Positions 1 to 64,000 of a stretch of DNA of 64,000 bases are shown here, piece after piece (the stretch's first letter is position 1; every line of letters starts with the position of its first letter). The DNA is taken from assembly GCF_014635685.1 (NCBI RefSeq), contig NZ_BMDH01000001.1, positions 806,001 to 870,000 on the forward strand, in the 5' to 3' direction. This stretch comes from Galliscardovia ingluviei. GTDB lineage: Bacteria > Actinomycetota > Actinomycetes > Actinomycetales > Bifidobacteriaceae. The position numbers were made by a program, and so were the translations under genes. The notes under the pieces were generated by a model that had not been told where the DNA came from, made no database searches, and saw only the letters and a program-made list of their open reading frames with translations.

Positions 1-528
1 ATCTAACGCCGATTGCAATAAAACGACTGCTGACTGTTGATCTACTCCTGAACGGTGTTTTCTCATAGACAGTCCCGACTGGCTCATCTGATGATGTGCG
101 GTAACTGTGGTTAAACGTTCATCTCGTAATATTATTGTTAGCTCCTGCAAGGTAGCAAGCGCTTGTTCTACAGATTGGTCGGCCTGTACAGATTCGGCAA
201 ATTTGTCAGTTCCAGCAAAATTGTCGAATATGCCTTCTCCATCTTGTATTTGTGTGATGCGTTCTTCAATAGTGCGATGTAATGCTTTAACCCATCGTTG
301 GGCTTTTTTCGCACTCGCACCCACGGTACCATCTAGTTGTAAGGGTAATCCAACAACCACCACACGCACATGATGTTCAAGAATAGTATCAACGACTTCA
401 TCAAGCACATGAAAATAGTCACCATATGCTTGTAAGTTTCCAGCAGGGTGAGCTAATACCATGTTAGGGTCACTTAATGCCAAACCTACTCGTGCTTGAC
501 CTAAATCAATACCTAACCAAATGCTCAC
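1..528 (-). CDS. ruvX: RuvX/YqgF-type pre-16S rRNA nuclease, C-terminus beyond window edge
   Basis: RNase H-fold protein of the YqgF/RuvX family, which matures the 5' end of 16S rRNA and is often called a putative Holliday junction resolvase. The N-terminus reads VSIWLGIDLGQARVGLALSD, the family's first acidic-residue strand; later come VVVGLPLQLDGTVG and the conserved DERLTT segment, then a basic SMRKHRSGVDQQSA stretch. The reading frame stays open to base 1, so the gene is truncated by the window. The start is a GTG preceded by AGTGAGG. At 176 or more residues it is longer than usual (about 140-160) because of an acidic insertion around residues 105-130. It lies directly downstream of alaS, a common actinobacterial order. 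Confidence 0.88.
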   Translation of the reverse strand, partial: MSIWLGIDLGQARVGLALSDPNMVLAHPAGNLQAYGDYFHVLDEVVDTILEHHVRVVVVGLPLQLDGTVGASAKKAQRWVKALHRTIEERITQIQDGEGIFDNFAGTDKFAESVQADQSVEQALATLQELTIILRDERLTTVTAHHQMSQSGLSMRKHRSGVDQQSAVVLLQSALD

Positions 529-544
529 ACTAACCTCACTTATA

Positions 545-587
545 AACCCTATTGGCTTATAGTCATACGCTACATGCCAATAGGGTT
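545..587 (-). terminator. 12-bp perfect inverted repeat between alaS and ruvX
   Basis: AACCCTATTGGC at 545-556 pairs perfectly with GCCAATAGGGTT at 576-587 across a 19-nt loop. Read on the minus strand the second arm ends in TTTATAAG, a weak U tract. It follows the alaS stop and ends just before the ruvX ribosome binding site, so it could attenuate read-through into ruvX. Confidence 0.5.
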
Positions 588-599
588 ATTGTACAATAC

Positions 600-3272
600 C
601 TATGCCCTTGCCTGAGCTGTGAGCTGAGCAAGTGCTTCATCAATCTTGGTCACATCTTGACCGCCGCCTTGTGCAAAATCAGGACGACCACCACCGCCAC
701 CGCCAAGTACCTTGGAAGCAGTGCGTACCAAGTCACCAGCCTTAAGACCAGCATCGCGTCCTGCATTATTAACAGCAACAATAATAACAGGCTTACCACT
801 TTCGCTTTCACCGCACAATGCCACAACCGTTGGCTTTGCTTCTCCTAAGCGATCGCGCATATCTTGTACGGCCTTGCGCAAGGCATCATCAGATCCGTAA
901 CGACCAACATTTGCTGTAGCGACAATAACAGCTTCTTGCTGCGTGCGAGCTTGGTCAAACAGTGATGCAACTTTATCTAACAACGCCTGCTCATGCAACT
1001 GTGCCAAGCGATGATCAGATTCCTTCAACTTAGCAAGCAAGGCATCCACACGTGCTGCAAGCTCGTCTGGACGAGCACCTAATACATCAGAAAGCTGAGA
1101 CACTAGCGCATGCTCGCGAGCATTAAACTCATAGGCACCTTGACCTACAACAGCATCAACACGGCGCACACCAGAGCCGATTGAAGATTCGCTCATAATG
1201 CTCACGGCACCAATCTTGCCGACATGATCGACGTGAGTACCACCGCACAGCTCGCGGCTCCAGCCATCTTCACCAATAGAAACTACACGTACAATATCGC
1301 CGTATTTCTCACCAAACAAATGCATTGCCCCAAGAGCAATAGCATCATCAAATTTCATTTCCGTTGTAGTTACTGCAAGATTGTCACGCAAGCGATCATT
1401 AACACGCTCTTCAACAGCATTGATCGCATCCTTAGAGGGAGCAGACGACCACTGGAAGTCAAAACGCAAGCGATTTGGTGCATCTTCAGAACCACGCTGG
1501 GTAGCCTGTGGACCAAGTTCTTCTTGCAAAGCCTTATGTACCATATGCGTTGCGGTATGAGAACGAGCAATAGCACCACGGCGAGCCAAATCAATATTGG
1601 CACTTGCTTCGCTACCAACAACCAGTGTACCTTCAGTGAGACGGCATTGATGCACAATAAGATCTTTAATAGGCTTCTGCACATCATCAACTTCAAGAAC
1701 AGCGCCGTCGTCAGTTAAAATCTCACCTTGATCAGCAAGCTGACCGCCTGCCTCTGCGTAGAATGGTGTGCGATCCAAAATAACTTCTACAGTAGCAGGG
1801 GCACTTACTGCGCTCACAGCGCCCTTACCCTCTTGCATAATGCCAATCACACGAGCGCGTGAAGACATCTGTGTATAGCCAAGGAAGTCGATTGGAGCTT
1901 CCAAAGTCTTCTTAAAGTCATCATAAACCGACAGATCCACGTTATGACGCTTCTTTAACGCATCTTGACGTGCACGAGACTTTTGCTCAGCCATCAGCTC
2001 GCGGAACTTAGCCTCATCGACCTTTACTCCCTGATCGGCAGCCATTTCGAGTGTTAATTCGATAGGGAATCCGTAGGTGTCATGTAGCTTAAAGGCATCA
2101 GCGCCGCTAACTGTACCATTACCTTGCTTTGCCTTATTCACAGCAACATCAAGGATTTCTGTACCAGCGCTCAGGGTACGCAAGAAAGCATCCTCTTCAC
2201 CATAGGCTGATTCGCTGACCTCATGGAAAGTCTCATTGAGTTCAGGATAACTCGCCTCCATTGCAGCCTTGGATACAGGCAATAAGGTAGGCATAACAGC
2301 TTCCTGAACACCAAGCTCACGCATGGCCTTAACAGTTCTACGCAGAAGACGACGCAACACATAGCCGCGACCGGTATTGCTTGGTCGCACACCATCGCTC
2401 ATAATCATCAACGCAGAGCGCACATGATCAGCAACCACGCGGAATTTCACGTCCATGGCTTCGTCATCGCCATACATACGACCAGAAAGACGCTGTGCGG
2501 CTTCAATTACCGGGAAGACTTCATCGATTTCGTAAATATTATTCTTACCCTGCAAGAGGTATGCCAAACGCTCCAAGCCAGCGCCAGTATCAATATTCTT
2601 GTGCTCTAATTCACCCACAATATGCAGATCAGTTTTCGATTGCACATTGTCTACTTCATAATTTTCAAAAACAAGATCCCAAATTTCAATATAACGGTTC
2701 TCGTCAGCGATTGGACCGCCTTCTTTACCAAATTCTGGTCCACGATCTACATAAATCTCAGAGCAAGGACCCCCAGGTCCTGGACCGCCTGTAGTCCAGA
2801 AGTTGTCTTCCATACCCATAATCTGGATATGCTCAGGATCAATACCCTCATTACGCCAAATGCTGCGAGCTTCTTCGTCATCCGTAAATGTGGTAATCCA
2901 GAGTTTTTCTGGATCGAAGCCATAGCCACCTTGCTCTTGAGCAGTAGTGAGTAGCTGCCATGCATAATGAATGGCCTCTTCCTTAAAGTAATCTCCAAAA
3001 GAAAAATTACCTAACATTTGGAAGAAGGTACCGTGACGGGTAGTTTTACCAACTTCATCAATATCGAGAGTACGCACACACTTCTGGTTACTTGCCATAC
3101 GTGAGCGTGGAGGCGTTTGTTCTCCAAGCAAGTATGGGATAAAAGGCACCATACCTGCGATAGTGAATAGTGTTGTCGGATTTGGAGAAATAAGCGAAGC
3201 AGATGGAACCACTAAATGATCATGCTGCTCAAAATAGTTGAGATATCGCTTTGCAATTTCCGATGTGCGCAT
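600..3272 (-). CDS. alaS: alanyl-tRNA synthetase
   Basis: Cytosolic class II aminoacyl-tRNA synthetase that charges tRNA-Ala. It is full length (890 aa). The catalytic domain begins with [15 protein letters not shown] and carries the FTIAGMVPF and [20 protein letters not shown] blocks. The editing domain has the zinc-binding HTATH motif near residue 570 and CGGTH near residue 675. The C-Ala domain ends with the glycine-rich [14 protein letters not shown] block. The ATG start is supported by GATAGGAG about 10 nt upstream. It lies in a minus-strand run with two small envelope genes upstream and ruvX downstream, a recognisable actinobacterial arrangement. I saw no T-box in the short upstream gap. 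Confidence 0.98.
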
Positions 3273-3401
3273 GGAATGCGACTCCTATCTACTGCCTATG
3301 GCGCAGACTACACCCTACTGTGCCATAATTGATAACTTGCTGCACAAAACAGCTACTTACTATACGCTATATATGCTTTCTATATCAATACCAAGCCTGT
3401 A

Positions 3402-3653
3402 CTACTGTCGGGCGCGCTGGTCACTATATTGTGCAATCAATTGTTGCTCACGAGCGCGACGATGCTGGGTAAAATCTTGAACCAGATGCTTGACGGTTTC
3501 TACAGTAAAAGCCGCATCAATTGGTTGCTGATCTCCAAAAACAAACGTGCGTGCTGGTTCAGGCGTGTGCGCACGAACATATGCTTGGGCTTTGGTTACA
3601 CCAATCACACCGATGGTTACGCCAACAGATACCCAAAATAACCGTTTGAACAT
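3402..3653 (-). CDS. small single-pass membrane protein of unknown function
   Basis: An 83-residue protein with one N-terminal hydrophobic segment (about residues 3-20, FKRLFWVSVGVTIGVIGVTK) and a polar, Arg/Gln-rich cytoplasmic tail (QHRRAREQQLIAQ). Start ATG follows AAGGAGAACT. Its place between a DUF948 gene (20 nt upstream) and alaS matches a conserved actinobacterial position where short membrane-anchored proteins of unknown role are found. The two small genes are probably cotranscribed. No catalytic motif is visible. Confidence 0.75.
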   Translation of the reverse strand: MFKRLFWVSVGVTIGVIGVTKAQAYVRAHTPEPARTFVFGDQQPIDAAFTVETVKHLVQDFTQHRRAREQQLIAQYSDQRARQ

Positions 3654-3673
3654 AGTTCTCCTTGTGCTCTAAC

Positions 3674-4090
3674 TCACTTGCCTGTATTTGAGGAAGAAGT
3701 GTGTATATCCTGTTCTCCAGAGCGACTACGCGCAGTTTGTGCTTGCAAAAAGTCTTGCACTGTTGCCTTTACAGCCCAAACACTAGAAGCAACAGCAATC
3801 AATGGTTTGCCTAAGAATGATCCATACAAATCAGTAAGTGCTCCAATATTCGTAGCACTGCGCTGAGCAGCATCCGAAATAGCATTTACATCATCAAGAG
3901 AGCGATTGACCTTTTGTACTGTAGTAACACCCTCATCGAGTGCCGGCAATGCATGCTCGCCAGTATCACGCACAGTCTGTGCTATCTGGTCAAAGAGCTT
4001 ACCCAAGCGAATCAATGGGTAAATCATGCATCCAGCTAAAATGGCAAAGACAATAGCAGCAATAAGTGCCGCAATCTGCCCAATATCCAT
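3674..4090 (-). CDS. DUF948 family membrane-anchored protein
   Basis: A 138-aa protein with a single N-terminal membrane segment (roughly residues 5-27, IAALIAAIVFAILAGCMIYPLI) followed by an amphipathic helical region with heptad-like spacing (KLFDQIAQTVRDTGEHALPALDEGVTTVQKVN) typical of DUF948. The C-terminal 30 residues are polar and probably disordered. Function is unknown; the family is widespread in Gram-positives and, in actinobacteria, sits between rpsD and alaS as here. Start ATG preceded by GAGGGCATT. The 220-nt gap upstream, to the histidine phosphatase gene, holds its promoter but no gene. Confidence 0.82.
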   Translation of the reverse strand: MDIGQIAALIAAIVFAILAGCMIYPLIRLGKLFDQIAQTVRDTGEHALPALDEGVTTVQKVNRSLDDVNAISDAAQRSATNIGALTDLYGSFLGKPLIAVASSVWAVKATVQDFLQAQTARSRSGEQDIHTSSSNTGK

Positions 4091-4312
4091 AATGCCCTCG
4101 CTCTCGTCTTATCGGTTTCAGGCTTCAACCTTTAAGGGTAACACTATCAAAGAACAACCTTCGTATTACTTGCATTACTGTACTCGCAATTACTTGTAAT
4201 GAAGCTATTCTCATACCGCGAAACCATCTATGCACTATTACCCTTTGCTATTACTGCACAAAGTAGTCCCCTGATAGCACTACACTTCTCGCCACTATCT
4301 AATTTGTTTCAG

Positions 4313-4990
4313 TTATTGGTTATACGAAGTTACTACTACATGTCCTTCATCAAGTGGCTTATCAGTATCAATGTCGAACACGGTAACACTGCCATTTGCC
4401 GGGCGCTGTGACAAATCAAAACCGGTTGGCGCAAAACGTCTCATAAGACTCAACAACGTGTTGCCGTGTGAAATCATAAGAATATTATCCCCATCATTAA
4501 GTCCTGGTGTGTGCTCAATAAGCGGGAAAATACCTTCGATACGAGCCCAATACTCATCATTACTTTCAGCATCATGGAATGGATCTGCTTCTTTTAAGAA
4601 ATCTTTAGTTGCCGCAGCTCCGTACTTCTCGACAATATCATTGAAAGTTGGTGCGCCATATGGTGCCCCTGCTGCGTACCAAGACATGGCCATATCTTGA
4701 CCTTCAAAATAGCCGTAGAACTGCTCGCGGAAGTGCAAATCCCGTACAAGTGACGGCCTGGTATGCCCAGCCTGTTCATTGACGTCAAGAATTCGCTCTG
4801 CTGTGCGCGTAGCTCTTCCGGTATCAGAGCAAAATGCTGCAGCAAATTGGAGATGATCTAACTTATGAGCAGCTTTCATCGCGTCAGCAATACCTTGTTT
4901 CGTCAGCGGTGAATCTGACCACCCTTGCAAACGATTATATCGATTAAACCGTGTTTGCCCATGTCTGACAACATACCAATGTAAATGCAT
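4313..4990 (-). CDS. histidine phosphatase family (phosphoglycerate mutase-like) protein
   Basis: Branch-2 histidine phosphatase. The N-terminal VVRHGQTRFNRYNRLQGWSD carries the RHG motif with the phospho-acceptor His; the second catalytic His is in MISHGNTLLSLMRR. Such proteins dephosphorylate small phosphoesters, and substrate cannot be inferred here. I chose the ATG reading MHLHWYVVRHGQ because AGGA lies 6 nt upstream. An ATG 45 nt earlier is in frame but lacks a ribosome site. A second member of the family lies 500 nt to the right at 5490-6326; the two are only distantly similar outside the motifs. Confidence 0.85.
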   Translation of the reverse strand: MHLHWYVVRHGQTRFNRYNRLQGWSDSPLTKQGIADAMKAAHKLDHLQFAAAFCSDTGRATRTAERILDVNEQAGHTRPSLVRDLHFREQFYGYFEGQDMAMSWYAAGAPYGAPTFNDIVEKYGAAATKDFLKEADPFHDAESNDEYWARIEGIFPLIEHTPGLNDGDNILMISHGNTLLSLMRRFAPTGFDLSQRPANGSVTVFDIDTDKPLDEGHVVVTSYNQ

Positions 4991-5065
4991 ACGTCCTATC
5001 ATAATCAAGCTATGCACAATTGCGTATTGCATCATCTGTAGGTGTGTATTGGCACAATATATCGT

Positions 5066-5428
5066 ATGTCTAGATTTTTTGGTCGATGGGTTTCTTTATC
5101 CGTAGCTGCAGCTGTAATGATTTGGCTACTGCCAAATATTCAAGTTGTTGGCGATAATACTGCAATTGCTGTAGTAGTATTTGCACTCTTCCTTGCATTA
5201 GTAAACGCTTCAATACGCCCAATTTTGCATGCGCTAAGCTTGCCTATTACTATTCTCACTTTGGGATTAAGCGCTTTTGCCATCAATATTTTGTGTCTGC
5301 ACTTGGCTTCAGAGCTTGCGCTGTCTACGTTCCAAACTGGCATTGTATTTACTGACACACTTACTGCCATACTTGGCTCTATTGTGCTGGCAATAGTTTC
5401 AAGTATTGTTTCAAAAATAATAGGCTGA
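5066..5428 (+). CDS. phage holin family 4 (YvlD/DUF360-like) membrane protein
   Basis: Small integral membrane protein of about 120 aa with four hydrophobic segments (VSLSVAAAVMIWLLPNIQVV; AIAVVVFALFLALVNA; ITILTLGLSAFAINILCL; AILGSIVLAIVSSIVSKIIG) and the conserved NASIRPILHALSLPITILTLG region of this family. Despite the name, the proteins are usually chromosomal and not linked to phage; no lysis gene is nearby. The ATG at 5066 aligns with family N-termini; a GTG at 5042 is in frame. Neither has a clear ribosome site. It is divergent from the phosphatase on the left and convergent with the one on the right. Confidence 0.78.
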   Translation: MSRFFGRWVSLSVAAAVMIWLLPNIQVVGDNTAIAVVVFALFLALVNASIRPILHALSLPITILTLGLSAFAINILCLHLASELALSTFQTGIVFTDTLTAILGSIVLAIVSSIVSKIIG

Positions 5429-5489
5429 TGTACATACTAATAAGCTGATATACATACTGATAAACAGTACGTGTAAATAATGGCTGGTA

Positions 5490-6326
5490 CTAATAGGTGA
5501 ATGGGGTCCATTGATCCATATTTGGTGACTGAATCCAGCTTGGACCTCGATCCCATTCACTATCAAGCTCCCCTTGTAGCGACACAGGATTTACATTAAA
5601 ATCTTCTAAACGCCAGCACCACACATTATCGCGCTGGTATGGCGTAAGACGTGACCAAGAAGCATTGCGCACACCGCCAATCCCATTATTGGAATCGTGC
5701 TCAAGTCCAATACAATGCTCTATAGTTGAAGCAATCCATGAACCATGGCCGAATACTACTAAAGTGCATGGTGTGGGGTTCTGTGCATCAGCTTCAAGAT
5801 ATTCAATAAGCGCCTGTGCGCCTCTTGTACCACATGCTTGACGAGATTCCACACCATATTTCGCTTCACCACCCATATGACTTTTCCAAGACACATAAGC
5901 TTCATGATCCATCTGGTCAATTTCTTCGCGCGTATGACCTTCCCACTGGCCAAAACTGCGCTCACGCAATGCCGGATTAGTCTCTACTGGTAACCCTAAA
6001 ATATCTGCAAAAGCATGTGCAGTTTGTACCGCACGTATAAGATCTGATGACACTACTCGCAATCGTCGCGCTGCCGCAGGAGCATGCTGCCATAAGCTAT
6101 GATCTGCCTGTCCATCAGCTGCTGCGCCATGCTCTACCAAGCGTTCGGGGTGCGTAGCAATATCAGATACTTTTGCCCAATAATAGCGTTTTGCTAGTGC
6201 CATACCCGTTTGGTCTGCCTGCCACTGCCCCACAATATCGAGAGGAATATCAATTTGCCCTTGTAAGCGGTGAATAACGTTGTATCCCGTTCTACCATGA
6301 CGTACAAGCACAACTTCAGTAATCAT
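5490..6326 (-). CDS. histidine phosphatase family protein
   Basis: A 278-aa phosphoglycerate mutase-like phosphatase. EVVLVRHGRTGYNVIHRLQGQIDIPLD carries the RHG signature; the second catalytic His is in VVFGHGSWIAS; REEIDQMDHEAY and RERSFGQWEGH match the usual acidic proton-donor region. The family includes broad-specificity phosphatases and actinobacterial RNase H/phosphatase fusions, but no fusion domain is visible. Start ATG has a strong AGGGGGAATA site, which rules out the upstream in-frame codon. The rpsD terminator separates it from rpsD, so it is probably transcribed independently. Confidence 0.85.
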   Translation of the reverse strand: MITEVVLVRHGRTGYNVIHRLQGQIDIPLDIVGQWQADQTGMALAKRYYWAKVSDIATHPERLVEHGAAADGQADHSLWQHAPAAARRLRVVSSDLIRAVQTAHAFADILGLPVETNPALRERSFGQWEGHTREEIDQMDHEAYVSWKSHMGGEAKYGVESRQACGTRGAQALIEYLEADAQNPTPCTLVVFGHGSWIASTIEHCIGLEHDSNNGIGGVRNASWSRLTPYQRDNVWCWRLEDFNVNPVSLQGELDSEWDRGPSWIQSPNMDQWTPFTY

Positions 6327-6341
6327 TATTCCCCCTATACA

Positions 6342-6376
6342 GAAAAAGCCTGTGCCATATGTAGCATATGACACAG
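6342..6376 (-). terminator. rpsD rho-independent terminator
   Basis: On the minus strand CTGTGTCATATG, a 3-nt loop and CATATGGCACAG form a 12-bp stem (one G-U pair) followed by GCTTTTTC. It follows the rpsD stop by 27 nt. Confidence 0.85.
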
Positions 6377-6403
6377 ACCCAACGATTTCGCAAATGCTAA
6401 ACT

Positions 6404-7030
6404 TTAGCGAGCGTAGAACTCGACCACGTACTGAATATTTACCTGAACTGGAATCTCTTCCACTTCTGGCTTACGGGTCAAAGTTGCCTTCAAACTTGCC
6501 AAATCAACAGTCAAATATCCTGGAACTGCTGGCAATACATCGCGGTGTACACCTTCTGCAGCAATCTGGAATGGAACCATGGTCTGGCTCTTTGGACGAA
6601 CCTGAATGGTCTGACCTGGCTTGACGTGGTAGCTCGGACGATCAACCTTGTTGCCATCGACCAAAATATGACCGTGAACAACGAACTGACGTGCCTGAGC
6701 GGTTGTGCGAGCAAAACCTGCGCGCAATACTAATGCGTCAAGACGGGATTCCAAATCAACAAGCATGGCGTTACCAGTCTGACCAGCTTCGTGAGTGCCC
6801 TTCTCATAAGCGGCGCGAAGCTGCTTCTCGGAGATACCATACTGTGCGCGCAGACGCTGCTTCTCGCGCAGACGTACTGCATAATCAGACTCAGTGCGAC
6901 GACGAGTACGACCATGCTCACCTGGAGCATATGGACGCTTCTCGAAGATACGCTGAGCTTTTGGAGTTAAAGCAATGCCGAGGGAGCGTGAAAGACGCAC
7001 CTGACGGCGGGAACGCTGAACGTTTGTCAT
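6404..7030 (-). CDS. rpsD: 30S ribosomal protein S4
   Basis: Primary 16S rRNA-binding protein that nucleates 30S assembly. The 208-aa sequence opens MTNVQRSRRQVRLSRSLGI and has the S4 RNA-binding domain around residues 97-160 (SRLDALVLRAGFARTTAQARQFVVHGHILVDG). It is the zinc-free form, with no Cys-rich N-terminal motif. Start ATG preceded by GATTGGGAA. Here it is a single-gene unit between its own promoter/leader and a strong terminator. Confidence 0.97.
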   Translation of the reverse strand: MTNVQRSRRQVRLSRSLGIALTPKAQRIFEKRPYAPGEHGRTRRRTESDYAVRLREKQRLRAQYGISEKQLRAAYEKGTHEAGQTGNAMLVDLESRLDALVLRAGFARTTAQARQFVVHGHILVDGNKVDRPSYHVKPGQTIQVRPKSQTMVPFQIAAEGVHRDVLPAVPGYLTVDLASLKATLTRKPEVEEIPVQVNIQYVVEFYAR

Positions 7031-7217
7031 TTCCCAATCTTTCTGTCGTTATTTGAACGGAACATTATGCGGTTGCATAATGCTGAGCCGGCCTCTCCAA
7101 CGCTTCACCACGCAAGCGTGAACAACTTAAGTTGCCGTCCCGTTGATGGGCTAAGGCTCCAGAAACACCTGACGGTGTAACGCTGGCTAACTATACACGA
7201 AGGTAGGAATAAGCCAA
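7031..7217 (-). promoter_or_regulatory. rpsD promoter and structured 5' leader
   Basis: A sigma-70-like promoter lies immediately after the pcrA stop: -35 TTGGCT (7217-7212), 16-nt spacer, -10 TATAGT (7195-7190). It implies a leader of about 150 nt. The leader contains several complementary stretches, including a perfect 8-bp stem with a 4-nt loop (CATTATGC/GCATAATG, 7063-7082) about 33 nt before the start codon. S4 autoregulates its own synthesis in other bacteria by binding such leaders, so this is a candidate S4-binding leader; it matches no structure I can name. Confidence 0.55.
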
Positions 7218-7222
7218 GTATC

Positions 7223-9841
7223 TTAAATTTTTTCAATAGGAGCCACACGCAGTAATAGTCGTTTCACACCATCAGAGCCAAAATCAACAGTAATAACTGA
7301 ATTTCGCCCTTTATCCTGTGTATCAACTACCGTGCCTAAACCATACTGGTCATGATTTACGCGATCTCCGATATGAAAATCATTAATAGATACGCTTTGC
7401 TCAGAAGGCGATGTTGCTGTAGATGGCGCTGGAGTACGTTGTTTTGCTCGGCTTACGGAATCCAACAGTTGCTGACGCATACGCTTTGTGGTTACAGGTC
7501 CAGATTTTGACGAAGTGCGACCATACCCATTATAGGAGCGTGAACCATAAGAGTGTGAACCATATGAACTAGAGCTTGATGAGGCATATCCATACCCGCT
7601 GCGCGAATTGCCATAAGAACCACCATAAGAGCTACTAGAAGAGCTACCATAATTCGCAGCACCATACGTGGAGTAATCAGCATAATCGTCTTCGAACCCA
7701 CCAAATTCGTCACTAGCAAAACGCGATGATGAACCGCCATAGCCGCCTTCACGCATGCGTTCCATTGATGAAGATTTACGCTTCCAATCCATCAGCTCTT
7801 GTGGAATATCATCAAGGAATTGGCTTGGCATCATATCTTGTGCCTGTCCCCACTGCGCACGCACAGCAGCACGGGTAACATAGAGGATTTTGCGAGCGCG
7901 AGTAATACCCACATAGGCCAAACGTCGTTCTTCTTCAAGCTCACTGGCATTTTCCATTGCTCGAGCATGAGGGAACGTGCCCTCTTCCATACCGGTAAGG
8001 AAAACCACTGGATATTCCAAGCCCTTTGCCGTATGCAGGGTCATCAAAGTGACCGTACCTAAATCTTGAGATTCATCAGGAAGTTGGTCACTATCAGAAA
8101 CCAAGGCTGTAGTCTCTAAAAAGCCACTCAAAGAAGCGTCAGGCGTAGTCTGTTCATATTCAGCAGCAGTAGACTGTAGCTGCGAAAGATTATCAACGCG
8201 CGTTAAATCTTGTGGATCTTTTGATTGTTTAAGCTCTGATAACAGTCCTGAATGATCAAGCACATGTGCTACTACTTCGCTAGGCTTAGCATCATGGGCT
8301 ACAGCAAAAATGCGCATTTGCTCAAGCTCATCAGCAAACTTTGCCATCAATGTTGCAGTTCGCGTTGGTACCGAAGCTATACTGCCGCTGGCACATGCTT
8401 CAAGCGCACTAAACATGCTCATTCCATGCTCATTCGCCACCTGCGTAATCAGTGCTTCTGCGCGAGCACCAAGTCCACGTTTTGGCGTATTTAAAATGCG
8501 TAAGAAATTCACGCCGTCATCAGGGTTGGCGATAACCTGCAAATATGCTAATGCGTCTTTTACTTCTTTGCGCTCATAAAACTTCGTACCACCTACAATT
8601 TGGTATGGTAGTCCTGCATGAATTAGTGCCTCTTCTAATGATCTTGACTGAGCATTAGCGCGATACATTATTGCCATATCGGAATACGCAATGGACTCTT
8701 CACTAGCAAGGCGTGCAATTTCAGTAGCAATCCAAGCGCCCTCTTGTTGCGCATTATCAGCAGCATAGCCGATAATTTTTGAGCCTTCACCAAACGCAGT
8801 CCACAGTTTTTTTGGTTTCCTACCTGGATTATGGGCAATAACTGCATTAGCGGCATTCAAAATTGTTTGCGTTGAGCGATAATTTTGTTCAAGCAAAATA
8901 GTTGTTGCATGAGGAAAATCTTGCTCAAACTCTTGAATATTGCGAATATCAGCGCCTCGGAATGCATAAATAGACTGGTCCGAATCACCTACAACAGTAA
9001 TCCATGCTGCATCATCAGCACCAACATGAGCTAGCTCGCGAATCAGCACATACTGAGCGTGATTAGTATCCTGATACTCATCGACAAGAATATAGCGGAA
9101 CATCTGATGATACTTGGCAGCAACTTCTGCATTACTTTGTAAGAGTTCCACAGTGCGCATAATAAGATCATCAAAATCAACAGCATTCGCTGCAGCAAGT
9201 CGATGTTGATATTCTGCGTATACACACGCAGCTACATACTCTTGATTACCCGCATCGGCAATAGTTGTGCCAGTTTTACCGGGCACAAAATCTGGCGCAA
9301 AATCAGCAAGCACTTGACTTGCAGTGCGTAAACTATTTTTATAATCTGAAATTTTTGCTAGCAGTGCACGCGGCGTGTAGCGTTTGGCATCAATATTAAA
9401 ATCAGCGCTAATAAGCTTAATCAGACGAGTGCTATCCGCAGTATCATAAATAGAAAATCCTGATTTTAAGCCAATTGCTGAGCCATCAGATCGCAAAATA
9501 CGTACACACGCTGAGTGAAATGTTGATACCCACATATGTTGAGCAACTGGACCAATAAGCGAAGCAAGGCGCTGCTTCATTTCCGCTGCTGCCTTATTGG
9601 TAAAGGTAATTGCCAGAATTTGACGAGAAGAGGCGTGCAATTGTTGCATTAACCAAGCAATTCTGCGAGTAAGCACGCGTGTTTTTCCAGAACCTGCACC
9701 TGCTGCAATCAGTAATGCTGGACCTTGATAGGTTACTGCTGCTAACTGTTGGTCATTGAGCCCCTCAGTCAACGCAGCCTCTGCGTGATGGTTAGCATTT
9801 CCAGTTTCTGGCGCTGGAGGTACCGGAATATCAAATGTCAT
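7223..9841 (-). CDS. pcrA: ATP-dependent 3'-5' DNA helicase PcrA/UvrD
   Basis: Superfamily 1A helicase acting in nucleotide excision repair, replication restart and transcription-coupled repair. Q-motif LNDQQLAAV, Walker A AGAGSGKTR, motif II VDEYQDTN, motif III GDSDQSIYAFRGA, motif IV LEQNYRST, motif V TLHTAKGLEYPVVF and motif VI EEERRLAYVGITRA are all present. The C-terminus (FHIGDRVNHDQYGLGTVV and on) is the Tudor-like domain that binds RNA polymerase in PcrA. Between the core and the Tudor lies a long Ser/Gly/Tyr-rich linker (about residues 695-790). The ATG at 9841 with GAGGA 6 nt upstream is preferred over an in-frame TTG two codons earlier. Confidence 0.96.
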   Translation of the reverse strand: MTFDIPVPPAPETGNANHHAEAALTEGLNDQQLAAVTYQGPALLIAAGAGSGKTRVLTRRIAWLMQQLHASSRQILAITFTNKAAAEMKQRLASLIGPVAQHMWVSTFHSACVRILRSDGSAIGLKSGFSIYDTADSTRLIKLISADFNIDAKRYTPRALLAKISDYKNSLRTASQVLADFAPDFVPGKTGTTIADAGNQEYVAACVYAEYQHRLAAANAVDFDDLIMRTVELLQSNAEVAAKYHQMFRYILVDEYQDTNHAQYVLIRELAHVGADDAAWITVVGDSDQSIYAFRGADIRNIQEFEQDFPHATTILLEQNYRSTQTILNAANAVIAHNPGRKPKKLWTAFGEGSKIIGYAADNAQQEGAWIATEIARLASEESIAYSDMAIMYRANAQSRSLEEALIHAGLPYQIVGGTKFYERKEVKDALAYLQVIANPDDGVNFLRILNTPKRGLGARAEALITQVANEHGMSMFSALEACASGSIASVPTRTATLMAKFADELEQMRIFAVAHDAKPSEVVAHVLDHSGLLSELKQSKDPQDLTRVDNLSQLQSTAAEYEQTTPDASLSGFLETTALVSDSDQLPDESQDLGTVTLMTLHTAKGLEYPVVFLTGMEEGTFPHARAMENASELEEERRLAYVGITRARKILYVTRAAVRAQWGQAQDMMPSQFLDDIPQELMDWKRKSSSMERMREGGYGGSSSRFASDEFGGFEDDYADYSTYGAANYGSSSSSSYGGSYGNSRSGYGYASSSSSSYGSHSYGSRSYNGYGRTSSKSGPVTTKRMRQQLLDSVSRAKQRTPAPSTATSPSEQSVSINDFHIGDRVNHDQYGLGTVVDTQDKGRNSVITVDFGSDGVKRLLLRVAPIEKI

Positions 9842-9990
9842 ACTCAATCCTCGTTGTCACGTACTACAGCATTGCGTGCCCATACATACTCAAGCTAGTA
9901 CTGCGCCATAGTTGACAAAGCGCCATACCACCATCTATCCATGGACAATTCTATGAATGATAAAACTCAGGCAATCTACCATACACTCAA

Positions 9991-11607
9991 TCAGGCATGT
10001 TCTTCAATACTGTGGTGTTGCGCCGAATCCAGCATCATATCGCCGACAGTACGATCTGCATCCATATAATGATCAAAAATATACGTAATATGCTTGCTTG
10101 GAGCAGGTGTTGCCAAAGAAACTATAATAATAGCAAGCAACGCAATAATAAAGGCCGGTAGCAGCTCATAAATACTAAACATGCCACCAAGTGGTGCAAT
10201 ATATCGAGGCCAAATCAGCACTACAATTGAGCCACTAATCATTCCTGCAAGGGCTCCCTGCCAGGTAGTTCTGCGCCAATACAATGAGCACAAAACCAAA
10301 GGCCCAAACGCAGCACCCAATCCTGCCCAAGCATATGACACTACCTCAAAAATGGAGGAATGTTGATCCCAAGCCACAGCACAGCCGAAGCAGAAAATCA
10401 GTGCCATGGTGATACGCGCAACAAACATCACTTGGCGATCGGTAGCCTTGCGATAGAGCAATCCTCTAAACAAGTTTTCAGCTACTGCTGATCCTGCAAT
10501 AATCATATAGCTTGAAGAGGAACTCATTGATGCAGCAAAAATACCCGAAACCACAACGCCACACACAATAGCCGGCAACAGCATTTGCGAAAGTACGATA
10601 AAAATAGTTTCTGCGGAAGCCTGGCTTAAAAATTGTGTCGGTAGCATGGCTCTACCTACTAAGCCAATAGCAATTGCACAAGCAAGAGAAATAACGCACC
10701 ATGTGGTGGCAATAATGCGAGACTGTGTAATTTCATCCGCATCTCGAATAGATAAAAAGCGCACTAATACTTGTGGCATGCCGAAGTATCCTAGACCCCA
10801 GGCCAGCAACGAAATAATAGTTATGGCGCTCATAGTTTGCGGCTGACCAAATACCGGCATACCTTGCTGTACTGCCTGCAATCCTGTAGCCTGATCAAGC
10901 ACTGCACTAGCTGTTTGATTGCCAGAAATATAGCCAGGAATGGACTGTAATACTTGCGCTACATGTTCAATACCGCCTGCACTAGCTACAGTACCGGTAA
11001 ACACCACAATAAGTGCGAAGAACATGAGCAGACCTTGGATAAAGTCTGTAGCAACAACGGATAAATAACCGCCAATCACGGTGTAAGCGAAAACAATAAT
11101 GGCTCCCAAAATCATCATCAAGTGATAATCAAAACCGAACAATGTGTCAAAAAGCTTACCGACGGTTACAAAACAACTGCCGACATATACTGAGAAAAAA
11201 ACAATAATAATAATCGCAGCAAGTGTAGATAGGATATTTTTTGAATCATCAAAACGTTTTGAAAAATAATCAGGCAACGTAATAGCATTGCCGGCAGCTG
11301 CAGAATATCGACGTAACCGCTTAGCAACCAGTTTCCAATTAGCGTAGGTGCCAATAGCCAGTCCAGCGGCAGTCCAACCCGCATTCGCAATTCCCGTAGC
11401 ATATGCCAGACCGGGGAGCCCCATAAGCAGCCATCCTGACATATCAGAGGCTTCTGCACTAAGCGCTGTAAGCCAAGGACCTACTCCCCTGCCGCCAGCA
11501 AAATATTGTGAAGCCGAGGAATTAGACCGTTTCGAGTAGAAGAATCCCACGGATAGCATGGCAGCAAAATACACTACCATTGCTAGTAATACCCATAGAT
11601 TGTTCAT
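9991..11607 (-). CDS. putP: sodium/proline symporter
   Basis: Solute:sodium symporter (SSS) family with about 13 membrane helices, most similar to PutP, which imports proline with Na+. Visible marks: N-terminal YFAGGRGVGPWLTALSAEASDMSGWLLMGLPG (Na+-site TM2 region), TDFIQG, the TM8 SSSSSYMIIAGSAVAENL segment and the GAAFGPLVLCSLYWRR block. At 538 aa it is the expected length. Start ATG has GGGGAGAG just upstream; the longer in-frame extension has no support. Without biochemistry pantothenate or another amino acid cannot be excluded. The gene is monocistronic and divergent from xpt. Confidence 0.88.
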   Translation of the reverse strand: MNNLWVLLAMVVYFAAMLSVGFFYSKRSNSSASQYFAGGRGVGPWLTALSAEASDMSGWLLMGLPGLAYATGIANAGWTAAGLAIGTYANWKLVAKRLRRYSAAAGNAITLPDYFSKRFDDSKNILSTLAAIIIIVFFSVYVGSCFVTVGKLFDTLFGFDYHLMMILGAIIVFAYTVIGGYLSVVATDFIQGLLMFFALIVVFTGTVASAGGIEHVAQVLQSIPGYISGNQTASAVLDQATGLQAVQQGMPVFGQPQTMSAITIISLLAWGLGYFGMPQVLVRFLSIRDADEITQSRIIATTWCVISLACAIAIGLVGRAMLPTQFLSQASAETIFIVLSQMLLPAIVCGVVVSGIFAASMSSSSSYMIIAGSAVAENLFRGLLYRKATDRQVMFVARITMALIFCFGCAVAWDQHSSIFEVVSYAWAGLGAAFGPLVLCSLYWRRTTWQGALAGMISGSIVVLIWPRYIAPLGGMFSIYELLPAFIIALLAIIIVSLATPAPSKHITYIFDHYMDADRTVGDMMLDSAQHHSIEEHA

Positions 11608-12039
11608 ATGCTCTCCCCGTCTTTCACCATGTCGATTGCTGCGCGCTGTGATGCTCTGTAATGCTCCGTGTGCCTGTTTTCGAGCCATCATGTACAGAAC
11701 TAGCATGTGCAGTATCAGCGTATATAGCCAGTATGCATAACTTTTGATCTACAACTTCACCATTGCCATACCAACACATATCTACTTATCAAATTACCGG
11801 CAGTGGCGACATTATCTTATATTGCTTATGATTCGTAACCGTACTTCATGCATACTGAGCTACAACTCGACACAACTATACGCGATACTCTGCCTGAGGT
11901 CAGTATCCGGCGCTAATGTGCATATACATTACTATCACAACCAGTATTACGATAGTGCTCGCGTTTTACTATACGAAAATGGAACGCAAAACGCATCTAC
12001 AGGAAGTTGCGGCACTAGCGTACTCGTGAAAGAGGAAAT
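11608..12039 (+). promoter_or_regulatory. 432-nt putP/xpt divergent intergenic region with an inverted repeat
   Basis: No gene is convincing here. Before xpt there is a near-perfect inverted repeat, GCGTTTTAC at 11961-11969 and GCAAAACGC at 11986-11994 (one G-T mismatch), ending about 45 nt before the xpt start. It could be an operator or an attenuator-like hairpin for purine control. I looked for the purine riboswitch core and did not find it. Confidence 0.35.
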
Positions 12040-12618
12040 ATGAAGGAACTCGAAGAGCGCATTCGCAAAGAAGGTACTGTTAAGCCAGGAAATGTACTAA
12101 AAGTTGATGCTTTCTTAAACCACCAATGCGATGTTGCGCTCTTTGACCAGATGGGTCAGGCTTGGGCTGAGCATTTCGCAGGCAAGCAGATTGATAAGAT
12201 TTTAACTATTGAAGCTTCTGGTATTGGCATTGCCTGCTGTGCTGCACGTCATTTTAACAATGTGCCTGTAGTTTTTGCGAAAAAAGCTCAATCTATTAAT
12301 CTCGATGGCGACCAGTATTCCACTAGCATTTATTCGTTTACTAAACAACGTGAGTTCCCCGTTATTGTTGCTAAGAAATTCCTCAATCCCGGCGAGCGCG
12401 TGCTCATTATTGATGACTTCCTGGCCAATGGTAAGGCTTTACGTGGGCTTTTAGATATTTGCCAGCATGCTGAGGTTGAAGTGGTTGGCATTGGCATTGC
12501 TATTGAGAAAGGCTTCCAGGGCGGTGGCGATGATTTGCGCGCTGAGGGCTACGATGTTGATTCTCTCGCCATTGTAGAGTCGATGGATCCTGAAAGCGGA
12601 ACTATCGTATTCCGTTAA
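12040..12618 (+). CDS. xpt: xanthine phosphoribosyltransferase
   Basis: Type I phosphoribosyltransferase converting xanthine and PRPP to XMP, feeding GMP synthesis through GuaA (encoded 3 kb downstream). The 192-aa protein has the expected length, the [18 protein letters not shown] block and the PRPP-binding motif [13 protein letters not shown]. Start ATG follows AGAGGAAAT. The downstream permease is its usual partner in purine salvage, but a terminator lies between them, so the permease may have its own promoter. Confidence 0.95.
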
Positions 12619-12622
12619 ACAT

Positions 12623-12670
12623 AAGCTCACTACTCTTACTCACTACTATTGCTAGAGTGAGCTTTTTCTT
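12623..12670 (+). terminator. xpt rho-independent terminator
   Basis: AAGCTCACT (12623-12631) pairs with AGTGAGCTT (12656-12664) and runs into TTTTTCTT. It starts 5 nt after the xpt stop. Confidence 0.8.
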
Positions 12671-12825
12671 ATTCTTCCCACAAACTGACATAGTTATACT
12701 GCGGCTATGTCATGATAGGTATGCGCATACTGCATACTGTTTACAGTATTGATTCAAATGTCGATACCGTTGATACCAGTGTATGCGCTATACCTGCCCA
12801 TACATTAGGGATTGAAGAGGAAGTT

Positions 12826-14196
12826 ATGAGCAAATCAACAAGCTCACCATCAACCATGTCCAGTGAAGCATTAAGTAGCTTGGACGCTCCAGTATCATTC
12901 TGGAAGGGCATTCCATTTGGTTTGCAGCATGTTATGGCAATGTTCGTTGCTAATCTTGCCCCTATTTTTATTGTGACCACAGCTGCTAAACTTTCGCCAG
13001 AGCAATCAGCAAGTATTATTCAAGCAGGCTTGCTCGTTGCAGGTCTTGGCACTTGCTTGCAGCTGTATGCTATTTGGCGAATTGGCTCGCGTTTGCCTAT
13101 GGTAACTGGCATTTCGTTTACCTATGTTGCAGCAGCAGTTGCAATTAGCTCTACGCGCGGATACGGTGCTGTAGTTGGCGCTGTTATTGTTGGCGGCTTT
13201 ATCGAGCTTATTCTAGGTCTAACTGCTAAATATTGGCGACGCTTTGTGCCACCTATTGTTTCTGCAATTGTAGTGACTTCTATTGGTTTCTCATTGCTCA
13301 ATGTTGGTGCTACAAGTTTTGGTGGCGGTTCTGGTGCTAAAGATTTTGGTTCTTGGCAAAATCTTACCCTTGGCTTGATTTCATTGGTCGCCTGCCTTGC
13401 TTTCCAACTGCTGATGAAAGGTACATTAAAGCAACTTTCTGTCCTTTTTGGTCTGGTAGTTGGCTATATTGCCGCTATTGTCATGGGTAAAGTTGATTTT
13501 TCAGGGTTTGAGCATCTTGCTATTGTTTCAGTGCCAAAATTCATGCCATTTGCTCCTGAGTTTGATTTGGGTGCCATTATTTCTATGGCATTGCTCTATG
13601 TCGTCTCCTCTGTTGAGGTATTGGGCGATACAGCAGCATTAACCAAAGTAGGCTTAAACCGTGCACCAACGGAGCGTGAAACTGCTGGCGCTATTGCAGG
13701 AGATGGTTTGATTTCTTCTGTGTCTGGTTTGTTTGGTTGCCTTCCTTTGACGAGCTTTGCGCAGAATATTGGTCTTGTTGCAATGACCAAGGTAGTCAAT
13801 CGCAAGGTGATTCTTTCTGGCGGTCTGATTTTGGTATTGGCTAGCTTTGTACCAGCTATTGCTGAAGTCTTTAATTCGTTGCCTCAGGCTGTGCTTGGCG
13901 GCTGCACTATTATGATGTTTGGTTCGATTATTCTTTCTGGATTCCAGATGATTGCTGAAGCAGGCTTCTCACAGCGCAATATTACTATTGCAGCATTAAG
14001 CTTGACTATTGGCATTGGTTTTACACAGGTAAGTGATATTTTTGTACACTTCCCTCAATTATTCCAGCAAATTTTTGCACAAAACTGCATTGCTGTTGCG
14101 TTTGTGGTTGCTGTTATTTTGAATGCCGTATTGCCTAGCGAAAAGCATTTCTTGGCAGCTCCTACTGCTACTGAAGACTCTGAGCAAACTAAGTAA
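12826..14196 (+). CDS. pbuX: xanthine/uracil permease (NCS2 family)
   Basis: Nucleobase:cation symporter-2 with about 12-14 membrane helices, 457 aa. The hallmark motif appears as QNIGLVAMTKVVNRKV, and the TM8 region SSVEVLGDTAALTKVG carries the substrate-site acidic residue. Context next to xpt points to xanthine or guanine as substrate, which is inference. Start ATG MSKSTSSPS has GAAGAGGAAGTT directly upstream; the longer open frame to 12712 has no ribosome site. The N-terminal 25 residues are Ser-rich and probably cytoplasmic. Confidence 0.88.
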   Translation: MSKSTSSPSTMSSEALSSLDAPVSFWKGIPFGLQHVMAMFVANLAPIFIVTTAAKLSPEQSASIIQAGLLVAGLGTCLQLYAIWRIGSRLPMVTGISFTYVAAAVAISSTRGYGAVVGAVIVGGFIELILGLTAKYWRRFVPPIVSAIVVTSIGFSLLNVGATSFGGGSGAKDFGSWQNLTLGLISLVACLAFQLLMKGTLKQLSVLFGLVVGYIAAIVMGKVDFSGFEHLAIVSVPKFMPFAPEFDLGAIISMALLYVVSSVEVLGDTAALTKVGLNRAPTERETAGAIAGDGLISSVSGLFGCLPLTSFAQNIGLVAMTKVVNRKVILSGGLILVLASFVPAIAEVFNSLPQAVLGGCTIMMFGSIILSGFQMIAEAGFSQRNITIAALSLTIGIGFTQVSDIFVHFPQLFQQIFAQNCIAVAFVVAVILNAVLPSEKHFLAAPTATEDSEQTK

Positions 14197-14231
14197 CGCA
14201 AGCAGGGCAAAGTTTCTCTGTGAGCATCATG

Positions 14232-14277
14232 CACCGTGTGTGAATCAGTATGGTATAGTATGGGTTTGCACACGGTG
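14232..14277 (+). promoter_or_regulatory. 9-bp inverted repeat flanking a -10-like box
   Basis: CACCGTGTG (14232-14240) and CACACGGTG (14269-14277) form a perfect inverted repeat with a 28-nt spacer holding TATGGTATAGT, an extended -10-like element. It lies between the permease stop and the MFS gene at 14342. It could be a regulator site controlling the exporter or a weak terminator. Confidence 0.4.
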
Positions 14278-14341
14278 TTATTACGTTGCACATTCCGCCT
14301 AACTATTCGAATGACTTTAACGTGATGGAGATTGCCCTGTA

Positions 14342-15604
14342 ATGGACAATATGAATAGCACCGCTTCTAAGCGCCACATAGACCCGTGGATGGTAGCTAT
14401 TGGCACAGTGTTTACCGGAGAACTTATCTCTATTCTTACCAGTGCTATAGCTCAGATGGGTCTGATTTGGCATATTATTATGGTCACGCACTCCCCGCTG
14501 TCAACTACGTTGGCGACGCTGGTCGGCTTTATTCCTACGGCACTCTTGGGACCTTTTGCTGGAGTATTTGTCGATAGATTGCCTTTGAAAGCCGTATTGA
14601 TTGGCGCAGACCTTTCTATTGCTATCGTGAGTATCCCTATTGCTGTATTGGCTATTGTGATGCCCAATATTCCGGTCTGGGTTATTTTTGTTATTCTTGC
14701 ACTGCGCTCTTTGGGACAGGCGTTCCACAATCCCGCATTTAACAGTATGACGCCGCTGATTGCTCCAAAGCATGTGCTCGATAGGCTTTCTGGCATAAGT
14801 CAAGGTGTGCAGTCTACTGGATATTTAATTGGTACAGCTCTTGCTGCAGTTATTTATCCGGTTGGCGGACTGGGTGCCATGATCGGACTTGACGTAGTTG
14901 GCGCAGGTTTGGCGTGCATATGCGTGGCATTTACGCGCTTTGCCGATACGCGCAATCGCGAGCGCGAGGAGACTAACGGTGCAGGAGAAGCGCTGCGCGC
15001 CATCGTACAAGAAGCGCTAAGCGGGTGGAAAGTGATTCGCGCTGACAAGGGATTATTTGCCTTGATGATGTGTGATTTCCTCTTCACGCTTGCTTTCTCA
15101 CCTTTGAGCGCACTGTTTGCTATCTATGCCATTGATTATTTCCATGCTGGCACCACTGGCGCTTCACTTACTGAAGTGAGTTGGTCACTCGGCATGATTA
15201 TTGGTAGCGCAGTAATCGGTATTACCGGATTGTTCAAACCGCGCTGGCTCTCCCCTGTAGTGGCATGCCTAGTATTTGGCGTGGGGCTCGTCGCGTGTGG
15301 CGCTGTACCTCCGAGTGGATTTATCCCATTTATTGTGATCAATACGATTATGGGTTTGGCTATGCCGATGTATAACGCCGCTATCACGGTGTATATGCAA
15401 GAGCGCATTCAAGCAGAGTTCCTTGGTCGCGCGTTTGCATTCTTTACAGCGCTGTCAACTTGGGCACTGCCTGCAGGGCTTATCGTCTCATCGTTCTTCG
15501 TTGATTCGATTGATCTGCCGCTTTGGTTTATTGGGTCGGGTATTGCTATTACCGTGCTTGCTGTAGGTATGTTCTTCTCTTCGACTATTCGCTCTTTGAA
15601 ATAA
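14342..15604 (+). CDS. MFS transporter, macrolide-efflux-like (MefA/TetV type)
   Basis: Drug:proton antiporter-like MFS protein of 420 aa with 12 predicted helices. GPFAGVFVDRLPLKAVLIGADL matches the loop 2-3 motif A of this subfamily; FHNPAFNSMTPLIAPKHVLDRLSGISQGVQSTGYLIG and the late MPMYNAAITVYMQERIQAEFLGRAFAFF block are typical of the MefA/TCR-like group. Substrate cannot be told from sequence. The ATG at 14342 is preceded by GGAG 11 nt upstream; an ATG three codons later is possible. Its codon use looks slightly more GC-rich than the permease before it. Confidence 0.82.
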   Translation: MDNMNSTASKRHIDPWMVAIGTVFTGELISILTSAIAQMGLIWHIIMVTHSPLSTTLATLVGFIPTALLGPFAGVFVDRLPLKAVLIGADLSIAIVSIPIAVLAIVMPNIPVWVIFVILALRSLGQAFHNPAFNSMTPLIAPKHVLDRLSGISQGVQSTGYLIGTALAAVIYPVGGLGAMIGLDVVGAGLACICVAFTRFADTRNREREETNGAGEALRAIVQEALSGWKVIRADKGLFALMMCDFLFTLAFSPLSALFAIYAIDYFHAGTTGASLTEVSWSLGMIIGSAVIGITGLFKPRWLSPVVACLVFGVGLVACGAVPPSGFIPFIVINTIMGLAMPMYNAAITVYMQERIQAEFLGRAFAFFTALSTWALPAGLIVSSFFVDSIDLPLWFIGSGIAITVLAVGMFFSSTIRSLK

Positions 15605-15631
15605 TATGGCACCAAAGTACACTAAACAACA

Positions 15632-15660
15632 AAGCTCTGGGAAAACCCAGAGCTTTCGTT
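15632..15660. terminator. bidirectional terminator between the MFS gene and guaA
   Basis: AAGCTCTGGG, loop AAAA, CCCAGAGCTT is a perfect 10-bp stem. The plus strand continues TCGTTATT and the minus strand TTGTTGTTT, so it can serve both convergent genes. Confidence 0.82.
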
Positions 15661-15714
15661 ATTCACTTAAGCTAATCACTTAAGTGCTTGTAGCAAAACT
15701 ACAAATACAGCACA

Positions 15715-17277
15715 CTACTCCCACTCGATTGTGGCAGGTGGCTTGCTGGTTACATCAAGCACTACGCGATTGATCTGACGGCATTCGTTCGTAATACGTG
15801 TAGAAATACGAGCTAATACATCGTATGGTACACGAGACCAATCGGCAGTCATAGCATCTTCTGAACTCACTGGTCGCAGCACAATTGGTGAGCCGTACGT
15901 GCGCTCATCGCCTTGCACACCCACAGAGTGAACATCAGCCAAAAGCACTACTGGGCATTGCCAAATATCACGATCTAACCCTGCCTTGGAAAGCTCTTCG
16001 CGAGCAATAGCATCGGCCTCGCGCAGCACATCAAGACGCTCTTTAGTGATTTCGCCAATAATTCGAATACCAAGACCAGGACCTGGGAATGGTTGACGCC
16101 ATACGATTTCGTCTGGAAGTCCAAGCTCTGTACCAATAGCACGCACTTCATCCTTAAACAAGGTGCGCAATGGCTCAATCAGCTCAAACTTAAGGTCCTC
16201 TGGCAAGCCCCCAACATTATGATGACTCTTAATATTGGCAGCGCCATCACCGCCACCAGACTCTACAACATCTGGATAGAGCGTGCCCTGCACCAAGAAT
16301 TTAACTTCTTTGCCTTGTGCACCAGCTTCTTCAATAACTTGACGCTGCGCCTTCTCAAAGGTGCGAATGAACTTTTCGCCAATAATCTTGCGCTTACGCT
16401 CCGGCTCAGTAACACCCTTCAAAGCGGTTAAGAAGTCCTCAGAAGCATCTACCGCAATCAGCTTAATACCAGTTGCTTCAACAAAGTCATGCTTGACCTG
16501 CTCAACTTCGCCTTTGCGAAGCAAACCGTGATCAACGAATACGCAAGTAAGCTGGTCACCGATTGCCTTATGTACTAATGCTGCTGCCACTGCAGAATCA
16601 ACACCACCGGAAAGACCACAAATGACCTGAGCGTCGCCAACCTTTTCGCGGATAGCGGCAACTTGGTCTTCAATGATGCTCTGTGGATCCCAGTTATCCT
16701 TTAACCCGGATACACGATGCAGGAAGTTTTCAATAAGCTCTTGACCATGAGGCGAATGCTTCACTTCTGGATGCCACTGCACGCCATAGAGCTTGCGCTT
16801 ATCATCAGCCATAGCTGCAACTGGAGCACCATCAGTATGTGCTAATACTTCAAAACCTTCAGGAGCTTGCTTTACAGCAACACCATGACTCATCCACGTA
16901 CTCTGCTCATCATCTGAGCCTGCAAGAATTCCGCGAGAATCGGTAACTGTGGCTTCAGTTTTGCCGTATTCTCCAAGTGCCGCACGGTCTACATCACCGC
17001 CGAGTTCGTGGGCCATAACCTGGAAGCCGTAGCAAATACCCAGCACTGGAACACCAGCCTCGAAGATTTTTGGATCAATTCCAGGAGCACCTGGCTCGTA
17101 AACAGAAGCGGGTCCGCCGGAAAGAATAATTGCCTGCGGATCTTTAGCAAGCATGTCCTCAACAGGCATCGAATGAGGTACTAATTCTGAATATACGCGA
17201 GCTTCTCGCACTCGACGAGCAATAAGCTGCGCATACTGTGCACCAAAATCGACAACAAGAACTGGTCCTTGCGCCAT
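15715..17277 (-). CDS. guaA: GMP synthase (glutamine-hydrolysing)
   Basis: Converts XMP to GMP with ATP and glutamine. The 520-aa protein has an N-terminal class I glutamine amidotransferase domain (nucleophile Cys82 in [16 protein letters not shown] catalytic His/Glu near 168-170), the ATP pyrophosphatase PP-loop [14 protein letters not shown], and a C-terminal dimerisation domain ending [18 protein letters not shown]. Start ATG follows GAAAGGTGAATA. Together with xpt it forms the guanine branch of salvage in this window. Confidence 0.98.
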
Positions 17278-17782
17278 TATTCACCTTTCATCTGCATTGC
17301 ACGAATTATGAGAATGCTAACACATACAGCTCACTTTTTTAAGTGTTTCAAGCTAATTGCATGAAGTAAGCGCATAAACTACTTTAGTGATATATAAGGC
17401 AAATACATGTAAGGTTATGTAATGCTTAAATTATGTTCTGCTCTGGCAATAGCGACACGCCACGCATAGTATCGAAACTGCTTTGCGCTATGTCATGTAA
17501 TTATTGAGTTTTACCGTGCAAATTATGCTGAAGCCTTGAAAAGACTTGTAATTGAGCTTGGAATGCAATGTTACGAGCAAACACAATACTTGCGTTTTTG
17601 TTAGAAAATTATACATTTTTGAACATTTCTTGACATGCGCCACCAAATACGTCCGCTCAATCACATACCATTATACCGATTGGGAAGCGCTTCCTGTGCA
17701 CGTTCCAATAGGTCTGGCACAGGACTTGCAAGCCCTGACATAATAACCGATCGCACTAACGTGCAGGAGTACAGGAGTACAC
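17278..17782 (+). promoter_or_regulatory. 505-nt guaA/xfp divergent intergenic region with a LacI-type operator
   Basis: No gene is visible. A perfect 12-bp palindrome GGAAGCGCTTCC at 17683-17694 has the AAGCGCTT core of LacI/GalR-family operators. It lies about 90 nt before xfp, just after a TATACC element (17672-17677) that could be a -10 box. A TTGACA at 17629-17634 is too far away to pair with it. The xfp start codon is preceded by a repeated GGAGTACA. Bifidobacterial central carbon genes are known to be controlled by LacI-family regulators, which fits. Confidence 0.55.
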
Positions 17783-20263
17783 ATGACTAGTCCTGTTATT
17801 GGCACCCCTTGGAAGAAGCTCGACGCTCCTATTTCTGAGGAAACCCTTGAGGCTGTAGATAAGTATTGGCGTGTTGCCAACTACCTGTCCATTGGCCAAA
17901 TCTATTTGCGTAGCAATCCTTTGATGAAGGCACCATTCACTCGTGATGATGTCAAGCATCGTTTGGTTGGTCACTGGGGAACCACTCCAGGTTTGAACTT
18001 CCTCATTGGTCACATCAACCGTTTGATCGCTGATCACCAGCAGAACACGGTAATCATTATGGGCCCAGGCCACGGTGGACCTGCAGGTACCTCACAATCC
18101 TACATCGACGGTACTTATACTGAGTACTTCCCACAGATCACCAAAGATGAAGCTGGCCTGCAGAAGTTCTTCCGCCAGTTCTCCTACCCAGGTGGTATCC
18201 CATCTCACTTCGCACCAGAGACCCCAGGTTCCATCCATGAAGGTGGCGAACTTGGTTATGCTTTGAGCCACGCTTACGGCGCTGTAATGAACAACCCAAG
18301 CTTGTTCGTCCCAGCAATCGTCGGCGACGGTGAAGCAGAAACTGGTCCTTTGGCAACAGGTTGGCAGTCCAACAAGCTCGTCAACCCACGTACCGACGGT
18401 ATCGTTTTGCCAATCTTGCACCTCAACGGCTACAAGATTGCAAACCCAACTATTTTGGCTCGTATTTCTGATGAAGAGCTCCATGAGTTCTTCCACGGTA
18501 TGGGCTACGAACCATACGAGTTCGTTGCAGGCTTCGACGATGAAGATCATCTCTCCATCCACAGCCGCTTCGCAGAATTGCTCGAAACCGTATTCGATGA
18601 AATCTGCGACATCAAGGCTGCTGCACAGACTAACGATGTGGATCGTCCATTCTACCCAATGATCATCTTCCGTACTCCTAAGGGCTGGACCTGCCCTAAG
18701 TTCATCGACGGCAAGAAGACCGAGGGTTCATGGCGTGCACACCAGGTACCACTGGCATCTGCTCGTGACACCGAAGAGCACTTCAACGTATTGAAGGGCT
18801 GGCTCGAATCCTACAAGCCAGAAGAGCTCTTCGATGAAACTGGCGCTATTAAGCCAGAAGTGACCTCCTTCATGCCAACCGGCGAATTGCGTATTGGTCA
18901 GAATCCAAACGCAAACGGCGGTCGTATCCGTGAAGATTTGAAGCTCCCTAACCTCGAGGATTACGAGGTAAAGGAAGTTGCACAGTATGGTCACGGTTGG
19001 GGTCAGCTCGAAGCTACCCGTCGCCTCGGTGTTTACACCCGTGACATCATCAAGCGCAACCCAGATTCCTTCCGCATCTTCGGACCTGATGAGACCGCTT
19101 CTAACCGCTTGCAGGCTGCTTACGAAGTAACCAACAAGCAGTGGGATGCAGGCTACTTGTCCAAGACCCTCACTGATGAGCATATGGAAGTAACTGGTCA
19201 GGTTACTGAGCAGCTCTCCGAGCACCAGATGGAAGGCTTCTTGGAAGGCTACCTCTTAACCGGTCGTCACGGCATCTGGAGCTCCTACGAGTCCTTCGTA
19301 CACGTTATCGACTCCATGCTCAACCAGCACGCTAAGTGGCTTGAGGCAACTGTTCGTGAAATCCCATGGCGTAAGCCAATCGCTTCCATGAACTTGTTGG
19401 TATCCTCTCACGTATGGCGTCAGGATCACAACGGCTTCTCACACCAGGATCCAGGTGTGACCTCCTTGCTCCTGAACAAGACCTTCAACAACGATCATGT
19501 AGTGAACATCTACTTCCCAGTAGATTCCAACATGTTGCTCGCTGTTGCTGAGAAGGCTTACAAGTCCACCAACCAGATTAACGCTATCGTTGCTGGTAAG
19601 CAGCCAGCTGCAACTTGGTTGACTCTTGACGAAGCTCGCGAAGAGCTCGAAAAGGGCGCAGCTGAGTGGAAGTGGGCTTCCAATGCTAAGTCCAACGACG
19701 AAGTTCAGGTTGTTCTTGCTGGCGTCGGCGATGTTCCAACTCAGGAAATCATGGCTGCTGCTGATAAGCTCAACGAGCTAGGCATTAAGTTCAAGGTTGT
19801 TAACGTTGTGGACTTGCTCAAGTTGCAGTCTGCAAAGGAGAACGACGAGGCACTTTCTGACGAAGAGTTCGAAGATCTCTTCACTGCAGACAAGCCAGTT
19901 CTCTTCGCTTATCACTCCTATGCACATGACGTACGTGGCTTGATCTTCGACCGTCCAAACCACGACAACTTCAACGTTCATGGTTACAAGGAGCAGGGCT
20001 CCACTACTACCCCATTCGATATGGTTCGCGTCAACGACATCGACCGTTACGAATTGGTAGCAGAGGCACTGCGCATGGTTGATGCTGAGAAGTTCGCTGA
20101 CAAGATCAACGAGTTGGAAGCATTCCGTCAGGAAGCATTCCAGTTCGCAGTTGACAATGGCTATGATCACCCAGACTACACTGACTGGGTATGGCCAGGC
20201 GTCAAGACTGACTTGCCAGGTGCAGTTTCCGCAACTGCTGCAACTGCAGGCGATAACGAGTAA
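17783..20263 (+). CDS. xfp: xylulose-5-phosphate/fructose-6-phosphate phosphoketolase
   Basis: Thiamine-diphosphate enzyme of the bifid shunt: it cleaves fructose-6-P or xylulose-5-P with phosphate to acetyl-phosphate plus erythrose-4-P or glyceraldehyde-3-P. The 826-aa protein is full length. [21 protein letters not shown], the ThDP/Mg site [18 protein letters not shown] and the C-terminal [37 protein letters not shown] block match the family. Codon use is strongly biased to C-ending and abundant codons, unlike most neighbours, as expected for a very highly expressed enzyme. Ribosome site AGGAGTACAC. It forms a pathway cluster with pta and ackA downstream but has its own terminator. Confidence 0.99.
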
Positions 20264-20297
20264 TTACTGTATATTACTTTCAGTAAGTTATACTCTA

Positions 20298-20322
20298 GGG
20301 GCTGGTTTTCCAGCCCCTTTTC
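20298..20322 (+). terminator. xfp rho-independent terminator
   Basis: GGGGCTGG, loop TTTT, CCAGCCCC, followed by TTTTCT. Strong 8-bp GC-rich stem 35 nt after the xfp stop. Confidence 0.92.
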
Positions 20323-20429
20323 TATATCTCGACATCTTTCTCAATTCTCTGTTCAGAGCATGTATGACGTGTGCACATATTCATGCATGCTCATCGAGTT
20401 ACTGGCTAACCAACTTTTGGCAACATCAT

Positions 20430-20459
20430 CATAAAATGTAAATTACATCACATTTTATG
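20430..20459 (+). promoter_or_regulatory. nested palindrome upstream of pta
   Basis: CATAAAATGT (20430-20439) and ACATTTTATG (20450-20459) form a perfect 10-bp inverted repeat with a 10-nt spacer. Inside it a second palindrome, TGTAAATTACA (20438-20448), overlaps the left arm. The element is about 110 nt before the pta start and lacks a U tract, so an operator for a dimeric regulator is more likely than a terminator. Confidence 0.5.
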
Positions 20460-20571
20460 CGCGTCATCTTCTTTGACTCCGTTACTAGAGCAAGTACAGT
20501 CAAGAACACGGCTTACCATACTTATGGTATGTGCACAGAAGCACATCATGGAGAAACAAAGGAGTTATGCT

Positions 20572-22239
20572 GTGAGTTTTACCAGCGTGTACATTGCCAG
20601 CCCTGAAGCTGCAAACGGTCGTAATCTAGTTGCATATGCTGTAGTACGTGCATTCGCACAGCGCGGAACAACATCCGTATTCCGCCCAGCGGCATGCAAG
20701 CATGAATCATTTACTCAAGTATTGCTTAATGCTGCCGGCGTACAGCAATCACGTGAGAGCGCTGTTGCCGTATGCCCATGCAATGTACGTGATGACAAAG
20801 AAGGCGCCCGCGGAGATATTGTGCGCACCTATGGCACTGTTATCGAACAGCAGCAACCTCAATATATGGTTGTAGTGGGTACTGATAAGTCAGCAGTCTT
20901 TGACCCACAAAGCTTTACCTTCAATGCTCAGGTGGCGGCTGATCTGAAAACTCCAGTATTGCTTGCTGTATGCACACGTCATCGTAACGCCAAGCAACTG
21001 CGCGAAACTGTAGCGCTGCTCAAGAGCACTGTAGAAGATGCAGGTCAGCATGTAGCTGGTGTAGTTATCACCGGATGTGATGATGAACGTGCTGTAGAGC
21101 AAAAGGCTACTCTTGATGAATTCGAGCTTCCAGTTTGGACGATTCCTCCATACGATTGCGAAACACAAAAGCAAGCAGAAGCTACCTACGATGAGATTGC
21201 TGCACATATTCCAGCTCAAGAGCTTATTGCTGCACTTGAATCAGAGTTTGCTCAACCAACCACCCCTTATGCCTTCCAGGCTGATTTGTTGGCTAAGGCA
21301 AAAGCCTCCCGTAAGACCATTGTGCTGCCAGAAGGCGAAGAGGATCGCATTATCAAGGCAGCTGATTATTTGCTTGAGCGCGATATCGTTGATTTGATTA
21401 TCGTTGGCAATAAGGATGCTATCCTTGCTCGCGGTCAGGAACTTGGATTGCAGTCCTTAGACAAGGCTCAATTCCAAGCAATGGATGATGAGACTGTACT
21501 TGCACCAATGGTTGACAAGCTCTGTGAATTACGTGCAAAGAAGGGTATGACTCCTGAACAAGCACGTAAGCAGCTTGCAGATCCTAGCTATTTTGGCACT
21601 ATGCTGGTAGTACTTGGCAAAGCTGATGGTTTGGTATCTGGATCCATTAATTCCACCGCTAATACTGTGCGTCCTGCGTTGCAAGTTATTAAGACAAAGC
21701 CAGGCGCTTCCCTTGTTTCTGGTGCATTCTTAATGTGTTTCAAGGATCATGTCGCTATTTTTGCTGACTGCGCCATTAATCTCAATCCAAATGCTGAACA
21801 GCTTGCTGATATTGCTTTGCAATCTGCTGAAACTGCACGTGCTTTCGGCATTGAGCCTCATGTTGGTATGCTTTCCTACTCAACCCTAGGTTCCGGCAAG
21901 GGATCTGATGTCGACTTGGTGGAAGAAGCCACAGCTATTGTTAAGCAAAAGGATCCTGAGCTCAAAGTTGTTGGCTCTATCCAGTTTGATGCTGCATGGT
22001 CTCCTGTTGTTGCCGCTACTAAGGCTAAGGGCAATGATGTTGCAGGACATGTCAATGTATTTGTATTCCCAGATTTGTGTGCTGGAAATATTGCATACAA
22101 GGCTGTACAGCGCTCCTCTGGTGCTCTTGCCATTGGTCCTGTATTGCAAGGCTTAAACAAGCCAGTTAATGACTTGTCACGTGGTGCTTTAGTAGAAGAC
22201 ATTATTAACACTGTCGCTCTTACTGCTGTCACCGCCTGA
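20572..22239 (+). CDS. pta: phosphate acetyltransferase
   Basis: Interconverts acetyl-phosphate and acetyl-CoA, linking the phosphoketolase product to CoA metabolism. The 555-aa long form has an N-terminal DRTGG/P-loop-like regulatory region (about 1-215) and a C-terminal catalytic PTA_PTB domain from ASRKTIVLPEGEEDRIIKAADYLLE to GALAIGPVLQGLNKPVNDLSRG. Start is the GTG (VSFTSVYIASPEA) because AAAGGAG lies 7 nt upstream; upstream in-frame ATGs lack such a site. ackA follows after 84 nt, probably in one operon. Confidence 0.96.
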   Translation: MSFTSVYIASPEAANGRNLVAYAVVRAFAQRGTTSVFRPAACKHESFTQVLLNAAGVQQSRESAVAVCPCNVRDDKEGARGDIVRTYGTVIEQQQPQYMVVVGTDKSAVFDPQSFTFNAQVAADLKTPVLLAVCTRHRNAKQLRETVALLKSTVEDAGQHVAGVVITGCDDERAVEQKATLDEFELPVWTIPPYDCETQKQAEATYDEIAAHIPAQELIAALESEFAQPTTPYAFQADLLAKAKASRKTIVLPEGEEDRIIKAADYLLERDIVDLIIVGNKDAILARGQELGLQSLDKAQFQAMDDETVLAPMVDKLCELRAKKGMTPEQARKQLADPSYFGTMLVVLGKADGLVSGSINSTANTVRPALQVIKTKPGASLVSGAFLMCFKDHVAIFADCAINLNPNAEQLADIALQSAETARAFGIEPHVGMLSYSTLGSGKGSDVDLVEEATAIVKQKDPELKVVGSIQFDAAWSPVVAATKAKGNDVAGHVNVFVFPDLCAGNIAYKAVQRSSGALAIGPVLQGLNKPVNDLSRGALVEDIINTVALTAVTA

Positions 22240-22323
22240 TAAGTATATGCGGTTTGTATTAACCAACGAGTATTCTCGAATAGGTAACCCATTGGGGACA
22301 ACACATTAATGGAGGAAGCCACT

Positions 22324-23550
22324 ATGGCCAAAACCGTCCTTGTAATCAATTCTGGTTCCAGCTCCATCAAGTATCAGCTGGTTGACTTGGAATCTGGCGA
22401 AGGTCTCGCATCCGGTCTCGTAGAAAAGATCGGCGAGCCAATCGACGGTCACTATAAGCACGAATATAATGGTGAAAAGCACGAGCTTGAAGAGCCAATC
22501 CCAGACCACGAAGTCGGTCTTAAGCGTGTGCTCGGATTCTTTGATGAGTTCGGACCTTCCTTGGCTGAGGCAGGTATTGTTGCTGTCGGTCACCGCGTAG
22601 TTCAGGGTGGATCCATCTTCCCAGAGCCAGCGCTCGTTACCGACGAGACTATTGCTCAGGTTAAGGACTTGGCTGTTCTTGCACCATTGCACAATGGTCC
22701 AGAAGCTTTAGGCGCAGAGGTTATGCGTTCATTGATGCCTGATATTCCTCAGGTATTCGTATTTGATAGCTCCTTCTTCTTCCAGCTGCCAAAGGCTGCA
22801 AGCACGTATGCTTTGAATAAGGAGATTGCTGAGCAGTATCATATTCGCCGTTACGGTGCACACGGTACCAGCCACGAGTTTATTGGTTCTGTAGTACCAG
22901 AAGTTGTTGGTAAGCCAGCAGAAGGTTTGAAGCAAATTGTTTTGCATATTGGCAATGGCGCTTCTGCTTCCGCTCAGATTTCTGGTCGTCCAGTAGAGAC
23001 TTCTATGGGTCTAACCCCACTTGAAGGTCTGGTAATGGGTGGTCGTACTGGTGATATTGATCCAGCTGTCGTATTCCACCTGATTCGTAACGCTCATATG
23101 AACGTGGATGAATTGGATACTCTCTTCAACAAGCGTTCTGGTATGACCGGTATGACTGGCTTTGGCGATTTGCGTGAGGTTCACCGCTTGGTGGAAGAAG
23201 GCAATGAAGATGCCAAGCTCGCTCTCGAAGTATATGTACACCGTATTGTTGGATATATCGGCAACTACACTGCTCAAATGGGTGGCGTAGACGTTATTAC
23301 CTTTACTGCAGGCGTTGGCGAAAACGACGATATCGTACGTAAGCTCGTCTGCGAGAAACTAGCACCATTTGGTGTTAAGCTCGATTTGGAGAAGAATGCT
23401 GTACGTTCTAAGGAACCACGTATTATTTCTACCCCAGATAGCAAGGTAACTATTGCTGTTATTCCTACTAACGAAGAGCTTGCTATTGCTCGTAAGTCTG
23501 ACGCTATTGCTCAGGCTGGTAAGGATACCTACGGCAATACCGTTGCATAA
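22324..23550 (+). CDS. ackA: acetate kinase
   Basis: Makes ATP from acetyl-phosphate and ADP, the energy-yielding last step of the bifid shunt. The 408-aa sequence has both ASKHA signatures: VLVINSGSSSIKYQLV at the N-terminus and the MGLTPLEGLVMGGRTGDIDPA block, plus the adenosine motif ITFTAGVGEND. Start ATG MAKTV follows GGAGGAAGCCACT; an ATG five codons earlier lies within the ribosome-site region and is rejected. Codon bias is strong, similar to xfp. Confidence 0.97.
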   Translation: MAKTVLVINSGSSSIKYQLVDLESGEGLASGLVEKIGEPIDGHYKHEYNGEKHELEEPIPDHEVGLKRVLGFFDEFGPSLAEAGIVAVGHRVVQGGSIFPEPALVTDETIAQVKDLAVLAPLHNGPEALGAEVMRSLMPDIPQVFVFDSSFFFQLPKAASTYALNKEIAEQYHIRRYGAHGTSHEFIGSVVPEVVGKPAEGLKQIVLHIGNGASASAQISGRPVETSMGLTPLEGLVMGGRTGDIDPAVVFHLIRNAHMNVDELDTLFNKRSGMTGMTGFGDLREVHRLVEEGNEDAKLALEVYVHRIVGYIGNYTAQMGGVDVITFTAGVGENDDIVRKLVCEKLAPFGVKLDLEKNAVRSKEPRIISTPDSKVTIAVIPTNEELAIARKSDAIAQAGKDTYGNTVA

Positions 23551-23605
23551 GATTGAGTAGTGCTCATACTACACAGTATGTATTTGTGTTTTGAGTAGTA
23601 TACAT

Positions 23606-23638
23606 ATGGGGAGTAGTTCAACAGCTACTCCCCATTTG
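23606..23638. terminator. terminator between ackA and the nif3-like gene
   Basis: ATGGGGAGTAG (23606-23616) pairs perfectly with CTACTCCCCAT (23625-23635) around an 8-nt loop. The T tract is short, so efficiency is uncertain. It lies between convergent genes and may serve both. Confidence 0.7.
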
Positions 23639-23670
23639 CTATCTCGTATGGTATGTATTCTTGACTTTCG

Positions 23671-24576
23671 CTAGATTCGAATATTCCATGGATCAGTGAC
23701 TATTTGCGAAACCACACTGCGCAAACGCACTCCCCAACGGCCTTCAACTAGTCGCGCAACATCATCAGGCACATAAGTAAACGCACTGCGCTCAATAGCA
23801 CTATGTGGTGTATTGATTAGCATTGGTCTGGCAAGTTCAGCATGCATATCACGCTCTTTTGCAGGCAAGGCACCCATACGAGTCAATTGTGCCTCATATT
23901 CTGCCTGTAAACGAGTATCAAGAGCAGGATGATGGCGCAAATCACTGGTAATATACACGTCTGCACCGCTGTCACGTACTTCATCAAAACAAGAATCACC
24001 AGAACCAGGTAATGTTGCAATAGTACGCACCTGTGCCTGTGGGTCACCGGCAGCAGTAATACCGAGCGTAGTTCGAGGTAGTATGCGTGCTACACGCTCC
24101 ACTAACTCTTGGAAACTGCATTCTTGCGCTAATTCGCCTACTCGACCAATACCAAGTTCGTGTCCCGCATCATCAGTGCGACCGGCAGATACCAGTGGTC
24201 TCATATGCTGTAATTGCAACTGATCAGCAAAGGCATGTGCAGTACCGCGGTATGCACTATCAATATTGGTATGCCCTACCCATAATGCACAACCAGCTTG
24301 TGTGAGTTTGCGCACCATATCACCACGATGTGAGTAGCCACTGACCTGATGCACTGCTCTAAAATACAGTGGGTGATGCGTAATTAACACATCAAACCCG
24401 CCATCAATAGCCTCATCAATTACTGCTGGAGTAGGATCGACCGCATACAGTATGGATTGTACTTCCCCACAGACATCGCCAATAATAAGCCCCGGCTCGT
24501 CCCATGACTCAGCTAACGACAAAGGATAGAGCTCATCCAAGAGTTCACAAAGTTGATATAGTGCTATACCAGCCAT
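23671..24576 (-). CDS. Nif3-like dinuclear metal-centre protein
   Basis: Member of the Nif3/YbgI/YqfO family, which forms hexameric rings with a two-metal site; often annotated as GTP cyclohydrolase type 2-like but its function is not settled. Seen here: AESWDEPGLIIGD, DVLITHHPLYFRAVHQVSGYSHRGDMVRKL with the metal-binding HH pair, LWVGHTNIDSA, and LPGSGDSCFDEVRDSGADVYITSDLRHHPALD. Length 301 aa. Start ATG follows GGAGCGGGT. It lies just downstream of polA on the same strand, with 33 nt between, and the two are probably cotranscribed. Confidence 0.88.
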   Translation of the reverse strand: MAGIALYQLCELLDELYPLSLAESWDEPGLIIGDVCGEVQSILYAVDPTPAVIDEAIDGGFDVLITHHPLYFRAVHQVSGYSHRGDMVRKLTQAGCALWVGHTNIDSAYRGTAHAFADQLQLQHMRPLVSAGRTDDAGHELGIGRVGELAQECSFQELVERVARILPRTTLGITAAGDPQAQVRTIATLPGSGDSCFDEVRDSGADVYITSDLRHHPALDTRLQAEYEAQLTRMGALPAKERDMHAELARPMLINTPHSAIERSAFTYVPDDVARLVEGRWGVRLRSVVSQIVTDPWNIRI

Positions 24577-24609
24577 ACCCGCTCCTTATTGGTAATGGTT
24601 TGTTGCCAA

Positions 24610-27588
24610 TTAGTGTGCTGCTAGCTGCCAGTCAGCACCAACACCAGTAGAAACATCAAGAGGAACATCAAGCGATACTGCATGTTCCATAGCATCACGC
24701 ACCGCTGCTTCCACTTGGGCTTCTTCTCCAGCAGCAAGTTCTACTACTAATTCATCGTGAATCTGCAAAATAACTCGAGAACGAGCACCCATCTCTTGTA
24801 ATGCTTGATCCGCCCGAATCATAGCAATTTTCATAATGTCAGCCGCAGTACCCTGAATAGGGGCATTTAATGCCGCGCGTTCAGCAGCATCACGCACTCG
24901 ACGGTTAGTGGAGTGCAGACCTGGGAAATACCGTCTCCTACCGAACATAGTCTGCGTATACCCAAGTGTTTTGGCTTCTGCAACAAGGCGCTCAAGATAG
25001 TCGTGCACTTTACCAAATGTCGCAAAATACCGATTTTTTAGCACATCTGCTTCTGCCGGAGAAACCTGCAATTGCTGCGCTAAGCCATAAGTACTCAACC
25101 CGTATGCCAAGCCGTAGCTCATAGCTTTTACATGCGAGCGCTGATCGGCACTAATATCCTCTGGAGAGACTCCATACACTAAAGAGGCTACATACCGGTG
25201 GAAATCAGTACCAGATCGGAAAGCTTCAATCAAAGACTCGTCGCCTGAAGCGTGTGCCATAATACGTAATTCCACTTGTGAATAATCACAGCTCATGAGG
25301 GACACAAAGCCATCACCTGGCACAAATGCACTGCGAATTTCACGTCCAGTCATATTCCTATTTGGAATATTTTGCAAATTTGGCGCGGTTGAACTGAGGC
25401 GTCCTGTTGCAGCTACCGTCTGTTCAAAAGTTGTATGAATACGATGGTCATGCGCGTCAATCTCATCGATTAAGCTTTGCACAATTTGCTTGAGTTTATT
25501 CATTTCTCGGTGGCGTAGTAATGCTACAAGAAAACTGCTAGCACGCTCATCATGCACATATCGTGTGGCAAGCTCTTGTAAAGTTTGTGCGTCTGTAGAA
25601 TACCCACCAGATTTAGTTTTGCGCACACCTACAAGTCCCATATCGTCAAAGAGCACTGATTGCAGTTGTTTAGGGCTTTGCAGGTTCATGGTCTTCCCCG
25701 CAGCGTCATATGCCTGCTGCTGCGCTAGTTCCACTTCGCTGCTGAAACGCTCTAACATTGAGTCCAAACGCTGCTCATCAACAGCCGCACCAACATGTTC
25801 CATGCGTTCCAATACTCTGGAAACTGGCAATTCGATACCTTGCATCAATTCGAGCTGGTGCGTTTCAATAGCTTTTGGAATCAGTACTTGAGCAACTGAG
25901 GCGATTGTAGCCGCTTGACGCGCACATGGCGTTGGATCAAACGTATTCGTAAGAAGCTGCGGGTTGTCAATATCATCGAAATTAAACGCGCCCTGCACCT
26001 CCTGTGACTGTTGTGTCTCTTCAAGTTCAATGCCTTCAAATGTGTGCTCTATAAGCTCAGTGAGGTCTTTAGCGTGGAATTGTGAATCGACCACGTATTG
26101 TGCAAGGTCAATATCATATGCAGGCTGATACGCTTGTACTAATGCTTCTGAGTTGAGAGCACGCAGGATATGCATTTGCGACTTGGCATCATATGTAGCA
26201 CAGGTATGTCCAAAATCATGCAAAAGGCGTGCCACAGCTGTTGCATGGCTTTGAGCTTGACCCGCATTAAGTACCAGCGCATGGCGGTCAGGAGCAAGAA
26301 TGGTAAGCGTTTCTAGCGCACCCTGTGCATGGGTAAGAGAGCCAGTTGCCCAGAGCACCCATACCTTTGTTGGATCAAAATGCTGTTCATGTGATAGGTG
26401 GCTCTGATCATGGCTATCGATTTCTGACGCTTGATCAAGTCGCTCAGGCAAAGCATATGATTCATCATTATGCTGTGTCTGCCTCAATGAGGCAAAATGC
26501 TCTTCAACCCATGAATCGCACGATACTTGTTGGACTTCAGCGCGTACTAGTTCGCTGACTTGCTGTTGGTCAAGCACATTAACGCTTACCACATGTCTTG
26601 GATCCAGTTCGGATTGTTGCGCTGTTGCTGATGGGTCGAGTGTTTCCTCCGAAACATCGCTAGAGTTGCTGCTATTGCTTGAGTTATCAGCAGTATCATT
26701 GGGATCTGCAGGGAACGCTCGCAATAATTTTGCGCGTGTACGAGTACCAAATTCTAGTGTATGCAAAATACTGTCAAGCTCACCTAAATGACTGCCTTTG
26801 CAATACAATTCATCTAGACTAATGCCTAAATCAATATCGCGCACAAGTGCATTTACTTTGCGATTGAGGCGTACTTGGTCAATATGCTCGCGCAGTGCTT
26901 CACCTTTTTTACCTGTTATTTCATCGCTATGTTCTAGAATGCCTTCAAGAGAGCCGAATTGTGCAATCCACTTTGCTGCAAACCCATCGCCTACTCCAGG
27001 CACTCCCGGAATATTATCCGCAGTTTCTCCTCGTAATGCAGCCAAATCAGGGTACTGTGCTGGAGTTACTTTGTACTTATCCAGCACAGCCTGCTCATCC
27101 ATATGTTTCAGATCTCTAAAATGATGCCCTGGATACAGTACAGTGACGTGTTCGTCAATAAGCTGGAAGGCATCCCTATCTCCTGAAAGCACTAAAGTAT
27201 CCATACCTGCTTGAGAGCCCATTGTGGCGAGCGTGCCAATAATGTCATCGCCTTCATACCCGGGCTTTTCAATATACGTAATGCCCAACGCCTTAAGAAG
27301 CTGTTGAATATAAGGGAACTGCGGCAATAAATCCTCTGGCGCAGCATCTCTGGTGCCCTTGTACTGGGGCAGCATTTCGTTGCGGAAAGTACCGCCCTTT
27401 ACATCAAAAGCGACGGCAATATGCGTGGGGTGCTCATCATTAACTACAGTAGTAAGCATGTTGGCAAATCCCCAGATGGCGTTGGTAGACAAGCCACTTT
27501 TTGTAGAAAAATGTGAGGCATCCAAAGCGAAATATGCTCGGAATGCTAACGAATGACCATCAATAATGAGTAAACGATCTTGTGTCAT
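24610..27588 (-). CDS. polA: DNA polymerase I
   Basis: Family A polymerase for Okazaki fragment processing and repair, 992 aa. The N-terminal 5'-3' exonuclease domain starts RLLIIDGHSLAFRAYFAL and includes GYEGDDIIGTLA and GVPGVGDGFAAKW. The central 3'-5' exonuclease region is degenerate, as in other actinobacteria. Polymerase motifs A (SCDYSQVELRIMAHASGD), B (RSHVKAMSYGLAYGLSTYG) and C (LQIHDELVVE) are intact. A polar linker with repeated Asn-Ser-Ser triplets (about residues 300-330) joins exonuclease and middle domains and explains the extra length. Start ATG follows CAGGGTATT. Confidence 0.97.
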   Translation of the reverse strand: MTQDRLLIIDGHSLAFRAYFALDASHFSTKSGLSTNAIWGFANMLTTVVNDEHPTHIAVAFDVKGGTFRNEMLPQYKGTRDAAPEDLLPQFPYIQQLLKALGITYIEKPGYEGDDIIGTLATMGSQAGMDTLVLSGDRDAFQLIDEHVTVLYPGHHFRDLKHMDEQAVLDKYKVTPAQYPDLAALRGETADNIPGVPGVGDGFAAKWIAQFGSLEGILEHSDEITGKKGEALREHIDQVRLNRKVNALVRDIDLGISLDELYCKGSHLGELDSILHTLEFGTRTRAKLLRAFPADPNDTADNSSNSSNSSDVSEETLDPSATAQQSELDPRHVVSVNVLDQQQVSELVRAEVQQVSCDSWVEEHFASLRQTQHNDESYALPERLDQASEIDSHDQSHLSHEQHFDPTKVWVLWATGSLTHAQGALETLTILAPDRHALVLNAGQAQSHATAVARLLHDFGHTCATYDAKSQMHILRALNSEALVQAYQPAYDIDLAQYVVDSQFHAKDLTELIEHTFEGIELEETQQSQEVQGAFNFDDIDNPQLLTNTFDPTPCARQAATIASVAQVLIPKAIETHQLELMQGIELPVSRVLERMEHVGAAVDEQRLDSMLERFSSEVELAQQQAYDAAGKTMNLQSPKQLQSVLFDDMGLVGVRKTKSGGYSTDAQTLQELATRYVHDERASSFLVALLRHREMNKLKQIVQSLIDEIDAHDHRIHTTFEQTVAATGRLSSTAPNLQNIPNRNMTGREIRSAFVPGDGFVSLMSCDYSQVELRIMAHASGDESLIEAFRSGTDFHRYVASLVYGVSPEDISADQRSHVKAMSYGLAYGLSTYGLAQQLQVSPAEADVLKNRYFATFGKVHDYLERLVAEAKTLGYTQTMFGRRRYFPGLHSTNRRVRDAAERAALNAPIQGTAADIMKIAMIRADQALQEMGARSRVILQIHDELVVELAAGEEAQVEAAVRDAMEHAVSLDVPLDVSTGVGADWQLAAH

Positions 27589-27739
27589 AATACCCTGTTC
27601 AACTTACTGCAGTGTTGTCTACGTGCTGTCTATGTTTTTGTGCTACCTATGTGCTGCTTACACTTATATGTTATGCGTAATTATGCGGTTGTTATGCAGT
27701 TTCGTGCAATACCGGCTGTTTATACCCTGTCAATATTAC

Positions 27740-27765
27740 AAGAAAAGGCGTGACATGCACGCCTT
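27740..27765 (-). terminator. terminator after the ANTAR response regulator
   Basis: On the minus strand AAGGCGTG, a 5-nt loop and CACGCCTT form an 8-bp stem followed by TTCTTG, about 80 nt after the regulator's stop and before polA. Confidence 0.7.
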
Positions 27766-27844
27766 AGATAAGCTACATTATCTGCAATAGATACTGCATC
27801 TGCAATAAATACTGCAAAAACTGCGGTTGAGTACAATCAAACTG

Positions 27845-28450
27845 CTACTGCACCTGAGCAATAACAGCATCAGCCACTTCCTGCATAGTTAGTCGCCTAT
27901 CCATTGAAGTTTTTTGAATCCAACGGAATGCCTCAGACTCGCTTAATCCCATATTTTCCATCAGCAATCCCTTAGCACGATCGACACGCTTACGTGCTTC
28001 AAAACGCGCTTTCATGTCAGAAACTTCATCGCGCAGTGCATTCATCTGATCAAAACGACTAATTGCCACTTCGATAGCTGGGAACAGTTTTTCTGGCACG
28101 AATGGCTTTACTACATACGCCATAGCACCTGCATCTGCTGCCTTCTCAACCAAGGACTGCTGTGAAAATGCAGTCAGCATCACCACAGGAGCAAGGTTTT
28201 CATCAGCAATCTCCTGAGCTGCAGTAATGCCATCCTTACCCGGCATTTTCACATCCATAACCACTACATCTGGTTCTTGATCACGGACAAGATCAACAGC
28301 TTCTTGTCCGCTTGCTGCCTCTCCCACAACATCGTATCCAGCTGCACGTAGAGACTCTACAATGTCAAGACGAATGAGTGCTTCATCTTCAGCAACTACA
28401 ACTGTACGACCTTGCGAAGTTGTTTCTTCTTGATTTCGTTGCTGGCCCAT
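27845..28450 (-). CDS. ANTAR-domain response regulator (PdtaR-like)
   Basis: Cytosolic response regulator with an N-terminal receiver domain (phospho-acceptor Asp in PDVVVMDVKMPGKDG, acidic pair AEDEALIR, conserved Lys in YVVKPF) and a C-terminal ANTAR RNA-binding domain (about residues 140-200, KRVDRAKGLLMENMGLSESEAFRWIQ). ANTAR regulators bind two-hairpin RNA motifs and prevent transcription termination. It is a single gene with its own ribosome site (AAGGGGCATA) and terminator, and no cognate kinase is adjacent. The best-studied relative is mycobacterial PdtaR. Confidence 0.92.
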   Translation of the reverse strand: MGQQRNQEETTSQGRTVVVAEDEALIRLDIVESLRAAGYDVVGEAASGQEAVDLVRDQEPDVVVMDVKMPGKDGITAAQEIADENLAPVVMLTAFSQQSLVEKAADAGAMAYVVKPFVPEKLFPAIEVAISRFDQMNALRDEVSDMKARFEARKRVDRAKGLLMENMGLSESEAFRWIQKTSMDRRLTMQEVADAVIAQVQ

Positions 28451-28739
28451 TATGCCCCTTCCGTCGTTGCTCTATACGAGGCTCATTCTGCAAACACTGC
28501 AAAACGCCCCCGACTTACGCCTGTAATCCATTACTCAGCTACGTTTGCTTTAACTGTACTTCATATCGTACATGCTGCGTTAAAGTTCATCTTTGAGTGT
28601 ACCAGTATCCTACACCCTGCGTCTAGCAGGTCATGGCGTGTACACCATTATATGCGCATATTCATTCATATTTTGTTATTGCAACCTCATCGTCCACAGT
28701 AAACCGATAGGATATGCATAACGTACGTAAGGAGTGCCT

Positions 28740-30077
28740 ATGTCAAGCATCCACCGCGCAGCGCCGGCAGCATCAGCAACACAGCCATCTACACCGCGCC
28801 CACTTGACGAATTACCTAATAAGCCTTCCGCTCCCTTATCCCCTCGTGAAAAGCGCTGGATGCTCTACGATATGGGCAATTCGGCATTCGTATTATTAAC
28901 GACTTCAGTTGCCCCAATTTATGTTAATGGCTTGCTTAAAGCTGCTGGAGAAACCAATATTGTTTCAACATGGGGATATGCACAAACTATTGCCGCATTA
29001 ATTGCTGCAATTCTTATGCCCATCCTGGGTTCTCTTGCCGATATTGAGGGCATGAAAATCAAGTTCTTTATTGGTTTTACTGGAACTGCTATTCTTGCGT
29101 GCGCCGCAATGGCACTGCCTATGCATTGGCTAGCATTTTTAATCCTGTATATCATAGCGCGTACTGGATTGAATGCATCGATGACATTCTATGATTCCAT
29201 GCTTATTGATACTACCGGTGAGCAACGCATGGATAAGATTTCCGCATACGGATACGCTATCGGATACGTCGGCTCTACGCTGCCATTCATACTCTGTCTC
29301 GGCATTATTTTGGCAGGTCCGCGATATTTCGGGTTTTCACAAACTTTTGGTATTCAATGTAGTTTTGCAATTACAGCACTATGGTGGCTGCTCTTTACTA
29401 TTCCTTTAGTACGTAGTTTTGTCCAACACCATTATCGCCTGCCAGCATCACGAATGCGCGAAGCACTGCGTGGTACGTTCAGTGAACTTGGTACCACGAT
29501 GCGTACTATCGCACATAACCGAAATTTACTGCTGTATATGATTGCTTACTTTTTCTATATTGACGCTGTAAATACGGTTATTAGCATGTCTACCTCCTAC
29601 GGCGCGCAACTTGGACTTAATGCCAATATGATGGTTGTCGCGCTGTTAGTAACACAATTTGTAGCATTCCCTTCAGCGATTGCGTATGGTGCGTTAGCGA
29701 ATCGAATCGGCGCGAAACGTATGATTACAATTTCTGTTGCCGCATATGTAGGAATTGTCATGTTTGCCGCGCTATTGATGGATTCTGCAGTGGAATTTTG
29801 GATTCTGGCAGTACTTGTTGGCTTATTTATGGGCGGTATTCAAGCATTAAGTCGCTCATATTATGGCAAGCTGATTCCAAAAGAGCGAGCTAATGAATAC
29901 TACGGTTTCTATGATATTTTTGGACGTACTGCTTCCGTTTTGGGTACGCTACTCGTTGCTGCTATTACTTCTATTACTGGCAATGCTTCACTCGGCGTGC
30001 TTTCTATTGGTATTCTGCTCGTTTTGGCATTGATATTCCTGCTGTTACAACGCGATCCAACGCAAAACAGAGGATAG
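28740..30077 (+). CDS. MFS transporter, Atg22-like
   Basis: Membrane protein of 445 aa with 11-12 predicted helices, resembling the UMF2/Atg22 branch of the MFS: the N-terminal LSPREKRWMLYDMGNSAFVLLTTSVAPIY and the late GLFMGGIQALSRSYYGKLIPKERANEYYGFYDIFGRTASVLG block are characteristic. Yeast Atg22 effluxes amino acids from the vacuole; bacterial substrates are unknown. Start ATG has AAGGAG 5 nt upstream, better than the GTG two codons earlier. The first 40 residues are Pro/Ala-rich and polar. Confidence 0.82.
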   Translation: MSSIHRAAPAASATQPSTPRPLDELPNKPSAPLSPREKRWMLYDMGNSAFVLLTTSVAPIYVNGLLKAAGETNIVSTWGYAQTIAALIAAILMPILGSLADIEGMKIKFFIGFTGTAILACAAMALPMHWLAFLILYIIARTGLNASMTFYDSMLIDTTGEQRMDKISAYGYAIGYVGSTLPFILCLGIILAGPRYFGFSQTFGIQCSFAITALWWLLFTIPLVRSFVQHHYRLPASRMREALRGTFSELGTTMRTIAHNRNLLLYMIAYFFYIDAVNTVISMSTSYGAQLGLNANMMVVALLVTQFVAFPSAIAYGALANRIGAKRMITISVAAYVGIVMFAALLMDSAVEFWILAVLVGLFMGGIQALSRSYYGKLIPKERANEYYGFYDIFGRTASVLGTLLVAAITSITGNASLGVLSIGILLVLALIFLLLQRDPTQNRG

Positions 30078-30092
30078 TGAACAGTTAAACAC

Positions 30093-30121
30093 TTGCTCTC
30101 ATTCTTGCAAATGACTACAGT
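30093..30121 (+). promoter_or_regulatory. promoter for a leaderless metallophosphoesterase mRNA
   Basis: TTGCTC (30093-30098), 17-nt spacer, TACAGT (30116-30121), then only six bases before the ATG at 30128. No ribosome binding site is present. Transcription would start on or next to the ATG, so the mRNA is predicted to be leaderless, a frequent mode in actinobacteria. Confidence 0.55.
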
Positions 30122-30127
30122 AGAACT

Positions 30128-31804
30128 ATGGGTACGCAAATGCAATCACTAAGCAATACTTCTTCGTATGCTCCACTACAAGCTTCATCGCAGGCTTCTT
30201 CATATGCGCCTTCGCATGCTGAGCAACCATTGCATTTCAGGAGCGACGGAAGTTTTAGAGTACTGCAAATGGCCGATATTCAAGACGGACCGGATGTAAG
30301 CCCTGATACTATTCGCTTACTGGAAGCTGCGATTGAACAAGCAGACCCTGATTTGGTGGTATTAACCGGGGATCAAATACGCGGATATGATCCAGCTTGG
30401 ATGCGTACATTTTTGCGACGACGTGGCGAAAAAATTGGCGATAGGGTGCGCGTAGTTACCAAATTTGAATCTGCTTTTAGGGAGAAGAACGAACGCCTCC
30501 ATCAAGCTGCACATAACCGAATAGCACAACTGTTGCGATTGATACATGCTAAGCCTGAAACTGTGTCACGGTTAGATACCATGCACCAACAACTTGATGA
30601 TGTTGAACAACGTATGCTTGATGCTAGTGAACAACATCGCGATACTACAAAAGAGCAGTTGCTTGATGATGCAAGAGCAAAAGTTCGACAATGTTTCCAA
30701 GGTTTTCTTGCCCCTATGGTCGCGGCTAATGTTCCCTTTGCAGCGACTTACGGCAATCATGATTTTCAGTGCGGCATTCTGGTAGACGAACAAGACGATA
30801 TATATCGTGAGTTTGCAGGGTGCTTGAACCCTAAAGCAAGTGACGAGAATGCTTTGGCTCCTGAACCTGGTACATTTGCGCTTCCGATTTATACGCAAGA
30901 CGGTACGCGCATTGCGATGTCCATTATGATGGTTAATTCGGGTGATTATGCGGATGATATACAGCAGGATGCTGATGATACAACTAGCAGCAACTCTGAT
31001 AATGATATGGCTCATGCTCGCACTGGATCAACATCTGCAAGCGAACAAGCAGCCTATATGGTAAACGCGCGCGGGCTTGATTTAGCAGATTCAGATGGCT
31101 ATGGGTTACCTTCTGAACAAGCCCTTAATTGGCTAGAATCAGTTCAACATACTCTGCAACAGATGAATGGAGATAACAAGCCAGTCCCCTCTATTGCATT
31201 CCAGCATATTGCACCACAAGAATTTTATGATTGCTTGAAAGAAGTGCCAGCATATACGCCGCACGCTGTGGAAGGCGCTCGTGCTTTTTCAGGGCGATGC
31301 TTCGTATTAAACCCTGATGTGTGCTACCCGGGAGGCATGCTTGGCGAGTCGATTGGGTGCGCGGATACTAATGCTGGTCAAGTGGAGCGAATGCGTCAAG
31401 CTGGCGGCTATTTTGCTTTGTATTGCGGACATGATCATAAAAATGCGTTCGTTGGCCATGTTCATGACATGGATTTGGGGTATGCGCCAACATGTGGTTT
31501 TACATCGTATGGACCAAAAACTAAGCTGCGCGGTGTTCGCCTATTTGAGTTTCATGAGTCCGATCCAATGAAATACCGTACACGAATGCTGAATTGGGGC
31601 GAATTAGTAGGCGGTCGAAGCAGCAATGAGTTGCGCGTATTTGTAGAAGACCATGTGGTAACTGATGGAGCTTCCCTACGCGATGAATTACGTCGCCCTT
31701 CTGTGTTTGCTACATTAAGTGCAATAAGTGCTAGTGTTCTTGCAGCAGTAAGTTATGGGGCGTTTAGGATTTCACGAGCGCTCTATCGTGCTGTGCATCG
31801 GTAG
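30128..31804 (+). CDS. calcineurin-like metallophosphoesterase
   Basis: Two-metal phosphoesterase. Motifs in order: FRVLQMADIQDGPDV (a GD/DxH-like first site, here ADIQD), DLVVLTGDQIRGYD, ATYGNHDFQ, SIAFQHIAPQEF and YFALYCGHDHKNAFVG, the usual metal ligands. A 60-70-residue helical insertion (about 100-185) sits before GNHD and an Asp/Ser/Thr-rich loop near 275-310. The C-terminus has one hydrophobic segment (TLSAISASVLAAVSYGAF) suggesting a tail anchor, with no N-terminal signal. Bacterial relatives act on nucleotides or phospholipids; substrate is unknown. It is 50 nt after the MFS gene. Confidence 0.85.
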   Translation: MGTQMQSLSNTSSYAPLQASSQASSYAPSHAEQPLHFRSDGSFRVLQMADIQDGPDVSPDTIRLLEAAIEQADPDLVVLTGDQIRGYDPAWMRTFLRRRGEKIGDRVRVVTKFESAFREKNERLHQAAHNRIAQLLRLIHAKPETVSRLDTMHQQLDDVEQRMLDASEQHRDTTKEQLLDDARAKVRQCFQGFLAPMVAANVPFAATYGNHDFQCGILVDEQDDIYREFAGCLNPKASDENALAPEPGTFALPIYTQDGTRIAMSIMMVNSGDYADDIQQDADDTTSSNSDNDMAHARTGSTSASEQAAYMVNARGLDLADSDGYGLPSEQALNWLESVQHTLQQMNGDNKPVPSIAFQHIAPQEFYDCLKEVPAYTPHAVEGARAFSGRCFVLNPDVCYPGGMLGESIGCADTNAGQVERMRQAGGYFALYCGHDHKNAFVGHVHDMDLGYAPTCGFTSYGPKTKLRGVRLFEFHESDPMKYRTRMLNWGELVGGRSSNELRVFVEDHVVTDGASLRDELRRPSVFATLSAISASVLAAVSYGAFRISRALYRAVHR

Positions 31805-32005
31805 GTTGACTGGGTTGTTTTGATGGTTTGTAATGAGTAAGTATAAGTGCTAAATCCCTTTAGAATAGGCGTTTCTATGGGTGTATATTGTAAGCACGTA
31901 CGTGTTTTTTTATACGTGTTTGTACATTGATAACATAATACGACACGCCGAAGAGCTTCAATGTTGCGTTTACCAGCATGTGCGTGTATAGTTCATCGAG
32001 GTGTT
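31805..32005. other. AT-rich gap before the tRNA gene
   Basis: About 200 nt with no open frame of note and several T-rich runs. It should hold the tRNA promoter; I see no clear -35/-10 pair. This marks the left edge of the accessory region. Confidence 0.3.
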
Positions 32006-32079
32006 GCCCTGGTATCCCAATTGGTAGAGGAGACAGCCTCAAAATCTGTACAGTGTGGGTTCGAGTCCCACCCGGGGCA
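32006..32079 (+). tRNA. tRNA-Leu(CAA)-like gene with a short variable loop
   Basis: Acceptor arms GCCCTGG (32006-32012) and CCGGGGC (32072-32078) pair over 7 bp with one G-U, discriminator A. The T arm is GTGGG-TTCGAGT-CCCAC. The anticodon arm is ACAGC-CTCAAAA-TCTGT, giving anticodon CAA, which reads UUG (Leu); its last stem pair is a C-T mismatch. The D region TCCCAATTGGTAGAGGA has one mismatch. The variable loop is only about 5 nt, whereas bacterial tRNA-Leu normally has a long variable arm. CCA is not encoded. A strong terminator follows, so the gene is probably expressed. Confidence 0.75.
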
Positions 32080-32087
32080 CTAATGAG

Positions 32088-32125
32088 CCGCTTATTGCAA
32101 AGACTTGCGATAAGCGGTTTTTCGT
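32088..32125 (+). terminator. tRNA gene terminator
   Basis: CCGCTTAT (32088-32095) pairs with ATAAGCGG (32110-32117) and is followed by TTTTTCG, nine nt after the tRNA end. Confidence 0.88.
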
Positions 32126-32203
32126 TTACTTTCAACGATTTTTAGTGGTTCTTTGGATTGTCCTCTTGGGATGTGAGGGTGGTTGTATTGCTTGCTATCG
32201 GTT

Positions 32204-32261
32204 GCTATTGGGAATAGCGGTTTTGGGTAGTGCACTGTTTGCAATAGCAGCTATTGCAAAC
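32204..32261. repeat. two adjacent hairpins sharing a CAATAGC/GCTATTG core
   Basis: GCTATT-GGG-AATAGC (32204-32218) is followed by a perfect 11-bp hairpin, GTTTGCAATAG (32237-32247), loop CAG, CTATTGCAAAC (32251-32261). A further GCTATCGGTTGCTATT stretch lies just before. No T tract follows, so these are not ordinary terminators. They sit in the 240-nt gene-free stretch between the Leu tRNA and the broken tRNA-like gene. Confidence 0.5.
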
Positions 32262-32371
32262 CAGCCATTTCACCCTGTTCTTCTGTACGGTTTGAAACAT
32301 CTGATATTCCAAAGTAGCCAGTTTTGCCACAAACACTCACTCCAAACACCACAAAATGCGAAGAACCGCCA

Positions 32372-32449
32372 GACACCGATTCGAACCCAGTACTCCGAAT
32401 GAAACTCGAGTTACAGTCGAGCGTCGTTAACTACTTGACTACACCGCCC
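32372..32449 (-). pseudogene. tRNA-Tyr(GTA)-like gene with broken 3' half
   Basis: On the minus strand the 5' acceptor-like GGGCGGT begins at 32449. A perfect anticodon arm CTCGA-CTGTAAC-TCGAG (32421-32405) gives anticodon GTA (Tyr), and a canonical T loop TTCGAAT is at 32385-32379. The T-stem arms CTGGG/CGGTG do not pair properly and the expected 3' acceptor ACCGCCC is absent; instead the strand reads TCTGGCGGTTC. The 5' half looks real, so this is best read as a decayed or rearranged tRNA gene. Confidence 0.5.
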
Positions 32450-32696
32450 AAAAATGTTATATTCTGAATAGAGCCTCTAGATTTTGAGCCCTTATCTGGT
32501 TCTCGGTCTAGAGGTTCATTTTTGATTTCGTAGCATTTTCCCTGAATAGTCGAGAATGGGGTTATAGGCGGAATGAGGAATTTAAACCTTTGTGACAAAA
32601 TTTTGAAACAGACGGTGTGTGGAGATTGACACTTGTAACACGGTCAGATACACGGGTGACATTCGCACACACACCATCTTATTCTTATGAGATTTT
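32450..32696. other. non-coding stretch right of the tRNA-like gene
   Basis: About 250 nt without a supported gene. It contains GAGCCTCTAGATTTTGAGC next to GGTCTAGAGGTTC, giving a possible CCTCTAGA/TCTAGAGG pairing (two arms around 32472 and 32505) that could form a hairpin. Otherwise I see nothing assignable. Confidence 0.3.
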
Positions 32697-32942
32697 CATG
32701 CAAACTCGGCAACAACAAATCTATCCCGCGTGAGGTGCTTCACTGTCGCGGAAACGATTTGCCCTCCAAACGCGCGAACTACTGTTGCATCAATAAGCTC
32801 AGCTTCCTGCACGATCTGGATCATGGTATCCAACCATTTCTAGCGAATACTGGTCATTAACGAAATAAGAGGCATCAAGCATCTCTTGAGATGCGCTTGC
32901 TTCCAATAAAATAGTGCGGACTCAATCCATATCCCGCTTCAT
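32697..32942 (-). pseudogene. DUF2513 family protein, broken by a stop and a frameshift
   Basis: The start MKRDMD matches the conserved DUF2513 N-terminus, but codon 7 is TGA (32924-32922). The frame then continues VRTILLEASASQEMLD and SLEMVGYH, and after a frame change MIQIVQEAELIDATVVRAF and a SATVKHLTRD block complete the family's layout. It begins 2 nt after the stop of the preceding small gene and has GAGGA upstream, so it was once translated in an operon. DUF2513 proteins are short cytosolic proteins of unknown role found in phages and mobile islands. Confidence 0.75.
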
Positions 32943-32944
32943 GC

Positions 32945-33238
32945 TTAATCCTCAACTAATCCAGCTTCTTCAATAGCTTTCACATCAGCATACATGTCTG
33001 GACTATAGTTCAGATCCTGTGGATCAAGAGAGTAACAGCTCAATAACTCGCCATAAACCTTACGCGGAACAGTAATATTATGTTTCTCTACTTTTCCGGT
33101 AAAAAGACTAACAGCAGAGTCAAATTCTCCATATTGAACATGCTCAAAAACAAGCTTTGCTGACCCATCATAACTGTTGCCAAACAATATATCAGCCATA
33201 GTATTCACTAATGGTTCATCACAGTACTGCAATACCAT
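32945..33238 (-). CDS. hypothetical small cytosolic protein in decayed island
   Basis: An intact frame of about 97 residues from an ATG with GGGTGAGG close upstream; a GTG at 33247 is in frame and overlaps the stop of the preceding gene by four bases, so translational coupling is possible. The protein is acidic with no membrane segment or signal and no family I recognise (MVLQYCDEPLVNTMADILFG at the start, MYADVKAIEEAGLVED at the end). Its neighbours on both sides are broken, so it may be a relic of the same island. Confidence 0.55.
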   Translation of the reverse strand: MVLQYCDEPLVNTMADILFGNSYDGSAKLVFEHVQYGEFDSAVSLFTGKVEKHNITVPRKVYGELLSCYSLDPQDLNYSPDMYADVKAIEEAGLVED

Positions 33239-33243
33239 TTTCC

Positions 33244-33447
33244 TCACCCTTTTTGTTGATAGAATGATTTGCGTGCTTCTTCTGGTGCCTCGTCAGTGAG
33301 TTCATAGTCTACTATGTAGGAATCTTCGAACCCTGGCGTTGAGAATACTTGCTTCATTGCACAATACCATGCAGAGTTTGTCTACCAATACAATGCTTTA
33401 TCATCATTGAACATTATCATCATCACTTTATGTGTTGTAACCGCCAT
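33244..33447 (-). pseudogene. small accessory gene split by an in-frame TAG
   Basis: One continuous frame reads MAVTTHKVMMIMFNDDKALYW, then TAG (33384-33382), then TNSAWYCAMKQVFSTPGFED and on to SFYQQKG and a stop overlapping the next gene. The composition is protein-like on both sides of the stop, so this is most simply a nonsense-mutated gene. An internal ATG (33357) could still yield a 37-residue product. No family recognised. Confidence 0.55.
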
Positions 33448-33789
33448 CGCGCCTTAGCACGGTACGTAGAACTTCAGTAGTAGCACTAGTCTTTCCTCTT
33501 CGAAAAGCTTGCAACCCTTGCTACAATACCCATTGTATATAAGAAGCTTGTTATCCAATGTACGGCTACGCGAACCTTAAGCACACACTTCTCTACGGCA
33601 TGTTCGCACCACAGTTTCCAACTTATCTGCGGTACGATAAGAGTAGTTATCCAAAACACTGTTGAAAATCTGATAATTACAAAGAGATATTAAACAGCCT
33701 CATAGCGTGTGAAGTAAAAAACCATCTTTGCATGTACCTTATATGCCATAATAATGATTGGATAGTGGGCATAATTGTCCATTATCGCG
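33448..33789 (+). promoter_or_regulatory. probable CRISPR leader and AT-rich gap
   Basis: No gene is visible in these 342 nt. The 90 nt next to the first repeat are AT-rich (for example CATAATAATGATTGG) as expected for a leader, and the array's degenerate repeat is at the opposite end, which places the leader on this side. No cas gene is present here. Confidence 0.5.
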
Positions 33790-34431
33790 GTCGCACCCCT
33801 CACGGGGTGCGTGAATTGAAATGATTGCATGATTCAGGTGCTTACGGATCTTATCAGTCGCACCCCTCACGGGGTGCGTGAATTGAAATACTTGTCAGAG
33901 CGTTAAAAACTGCATGGGCGTTAAGGTCGCACCCCTCACGGGGTGCGTGAATTGAAATCAAAACACCGTGTCCACGAATACCAAACAGGCGTAGGTCGCA
34001 CCCCTCACGGGGTGCGTGAATTGAAATACGTCTTGTGCGGTGAGAAAGTTCATAATGTGCTGTCGCACCCCTCACGGGGTGCGTGAATTGAAATCATCCG
34101 TCTATTGTTGCACAGTTTTTTGTTTGTGTCGCACCCCTCACGGGGTGCGTGAATTGAAATGTGGAACGTGTCGATAAACTCGTCAATATCATCAACGTCG
34201 CACCCCTCACGGGGTGCGTGAATTGAAATCATTCTCACAGTACATCTGGCAACTAAACACGTGTCGCACCCCTCACGGGGTGCGTGAATTGAAATATTTG
34301 GTGTGAGTTTTGTTGAGCAGCGTCTTGCTGGTCGCACCCCTCACGGGGTGCGTGAATTGAAATAAAGCAGTAACCCCGTTGGTTATGCTTTTGCTTCCGT
34401 CGCACCCCTCACGGGGTGCGTGAATTAGAAT
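33790..34431 (+). CRISPR. CRISPR array, 10 repeats, type I-C-like repeat, no adjacent cas genes
   Basis: Ten 33-nt repeats start at 33790, 33857, 33926, 33995, 34062, 34128, 34197, 34263, 34331 and 34399, separated by nine unique spacers of 33-37 nt. The repeat begins GTCGCACCCC, contains a 7-bp hairpin GCACCCC-TCAC-GGGGTGC, and ends GTGAATTGAAAT, the pattern typical of type I-C arrays. The first nine repeats are identical; the last ends GAATTAGAAT instead of GAATTGAAAT, marking the trailer end, so transcription is expected on the plus strand. Neither flank carries cas genes. Short frames translating the repeat are artefacts. Confidence 0.97.
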
Positions 34432-34561
34432 CTCAGCTTTGATTTTTCGGTCTTGATATTCGTTTTTTTTAATTTATATAATGCTGTATAAATACCCAAT
34501 ATGCCACTCTTATGTCCCGTATTCTCAATAAAGCAATGACATATGGAACAACAAAACTACT

Positions 34562-35461
34562 TTATTGAAAAGCGGTTTGCAGTTCATGTGCGAACGACAA
34601 AAACCTACCTTCAGCAATCTGCTCCAATGGTCGTGTACTCGCTACAGAAACAATAAATTCTGGTTGATATGCACCCGCTATTGGCAATGCCACAAGTCCC
34701 TCTGCTTGTTTCAGAGCAATATCAGCCAAGAATCCGATTCCTAATCCTTCCCGAATCATCGATAACACAATCTGCACATCAGACTGATATATCTCAACAT
34801 GTGCTCCAAGCTGCACATGCTGCATCAACAATCGAAAAGCAGACTCATGCACATAATGCTCATCTAACAGTATAAAACTACGATCCGCACACTCTTGTAT
34901 ACTCACCTCAGAGTGAGTAGCAAGGGGATCATCAGTAGCAACCACAATACAAAACGGTCGTTTCCCCACTTGCACTACATGCAATGTCCCCTCATCTAGC
35001 AACTCATCCAACGGCTGTATTGACCCAATTAGCGCGAGATCCAACTTCCCATCATGAAGTTGCTGCAAAATCTCCTTCGAACCTGCACTCACGAAATCAA
35101 TATGCTCAAGCAAGCCCTGCTGTCGTACCGATCGTATTAACTGCATAAAATACGCGTTTCCTAAAATTGGGGGCAATCCAAAGGTAATACGTTGCTGCTT
35201 AAAACGCTCAACTTGGGAGAGCATTTGCTGATAGTCATAAAGCATATTCATACACGCACGTTGTACAATCTCCCCTGCAGATGTGATCTTCACTTGCTGT
35301 TGCGTATGTTCACGGATTAGTAATGATGCGCCGCATTCTTCTTCCAGACGACGTATCGCATATGAGATTGTCGGCTGAGTAACATGAAAGTATTGTGCAG
35401 CGCGAGAGAAACTACGCAATTTGCACAGCATCGTAAAATATTGCATATCTTGAGTACGCAT
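34562..35461 (-). CDS. mleR: LysR-family regulator, MleR-like
   Basis: LysR-type activator with an N-terminal winged helix-turn-helix (MQYFTMLCKLRSFSRAAQYF then HVTQPTISYAIRRLEEE) and a C-terminal effector-binding domain. It resembles MleR of Lactococcus along its length, including FGLPPILGNAYF, SAGSKEILQQLHDGKLDLALIGS and the FILLDEHYVHESAF segment. MleR activates malolactic genes in response to malate. It is divergent from the malolactic enzyme gene, the same regulator-next-to-target layout as in lactic acid bacteria. Start ATG chosen over a GTG two codons upstream; 299 aa. Confidence 0.8.
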   Translation of the reverse strand: MRTQDMQYFTMLCKLRSFSRAAQYFHVTQPTISYAIRRLEEECGASLLIREHTQQQVKITSAGEIVQRACMNMLYDYQQMLSQVERFKQQRITFGLPPILGNAYFMQLIRSVRQQGLLEHIDFVSAGSKEILQQLHDGKLDLALIGSIQPLDELLDEGTLHVVQVGKRPFCIVVATDDPLATHSEVSIQECADRSFILLDEHYVHESAFRLLMQHVQLGAHVEIYQSDVQIVLSMIREGLGIGFLADIALKQAEGLVALPIAGAYQPEFIVSVASTRPLEQIAEGRFLSFAHELQTAFQ

Positions 35462-35504
35462 TCGCACTTCTTTCCATTTACCAAGTTTTTCCTACCATAG
35501 TATT

Positions 35505-35547
35505 AATAAAGAATTTTTATTGACACGCGCAATATTGACTATAAATA
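35505..35547 (+). promoter_or_regulatory. malolactic gene promoter with LysR-type box
   Basis: AATAAA-N5-TTTATT (35505-35521) is a perfect inverted repeat typical of LysR-regulator sites. It directly overlaps TTGACA (35520-35525), which is followed 16 nt later by TAAATA (35542-35547) as a -10 box. The arrangement fits activation of the enzyme gene and autoregulation of the divergent regulator. Confidence 0.55.
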
Positions 35548-35656
35548 TACTTAACCGAGATACTGCAGTCATACAGCACAAGCGTAGCACTTCACGTTAC
35601 AACTATGCCAGTACACCACAAAGAACATAATTAAACGTCAACAGTTAGGGGAAACC

Positions 35657-37297
35657 ATGAAGGGGTTTGCAATACTTAATAATCCATTTTTAAATAAAGG
35701 CACCGCATTTACTGAGCAAGAGCGCGAGGATCTGGGATTGACCGGACTGCTCCCTTCAGCAGTGCAAACTTTAGAAGAGCAAGTCGACCAAGCTTACGCA
35801 CAATATCAGCAAAAGCCAAAGGGACTTGAACAGCGATTATTCTTAATGAATATCTTTAACACAAACAGAACGTTATTCTATAAACTTATTGATTCACACA
35901 TTGTAGAAATGCTTCCGATAGTCTATGATCCTGTGATCGCCCAGTCAATTGAGCAATATCACAATCTGTTTACACGCCCTCAAGGGGCAGCATTTATATC
36001 TATAGACCATCCTGAGGCAATCAGTTCATCTCTCGAACATGCTGCTGGCGGGCGGCATATTCGTCTTATTGTTGTCACCGATGCTGAAGGAATACTAGGC
36101 ATTGGCGATTGGGGTGTCAACGGCGTAGATATTGCTATCGGCAAGCTTATGGTATATACAGCTGCAGCTGGTATTAATCCAGAAGAAGTCTTACCGGTTA
36201 GTCTTGATGTTGGAACTAACAATCACATGCTGCTTAACAACCCACGATATTTAGGGAATCGCCACCCGCGTATTAGCGGCATAAGGTATATGGAATTCGT
36301 TGATCAGTTTGTTACGGCTGCACGCAGCATATTTCCTGATATGTTGCTGCATTGGGAGGATTTTGGGCGAGAAAATGCTGCTAATATTTTGAATAAGTAT
36401 GCACAGTCAATCCCGACTTTTAATGATGATATTCAAGGTACTGGCATTGTCACCCTTGCTGGCATTCTTGGGGCTTTGAATATTTCCAAAGAGCAACTGA
36501 CCGATCAGCGCGTGATGAGTTTTGGTGCAGGTACTGCAGGATGTGGTATTGCTGCTATGATTTATGAAGAGATGGTGCGACAGGGATTAGAACCACAAGA
36601 GGCTCGCTCACGGTTTTATCTTGTTGATAAGCAAGGTCTACTCTTTGATGACACGCCTGGGCTTACTCCAGCGCAACGACAGTTCACACGCCAGCGTAGC
36701 GAATTTACGCACTCTGAAGCACTCACCACGCTTGCTGCGGCAGTAGCAACTGTACGCCCAACCATTTTGATTGGCACATCTACCCAGCCACATACCTTTA
36801 CCAAGGCAATTGTACAGGACATGGCAGCGCATACTGCACGTCCTATTATTTTTCCATTATCGAATCCAACACAACTTGCAGAAGCAACAGCTGAGGATTT
36901 AATTGAATGGACTTATGGTCGAGCACTAGTTGCTACTGGCATTCCTGCTGATCCTGTGGAGTATAACGGCATAACTTATACCATTGGGCAAGCCAATAAT
37001 GCACTGATGTACCCAGGTCTTGGGCTAGGGCTTCTTGCATCACATGCGAAACTCGTCAATCGCGATACACTCTCAGCTGCCAGCCATGCACTAGGCGGTA
37101 TTGTAGATCCAACTTTACCTGGTGCTGCTGTACTGCCTCCAGTATCGAAGTTAACTACGTTCTCACGCACTATTGCCCGTGCAGTGATACGTAATGTTAT
37201 CGCTCAACATCTCAGCGGCGTAAACATAGAGCCAACCGACAATGCCATTGATGCAGCGCTTGAGAGCACCATCTGGAAGCCAGAGTATCGCTCATAA
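35657..37297 (+). CDS. mleS: malolactic enzyme (NAD-dependent, malic-enzyme family)
   Basis: Decarboxylates L-malate to L-lactate and CO2 with bound NAD+ and Mn2+. The 546-aa sequence tracks lactococcal MleS closely as I remember it: [101 protein letters not shown] and [19 protein letters not shown]. The NAD-binding Rossmann site is [11 protein letters not shown]. Malic enzyme giving pyruvate is the alternative, but the MleR-like divergent regulator supports malolactic activity. No malate permease gene (mleP) is adjacent. Ribosome site AGGGGAAACC. The pair looks acquired from lactic acid bacteria. Confidence 0.85.
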
Positions 37298-37374
37298 TCA
37301 TGAGTATATACGCTCCATTCGGCGCGTATATTAGACCGCATCATTTTCTTCCTATATACCACGCCATATATTAA

Positions 37375-37404
37375 TTAAAAGGGTCAAGGAAAACCTTGAC
37401 CCTT
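37375..37404 (-). terminator. pyk terminator, also convergent to the malolactic gene
   Basis: AAGGGTCAAGG, loop of 4, CCTTGACCCTT is a perfect 11-bp stem. On the minus strand it runs into TTTTAATTAA, 40 nt after the pyk stop; on the plus strand it also ends the malolactic enzyme transcript. Confidence 0.85.
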
Positions 37405-37444
37405 ATTCGCGTTCAACAGCTTGTACGCCGTCTAATCCTAACTC

Positions 37445-38887
37445 TTAGCGAGTGGTACCAACCGTGTGTACATAGATGGAATCAGTGCTACCTGGTTCCA
37501 AATCGCCCTGAGAGCATGTGAGTACTACAACATGATCGCCATCTTCAACCTTGCCAGCAGCCTTCAATGTAGCGTCGGTGAGCTCCATAATCTGCTTGCG
37601 GTTCAACTGATGGTAATCCTCGTCCAGCAAGAATGCCTCAGTACCCCAGCTCAAAGCCAACCAGTGGTAGGTGTGCTCATCGGTAGTCAAACCGTAGATT
37701 GGAGCAGCTGGACGTTCGCGAGATACACGATGTACAGTATCGCCAGTCTGAGTGAAGGCAACAATTGCCTTAGCATCAATCTTCTCAGCCAAGTCAACAG
37801 CAGCACTGGAAACAGCACCAGACTTTGACATATCCAGATTGTCCAAAGAAGGAATGCTTGCCAAACCATGCTCGGTAGCATAGCCGGAAATACGTGCCAT
37901 AGTGTTCACGGACTCGGTTGGATATTCACCAACAGCAGTCTCGTTAGATGTCATAGTTGCATCAGCGCCGTCAAGCACAGCATTAGCGCAGTCAGAAGCC
38001 TCTGCACGGCTTGGTACTGGGGAATGAACCATGGAGCCGAGAACCTCGGTTGCCACGATGACTGGGCGAGCGTAACGGCGAGCCAAAGAAATGCAGCGCT
38101 TAGTAACCAGTGGCACCTCTTCAAATGGCATCTCAACGGCCATATCACCACGGGCAACCATAATGCCGTCGAATGCCTTAACGATGTCCTCAAGATTCTC
38201 TACAGCCTGTGGCTTCTCAATCTTGGCGACGATTGGGATACGACGACCTTCTTCGTCCATAATTTCATGAGCGCGGTCAATATCAGTTGCAAAACGCACG
38301 AAGGACATTGCAATAATATCTGCACCGGTGCGAATTGCCCAGCGAAGATCCTCTTCATCCTTCTCGGTCAACGCTGGCAGGCTCACAGCAACACCTGGCA
38401 AGTTAATGCCCTTGTGGCTGGAAACTGGGCCGGCAACAATAACCTTAGTGTGTACGTTATTGCCTTCAACCTTAGTGACTTCAAGACGTACCTTACCGTC
38501 ATCGATCAGGATTGGATCTCCTGGATGGCAGTCGCCTGGCAGACCCTTGAACGTGGTGGAGGTGATGTGCTCGTCACCTTCGATATCGTCTGTAGTAATA
38601 ATGAACTCTTGACCTGCAGTCAGCTGTACTTTATCTTCGCCGTCAGCGTTCTTCTTGAACCAGCCACAGCGAATCTTTGGTCCCTGCAAATCAACCAAGA
38701 CTGCAACGTTGCGACCGGTTGCCTTACCAGCTTCACGAACATTGTTGTATACGCGCAAGTGATCTTCTGGAGTACCATGAGAACGGTTCAAGCGAGCAAC
38801 ATCCATGCCAGCTTCAACGATCTTAGTGAGGTTCTCCAGCGATTCGGTTGCTGGTCCAATAGTATCAACGATCTTGGCTTTACGCAT
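37445..38887 (-). CDS. pyk: pyruvate kinase
   Basis: Last step of glycolysis, PEP to pyruvate with ATP formation. The 480-aa protein starts MRKAKIVDTIGPATESLENL, has DVARLNRSHGTPEDH and the active-site signature IPIVAKIEKPQAVENLEDI with the catalytic Lys, ARGDMAVEMPFEEVPL and the C-terminal allosteric domain ending EPGSTDSIYVHTVGTTR. I chose the ATG with AAGGATAGG immediately upstream, not the open frame to 38944. Codon use is biased to abundant codons. Pyruvate from here and lactate from the malolactic gene converge metabolically, but the genes have separate promoters. Confidence 0.97.
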   Translation of the reverse strand: MRKAKIVDTIGPATESLENLTKIVEAGMDVARLNRSHGTPEDHLRVYNNVREAGKATGRNVAVLVDLQGPKIRCGWFKKNADGEDKVQLTAGQEFIITTDDIEGDEHITSTTFKGLPGDCHPGDPILIDDGKVRLEVTKVEGNNVHTKVIVAGPVSSHKGINLPGVAVSLPALTEKDEEDLRWAIRTGADIIAMSFVRFATDIDRAHEIMDEEGRRIPIVAKIEKPQAVENLEDIVKAFDGIMVARGDMAVEMPFEEVPLVTKRCISLARRYARPVIVATEVLGSMVHSPVPSRAEASDCANAVLDGADATMTSNETAVGEYPTESVNTMARISGYATEHGLASIPSLDNLDMSKSGAVSSAAVDLAEKIDAKAIVAFTQTGDTVHRVSRERPAAPIYGLTTDEHTYHWLALSWGTEAFLLDEDYHQLNRKQIMELTDATLKAAGKVEDGDHVVVLTCSQGDLEPGSTDSIYVHTVGTTR

Positions 38888-39178
38888 ATGCCTATCCTTC
38901 ATATTGAATTGAGAACTCTCCGGAGTTCTCACGATTGCCGACATCTAGTCTAGCGAACGTTCAAGACGTGAACACACCATTTTACAACCTATTCACTGCC
39001 CTATTACATGAGCACAATGATGTGTATAAAAAAGCATGAAATATAGTATACATACCAACATGCCAGTATTAAAGCATATATTGCTCATACACATGGCGCC
39101 CTCATCGAGGGCACACTAAGTAACTATTAACCTACACGCTTATCATGTACAGCACTAAGCCACATTGCAGCGCTAAGC

Positions 39179-40159
39179 CTATGCTTTGCGTTCAAGTTTA
39201 CGCATTTTTAACACGCTTGCCAGTGCAGCAGTGCCAATAGAAACAATAATGACAACTAGTGAAAGCCATGTAGGTATTTCTGGAACCGCGTGAATAGGCT
39301 GACCACCGTTAATAAATGGCAACGTGTTGGCATGCAATGCTTCCATAATCAGCTTTACACCAATAAACCCAAGAACTACCGCTAAACCGAGCGGCAAATA
39401 CACGAGCTTATCCAACAATGCACCAAGCAAGAAATACAGTTGCTGTAATCCAAGTAGCGCAAACACATTAGAAGTAAACACAATAAACGGGTCTTTGGTT
39501 AACCCAAAAATTGCAGGAATCGAGTCAAAAGCGAACATCACATCGGTAGTACCAATAGCGAGCAACACTACAAGCATTGGCGTCCAATATGTTATGCCAT
39601 TTTTCTTCGTGCGTAAGCGCTCACCGTCAAACTCATCACTGAGGCGGATTACTTTGCGCAACGTACGAATCAGCGCATTTTCCTTATATTCATCATCATC
39701 GTCTTCTCCTTTAACCAACTTAATTGCGGTATAGAGTAGAAAAGCACCAAAGATGAAAAATACCCAAGTAAAGCGAGTAATAATCGCCGACCCAAGCAGA
39801 ATGAAAATACCACGCAACACTAGCGCAATAGCAATACCAACAGACAGCACAAACTTCTGCAACTGCTTAGGCACAGCAAAATTCGCCATAATAATAACGA
39901 ATACAAATAAATTATCGATGCTCAATGAGTACTCTGTCAGCCAGCCTGAGTAAAACTCAATAGCCGGCTTTGCTCCTGCGACTATCCAGACTAAAGCGCC
40001 AAAAATTAGTGCCATCACCACAAAAAAGGCAATATGTGTTACGCACTCTTTCGTGGAAGGAACATGAGGACGTCTGCCGATAATCAGCAAATCAACAACA
40101 AAGAATACAGCGAGCACCGCGAATGTCGCGATCATAAACCATAGGGGTGTTTCTGCCAT
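39179..40159 (-). CDS. TerC family integral membrane protein (Alx-like)
   Basis: Polytopic protein of 326 aa with about 9 helices. Family marks: acidic membrane motifs YSLSIDNLFVFVIIMANF and IGTTDVMFAFDSIPAIFGLTKDPFIVFTSNVFALLGLQQLYFLL. Relatives (Alx, TerC, YkoY/MeeF) export manganese or other metal ions, often to load secreted enzymes; the ion here is not shown. A cytoplasmic loop has GEDDDDEYKE. Start ATG MAETPLW follows GTGGGAAAC. I looked for a yybP-ykoY manganese riboswitch upstream and did not see one. Confidence 0.9.
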   Translation of the reverse strand: MAETPLWFMIATFAVLAVFFVVDLLIIGRRPHVPSTKECVTHIAFFVVMALIFGALVWIVAGAKPAIEFYSGWLTEYSLSIDNLFVFVIIMANFAVPKQLQKFVLSVGIAIALVLRGIFILLGSAIITRFTWVFFIFGAFLLYTAIKLVKGEDDDDEYKENALIRTLRKVIRLSDEFDGERLRTKKNGITYWTPMLVVLLAIGTTDVMFAFDSIPAIFGLTKDPFIVFTSNVFALLGLQQLYFLLGALLDKLVYLPLGLAVVLGFIGVKLIMEALHANTLPFINGGQPIHAVPEIPTWLSLVVIIVSIGTAALASVLKMRKLERKA

Positions 40160-40279
40160 GTTTCCCACTCTATCGTGTGGAGGTGACCCATGCAATACCT
40201 AGTCTGCCTAAGCCACCTCAACCAAGTTATACAAGTTACAAATATACAAATTACAAACTCAGTACTTAATTATTGCTGA

Positions 40280-42406
40280 TTATTGCTGTGCTTGAGTCAT
40301 TTGGCGCAATTCCTTTTTCAAATCAGCAATTTCATCACGCAATCGTGCTGCAAGCTCAAATTGCAACTGTTCTGCAGCAGTATGCATTTGCTCAGAAAGT
40401 TTGCGAATCAAGTCAGCAAGATCTTGTGCAGGAAGTCCAGACTCTTCTATTCTGCGATGTCGCTCTTGAGCCGAATCAGCATCAAGACCAGGAATACCCA
40501 TATGCGAGTTCCCCGCCTTACCAGCGTTGCGATAACCACCAGCAAGCAGTTCCTGCGTATCCACATCCTCTTTAGCCAACATGTCATTAACATCACTAAT
40601 ACGCTTCATCAGCGGCTTAGGATCAATACCATGCTCTTTGTTGAATGCCATCTGCTTCTCACGACGACGGTTAGTCTCATCAATAGCTTTACGCATTGCA
40701 TCGGTGTAGTGATCGGCATACATCAGCACTGTGCCGGAAACATTTCGTGCTGCTCGACCAATAGTCTGAATCAGCGAACGATACGAACGCAAAAAACCTT
40801 CTTTATCGGCATCAAGAATAGCGACGAGCGATACCTCTGGTAAATCAAGACCCTCGCGAAGCAAGTTAATGCCAACAATAACGTCAATTTTACCCTCACG
40901 AAGTTCACGTAGTAATTCCACACGACGCAAGGTATCAACATCAGAATGCAAGTATTCGACCTTAATATCTCGTTCAAGCAGATACTCGGTCAAATCCTCT
41001 GCCATTTTCTTAGTAAGCGTTGTCACTAAAGTACGTTCATGTTTAGCTACACGATCTTTAATTTCTGCCAGTAAATCATCAATCTGCCCTTCCACAGGAC
41101 GTACTTCAATTTTCGGGTCAAGCAAGCCAGTTGGTCGAATAATCTGCTCGACCACACCATCAGACAGCCCCACCTCATAATCGCCAGGAGTAGCTGAAAG
41201 ATACACAGTTTGCCCAATACGATCTAGGAATTCATCCCACTTCAAAGGCCTATTATCCATAGCACTTGGCAAACGGAAACCATGTTCTACCAGAGTGCGC
41301 TTTCGTGAAGCATCACCTTCATACATTGCACCAATTTGTGGCACAGTAACATGCGACTCATCAATAACTAATAGGAAATCATCAGGGAAAAAGTCAAGCA
41401 ACGTATGCGGTGGCGTACCAGGACCTCTGCCATCTAAATGTCGCGAATAATTCTCTACGCCAGCGCACACGCCAACCTGCTCTAGCATTTCCAAATCGTA
41501 GGTAGTACGTTGCATAAGGCGCTGCGCTTCAAGCTCCTTACCCTGTTTTTTGAATTCTTTTACACGCCAATCAAGTTCAGTGCGGATGCCGTCAAGCGCT
41601 TTTGCCATGCGCTCAGGACCTGCAACATAGTGCGATGCTGGGAAAATGTGAATTTGCTCAACATGTTCGATTTCATCTCCAGTAAGCGGGTGTAGGGTGC
41701 TGATACGGTCAATTTCATCACCAAACATCTCTATGCGTACTGCTAATTCCTCGTATACAGGAATAATTTCAATAGTGTCGCCACGCACTCTAAACGTGCC
41801 GCGGGTAAAAGCAATATCGTTGCGCTTATACTGCATACTGACAAAAGTACGTAGCAGCTCATCGCGATCTACTACCTGACCTTCTTTGAGCAGCAACATT
41901 CTGCCGACATACTCTTCTGGCGTACCCAAACCATAAATGCAGCTTACTGTTGCTACTACTACGCAGTCTCTACGTGTAAGCAGATTCGCAGTTGCCGCAT
42001 GACGCAATCGTTCTACATCGTCATTGATATTTGAATCTTTTTCAATATACGTGTCAGTCTGTGGAATATACGCCTCTGGTTGATAGTAGTCGTAATACGA
42101 CACGAAGTAGCTCACCGCGTTATCTGGCATAAGTTCACGAAACTCAGCACACAGCTGTGCAGCCAGCGTTTTGTTTGGCTCTAAAATCAGGGTTGGACGC
42201 TGTAATCGCTCAATCAGCCATGCCGTTGTTGCGGTTTTACCAGTACCTGTAGCACCCATCAACACTACATCATTTTCACCATTTTCAATGCGTGTAGCCA
42301 ATTCCTCAATAGCCTGAGGCTGATCTCCAGATGGCTTATATGGTGATTTCACAACAAATGGCTTATCTATACGTTCAATCGTTCCTGACTGATTGAGTAA
42401 TGACAT
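40280..42406 (-). CDS. uvrB: excinuclease ABC subunit B
   Basis: DNA damage-verifying helicase-like subunit of nucleotide excision repair, 708 aa. Walker [10 protein letters not shown], the beta-hairpin region around [28 protein letters not shown] Walker B, the [11 protein letters not shown]-like [10 protein letters not shown] motif, helicase motif [11 protein letters not shown], and a C-terminal UvrC-binding UVR motif ([19 protein letters not shown]). Start ATG has GGAGGATT. It works with PcrA/UvrD, also in this window. Located downstream of coaE, the usual actinobacterial order. Confidence 0.98.
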
Positions 42407-42572
42407 AATCCTCCAGCAGCCCCATACTCACAAGTCTCATATCGAGTGTTGCAATTGCAATGCACAGTAGCTACGCGCAGTCACAAACACGATACCCAAA
42501 CTCGATAACCTTTTTATAGTTATAACATTACGGTGGTTTACTCCATAGCCGCTTGCGCTATTTTTGTTGCGC

Positions 42573-42613
42573 CATAACGGTTATGTACCAGCTTGACATA
42601 ACTTGTCGTTATG
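42573..42613. promoter_or_regulatory. tandem palindromes CATAAC/GTTATG at the coaE 3' end
   Basis: CATAAC-G-GTTATG at 42573-42585 and CATAAC-N5-GTTATG at 42597-42613: four copies of one half-site within 41 nt. The second palindrome overlaps the coaE stop. The site is about 170 nt upstream of uvrB, so it could be an operator for uvrB; it does not match the actinobacterial LexA box. Confidence 0.4.
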
Positions 42614-43271
42614 CTTCATGGCGTTGCAAACCAAATCCGTATTGCGTTTTCACCACAGGTCGCGTCAATATTGTATATAGTCTATCAATATCTTCGTACA
42701 TATGTTCGAAATCTTTAGTGGAGTCAATTACGTAATCAGCTACATCAAGTCGCAAATCGCTACTTGCCTGTGCTCTGATACGCGCTTGTGCATCTTTTTT
42801 ACTCATACCTCGCATTTTGACCATACGCTTAATGCGCAACGCTTCTGGCGCTTCCACAGTGATAACAGTATCAAAATACCCTACACGTCCAGTTTCTACT
42901 AATAGCGGAATGTCATGAATTACCAAATTTCGCCGACCTAATGGCACAGGATGTTTAGCAAGCCACATGTATTCGAGACGACCTGCTTCACGAAATACAA
43001 TGGGATGAATAATGGCGTTGAGTTTGGCACGCGCATCATCATCGTTGAACACATGCTTCGCCATCCACTGACGGTTCATAGTGCCATCTGTAGCTCTAGC
43101 TTTACGCCCAAAAGTACGCACTACTTCCTGTAATCCCACACTTCCTGGAGCAACTGCTTGGTGAGCAAGCTTATCGTAATCAATTACATACGCACCTAAA
43201 TCTTCAAAGCGTTCAGCGACGGTGCTTTTACCAGCAGCAATACCTCCTGTAAGTCCTGCTCTAGTGAACAT
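42609..43271 (-). CDS. coaE: dephospho-CoA kinase
   Basis: Phosphorylates dephospho-CoA, the last step of CoA synthesis. The 220-aa protein has P-loop GLTGGIAAGKST near the N-terminus, DYDKLAHQAVAPGSVGLQEVVRTFG, the lid-region IHPIVFREA and VIHDIPLLVETG, VDRR-like VITVEAPEALRIKRMVKMRGM, and the C-terminal DYVIDSTKDFEH. Start ATG follows AAGGGGGAGCT. In most actinobacteria coaE lies directly next to rpsA; here a three-gene cassette separates them. Confidence 0.95.
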   Translation of the reverse strand: MFTRAGLTGGIAAGKSTVAERFEDLGAYVIDYDKLAHQAVAPGSVGLQEVVRTFGRKARATDGTMNRQWMAKHVFNDDDARAKLNAIIHPIVFREAGRLEYMWLAKHPVPLGRRNLVIHDIPLLVETGRVGYFDTVITVEAPEALRIKRMVKMRGMSKKDAQARIRAQASSDLRLDVADYVIDSTKDFEHMYEDIDRLYTILTRPVVKTQYGFGLQRHEA

Positions 43272-43414
43272 AGCTCCCCCTTACCCCTATGCACCAGTGT
43301 ACTTGTTTCCGGCAGGTTATGCTGGTATTACTTGAAAAAACATATGTTTTGTGAACTAGTCAACAATCCACTCATACGGTATTTATCAGTTTGCAAAGTG
43401 TTGGCACTACCGCA

Positions 43415-43657
43415 TTACTGCTTCGTATGGCGATGCTTGTTGTCTAAATAGTCTTGCGCAAAGAACCACTCAGAGAGCATAAAAACAAAAATTAGTGCAA
43501 TTACACTCGCCATTATCGCTGAACCACTTGCTTGAAAAAATGCAACCCATAATGATGGTACAGCAGTTAAACATGTTATTAGTAGTGCCCATGCATGACC
43601 TGTCATATGTGATTGCTTGTAATAATGCTTATTTGCATTCCAGACTTCCCGTAACAT
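43415..43657 (-). CDS. small membrane protein with MTGH motif, paralogue of the next gene
   Basis: An 80-aa protein starting MLREVWNANK, chosen because GAGGGAG lies 7 nt before this ATG; the longer open frame to 43765 has no such site. Met-Thr-Gly-His at residues 18-21 is followed by two hydrophobic helices (about 23-42 and 46-66) and a basic tail ending NKHRHTKQ. It aligns with the neighbouring 105-aa protein through MTGH, LL(I/L)T and the second helix (FVFMLSEW versus VFFLIFEF). Function unknown; the position downstream of a secreted Cys protein suggests an immunity or export role, which is inference. Confidence 0.7.
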   Translation of the reverse strand: MLREVWNANKHYYKQSHMTGHAWALLITCLTAVPSLWVAFFQASGSAIMASVIALIFVFMLSEWFFAQDYLDNKHRHTKQ

Positions 43658-43779
43658 AGTAAACTCCCTCACCGTATCAACTTCGATACCATTTCGATTA
43701 CGAGATGCATACGTTGACTTATACCCCAGAGAATGTGGACATCTTTTTACTTTAGATGCCCACATTCCGATAAATCAGA

Positions 43780-44097
43780 TTATAGAACGTAAATCCAAGC
43801 AACCGCTACCACAAGGATTACTGCACACACAACAGCGAAAATTAGAAACTTCCAACCTGTTTTTTTCTTATGCTGTTCTTGAGAAACGTTCATACGGTAG
43901 AGCGCAAACTCAAAAATTAAGAAGAACACTATAATCACAGCAACAGATGCAACAAACATTACTATGTCAAACTCTTTGATAGACATAATAATAAGATTCA
44001 TCCCTAAAATTGCCGTCAAGAGCAAGCTCAACTGGTGTCCGGTCATTGTGGAGTGAGATACAGGATTTTTGTTCATTGTTACTATATCATGTATCAT
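43780..44097 (-). CDS. small membrane protein with MTGH motif
   Basis: A 105-aa protein with Met-Thr-Gly-His at residues 18-21, then three hydrophobic helices (about 22-40, 44-64, 84-105) separated by a basic loop (QEQHKKKTGWK). Start ATG has AAGGAG 7 nt upstream. The gene lies 12 nt after the stop of the secreted-protein gene and 120 nt before the 80-aa paralogue, consistent with one operon. I do not recognise a named family. Small multi-helix proteins next to a bacteriocin-like precursor are often immunity proteins. Confidence 0.7.
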   Translation of the reverse strand: MIHDIVTMNKNPVSHSTMTGHQLSLLLTAILGMNLIIMSIKEFDIVMFVASVAVIIVFFLIFEFALYRMNVSQEQHKKKTGWKFLIFAVVCAVILVVAVAWIYVL

Positions 44098-44109
44098 TAT
44101 TTTCTCCTT

Positions 44110-44664
44110 TTAACACGAGATCCAAGTCACTAAAGCTTCGACACCACCTGCACATCCAGCGGCGACAAAAGCTTCAGCAACACCAGCAGAAACACCTGTG
44201 GCAGCAATAGCAGCAGGTGTGCAGACTAATAGATCACCCGATACTCTAACCAACCACTGCGCCCACTTGTTGTTTGTACAACCGTTCGCCGACATTAGCC
44301 CAAAAGACGAGGAATTAACAATACGCAAAGTACTAGTCGTACTGTTAAATACTACTTTTTTGCCGACAGGAAGAGTGACAGTAATTTTCGCAACATTTGT
44401 TCCAGATGCATTAACCAATGTTACTTCGTTGTTTTTAATTACAAAACTATCCCCATCAAGTAGCTGAGCATGTACATCAACACCATTTGAGCTGTCTAAT
44501 GTACGCGTTCCATCTTTTGCAGGTATAATCGCTAACGTATCGTTAGTTGTTTCAATGCCAGCAGCGTTCGCTACAGTTGCTTGAGAAGGCAATAAGAAAA
44601 CACAAAATGAAAGTGCCGCCAATAAAACAAAGAATGACTCCACTATCCTTTTTATTCTATACAT
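44110..44664 (-). CDS. secreted bacteriocin-like precursor of unknown family
   Basis: A 184-aa protein with a clear signal peptide (basic MYRIKR, hydrophobic core to about residue 27, cleavage likely after VANA near 34). The middle (about 55-118) is beta-rich and polar (DSFVIKNNEVTLVNASG, ITVTLPVGKKVVF). The C-terminal 56 residues begin at Cys129 and include Cys148, Cys171 and a terminal Cys184, with a Gly/Ala-rich hydrophobic stretch AAIAATGVSAGVAEAFVAAG. The layout of signal, spacer and Cys-containing hydrophobic C-terminus recalls halocin-C8-like bacteriocin precursors, but I cannot confirm homology. Ribosome site AAGGGGG. First gene of a three-gene cassette lying between rpsA and coaE. 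Confidence 0.65.
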   Translation of the reverse strand: MYRIKRIVESFFVLLAALSFCVFLLPSQATVANAAGIETTNDTLAIIPAKDGTRTLDSSNGVDVHAQLLDGDSFVIKNNEVTLVNASGTNVAKITVTLPVGKKVVFNSTTSTLRIVNSSSFGLMSANGCTNNKWAQWLVRVSGDLLVCTPAAIAATGVSAGVAEAFVAAGCAGGVEALVTWISC

Positions 44665-44894
44665 AATAGATACCCCCTTGTATCAGATAATGTGTTTATT
44701 TTCTCGGGAAATGAATAATGAAGCAAGTCCATTGACAATGCAACGTTAAACGATATCCATGTACAAGACATCAGATACAAACTAATTAAATTTTTAATCT
44801 TTTTGTTATAAAATAGATTCGCTTGAAAACATTTCCCACCTACAGGGTAGCACTTTTCAAATTTTTATGTAAGTGTGTGTCGATTTCAGGTATA

Positions 44895-44928
44895 CAAAAG
44901 GGCCTTTGCCCAAATAGAGCAAAGACCC
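44895..44928 (-). terminator. rpsA terminator
   Basis: On the minus strand GGGTCTTTGC and GCAAAGGCCC form a 10-bp stem with one G-U pair and a 9-nt loop, followed by TTTTGTAT. It follows the rpsA stop by 34 nt and separates rpsA from the cassette downstream. The remaining 230 nt to 44665 are very AT-rich and should contain the cassette promoter. Confidence 0.82.
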
Positions 44929-44962
44929 TGTAAGCAGTTATCAAGAACTAGTAGTGCTTAGA

Positions 44963-46453
44963 CTACTTGTTCTCGCTGAGCAAACGCTCACGAAGTGCTG
45001 CCAGCTGATCGGAATCAGCCAAAGTGCCTTCGTTGCTTGCTTCAGAAGAGTAGTTGGAGGTTTCCTCAACTGGCTTCTCTTCTGGTGCTTCAGCTTCATT
45101 CTGACCGTCAGCAGCTGCGGATGCTTCAGCATTCTCCAGCTCCTTAGCGACAAATTCCTTATGCTGCTCCCACAAATCGTGAGCTGCTGCATACTGGGAT
45201 TCCCACTCTTCACGCTGCTGCTCGAAGCCTTCAATCCATTCGTTGGTTTCTGGATCGAAGCCTTCTGGGTACTTGTAGTTACCCTGCTCATCGTACTCTG
45301 CTGGCATGCCGTACATTGCTGGATCGAAGTCCTCAGATGCAATATCTACGGAATCATTTGCCTGCTTCAAGGACAGGGAGATACGACGACGGTCGAGATC
45401 TACGTCAATAACCTTGACAAAGACTTCTTCGCCTGGCTTGACTACGGTTTCTGGGTTCTCTACGTGGCGGTTTGCCAACTCGGAGATGTGTACCAAGCCT
45501 TCGATGCCGTCATCAACGGAGATGAATACACCGAACTGAACGATCTTGGTAACCTTGCCCTTAACAATCTGACCTGGAACATGGGTGCGTGCGAAGCGCT
45601 GCCATGGATCTTCCTGAGTTGCCTTCAGGGACAGGGAGATACGCTCGCGATCGAGATCTACGTCAAGTACTTCAACAGTAACCTTGTCGCCAACCTTGAC
45701 TACCTCTGATGGGTGGTCGATGTGCTTCCAAGAAAGCTCGGAAACGTGAATGAGACCGTCTACACCGCCAAGATCAACGAATGCACCGAAGTTAACGATA
45801 GAGCTGATAACGCCTTCGCGAATCTGACCCTTCTTGAGCTGAGACAGGAAGGTCTCGCGTACTTCGGACTGAGTTTCCTCGAGGTACTGGCGACGGGAAA
45901 GTACCACATTGTTGCGGTTCTTGTCGAGCTCGAGAATCTTGGCCTGAATCTTCTGACCAATGTATGGTGCGAGGTCGCGTACACGACGCATTTCGACGAG
46001 GGATGCTGGCAAGAAGCCACGCAGACCGATGTCCACAATAAGGCCACCCTTGACTGCTTCGATGACGGTACCTTCGACCACGCCATCGGCTTCCTTGATC
46101 TTTTCGACATCGCCCCAAGCACGCTCGTACTGTGCGCGCTTCTTGGACAAAATCAGACGGCCTTCCTTGTCTTCCTTAGTGATGACAAGAGCTTCTACGG
46201 TATCGCCAACTTCTACGACGTCATCTGGATCGACGTCCTTCTTAATAGAAAGTTCGCGGGAAGGAATAACACCTTCAGTCTTATAGCCGATGTCAAGCAG
46301 TACTTCGTCGCGATCAATCTTGACTACGGTACCCTCAACCAAATCACCATCGTCAAAATTCTTGATGGTGGAGTCGACTGCCTTGATGAAGTCTTCTTCG
46401 GTGCCGATGTCGTTAATTGCGACCTTGGTGACTTCTGCGTTGTTTTCTGCCAT
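44963..46453 (-). CDS. rpsA: 30S ribosomal protein S1
   Basis: mRNA-binding ribosomal protein with four S1 (OB-fold) repeats: residues about 35-105 (GDLVEGTVVKIDRDEVLLDIG), 122-188 (GVVEGTVIEAVKGGLIVDI), 207-277 (GQIREGVISSIVNFGAFVDL) and 292-362 (GQIVKGKVTKIVQFGVFISV). The tail (about 380-496) is acidic, rich in Glu/Ala and probably disordered. Four domains rather than six is normal for actinobacteria. The ATG (MAENNAEVTKV) has no strong Shine-Dalgarno sequence. Strong codon bias. Confidence 0.96.
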   Translation of the reverse strand: MAENNAEVTKVAINDIGTEEDFIKAVDSTIKNFDDGDLVEGTVVKIDRDEVLLDIGYKTEGVIPSRELSIKKDVDPDDVVEVGDTVEALVITKEDKEGRLILSKKRAQYERAWGDVEKIKEADGVVEGTVIEAVKGGLIVDIGLRGFLPASLVEMRRVRDLAPYIGQKIQAKILELDKNRNNVVLSRRQYLEETQSEVRETFLSQLKKGQIREGVISSIVNFGAFVDLGGVDGLIHVSELSWKHIDHPSEVVKVGDKVTVEVLDVDLDRERISLSLKATQEDPWQRFARTHVPGQIVKGKVTKIVQFGVFISVDDGIEGLVHISELANRHVENPETVVKPGEEVFVKVIDVDLDRRRISLSLKQANDSVDIASEDFDPAMYGMPAEYDEQGNYKYPEGFDPETNEWIEGFEQQREEWESQYAAAHDLWEQHKEFVAKELENAEASAAADGQNEAEAPEEKPVEETSNYSSEASNEGTLADSDQLAALRERLLSENK

Positions 46454-46775
46454 TACGTACTGGTTTTCTCAATAGATAGATGGATAATACTCGATATTCA
46501 GTTATATATTTGCGTGCTGCTTGCCACATGCTGAATACTACTAACATATGTTTTGAGCTTTCAGCAGTGTGTCATTGGGCATGCAAAAGATAAGAATACC
46601 TGCAACCATAGTCAAAAACAAAGGGATTTCACTATGCGACACTCCCGGATTTTTCAGCTATGCGCATGGTCAGAGATTGCAAACACACAATAGCTACTGA
46701 AGATACCCAATAAACAAATCTTTATTAGACTCCGCTGTATTTACTTACATGCAGGTTTATCTGCATCCACTTCGC
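46454..46775 (-). promoter_or_regulatory. rpsA upstream region with promoter
   Basis: 322 nt without a gene. On the minus strand TTGACT (46615-46610), a 17-nt spacer and TATCTT (46592-46587) make a good sigma-70-type promoter, giving an rpsA leader of about 125 nt. Nothing else is assignable. Confidence 0.5.
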
Positions 46776-47651
46776 CTACGCCATATGTTGAGCAATAGTA
46801 ACAACATTATGCAACAACATGGCACGTGTCATTGGCCCCACCCCGCCCGGATTTGGAGAATATGCCGCACAATGTTCATAACACCTAGGATCCACATCAC
46901 CTAATACACGGTATCGCCCAGCCTGCTCGTCAAAAACGCGCGACACTCCTACATCAATCAACACCGCATCAGGACGAATCATAGAAGGCTTCACATAATG
47001 CGCCTGACCCATGGCTGCAACAATCACATCAGCACTGCGCAAAATATCTTCAACATTCACCGTGCCCGTATGGCAACATGTTACCGTAGCATTGATTTCT
47101 TTGCGAGTAAGCAATAAACCAATAGTGCGCCCGATAGTAATACCACGCCCCAGCACAACAACATGTTTACCAGCTAAAGAAATTCGATAATAATCCAACA
47201 ATGTCACAATGCCCAATGGCGTACATGGTAACGGTGTTTCGATATCCCCATAAGGATGAAGCACGAGCTCACCCAGATTATATGGATGCATACCATCAGC
47301 ATCTTTATGAGGATCTATCGCATCAATCATGGCATTGCTATCAATACCACGTGGCAAAGGTAGTTGCACAATAAACCCAGTAGTTGATGGATCTTGGTTC
47401 AAGTACTGTATTTCATTCATGATTTGCTCGCTTGTAGCATTTTCAGGCAATGTACGAGCAATAGACGCAATCCCCACTTGCGCACAGTCTTTGTGTTTTC
47501 CAGCGACATATTTCACTGAACCAGCATCATTACCGACAAGTAAAGTTCCCAAACCGGGAACAATGCCGCGTTCTTTTAATTGCGCTACTTGTTCTGCAAG
47601 ATCTTGTTTAATTGCTGCAGCAGTACGTTTGCCATCTAATACCAGTACCAT
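46776..47651 (-). CDS. folD: bifunctional methylenetetrahydrofolate dehydrogenase/cyclohydrolase
   Basis: Interconverts 5,10-methylene- and 10-formyl-tetrahydrofolate with NADP+, supplying one-carbon units for purine synthesis. 291 aa. Family blocks: VGNDAGSVKYVAGKHKDCAQVGI (catalytic Lys), GFIVQLPLPRG, DADGMHPYNLGEL, PCTPLGIVTLLDYY, GKHVVVLGRGITIGRTIGLLL (nucleotide-binding) and YSPNPGGVGPMTRAMLLHN. In the usual VGRSxxVGxP motif this protein has LGRGITIGRTIG, a small departure. Start ATG follows AGGGGGATTC. Confidence 0.96.
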   Translation of the reverse strand: MVLVLDGKRTAAAIKQDLAEQVAQLKERGIVPGLGTLLVGNDAGSVKYVAGKHKDCAQVGIASIARTLPENATSEQIMNEIQYLNQDPSTTGFIVQLPLPRGIDSNAMIDAIDPHKDADGMHPYNLGELVLHPYGDIETPLPCTPLGIVTLLDYYRISLAGKHVVVLGRGITIGRTIGLLLTRKEINATVTCCHTGTVNVEDILRSADVIVAAMGQAHYVKPSMIRPDAVLIDVGVSRVFDEQAGRYRVLGDVDPRCYEHCAAYSPNPGGVGPMTRAMLLHNVVTIAQHMA

Positions 47652-47792
47652 GAATCCCCCTGGTTGAACTACTGTTGTCCTTTTAGTATAGCTAAGTTCA
47701 CGCAGTTACCGACAACCGTCTTACTGTACGATATAACACAAATACACAAGCCCCGCGCTACAATACAACTAACAGAGCGATAAGGAGTAATT

Positions 47793-48848
47793 ATGTCAGG
47801 TTTGTCTCAGCATACACGCGCGTCACATACTCCCTATCGCATACTATCGCATGTACTTGCTACGGTCTTTGTTGTATGCACTTGCGTAGGACTATTGCTA
47901 GGGTTATCTGCCTGTGGCACTGCTTCGTCATCGCAGCAGCAATCAGCATCTACGCAACATACTACACAGCAACAGGCTCAAGAGAGCCAACCAATAACTA
48001 TTGTTGCCTCACTACCCCAATGGGGTGCGCTTGCTAGCCAGCTCGGTGGCAAATATGTGAAAGTAACATCATGCATCGCTGATCAGAATACCAGTATTTC
48101 CAATTTCACTCCTACTCAAGAACAGCAGGACACTATAAATAAAGCACAACTGCTTGTGATGAATGGAGCAGGACTTGACGATTGGATGAAACAATCAACT
48201 ACTACACAGCAAAATGATCAGAGTACTCAAAATGACCAGAGCACCCAAAGCAATCAAAATACACAAATCATTAACGCTGCGCGCATTATTGGCGCGAATA
48301 CAGGCGACAACCCATACCTATGGTTCTCATCAGATGTGCGCAAAGCGGTAGCTCAAGAGCTTACTAATACGTTAAGCAATGTAGATCAACAGCATGCTGA
48401 TTATTTCAAACAACAACTGGAAGCATATAACACCGAAGAACAGAACATCGCTGATTCCATTCAAGCCATTGCAAAAGATAAGCAACAATACACTTATATC
48501 ACCACGAGTACTATTGGTCAGTATTTAATGAGTGATATGGGAATTGCTGACGCAACTCCAGATACAGCAACACAAGCACTTGACAACGGATCGGCAATTA
48601 CTACAGAAGATGTGGGACGTATGCAGTCCATGCTGGAAGCAAGACAAACACAGTTGTTAGTCCGATCCACACAGCCTGCAGATGCCGAACGTAATACAGT
48701 CAATCTACTTGGTGGTATTGCGGGACGTTCTGATGTGCCAATGCTTGACCTCAGTCCAATTATGCCTGCAAGTTATGCTTCATTGCCTTCTTGGATTACA
48801 GCTATTGTGAACCATGTCAGCACCGATTTGGCTATGCCGATGCAATAA
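47793..48848 (+). CDS. ZnuA/TroA-type substrate-binding lipoprotein lacking metal-ligand histidines
   Basis: Extracellular binding lipoprotein of a metal-type ABC importer (cluster A-I). Membrane segment about 20-39 then lipobox LSAC with lipid Cys41. ITIVASLPQWGALASQLGG and LLVMNGAGLDDWM match the fold. The three ligand-His sites are altered: the DPHxYEPT site reads DQNTSISNFTPT (residues 97-108), NPHxWxDP reads NPYLWFSSD (173-181), and the late HxAFxY site reads TTSTIGQYL. Residues 135-158 are a Gln/Asn/Ser/Thr repeat (NDQSTQ) in place of the usual His-rich loop. Ribosome site AAGGAG. ATPase and permease genes follow. Confidence 0.8.
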   Translation: MSGLSQHTRASHTPYRILSHVLATVFVVCTCVGLLLGLSACGTASSSQQQSASTQHTTQQQAQESQPITIVASLPQWGALASQLGGKYVKVTSCIADQNTSISNFTPTQEQQDTINKAQLLVMNGAGLDDWMKQSTTTQQNDQSTQNDQSTQSNQNTQIINAARIIGANTGDNPYLWFSSDVRKAVAQELTNTLSNVDQQHADYFKQQLEAYNTEEQNIADSIQAIAKDKQQYTYITTSTIGQYLMSDMGIADATPDTATQALDNGSAITTEDVGRMQSMLEARQTQLLVRSTQPADAERNTVNLLGGIAGRSDVPMLDLSPIMPASYASLPSWITAIVNHVSTDLAMPMQ

Positions 48849-48980
48849 CCTGTTAGTAGTACAGGAACTAGTAACAACACGGGAACTTCTTCAAATACTG
48901 GGCAAGCAGGCAATGGTCAATCTTCCGAAGGATCTGCTGAGCACCCGTCAAATGAAGGACAGGTGGACCCAGGTAAATAA
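48849..48980 (+). other. in-frame low-complexity tail after the stop of the binding-protein gene
   Basis: Directly after the TAA (48846-48848) the same frame stays open for 43 codons, reading PVSSTGTSNNTGTSSNTG, then QAGNGQSSEGSAEHPSNEG and QVDPGK, then TAA. The composition (Ser, Thr, Asn, Gly, Gln) matches the polar regions of the lipoprotein itself. The simplest reading is a recent nonsense mutation that removed a disordered C-terminal tail; stop-codon read-through is the alternative. Confidence 0.55.
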
Positions 48981-49031
48981 AATATACTCCGATAATGGTA
49001 AGTGAACTATGTAATTTGGAGTACTACTAAT

Positions 49032-49139
49032 ATGTTGGTGTCAATCCAAATATATAGAAAACACTACCAAGAACTGGAAGATGCAACACACGCTCTTGGC
49101 TTGCACATTGACCGCATTATTGATTATGATTATCAATAA
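49032..49139 (+). CDS. possible 35-aa small protein upstream of the ABC ATPase
   Basis: ATG with GGAG 11 nt upstream encodes MLVSIQIYRKHYQELEDATH, then ALGLHIDRIIDYDYQ and TAA. It is in the ABC operon and 23 nt before the ATPase gene. It is too short for a family match and may be chance, a translated leader or a relic of the binding protein's missing part. Confidence 0.25.
   Translation: MLVSIQIYRKHYQELEDATHALGLHIDRIIDYDYQ
49120..49136 (+). promoter_or_regulatory. possible Zur/Fur-like box before the ABC ATPase gene
   Basis: TTGATTATGATTATCAA is a partly symmetric AT-rich sequence (TTGAT-N7-ATCAA) resembling metal-regulator boxes of the Fur/Zur family. It lies 26 nt before the ATPase start, inside the presumed operon, so it may be chance. 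Confidence 0.25.
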
Positions 49140-49162
49140 GACTACGTAGAATGTGAGAAGCC

Positions 49163-50029
49163 ATGAGCACACCACAACCAGAGCAATCTGCACAAACACC
49201 AACTGCTAGCGTGCAGTTTAGCAATGCCGCAATCAGCAGAGACGGTCGCACTATTTGGTTCAACGGAAATTTCACCATTCCCACCGGAACTATAACCGCC
49301 ATTGTTGGCACTAATGGTACAGGCAAAACAACACTACTTAACGCAGAACTAGGTTTACTTGCTCTTAGTCAAGGCAGCATTACTGTATTAGGAGCGCCAG
49401 CCGGTACACAAAACCATCGTATCGGCTACGTCCCGCAAAACTATATATCAGGACTTGATTCAACAATTACCGTACGACAGTCAGTACTCCTCGGTCTTAC
49501 TGGTACACGCTTTGGATGGCACCGTACTACGGAACACCAATGGCAACAGGTTCATGAAGCCATCGAAGTTGTACATTTACAAGATTATGCAAATGCCCGA
49601 TTGGGCGAACTTTCAGGAGGACAGCGCCAACGCGCGGCTATAGCACAGGCTCTTGCAAGCAAACCGGAATTACTATTACTAGACGAGCCATTAGCAAATC
49701 TTGATATTGCCAGCCAGCAGTCGCTGGTAGATTTACTTGCCACGCTTAATACTGCTTGGCATATGAGCGTACAGGTTGTGTCACACGATCTCAATATGCT
49801 CCTACCGATACTAACCGGAGCAATTTACCTCCTTGACGGACATCCTCATTATGCACCGATGTCTGAGGTATTGGATGCGAAATTGCTGACGCACTTATAC
49901 GGCACCGAAGTCGAAGTTATTACCACTCCACAAGGTGATATGTTTGTCACTCCGCATAGTTCGGCACATCACCAAACGATAGACACACATAATGTGCTTG
50001 AAGCGGCACAATTTCACGCACACTGCTAG
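49163..50029 (+). CDS. ABC transporter ATP-binding protein (ZnuC-type)
   Basis: Cytoplasmic ATPase of a metal-type ABC importer, 288 aa. Walker A GTNGTGKTTL, Q-loop YVPQNY, ABC signature LSGGQRQRAAIAQALA, Walker B LLLLDEPLANLD and the H-loop VSHDLNML are all intact, so the ATPase should be active. The N-terminal 15 residues are Gln/Thr-rich. Start ATG has GAGAAG upstream. The permease follows after 110 nt. Confidence 0.9.
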   Translation: MSTPQPEQSAQTPTASVQFSNAAISRDGRTIWFNGNFTIPTGTITAIVGTNGTGKTTLLNAELGLLALSQGSITVLGAPAGTQNHRIGYVPQNYISGLDSTITVRQSVLLGLTGTRFGWHRTTEHQWQQVHEAIEVVHLQDYANARLGELSGGQRQRAAIAQALASKPELLLLDEPLANLDIASQQSLVDLLATLNTAWHMSVQVVSHDLNMLLPILTGAIYLLDGHPHYAPMSEVLDAKLLTHLYGTEVEVITTPQGDMFVTPHSSAHHQTIDTHNVLEAAQFHAHC

Positions 50030-50139
50030 TGCCAGCACACGGCAAGGGCACTTAAACCAAAAACACCATTAGCGGTTATGCAATACTTGCAACACAACTG
50101 CATACTGACTTTATCGCATACTGACTCTGAGGAGCACCT

Positions 50140-50970
50140 ATGACATCACTGATTAATACACAGTGGACGCAAATTCTCACATCTGATTTCATGCTTCAAG
50201 CCTTTATTGCTGGCATCCTTATTGCCATTGCTTGCGGTATGATGGGCTATTTCACCATTATTCGCCACTCCACATTTGCAGCACACGCCCTAGCACATAT
50301 TGGTTTGCCTGGCGCAACAGGAGCTGTACTCCTAGGGCTTCCTGTCGCAGCAGGATTAGGAGCTTTTGCCCTTGGCGGTGCATTAGTTATTGGCACACTG
50401 GGCAAGAAGGTGTCCGAACGCGAAATTGCTACCGGCACAGTACTCGCCTTTGCCACAGGCTTGGGACTCTTTTTTGCTCGGCTCTCATCGAGCGCCTCTC
50501 AACAAATGCAAGCTATTTTATTTGGTTCCATTCTCACCATTAGCACGGCACAGATTATTGGTTTCGCCATCTTTGACGCACTGCTATTTCTCGTAATGTG
50601 CATTGTGTATCGACCACTGCTATTCAGCTCATTAGACACCGAGGTCGCTGCAGCACGCGGAGTGCCTGTTCACGCACTTAATATTATTTTTATGGCCATT
50701 ATGGCTGGAGTTATTACTGTTGCCGTCCCCGCTGTAGGCACGTTACTTGTGTTTGCCTTAGTAATTACCCCTGCAGCAACAGCAAGTATGCTCACTCGCT
50801 CCCCATTAAGCGCTATGGTGGTAGCAACACTTATTTGCCTTGTCAGCATTTGGAGCGGATTAGTACTCTCTGCAATTTTTCCTGCGCCACCAAGCTTTAT
50901 TATCGTATCTATTAGTACGCTAATTTGGCTGATTACCAGGCTAACATCTGGACAGCATGATGTACTATGA
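50140..50970 (+). CDS. ABC-3 family metal permease (ZnuB-type)
   Basis: Integral membrane permease of 276 aa with 8-9 helices. HSTFAAHALAHIGLPGATGAVLLGLP is the characteristic conserved region, and AARGVPVHALNIIFMAIMAGVITVAVPAVGTLLVFALVITPAATASML matches the coupling-helix and later membrane part of the family. Ribosome site GAGGAGCACCT. With the preceding ATPase and lipoprotein it forms a complete ABC importer; the altered lipoprotein leaves the substrate uncertain. Confidence 0.9.
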   Translation: MTSLINTQWTQILTSDFMLQAFIAGILIAIACGMMGYFTIIRHSTFAAHALAHIGLPGATGAVLLGLPVAAGLGAFALGGALVIGTLGKKVSEREIATGTVLAFATGLGLFFARLSSSASQQMQAILFGSILTISTAQIIGFAIFDALLFLVMCIVYRPLLFSSLDTEVAAARGVPVHALNIIFMAIMAGVITVAVPAVGTLLVFALVITPAATASMLTRSPLSAMVVATLICLVSIWSGLVLSAIFPAPPSFIIVSISTLIWLITRLTSGQHDVL

Positions 50971-51063
50971 GCACACTTCCGATTCATCCCACACATTGAT
51001 TGCAGAGTTTGTGCTCTAATTACCTATCCTTAAGACAGCACAAAACCAGCAAAGTACCAATAA

Positions 51064-51113
51064 ACCGCATCGCGGCTACAATCCGGATTACTCCAATCTA
51101 GTCGCAATGCGGT
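51064..51113. repeat. 15-bp imperfect hairpin with an inner palindrome
   Basis: ACCGCATCGCGGCTA (51064-51078) pairs with TAGTCGCAATGCGGT (51099-51113) with two non-Watson-Crick positions; the loop contains the palindrome AATCCGGATT (51080-51089). It lies between the convergent permease and carD genes. No T tract follows on either strand, so it is not a classical terminator. Confidence 0.5.
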
Positions 51114-51190
51114 TCAAAGCACTCTATTAAATCTAATAAAATTCCCTATAAAACTGCGTCTATATTACAGCGCAACACAGCACATCAGCA

Positions 51191-51796
51191 CTAAGCCCTA
51201 CGCTTACGGGAACGAGCTAAACGTTCTTGCTCAAGACGATGCAAAGTCTCATATACAGGCTCTTCAGGCGCTTGAGTATGATGCTGCTCATCACCAGGTT
51301 GTGGATCTGCATAACCCAAATTTACGTCGAGCAGACGCTGTGTTTCTTCTTCACTCAATGACTCACTGAGCGCGATTTCACTGGTTAAAATATTGCGCGC
51401 CTTGGTAAGCATACGCTTTTCACCTGCAGAAAGTCCATGCTCATCATCATCGCGCTGCGCCAAATCACGTACTACTTCGGCAACTTTATTCACATCGCCA
51501 GTAGCAATTTTTTCAACATTCAACTTATAGCGTCTAGACCAATTAGTTTTCTCTTCAACAATTGGAGTACGCAAAATTTCAAATACCTGAGACACTGCCG
51601 TGCCATTAACAACATCACGGACACCAACTTTTTCAACATTCTCTTCAGGAATTTGAATCTCAAGTCCGTCAGCAGCCAAAACCTGTAATTTGAGATATCT
51701 GCGAGTCACACCGCCAACTTCTCGTTCACTAATTTCTGTAACTCGTGCAGCTCCATGCCGCGGATATACAACGGTGTCGCCGATTTGATATCCCAT
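51191..51796 (-). CDS. carD: CarD family transcription factor
   Basis: Actinobacterial regulator that binds the RNA polymerase beta subunit and stabilises open complexes, especially at rRNA promoters. 201 aa: N-terminal RNAP-interacting (CarD_CdnL_TRCF) domain MGYQIGDTVVYPRHGAARVT to about residue 65, then the helical DNA-binding domain (TNWSRRYKLNVEKIATGDVNKVAEVVRDL and LSAGEKRMLTKARNIL). An acidic/Gln-rich C-terminal extension ends RLARSRKRRA. Start ATG has GGAGGAATT; the open frame running to 52012 overlaps glgB and is rejected. Confidence 0.95.
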   Translation of the reverse strand: MGYQIGDTVVYPRHGAARVTEISEREVGGVTRRYLKLQVLAADGLEIQIPEENVEKVGVRDVVNGTAVSQVFEILRTPIVEEKTNWSRRYKLNVEKIATGDVNKVAEVVRDLAQRDDDEHGLSAGEKRMLTKARNILTSEIALSESLSEEETQRLLDVNLGYADPQPGDEQHHTQAPEEPVYETLHRLEQERLARSRKRRA

Positions 51797-51956
51797 ATTG
51801 CAATTCCTCCATGCTAAATTTGGACAATCCATAATTGCATAAAGTCTCGACCTATAATTTTGCTCTGTGCAAACTCCACGCGATATGCTCAGCACATTCC
51901 TTGTATCATTTTTTGAACTTTCCGCGCGTTGGAGCTGACAGCCGATAATTGATTGG

Positions 51957-51968
51957 TACACTGAGACT
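51957..51968 (+). promoter_or_regulatory. -10 element for a leaderless glgB transcript
   Basis: TACACT (51957-51962) is followed by six bases and the glgB ATG at 51969. No Shine-Dalgarno sequence is present. A weak -35 candidate lies in the GGAGCTGACAG stretch upstream. The same TAnnnT-N6-ATG layout is seen at 30116 and 58166. Confidence 0.45.
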
Positions 51969-54218
51969 ATGGCTACAGTACAAACCGCGGGAAGCATCCC
52001 CCAGCCGATCAACGTTGATCACCACACTTTGGATGCCGTGAGCAATGGTACCTTCTACGATCCTCATGCTGTGCTTGGAGTACATCCACACGGCGATAGT
52101 GAGCCTTGGGTAACAATTCGAGTGCTTCGACCACTCGCCCAAACCGTCACTATTATCACCCAAGACGGATCCTACGAAGCTCAGCACGAATTTAACGGTA
52201 TTTTCACCGCAGTAATTCCAGTCGAACATGCTGGTGACGTGCCCGATTATCGCATTGCGACACAGTATGAAGACGGCACCAAAACATTGCATGATGACCC
52301 ATACCGATATTTGCCAACGTTGGGCGAAATGGATTTGTACTTATTTGGCGAAGGTCGCCACGAACGTCTATGGGAAGTCCTTGGCGCTCATGTGCGTACC
52401 TACGAAGACCCTATGGGCGAACCAGATGGCAGCGATACCAGTCATGTTAGCGGCACCTCGTTTGCGGTGTGGGCTCCAAATGCTCATGCAGTGCGCGTAG
52501 TCGGCGACTTTAACGGCTGGGGCGGCAGGCAATATGCCATGCGAGAACTCGGCTCCTCTGGTATTTGGGAACTCTTCATTCCTGGCATTGGTGCTGGCGA
52601 GCGCTACAAGTATGAAATTTTGAATGCTAACAATGAGTGGAAGCAAAAAGCTGACCCCATGGAACGCTATCATCAAATTCCACCAGAAACAGCTTCTATT
52701 GTCGTCGATTCTCACCATCAATGGGCAGATAGCACTTGGATGGAGCATCGCGCAGATACTGACCCACATACCCAGCCTATTAGCATTTATGAAGTACATG
52801 CCGGCAGCTGGAAACAGGGCTACGATTACACGAAGTTACGCGAAGAGCTGGTCCCTTATGTAAAGTCTATGGGCTATACCCACGTGGAATTTATGCCACT
52901 AGCCGAGCATCCATTTACCGGCTCTTGGGGATATCAGGTTACCGGATATTATGCACCACAATCTCGCCTTGGTACTCCAGATGAATTAAAGGCGCTGATT
53001 GATGCTTTCCATCAAGAAGGTATTGGTGTAATTGTCGATTGGGTGCCTGCGCACTTCCCTAAGGATGATTTTGCATTAGCCCGTTTTGATGGCACACCAT
53101 TGTATGAAGATCCAGATCCGCTGCGCGGTGAGCATCCGGATTGGGGCACATATGTGTTCAATTTCGGACGCAATGAAGTACGAAACTTCCTTGTTGCCAA
53201 TGCCTGCTATTGGCTTGATGAGTTCCATGTGGATGCATTGCGTGTTGATGCTGTGTCCTCTATGCTCTATCTGGATTACAGTCGCAGTGCAGGTCAGTGG
53301 CGACCGAATAAGTTTGGCGGTCGTGAAAATCTCGAAGCTATTGATTTCCTTAAAGAAACTACAGCAACAGCATACGGTCGTTATCCTGGCATTATGATGA
53401 TCGCGGAGGAATCTACTGCATGGCCAGGAGTTACTGCACCAACTGATGGCGGCGGACTTGGTTTTGGTTTGAAGTGGAATATGGGTTGGATGCATGATAC
53501 GTTGCAGTACTTGCACGAATCCCCTATTAACCGCAAATGGCATCATGGTGAAATTACCTTCTCTATGATGTATGCCTATTCTGAGCATTATGTACTGCCG
53601 ATTAGCCATGATGAAGTGGTATATGGTAAGGGTGCACTGTTTGGCAAGATGCCAGGCGATGATTGGCAACGGTTCGCCGGCGTTCGTGCGCTATTTGCCT
53701 ATCAATGGACTCACCCGGGCAAGAATTTGACCTTTATGGGCAATGATATTGCGCAGTATGGCGAATGGAATTACAACGCAAGCATTGATTGGGATGCTTT
53801 GGAATGGCCAGATCATCAGGGTGTTAATGATCTAGTGAAGGACCTTAATGCTCTGTATGTCGATACTCCACAATTATGGGAGCTTGATTTTGACCCTGCC
53901 GGCTTCCAATGGCTGACTAGTGACGATGCTGACCATAACGTACTGAGCTATATGAGACTTGATAAAGCTGGCAATCCAATTGTTGTGTTAGTGAACTTCT
54001 CCGGCTCTGCATGGCAAGATTATATTGTTCCTCTCCCTCAGGGTGGAGCATGGGAAGAGATACTCACCACCGATGACGAGCGCTATGGTGGTTCAGGTAT
54101 TCATAATGATCATATTGTGGCGCAAGAGCGTGAGTATCACTCTCGCCCATATCGTGCTTCAATTACTGTTCCAGCACTTGGTGCCATTATTTTGAAGCCC
54201 GTAGCTGAGGAAGAATAG
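51969..54218 (+). CDS. glgB: 1,4-alpha-glucan branching enzyme
   Basis: Introduces alpha-1,6 branches in glycogen; GH13 enzyme of 749 aa. N-terminal starch-binding-like domains ([37 protein letters not shown]), then the catalytic barrel with [54 protein letters not shown] (nucleophile Asp), [11 protein letters not shown] (acid Glu) and [11 protein letters not shown] (third acidic residue). The C-terminal all-beta domain ends [12 protein letters not shown]. Start ATG chosen as the family start; expression appears leaderless. No other glg genes are in the window. Confidence 0.96.
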
Positions 54219-54269
54219 TAAGTTACCATTATAAATATGTAGCAATACGCTATTATCAGAATTCAAATT

Positions 54270-54294
54270 AGGCAGCTGCGTAATGTGGCTGCCT
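54270..54294 (+). terminator. glgB terminator
   Basis: AGGCAGC (54270-54276) pairs with GCTGCCT (54288-54294) and is followed by ATTTC. Weak U tract. Confidence 0.55.
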
Positions 54295-54428
54295 ATTTCA
54301 GTAAATACACAGCTAAGTTACAGCAATCCTTCGGCAAACTGTATTGGCATCGACTATAATAGCGGTAGAGTTTATAGTACAGCACGTGCAGAACGCATAT
54401 TAGCGAAGCACAAAAGTGAAGGAAAAGC

Positions 54429-55148
54429 ATGAATACGCCAATGGCAAGTACCCCTTACACCATTTTGGTAGTTGAAGATGAACCAACATTAGCCACTGCA
54501 ATTGCCCAACGTCTTACTGCTGAAAAATGGAGTGTGCGCGTTGCTGGAGATGGTGCTAGTGCAGTGCAGGCAGCAATGCAGCTCAAACCAGATTTAATTA
54601 TTATGGACATTATGCTGCCAGTTATGGATGGTTTAGAGGCAACGAAGCGTATTTCTGCTGCACGCCCTGTGCCTATCATGATGCTGACCGCACGTGATAG
54701 TGAGATTGATAAAATTAACGGTCTTGGCGCGGGTGCAGATGATTATATGACCAAGCCTGTTTCTATGCGTGAACTTATTGCCCGTTGCAAGGCATTACTG
54801 CGCCGTGTAGAACGTGCAAAAGATATTGCTAAGCACTCTGAACATGAGAAAGTATTGAATTTTGGTTCACTCGTTATTGACCCTGCACAACGTATTGTCA
54901 CACTTGATGGCAAGCAGGTACATTTAACACCAACAGAGTTTGATTTACTGGCAACTCTCGCCCGTAAACCGCGTTCCGTGCTCACTCGCGAGAAGCTCCT
55001 TGAGGAAGTATGGGATTGGATTGATGCCTCTGGCACTACTCGTACTGTAGATTCTCATGTTAAAGCATTACGACATAAGCTTGGTGCTGATTTAATTCGT
55101 ACTGTTCATGGCGTTGGCTACGCTTTTGAGCCACCTGTTGAGCAATAA
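54429..55148 (+). CDS. OmpR/PhoB-family response regulator
   Basis: DNA-binding response regulator of 239 aa. Receiver domain: acidic pair VVEDEPTLA, phospho-acceptor in PDLIIMDIMLPVMDGLEA, conserved Lys in GADDYMTKPVSMREL. Winged-helix output domain from about residue 140: LTPTEFDLLATLARKPRSVLTREKLLEEVW and TRTVDSHVKALRHKLG. Start ATG follows GAAGGAAAAGC. It is paired with the downstream kinase; the signal is unknown. Confidence 0.95.
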   Translation: MNTPMASTPYTILVVEDEPTLATAIAQRLTAEKWSVRVAGDGASAVQAAMQLKPDLIIMDIMLPVMDGLEATKRISAARPVPIMMLTARDSEIDKINGLGAGADDYMTKPVSMRELIARCKALLRRVERAKDIAKHSEHEKVLNFGSLVIDPAQRIVTLDGKQVHLTPTEFDLLATLARKPRSVLTREKLLEEVWDWIDASGTTRTVDSHVKALRHKLGADLIRTVHGVGYAFEPPVEQ

Positions 55149-55161
55149 GCAAGAGGAGTAC

Positions 55162-55176
55162 ATGCAAGCCGTATAA
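55162..55176 (+). other. four-codon minigene with a strong ribosome site upstream of the kinase
   Basis: AAGAGGAGTAC precedes ATG CAA GCC GTA TAA. It is out of frame with the kinase start 85 nt downstream, which itself has a weaker site. It may be a translated leader or a chance start. Confidence 0.25.
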
Positions 55177-55246
55177 GCGAGAGCAGTTTGCAATCTGCAA
55201 CTTCGCCACGCTTATCGCATTTATTAATTTCAAGGATCTTATTGGT

Positions 55247-56425
55247 ATGGCAACAACATCGTTTACTCCACCAAGCACAGCAAAACGTACTCAAGGCACA
55301 GGCAAAAGCAGTGAGCAAAACAAGTTTTCGAGCTCCTTTAATGCCTATGATCAGTCTTTTGCAAGCAGGCGTAAACGTGTTGCTGCTACAGTAGCTGGAC
55401 GCCCTATTGGCATGTTTCGTTCTATTAAAATGGAACTCAGTGTGCTCATTGTTATTGCAACAGCTATTGCTTTTGCTTTAGCTTGGCATTTTCTGAAATG
55501 GGGTTGGAGTGGCTGGATTGCTATGCCGCTGACGCTTGCCGTAGCGCTAGGTATCACCTACGGTTTTGCTCATGGTCTTACTGCCCCACTGCGCCAAATG
55601 CGCAAGGCTGCTGACGCTATGGCTGATGGGGACTACTCTATTCGCGTTGATCATATTGAAGATTCACGCGATGAAATTGGACAGCTTGCACGTGCATTTA
55701 ATGCTATGGCCGCTGAGCTTGAACATGCCGACCAGATGCGACGCGATATGATTGCGAATGTTTCTCACGAGTTGCGTACACCTGTTTCTGCTTTGCAAGC
55801 ACAAGTTGAAAATATGGCCGATGGCGTAGTAGAGCCAACTCCTGCTAATCTTGAAAGCATTCTGAATCAAACACATCGCCTTGCAGATTTGATTGCATTT
55901 TTGCTTGATATGTCACGTGTTGAAGCGGGAGCTGCAAGTTTGGAAATTGAAACCTTTGATTTCGCGCAGTTCCTTGATGAAACAATTGAGCCGCTTGAAC
56001 TTGCTGATGGTGGGCACGGTCATGATATTCATTTACAAGCCCCGACAGGAATTATGGTAGAGGGTGATCCAAATAGGCTACGGCAACTCTTCACCAATAT
56101 TATTGGTAATGCACTAAAGCATTCTGCTGATAATACTACGGTGCTCATTGAGGTAACTGCAAAAGAGCAGCATAATCAAATTATTACGCATGTTATCAAT
56201 TTTGGTTCACAAATCCCGCGTGGGGCGCGTAATGATATTTTCCGCCGCTATGTTAAAGGCACCGGTAAACCTGGCACTGGCTCAGGTGGTACGGGTCTAG
56301 GCTTGTCAATTGCGCGATGGGCTGCAGGATTGCACGGCGGCAGTATTCAGGTCGTGGACGACCCTCGCGGCACTAATTTTGAAGTTGTGCTTCCTATGCA
56401 CATCGATGACAGTATCGTAAAGTAG
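55247..56425 (+). CDS. sensor histidine kinase
   Basis: Membrane kinase of 392 aa. Cytoplasmic basic N-terminus (about 1-60), two adjacent hydrophobic helices (about 62-105, with almost no extracellular loop), HAMP (GLTAPLRQMRKAADAMADGDY), HisKA box with phospho-His in MIANVSHELRTPVSALQ, and HATPase with NIIGNALKHS, PRGARNDIFRRYVKG and GSGGTGLGLSIARW. The missing extracellular sensor loop suggests it senses within or near the membrane. Start ATG has AAGGA 11 nt upstream. Partner of the response regulator 98 nt upstream. Confidence 0.92.
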   Translation: MATTSFTPPSTAKRTQGTGKSSEQNKFSSSFNAYDQSFASRRKRVAATVAGRPIGMFRSIKMELSVLIVIATAIAFALAWHFLKWGWSGWIAMPLTLAVALGITYGFAHGLTAPLRQMRKAADAMADGDYSIRVDHIEDSRDEIGQLARAFNAMAAELEHADQMRRDMIANVSHELRTPVSALQAQVENMADGVVEPTPANLESILNQTHRLADLIAFLLDMSRVEAGAASLEIETFDFAQFLDETIEPLELADGGHGHDIHLQAPTGIMVEGDPNRLRQLFTNIIGNALKHSADNTTVLIEVTAKEQHNQIITHVINFGSQIPRGARNDIFRRYVKGTGKPGTGSGGTGLGLSIARWAAGLHGGSIQVVDDPRGTNFEVVLPMHIDDSIVK

Positions 56426-56489
56426 CACTAATCAATACTACTTCCTTGTAGGTCATTCATACGTACATTCATGTGCAGCGATACAAACG

Positions 56490-57236
56490 CTATACCATAG
56501 CAATACTTAACGCTGTAAATACAGGAAAACCAGCTTCTTGCAGTTGAGTGCTACATGCGCGAATTGTGGCGCCTGTAGTAATAATATCGTCAACAAGAAT
56601 CACACATAACGGCGTATTACCATGCGTATTCCTATATCGTACAGCTTTTCTTGTCAGTTTGAGGCGTCCAGCAAGACGCGTGGAGCGCGAAGTGCCACGC
56701 GATAATGTTAGCGACTTCGCTGCAGTCAGACGCATACTCAATAATGCCACCGATTGCGCGTTCCAACCTTGTGTGCGACATTGTTGAGCTACTGCACGAG
56801 CAAGAACTACTGTATGCCACCTACCCCGCTTGCGGCGCGATGCATGAGATGATGGCACAGGAACTACAAGAATAGTTATTGTTTTCGGCAACTGATTAAA
56901 CACAGTAGTAATATCAGCATGTGTGATAAGCGAGCGCATACTTTGAGCAAATACTCGATCACACTGCCAATCGCCCTTATCTTTCCACGACAAAATCATA
57001 TGTCGAACAGCACCTTGATAGCGTGCACACGAACAAACCACGCCACTACTGCAAATACGCGTATCAATAGACTGCTGCTGCCACTGCGTGAGCTGACGAT
57101 AACACTGCGGACATACCACTTCATCAGGTTTGCCACATCCTGCACATCCTCTAGGAAATAGCAGTAAACCGAAAGCTGTAATCACACGACGCTGTGCGTC
57201 TACCAGTTCTTCGATAGTATGCCATAGACTTTCCAT
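56490..57236 (-). CDS. ComF family phosphoribosyltransferase-like protein
   Basis: About 248 aa. N-terminal double-zinc-ribbon-like CAGCGKPDEVVCPQCYRQL, then a phosphoribosyltransferase fold with the PRPP motif CVILVDDIITTGATIRAC. The family includes ComFC of naturally competent bacteria, but most actinobacterial members have no proven role. The gene starts 2-3 nt from the stop of the upstream HAD gene, so the two are translationally coupled; a GTG at 57245 that overlaps the stop is an alternative start. Confidence 0.85.
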   Translation of the reverse strand: MESLWHTIEELVDAQRRVITAFGLLLFPRGCAGCGKPDEVVCPQCYRQLTQWQQQSIDTRICSSGVVCSCARYQGAVRHMILSWKDKGDWQCDRVFAQSMRSLITHADITTVFNQLPKTITILVVPVPSSHASRRKRGRWHTVVLARAVAQQCRTQGWNAQSVALLSMRLTAAKSLTLSRGTSRSTRLAGRLKLTRKAVRYRNTHGNTPLCVILVDDIITTGATIRACSTQLQEAGFPVFTALSIAMV

Positions 57237-57238
57237 GA

Positions 57239-58066
57239 TTAGCACAGCTTACGTTGCGCCAATGCTTGCGCCCATGCAGACAGCACAGTATAGGTTTCAT
57301 CAGGATTATTCACATGGATAGCGTAGGCGCCCTCTTTAGCGGCTGGCCAATCGTTGCCATCGTTCTGCATACGGTCGCCAAAAAATGCAATACTACGAAC
57401 ATCAATATGCCACAACTCGGCTAGTGAGCGCACTGCAAAACCTTTATCAATGCCAGGTGCAATCACATCAACACTAGTAGAACCACCCGTTTTCACTGTT
57501 AAGTGAGGCAAATCTTGCGCCACAAGTCGCGCCAGCGCATTCTTTTTCACACGCTGAGGATCCCATGCTTCGCGGTGTGCTCGACTTGCTAACTGACCAA
57601 GCGCAGAGAAAGTAATTTGACCTCCTCTATCCTCAATACGGTCACCTTGTACCATACTATCATCAAGCCACAGTCCTAGTTCGTGCGCTCTTCTAGTTAA
57701 TGACGCTATAGCCATGCGCTTATCATCATCGCTTAAATCATGCGCTTGCACACATTGCCACGTGTCATTGATAAATTCATATCTCCTAGCTCCACTCGTA
57801 GGCAGTAAATAGATATGTTTTCGATTAGCTTGAGCATCCACATATGGTGTAAGTTGATATTCAAATAGGTGAAAAGCTCCACCTGAAACAATAGCAAGCG
57901 GCATATGCCAAGATAATTCACACAATACTTGAGCCATAGACTGCTCTATCGGCTGGCGAGATAATGCCAATGTCATGTCTAAATCACATGCAATTGCCTG
58001 AATATGTTGAGGTAAAACACAAGTTTGTGCAGCTGTTGCCTCATGAATATCGACATTACACTCCAT
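57239..58066 (-). CDS. HAD-IIB hydrolase, eukaryotic-type phosphomannomutase-like
   Basis: Cytosolic HAD protein of 275 aa. Motif I ACDLDMTLALS, motif II AIVSGGAF, motif III region KGFAVRSLAELW, and motif IV FFGDRMQNDGNDWPAAKEG. The block DRIEDRGGQITFSALGQLA is characteristic of the phosphomannomutase (PMM) branch of HAD-IIB. It may interconvert mannose-6-P and mannose-1-P for glycoconjugates, which would fit the cell-envelope glycosyltransferase cluster to the right, or be a phosphatase. Start ATG has AGGAGGCACA. Confidence 0.82.
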   Translation of the reverse strand: MECNVDIHEATAAQTCVLPQHIQAIACDLDMTLALSRQPIEQSMAQVLCELSWHMPLAIVSGGAFHLFEYQLTPYVDAQANRKHIYLLPTSGARRYEFINDTWQCVQAHDLSDDDKRMAIASLTRRAHELGLWLDDSMVQGDRIEDRGGQITFSALGQLASRAHREAWDPQRVKKNALARLVAQDLPHLTVKTGGSTSVDVIAPGIDKGFAVRSLAELWHIDVRSIAFFGDRMQNDGNDWPAAKEGAYAIHVNNPDETYTVLSAWAQALAQRKLC

Positions 58067-58165
58067 TGTGCCTCCTGCAAGTCAAACCCACACCTGTATA
58101 TACACCGTATCATTTAAGAAACGCGCTTATACACCTAATTCTTATAACTTTCACATAGTACACGA

Positions 58166-58177
58166 TATGCTACAAGT
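58166..58177 (+). promoter_or_regulatory. -10 element for a leaderless transcript
   Basis: TATGCT (58166-58171) followed by six bases and the ATG at 58178, with no Shine-Dalgarno sequence. Third example of this layout in the window. Confidence 0.4.
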
Positions 58178-58666
58178 ATGTCGCATGCGTTATCCATACA
58201 TGATGAGCGTTCATACGAGATGCAATCATCGCCAGAACATATCGTACCATGGCTTGGTTCTACCTATCGAGATCGTCATGGTCGCGGAATGCGTCAACCG
58301 ATGTTTCATATGAAAATGCCCCAATACCGTACCCGCCAAGGAACCTTTGATAACTTGGTTATTGCACAATTTAAGCGTCTTGCTACCAAATTTCCTAAAG
58401 AAGTTGCGCAATGTGATTGTGCCATTGAAGATGTTCCACCAAGTGTTCCGCTCGCGTGGGAAGAGCAGCGTGTCGCATTATCACAAGGCTTTCCTGCACA
58501 GCATGGAGAGCGCATGAGAATCGTGCTGTATCGCATGCCCATTGAACATCGCAGCCGTGATAGGTATGCGTGCGAACTTATTATTCGAGATGAGATTACC
58601 AAGCGTTTTGCTCAGCTTCTTGGCAAAGACCCTCGCGATATTGATCCACAATGGGATATGGATTAG
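58178..58666 (+). CDS. zincin-like metallopeptidase-family protein without HExxH
   Basis: A 162-aa protein. LSQGFPAQHGERMRIVLYRMPIEHRSRDRYACELIIRDEITKRFAQLLGKDPRDIDP matches the C-terminal half of the actinobacterial 'possible zincin' family found near whiB and DUF5719 genes. The position of the HExxH zinc motif reads DEITKRFAQ, so it probably does not bind zinc in the classical way. The N-terminal 35 residues are variable; the RDRHGRGMRQPMF stretch is conserved in relatives. Start ATG supported by a -10 box six bases upstream. Confidence 0.75.
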   Translation: MSHALSIHDERSYEMQSSPEHIVPWLGSTYRDRHGRGMRQPMFHMKMPQYRTRQGTFDNLVIAQFKRLATKFPKEVAQCDCAIEDVPPSVPLAWEEQRVALSQGFPAQHGERMRIVLYRMPIEHRSRDRYACELIIRDEITKRFAQLLGKDPRDIDPQWDMD

Positions 58667-58743
58667 CCGCTATTGCAATTGCTAAGCAGTATCTCTAGGT
58701 TGTAAACCAATATCGCACCGCAATGAACTAAGTAGCTTTATAA

Positions 58744-60267
58744 TTATGACACCACGCGCTGGCTATACTGCAACGCAACAGATGCTGATGAAGGCTCTAA
58801 TGCAGTCGGCAGGATTTGTGCAAGATTAGCAGTCTGATGATCACTAGTCCCATGCACTGTAGCTGACCATTGCAATGGCGTATCACCATGGTGTCCCTGA
58901 ACCTGCATAACTATTACAGCACTATCCTGAGCAATATCCTGTGTTTCAAGGCTTACACCAGTTTTCGCTTGTAATTCGAGCTTCTTACTACCTACTTCTT
59001 TGCCGTCAGCATTGTATGCAATAAAGTTTGCCGATGTAGTATCAGTGCCACCGTTGACCACATGGAGTGTGGCATGCACATCTTGTGGTAATGCAATTGC
59101 AGAGCTGGTAGCGCGGATAGATGGGCTTGCCATCATAAAATCTGATTGTTGTTCACCGTCCATCGTCTGCATAATTGAGCTAACAATATCAAGTGATTGC
59201 TCGCTGCGCACCACTGCTCCAATTGCACCATCTGGAGCCTTACCCAAATCTAAGTTAGTTACTGTGCCAGCATGTACATTCACTGCCTTTGCTTCGTGTT
59301 CGCCTTGCTCATCAATCCAATACCAAGTCGCTTTGCCAGATTGATCGCTATATATACTCGCAGTTGTTGTTAATTGCGGCATTATCGACGTAATCACACC
59401 ATCTGATGCCAGACTTGCAACTTGCTCAGAACCTTTAGGCGTTAGCCCTTCCATGGCCACAATGCGCACATGAGCGAAAACTGGTGCTACATCAGAAGTA
59501 ACTTCAACATAGACACCTTGCTCATTAGGCGCAGCTGCTGAAAGATTCATCACCTGATTTGATTGCGCATTTACAGTAACCGCGCTTTCTGTATTTAACG
59601 CCAGTGCTTGGCTACTCGAGGTACCATGAACGCGAATATGCACTGTTGTAGGTTTTGCAGCGGTATTCGTCAATACAAGCTGCTGCGCATACCCCGTTTT
59701 TGTGCTGGGCAGCAAAAACCGTGCTGTAAGCTCAGGCTGACCGCATGCCATGGCCGAAGTACCACGTAAATCACCTTCGGTAGCACTACTTACAGCACTG
59801 CCAGCAATACCATATCCTTCTTGCTGCTTGGTAAGCATTGCCTGCAAAATTGTTGCAGTATCATCTGCTGTACCTGCAAAAGTTTGCACACCTTTGGTAT
59901 CTGTCGCCATATCCCACAGCATATTCGGAGAGTTCAAATGAGCAAACTGCCCCGCTACCAAACCACCTAATGCCGCTACTCGGTAATGTGTAGCAATATT
60001 GCCAGATGTAGTGCGAAATGCTTCATCACCATACGAAGCAGTATCAATCAAAGCCATTTGCGCCGGGCACACTTGTGTTTGTACTGTTTGTTGTACACTA
60101 ACCGAATTACCTTCACCCATGGGTAACTGCATCAGTGATGATTCGCCTGGCACTACGACGCCTAGAGCCACTGCCCCAGCGATTAAAGCCAAAGCACTTG
60201 TACTAGCAGCTACTACCAATCCAATACGAGAGGCGCGAGTGTTGCGCGGTCCAGTATGTCCAGTCAT
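58744..60267 (-). CDS. DUF5719 family exported protein
   Basis: A 507-aa cell-envelope protein. Cytoplasmic start MTGHTGPRNTRASR, one hydrophobic segment (about 16-38, GLVVAASTSALALIAGAVALG), then a large extracytoplasmic beta-rich domain with the family's RFLLPSTKTGYAQQLVLTNTAAKPTTVHI region. In actinobacteria DUF5719 genes follow a large membrane glycosyltransferase, as here, with an 11-nt gap; function is unknown. Start ATG follows GAGGGGGAGTA; an open frame to 60360 overlaps the previous gene and is rejected. Confidence 0.85.
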   Translation of the reverse strand: MTGHTGPRNTRASRIGLVVAASTSALALIAGAVALGVVVPGESSLMQLPMGEGNSVSVQQTVQTQVCPAQMALIDTASYGDEAFRTTSGNIATHYRVAALGGLVAGQFAHLNSPNMLWDMATDTKGVQTFAGTADDTATILQAMLTKQQEGYGIAGSAVSSATEGDLRGTSAMACGQPELTARFLLPSTKTGYAQQLVLTNTAAKPTTVHIRVHGTSSSQALALNTESAVTVNAQSNQVMNLSAAAPNEQGVYVEVTSDVAPVFAHVRIVAMEGLTPKGSEQVASLASDGVITSIMPQLTTTASIYSDQSGKATWYWIDEQGEHEAKAVNVHAGTVTNLDLGKAPDGAIGAVVRSEQSLDIVSSIMQTMDGEQQSDFMMASPSIRATSSAIALPQDVHATLHVVNGGTDTTSANFIAYNADGKEVGSKKLELQAKTGVSLETQDIAQDSAVIVMQVQGHHGDTPLQWSATVHGTSDHQTANLAQILPTALEPSSASVALQYSQRVVS

Positions 60268-60278
60268 TACTCCCCCTC

Positions 60279-63200
60279 TTAGCGACGTATTCTTGGGAAT
60301 GCCACAATGCAATATATCAACATGGTAATAGCCAACGACCATATCCAGACTTGCTGCCAAGCACCAACCGCAAGCGAAGTATACCTATGCAAGTCCACAC
60401 CTGAATCTGCAGGCACCTGACTTAATCGGATAAATACTCCCTGACTATTATCAACGACAACGCTTGTACCTGAAGTAGCGATAATATGTGCCACCAAACT
60501 GCTATTTGCGCCATCACTCGGTTGAGGAATGTATATGCCGCCAATACCAGTTTGTGCAATAGTTGCAATAGCCTGCTCATCGCTGGTAATAAGCAGTGTA
60601 GCAACAGCTTGCTGTACTGAACGTTGTAGCGGGTCAGTACGCCCTGTTGCTTGACTTACTTCATATGCAGCATTTCTATCAATCAAATCACCTTGGGCAG
60701 TACGCATTATAGACATATTGATATGCGCATCAGAATCAGCTGAAACAGCGAGAATACGGTGATTATCTTGCGCATACACATAATCCTGAGCAATACTTGG
60801 TAAACTCTGCGTAGCTGTTACAGGATGCTCATAGCTGGTGCGCTGATAGCCCACATATCCCCACACCAGACATACGCTAACAATAGCTAACACCAATACT
60901 GTACGACCTATATTCATGACCTGACGCTGTACGCCTTTGCGCTGCACAGACAAGGCGCGTCTGCCAACGCTGCGATCTACCAGTGGTTCAAACGGTTTTG
61001 CAGCACGACCGGCGAGCATTGCCGCGCCACATAGGAATCCCATTACCATCATCATCAGCCCTGGCAGTACATCGCCAGCAATATGCTCAGGTTGCTGATC
61101 AATAGCTACACGTACTGCAATACAGGCAAGCATACCACCCATTACGGCGATTCCGAACATTAAACGTGATGCACGCAATAATGATGGAATAGCCAATGTC
61201 ACACAGGCTAATATGCTTAGCGAGAGCACGGCAATAAGTGCTGCAATACCCCAGAAAAGCACAACATGTTGCATAGTAACTGCCTGCTTTGAATCCACTA
61301 GTGCGCCAAACCACCCCAGTGATTCAACAGAAGCACCTGATGCGAAAGCCTGACTATAGGTATCGATACCAAAAAGATGAGCAAGCAGTGCAGTGATACT
61401 AACCGGAGCGCTAACCCCCTGCATATGAGCAACTGGAATTAATACTGAAGCAAATAATTGACGTAGTGCCCCTTGACCAAGATGACGGACTACGTTAAAA
61501 AGTGTAGGAGCTAGTAATACTGCAGCTGGCAGCGGCATCAGGAACAGCATCACACGATGTGAGCGCACAGCAAGAATAAAAACCACAAAAAGCGGAATCA
61601 TAACTAGCACTAATTGAGGAGCGCATGCCACACACGCTGCCAAGCATAGTGATGCACATGCTGCACTTTGAATTGAAGCCGTAGGGGTTACAATTTCCTC
61701 GGTTCGATACATTCCAACAGCGCGGTATACAAACGCAATACCTGCAGGCAAGAAAGTAGCAAGCACCAGCATTGGAATGTTGCCATATGCGAGTATTCCT
61801 GATGCTACAACGAAAGCTGCCCAAGCGAAACCACTGCTTACACGCACAGCATTCGAACGCGTAAAAGTACCAGCTAGTGCCCACATTGATAATGCAGCAC
61901 AAGAAGGCCCTGCGATAATAATGAGAGCAACTGCACTTGCAACATGACCGCCAGTACATAGGCTTACAATCGTCAAGATAACAAAAAATGGTGTGGGCGG
62001 GTATGCCATGCCAAGACCGTCAGCATAGGCAATCGGACTAAATGCCGCATGAATAAGCTGTCCAAATGTGGCAGCAGTTGGCGGTAATGCGACTGTCGTA
62101 ATTCCACTATTGGTTATCAGCGCATGCCAAGCATCAGGTACGAGCCATATTGTGCACGCTAGTACAATACCACTCATAAGTGCTGCCCATAATGCGCGTC
62201 TGCGTTTTCTCGAACGAATATGCGCTAATTCGAGTTGATTGAGCATACGCCCGCGCATAGCTTGTTCAAACGCTACTTTACGTTCTTTATACAGCTTAAT
62301 TTGATCTCGATGCGCAAGTAACGTATCTAAACTATGCAGAGGAATATTTGCCTGATCACGAACTTTACGGCGTGCCATGGTGCCTTGAGGCAGCCAGAGC
62401 AGCATTCTCCAAGGTAGCGTAAACTTACTTGCAGCTGCGACCATATTTTTCTGTGCTAACAAGCCAAGTGTTCGACCAATACTTGAGATAAGCAACCATA
62501 GCCATGCCAAAAACCAACGTCTTTTAGCAATATCAGTAAAGTAATATTGAGCTCTAGCATCATCAACAATGCGATATGCAATGTTGGGAATGCTGGCAGT
62601 ACTCTGAGCAACTGAGCTGTTATGCGTCACCAGTGTTTTTTCAGTATCGCTTTTTTCAGTATCGCTTTTTTCAAAATCCGATGATGCCTGCAATAAGGCA
62701 TACCCTTGTAATGAACGAAGTTGATATACACGCGCACGATAATGTCGTAACACCGCTTGAGGCACTACAACCACACGACCACCGCTGCGACATACACGCC
62801 TACAATAATCAGCTGACTGCCCAGCCGTATACAGCGCTGAACTTGCGCCGCCCAAACTATACCAAATTCGGGTATTAACAACAGCACCTGCAAGCGAAAC
62901 CGCAAACACATCTGAACGAGTATCATACTGCTCTTGGTCAAGCTCCCCAGCCACTACGAGCGACGTAACACTATGATGAGATGTTGCATAATAACCAACT
63001 TGCTGCAATCGCCCAGTGCGAGCATCAATATGCTTAGCGCCCAATACAGCAACCGATGGTGTATTTTGCCATACCTCAAGCATGGTTTCTAAATATGTCG
63101 CGTCATTGGGATAGCTGTCATCATGCAACAACCATAAACCATGCGTTTGTTCTAATTGAGGCAACGCACGCAATGTAGCATTGATAGCCTCGCCAAAAGA

Positions 63201-63629
63201 ATGCGCTGAATCAATATGAATACACTGCACTTGAATATCAGCAGCAACACGAATACTGCTATTGTAGCGATTTTGCAAGGCTGATGGCGCTTGAGGCACT
63301 GGTATAGACTGCGAGGTCTTGTGCGTTTTGCTTGCTTTATCAGTCTTGGAATTGGACTTAGTTTTAGACTTAGCTACAGAGTCTTCATTATGCGCATTAT
63401 ACGCAGACTCAGGGGTATCACAACTCGCCACAATAATGTGTGATGGGACGCAAGTTTGCTCAAGCACACTACGCAAAGTCTGTTCTAAATACTGCGTATC
63501 GTTATCAACTGTAATAATTGCAGCAACAGACGATATAGACCGATACCCTGGATACAAATGTGTCCTCGCATAGTGCGAAACCTTAGAAACAATTGCCTGT
63601 GCATTCAGTGACTTATCTTGAGCATTCAT
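60279..63629 (-). CDS. large membrane glycosyltransferase family 2 protein
   Basis: About 1116 aa. N-terminal GT2 domain (about 30-300): SVAAIITVDNDTQYLEQTLRSVLEQ, HGLWLLHDDSYPNDATYLETML (the DxD-like DDS) and GQSADYCRRVCRSGGRVVVVPQAVLRHY. The rest carries some 12-14 membrane helices with periplasmic loops and a last helix at the C-terminus (VWIWSLAITMLIYCIVAFPRI). A Lys/Ser/Thr linker interrupts the GT domain near residues 85-105 and a TEKSDTEKSD repeat lies near 320. Such proteins are thought to build cell-wall-linked glycans. The start codon (MNAQDKS) has only a weak ribosome site and is approximate. Confidence 0.85.
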   Translation of the reverse strand: MNAQDKSLNAQAIVSKVSHYARTHLYPGYRSISSVAAIITVDNDTQYLEQTLRSVLEQTCVPSHIIVASCDTPESAYNAHNEDSVAKSKTKSNSKTDKASKTHKTSQSIPVPQAPSALQNRYNSSIRVAADIQVQCIHIDSAHSFGEAINATLRALPQLEQTHGLWLLHDDSYPNDATYLETMLEVWQNTPSVAVLGAKHIDARTGRLQQVGYYATSHHSVTSLVVAGELDQEQYDTRSDVFAVSLAGAVVNTRIWYSLGGASSALYTAGQSADYCRRVCRSGGRVVVVPQAVLRHYRARVYQLRSLQGYALLQASSDFEKSDTEKSDTEKTLVTHNSSVAQSTASIPNIAYRIVDDARAQYYFTDIAKRRWFLAWLWLLISSIGRTLGLLAQKNMVAAASKFTLPWRMLLWLPQGTMARRKVRDQANIPLHSLDTLLAHRDQIKLYKERKVAFEQAMRGRMLNQLELAHIRSRKRRRALWAALMSGIVLACTIWLVPDAWHALITNSGITTVALPPTAATFGQLIHAAFSPIAYADGLGMAYPPTPFFVILTIVSLCTGGHVASAVALIIIAGPSCAALSMWALAGTFTRSNAVRVSSGFAWAAFVVASGILAYGNIPMLVLATFLPAGIAFVYRAVGMYRTEEIVTPTASIQSAACASLCLAACVACAPQLVLVMIPLFVVFILAVRSHRVMLFLMPLPAAVLLAPTLFNVVRHLGQGALRQLFASVLIPVAHMQGVSAPVSITALLAHLFGIDTYSQAFASGASVESLGWFGALVDSKQAVTMQHVVLFWGIAALIAVLSLSILACVTLAIPSLLRASRLMFGIAVMGGMLACIAVRVAIDQQPEHIAGDVLPGLMMMVMGFLCGAAMLAGRAAKPFEPLVDRSVGRRALSVQRKGVQRQVMNIGRTVLVLAIVSVCLVWGYVGYQRTSYEHPVTATQSLPSIAQDYVYAQDNHRILAVSADSDAHINMSIMRTAQGDLIDRNAAYEVSQATGRTDPLQRSVQQAVATLLITSDEQAIATIAQTGIGGIYIPQPSDGANSSLVAHIIATSGTSVVVDNSQGVFIRLSQVPADSGVDLHRYTSLAVGAWQQVWIWSLAITMLIYCIVAFPRIRR
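62636..62680 (-). repeat. 15-nt tandem repeat inside the glycosyltransferase gene
   Basis: TTTTTTCAGTATCGC occurs twice in tandem (62636-62650, 62651-62665) with a partial third copy, encoding repeated Glu-Lys-Ser-Asp-Thr. The unit is a multiple of three, so changes in copy number would keep the frame. Confidence 0.7.
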
Positions 63630-63689
63630 CACTTCTACTATAGATAAACCACTGTAAATGAGCAACGTAACTGGCTATATAATCTCCTA

Positions 63690-64000
63690 TTATGCTTGTT
63701 CGCGCATTCTAGTCAGACCGTGGTCACGCTTGTATTTTCGGCGTTCGCGCTCTGAAAGCCCGCCCCAAATACCAAAGCGTTCATCGTGTTCAATAGCCCA
63801 AGCTAAACACTGATCTCGAACTTCACAATGAGCACATACGCGCTTAGCGTCCTTCGTAGAACCGCCTTTTTCTGGGAAAAAGGCTTCTGGATCAGTTTGT
63901 GCACATAATGCTTTATGTTGCCACGATACATCAGATGTGTTGTCAAATAGTCCCCAGAGTAATGTGTTGAGTGCTTGCTCGTTATCCTCATTGATTTGAG
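63690..64000 (-). CDS. whiB: WhiB family iron-sulfur transcription factor (WhiB2-like), N-terminus beyond edge
   Basis: Small actinobacteria-specific regulator that carries a [4Fe-4S] cluster and binds the sigma-70 factor; WhiB2 relatives control septation. Seen: LCAQTDPEAFFPEKGGSTKDAKRVC, then AHCEVRDQCLAWAIEHDERFG with the remaining cluster Cys (CxxC-x5-C), IWGGLSERERRKYKR (GI/VWGG turn) and stop. The frame is open to base 64000, so the start is outside. Its neighbours (glycosyltransferase, DUF5719, zincin-like) match the whiB2 neighbourhood of mycobacteria. Confidence 0.92.
   Translation of the reverse strand, partial: QINEDNEQALNTLLWGLFDNTSDVSWQHKALCAQTDPEAFFPEKGGSTKDAKRVCAHCEVRDQCLAWAIEHDERFGIWGGLSERERRKYKRDHGLTRMREQA

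Follow-up and report, generated by a model that had tools for sequence, protein, structure and literature searches.

What is a cassette of three small genes doing between housekeeping genes of Galliscardovia ingluviei, and how did it come to be there? The cassette lies in a stretch of 64,000 nucleotides (the window; contig NZ_BMDH01000001.1, positions 806,001 to 870,000). A sequence-only reading of it had proposed an insertion encoding a bacteriocin-like toxin with immunity or export proteins. We consider it probable, from sequence analysis, that gene 1 encodes a Sec-exported proprotein which would release a disulfide-bonded bacteriocin, with the products of genes 2 and 3 (P0002 and P0003) as candidate immunity proteins.

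Results

A three-gene insertion separates rpsA from coaE

The neighbouring genes, called housekeeping by eye, are presumably rpsA, coaE and uvrB, named by recognition from sequence. An ORF check found the three cassette genes on the minus strand, at the place that the sequence-only reading gave (Table 1), and they are the sole ORFs large enough to matter in the inserted 1,691 nt. This figure is the rpsA-coaE gap in the window, compared with 145-309 nt (rpsA stop included) in all eight congeners, where rpsA, coaE and uvrB are consecutive. Sequence searches gave no accepted gene 1 relative in these eight genomes. The cassette starts just past a terminator-like hairpin of rpsA, and similar hairpins were seen by eye 3' of rpsA in the congeners. 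The cassette is an insertion between rpsA and coaE, as had been suggested, and was probably acquired there. CoaE was sought in 59 genomes and 30 of those loci were inspected; among the other Bifidobacteriaceae loci with both rpsA and coaE (n = 10), the gap is roughly 80-510 nt in nine. A long gap, of about 1.1 kb, is also present in the tenth (L072, genome G184).

The region upstream of gene 1, described earlier as AT-rich, has 31% G+C at 44600-44899, whereas the 3.5-kb window locus around it (L001) has 44%. That value is in turn below the 60-64% of the eight congener loci (L047-L054), and the rpsA protein is about 95% identical to those of the congeners despite that contrast. The inverted repeat that separates gene 2 from gene 3 may act as an attenuator or be the trace of the duplication.

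Table 1 Coordinates of the cassette and its parts, in window positions
Feature	Coordinates	Strand	Description	Basis or remark
gene 1	44110..44664	(-)	184-aa predicted exported proprotein, candidate bacteriocin precursor	ORF, relatives, conserved Cys
signal-like N terminus, residues 1-34	44563..44664	(-)	hydrophobic segment 7-25	cleavage after A-N-A is a guess
pro-region, residues 35-128	44281..44562	(-)	putative pro-region	weakly conserved in alignment
four-Cys domain, residues 129-184	44113..44280	(-)	candidate active peptide, putatively released
gene 2 (P0002)	43780..44097	(-)	105-aa membrane protein, candidate immunity protein	hydrophobic segments, adjoining relatives
gene 3 (P0003)	43415..43657	(-)	80-aa membrane protein, diverged gene 2 paralogue	similarity to gene 2
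AT-rich cassette leader	44665..44898	(-)	31% G+C	no Rfam match
inverted repeat, genes 2/3 intergenic	43731..43767	(.)	14-nt arms	93% complementary
rpsA terminator-like hairpin	44899..44929	(-)	left limit of inserted stretch

Gene 1 encodes a putative proprotein with four C-terminal cysteines

The gene 1 protein has Cys residues at positions 21, 129, 148, 171 and 184. Cys21, absent from the earlier list, sits in the signal-like N terminus; the other four therefore fall within the last 56 residues, and Cys184 is the last residue, just as the sequence-only reading had counted them. A signal-like segment was found in eight of the ten gene 1 family frames scanned, and was missed in L081 at the threshold used and in the copy on plasmid pLIM, the 5' part of which is cut by the record start. 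Export of the protein by the Sec pathway is supported by this predicted N terminus. Two AlphaFold models gave pLDDT values of 46 and 57. The models, whose confidence is too low to build on, hint at two helices in the four-Cys domain.

Residues 37-92, within the pro-region, weakly matched L002 at 1501-1668 (E = 4e-4, 36%), inside a 2271-aa frame of the window's own genome; this match is perhaps due to chance.

Four cysteines and a V-C-x-P motif are invariant in nine aligned members of the gene 1 family

Searches that were widened stepwise gave 11 full-length family members, including that of the window. Those in Bifidobacteriaceae are the window, G018 (L004), G125 (L003, nearly identical to L004), G052 (L005), G113 (L006), G015 (L042; E = 1.7e-5) and G128 (L098), and the carriers named in this family include B. 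amazonense, B. vespertilionis, B. italicum and Gardnerella swidsinskii. Outside it, four members occur in three Actinomycetales genomes: G615 (L081, E = 1.6e-17, and L087, E = 1.2e-3), G529 (L082, E = 3.3e-7) and G565 (L083, E = 1.5e-4); the start codons of these four are uncertain. L083 is tied to the family through the pLIM copy (48% over 60 residues, E = 1e-11), and the membership of L087, the lowest-scoring member, leans also on gene layout. Across 69% of its length, the G529 protein shows 97% identity to the pLIM copy, and G529 is for that reason probably a Brevibacterium. The two members in G615 are diverged from each other, and each has its own small membrane ORF.

We aligned nine members, leaving out L003 and L098. 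The four C-terminal Cys residues, the Val before the second of them and the Pro two residues after it (V-C-x-P) are invariant in all nine, so the Cys pattern is conserved in homologues, a test that had been set in advance. The second Cys follows the first at a spacing of 16-18; C2-C3 spacing is 22 in five members and 13-14 in four, and C3-C4 spacing equals 12 in five members and 16-17 in the remaining four. The fourth Cys is the last residue in six members and next to last in three. The family pattern can be written as C-x16-18-C-x-P, where Val precedes the second Cys, and closes with C-x12-C or C-x16-17-C. The search profiles include the Cys columns, which partly selects for conservation of these residues among weak hits. 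Independent support comes from the signal sequence and the downstream membrane ORF, which lie outside the domain covered by the profile. We also scanned 543,911 bases, holding 4,410 stop-terminated frames of 55+ aa with overlapping loci included. There, Cys-x14-20-[VILM]-Cys-x-Pro-x8-24-Cys-x10-18-Cys-x0-1-stop matched family members only, and the four-Cys spacing without a V-C-x-P-type motif also matched spurious frames.

Six of the nine aligned members have a Lys or Arg at most six residues before the first Cys, and the window protein has neither within six residues before Cys129. As a sign of activation by proteases this is suggestive only.

A small membrane protein gene adjoins gene 1 in every place

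Gene 2 starts 12 nt past the gene 1 stop, preceded by AAAGGAG, and its product has three hydrophobic segments. The gene 3 frame opens at 43765 (116 aa), but from a start at 43657, preceded by GAGGGAG, the 80-aa product aligns with that of gene 2 from its first residue, and this is our best reading of the two. That two small membrane proteins with ribosome sites follow gene 1 had been noted previously, and holds.

In 13 of 13 places gene 1 is adjoined by a membrane ORF, 78-145 aa long and containing one to three hydrophobic segments, which starts no more than 32 nt ahead of the gene 1 stop and no more than 34 nt beyond it. As a control, small (60-130 aa) hydrophobic ORFs were counted within 40 nt of long ORFs in eleven stretches. 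They adjoin 15 of 180, and seven of those 15 belong to the gene 1 family (overlapping stretches of one genome included), which leaves a background of 8 in 173. Two membrane ORFs in a row are found in pLIM and G529, as in the window. P0002 has relatives among the membrane ORFs, namely those of G065, G041 and B. italicum, and is also related to P0003, making genes 2 and 3 paralogues, which the sequence-only reading had not noticed; it has a weak match, in one direction, to the membrane ORF of G. swidsinskii. At the threshold used, the membrane ORFs from outside Bifidobacteriaceae and that of G015 gave no match to the P0002 group, in a comparison whose E-values refer to the 13-sequence set. Immunity proteins commonly diverge fast.

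Gene 1 is scattered, plasmid-borne in one case, and decays beside open membrane genes

Gene 1 copies were found in nine of 189 Bifidobacteriaceae genomes: seven full length (G000, G015, G018, G052, G113, G125, G128), one frameshifted (G135) and one remnant (G065). These nine were accepted after inspection from 18 genomes matched at E up to 0.05; G033, G041, G046, G105, G123, G162, G171, G172 and G173 were rejected, as was a second place in G135, and rows L106 and L109 were judged without reading by eye. The cassette is thus not general in the family, and it is absent at this site from all eight congeners, so that neither of the two results named beforehand as refuting the sequence-only reading turned up. 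At the order level, five of 396 genomes carry accepted copies, G000 and G052 being already in the family count, and at the class level the window holds the sole accepted copy among 246 genomes. Weak, partial matches were dropped in G105, G084 and G037 (second search), in G148, G515 and G542 (order; L085 not by eye), and in G284 and G301 (class; not by eye, without the V-C-x-P pattern); the first search also discarded G084 (an antisense frame) and the second place of G000 (L002). A contig scan returned four loci, and does not bound the distribution because a single peptide pattern was used.

Plasmid pLIM of Brevibacterium linens (L091, NC_002522.1) carries a family member at 7252-7608 on the minus strand, followed by two small membrane ORFs at 6811-7248 and 6567-6809, also minus. 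No gene is listed for the member, its frame being cut by the record start, and the plasmid gene table omits genes that span this point. The size of pLIM and its comparison with pBLA8 are given in the available portion of PMC6579920. Searches with window gene 1 gave no relative in the plasmids, phages or viral contigs searched, nor did plasmid searches with L081 and L005 or a phage search with L082. Transposase genes adjoin the copies in G125 (ISL3 type) and in G052 and G529 (integrase core).

In three genomes the secreted gene has decayed next to an open membrane ORF. Only its C-terminal part is left in G065, it is frameshifted in G135, and it is almost wholly lost in G041. G041 and G065 have membrane proteins that are almost the same, so these two may represent one lineage and the decay two or three events.

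Searches return no named family

The gene 1 family found nothing above the curated cut-offs of Pfam or NCBIfam, which agrees with the sequence-only reading having recognised no named family. PHROGs (gene 1 members) and PADLOC (the three window proteins) likewise gave no match above cut-off, and PDB sequence searches returned nothing credible. The lowest E-values were set aside because they fall on membrane proteins and were taken to reflect hydrophobic composition; P0002 matched NADH dehydrogenase subunit M at E = 4e-4, with 19 bits against a cut-off of 550. The profile JUQZ_fam_ocin (described in the part of PMC11747845 available) matched one of five members at E = 0.075 and was given no weight; the match did not appear for the window protein, L004, L005 or L006, which leaves L003, the near twin of L004. 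No description of the gene 1 family was found in the literature searched, most subscription journals being outside its scope. Brevibacterium bacteriocins, as set out in the available text of PMC5719810, comprise linocin M18-like proteins and five groups of modified peptides, and nothing in that text resembles the gene 1 family.

Discussion

A candidate toxin and its candidate immunity protein

How might the cassette work? Sec would export the gene 1 proprotein, and two disulfides, expected because an exported peptide has four invariant Cys residues, would form outside the cell. The pro-region would hold the peptide inactive until a protease cuts shortly before Cys129. The freed hydrophobic Gly/Ala-rich peptide of about 56 residues may then damage the membranes of related Gram-positive bacteria, with the gene 2 product acting as a membrane immunity protein that protects the producer. 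Gene 3, as a diverged duplicate, may supply a second immunity protein or one of changed specificity. Such a system would need no dedicated exporter or modifying enzyme.

The toxin-plus-immunity part of the sequence-only reading, itself put forward tentatively, gains support from the constant two-gene layout, the plasmid copy, the duplication of the membrane gene and the cases in which the putative toxin gene is broken but the membrane gene next to it is open. The export role suggested for the membrane proteins gains no support, as the precursor itself carries a Sec-type signal. Features generally looked for in a bacteriocin are present, namely a predicted exported precursor with a conserved mature part and, as a matter of layout, an adjoining small membrane gene. 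We judge evenly balanced the broader proposal that the gene 1 proteins form an unnamed actinomycete bacteriocin family, in which four-Cys peptides would be freed from Sec-exported proproteins by proteases of the neighbourhood outside the cell, the pro-region being a built-in inhibitor and the fast-diverging small membrane protein conferring immunity.

The hydrophobic C-terminal domain and the adjoining membrane partner would also suit an envelope or surface protein that is retained by the cell through its four-Cys tail, with the membrane proteins as anchor or assembly partners. Such a structural role sits poorly with a gene 1 that is scattered across genomes, occurs on a plasmid, has diverged partners and decays one-sidedly, and we regard it as unlikely. 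A secreted signalling peptide, or pheromone, processed or sensed by the small membrane partners would likewise fit an exported precursor whose C-terminal peptide is conserved and to which a membrane protein is linked. However, pheromones tend to be short and to be accompanied by a kinase or regulator, which the inserted stretch lacks, and loss of gene 1 beside an open membrane gene fits immunity better; we think a pheromone distinctly unlikely.

Halocin C8 has ten Cys residues, an N-terminal immunity part and a C-terminal Cys- and Gly-rich domain. The gene 1 proteins share a C-terminal domain of this kind, but have four Cys residues with other spacing and a separate membrane gene in place of the N-terminal immunity part. 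Kinship with halocin C8-like proteins, which the sequence-only reading had named for a profile search, was not borne out. L083 touches TIGR04449 over residues 110-138 (E = 2.2), with 9.3 bits against a cut-off of 24; the other nine of ten gene 1 proteins had no match at E up to 10, and the single genome hit of TIGR04449 was a spurious Cys-rich frame. That gene 1 is a true, distant member of this family is very improbable.

If the bacteriocin reading is true, the family would take in bifidobacteria from animals, a species of the human vagina and the plasmid cargo of a cheese bacterium. It would offer a possible function for pLIM, which in the available text of PMC6467879 is, with similar plasmids, called of unknown function. 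The simple pattern and the likely immunity gene next to it yield candidates to synthesise and test, and a possible marker for resistant strains. Competition among bifidobacteria and Gardnerella shapes human-associated communities.

Comparison with known systems

Among ORFs large enough to matter, the inserted 1,691 nt hold no gene for a modifying enzyme, and by eye the neighbours are housekeeping genes; a modified peptide (lanthipeptide, sactipeptide and the like) was set aside. Class IIa comprises small disulfide bacteriocins, some with four Cys residues and a C-terminal Cys, and has a small linked immunity protein. The gene 1 proteins differ in their Cys spacing, in a Sec-type signal instead of a double-glycine leader and in a membrane-embedded immunity candidate. 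The class IIa motif YGNGV, placed near the N terminus of the mature peptide in the available text of PMC3546714, was absent by eye from the nine aligned members.

The system that the gene 1 protein would work most like, compared by description only, is PAMP, the protease-activated antimicrobial peptide of Propionibacterium jensenii. As described in the accessible part of PMC5756557, PAMP is exported as a proprotein that measures about 200 aa and bears a signal peptide of 27 aa; its C-terminal fragment is the active part, and proteases activate it outside the cell. The gene 1 product is likewise actinobacterial and a predicted exported proprotein, with a putative C-terminal active part that proteases would set free, as is described for PAMP.
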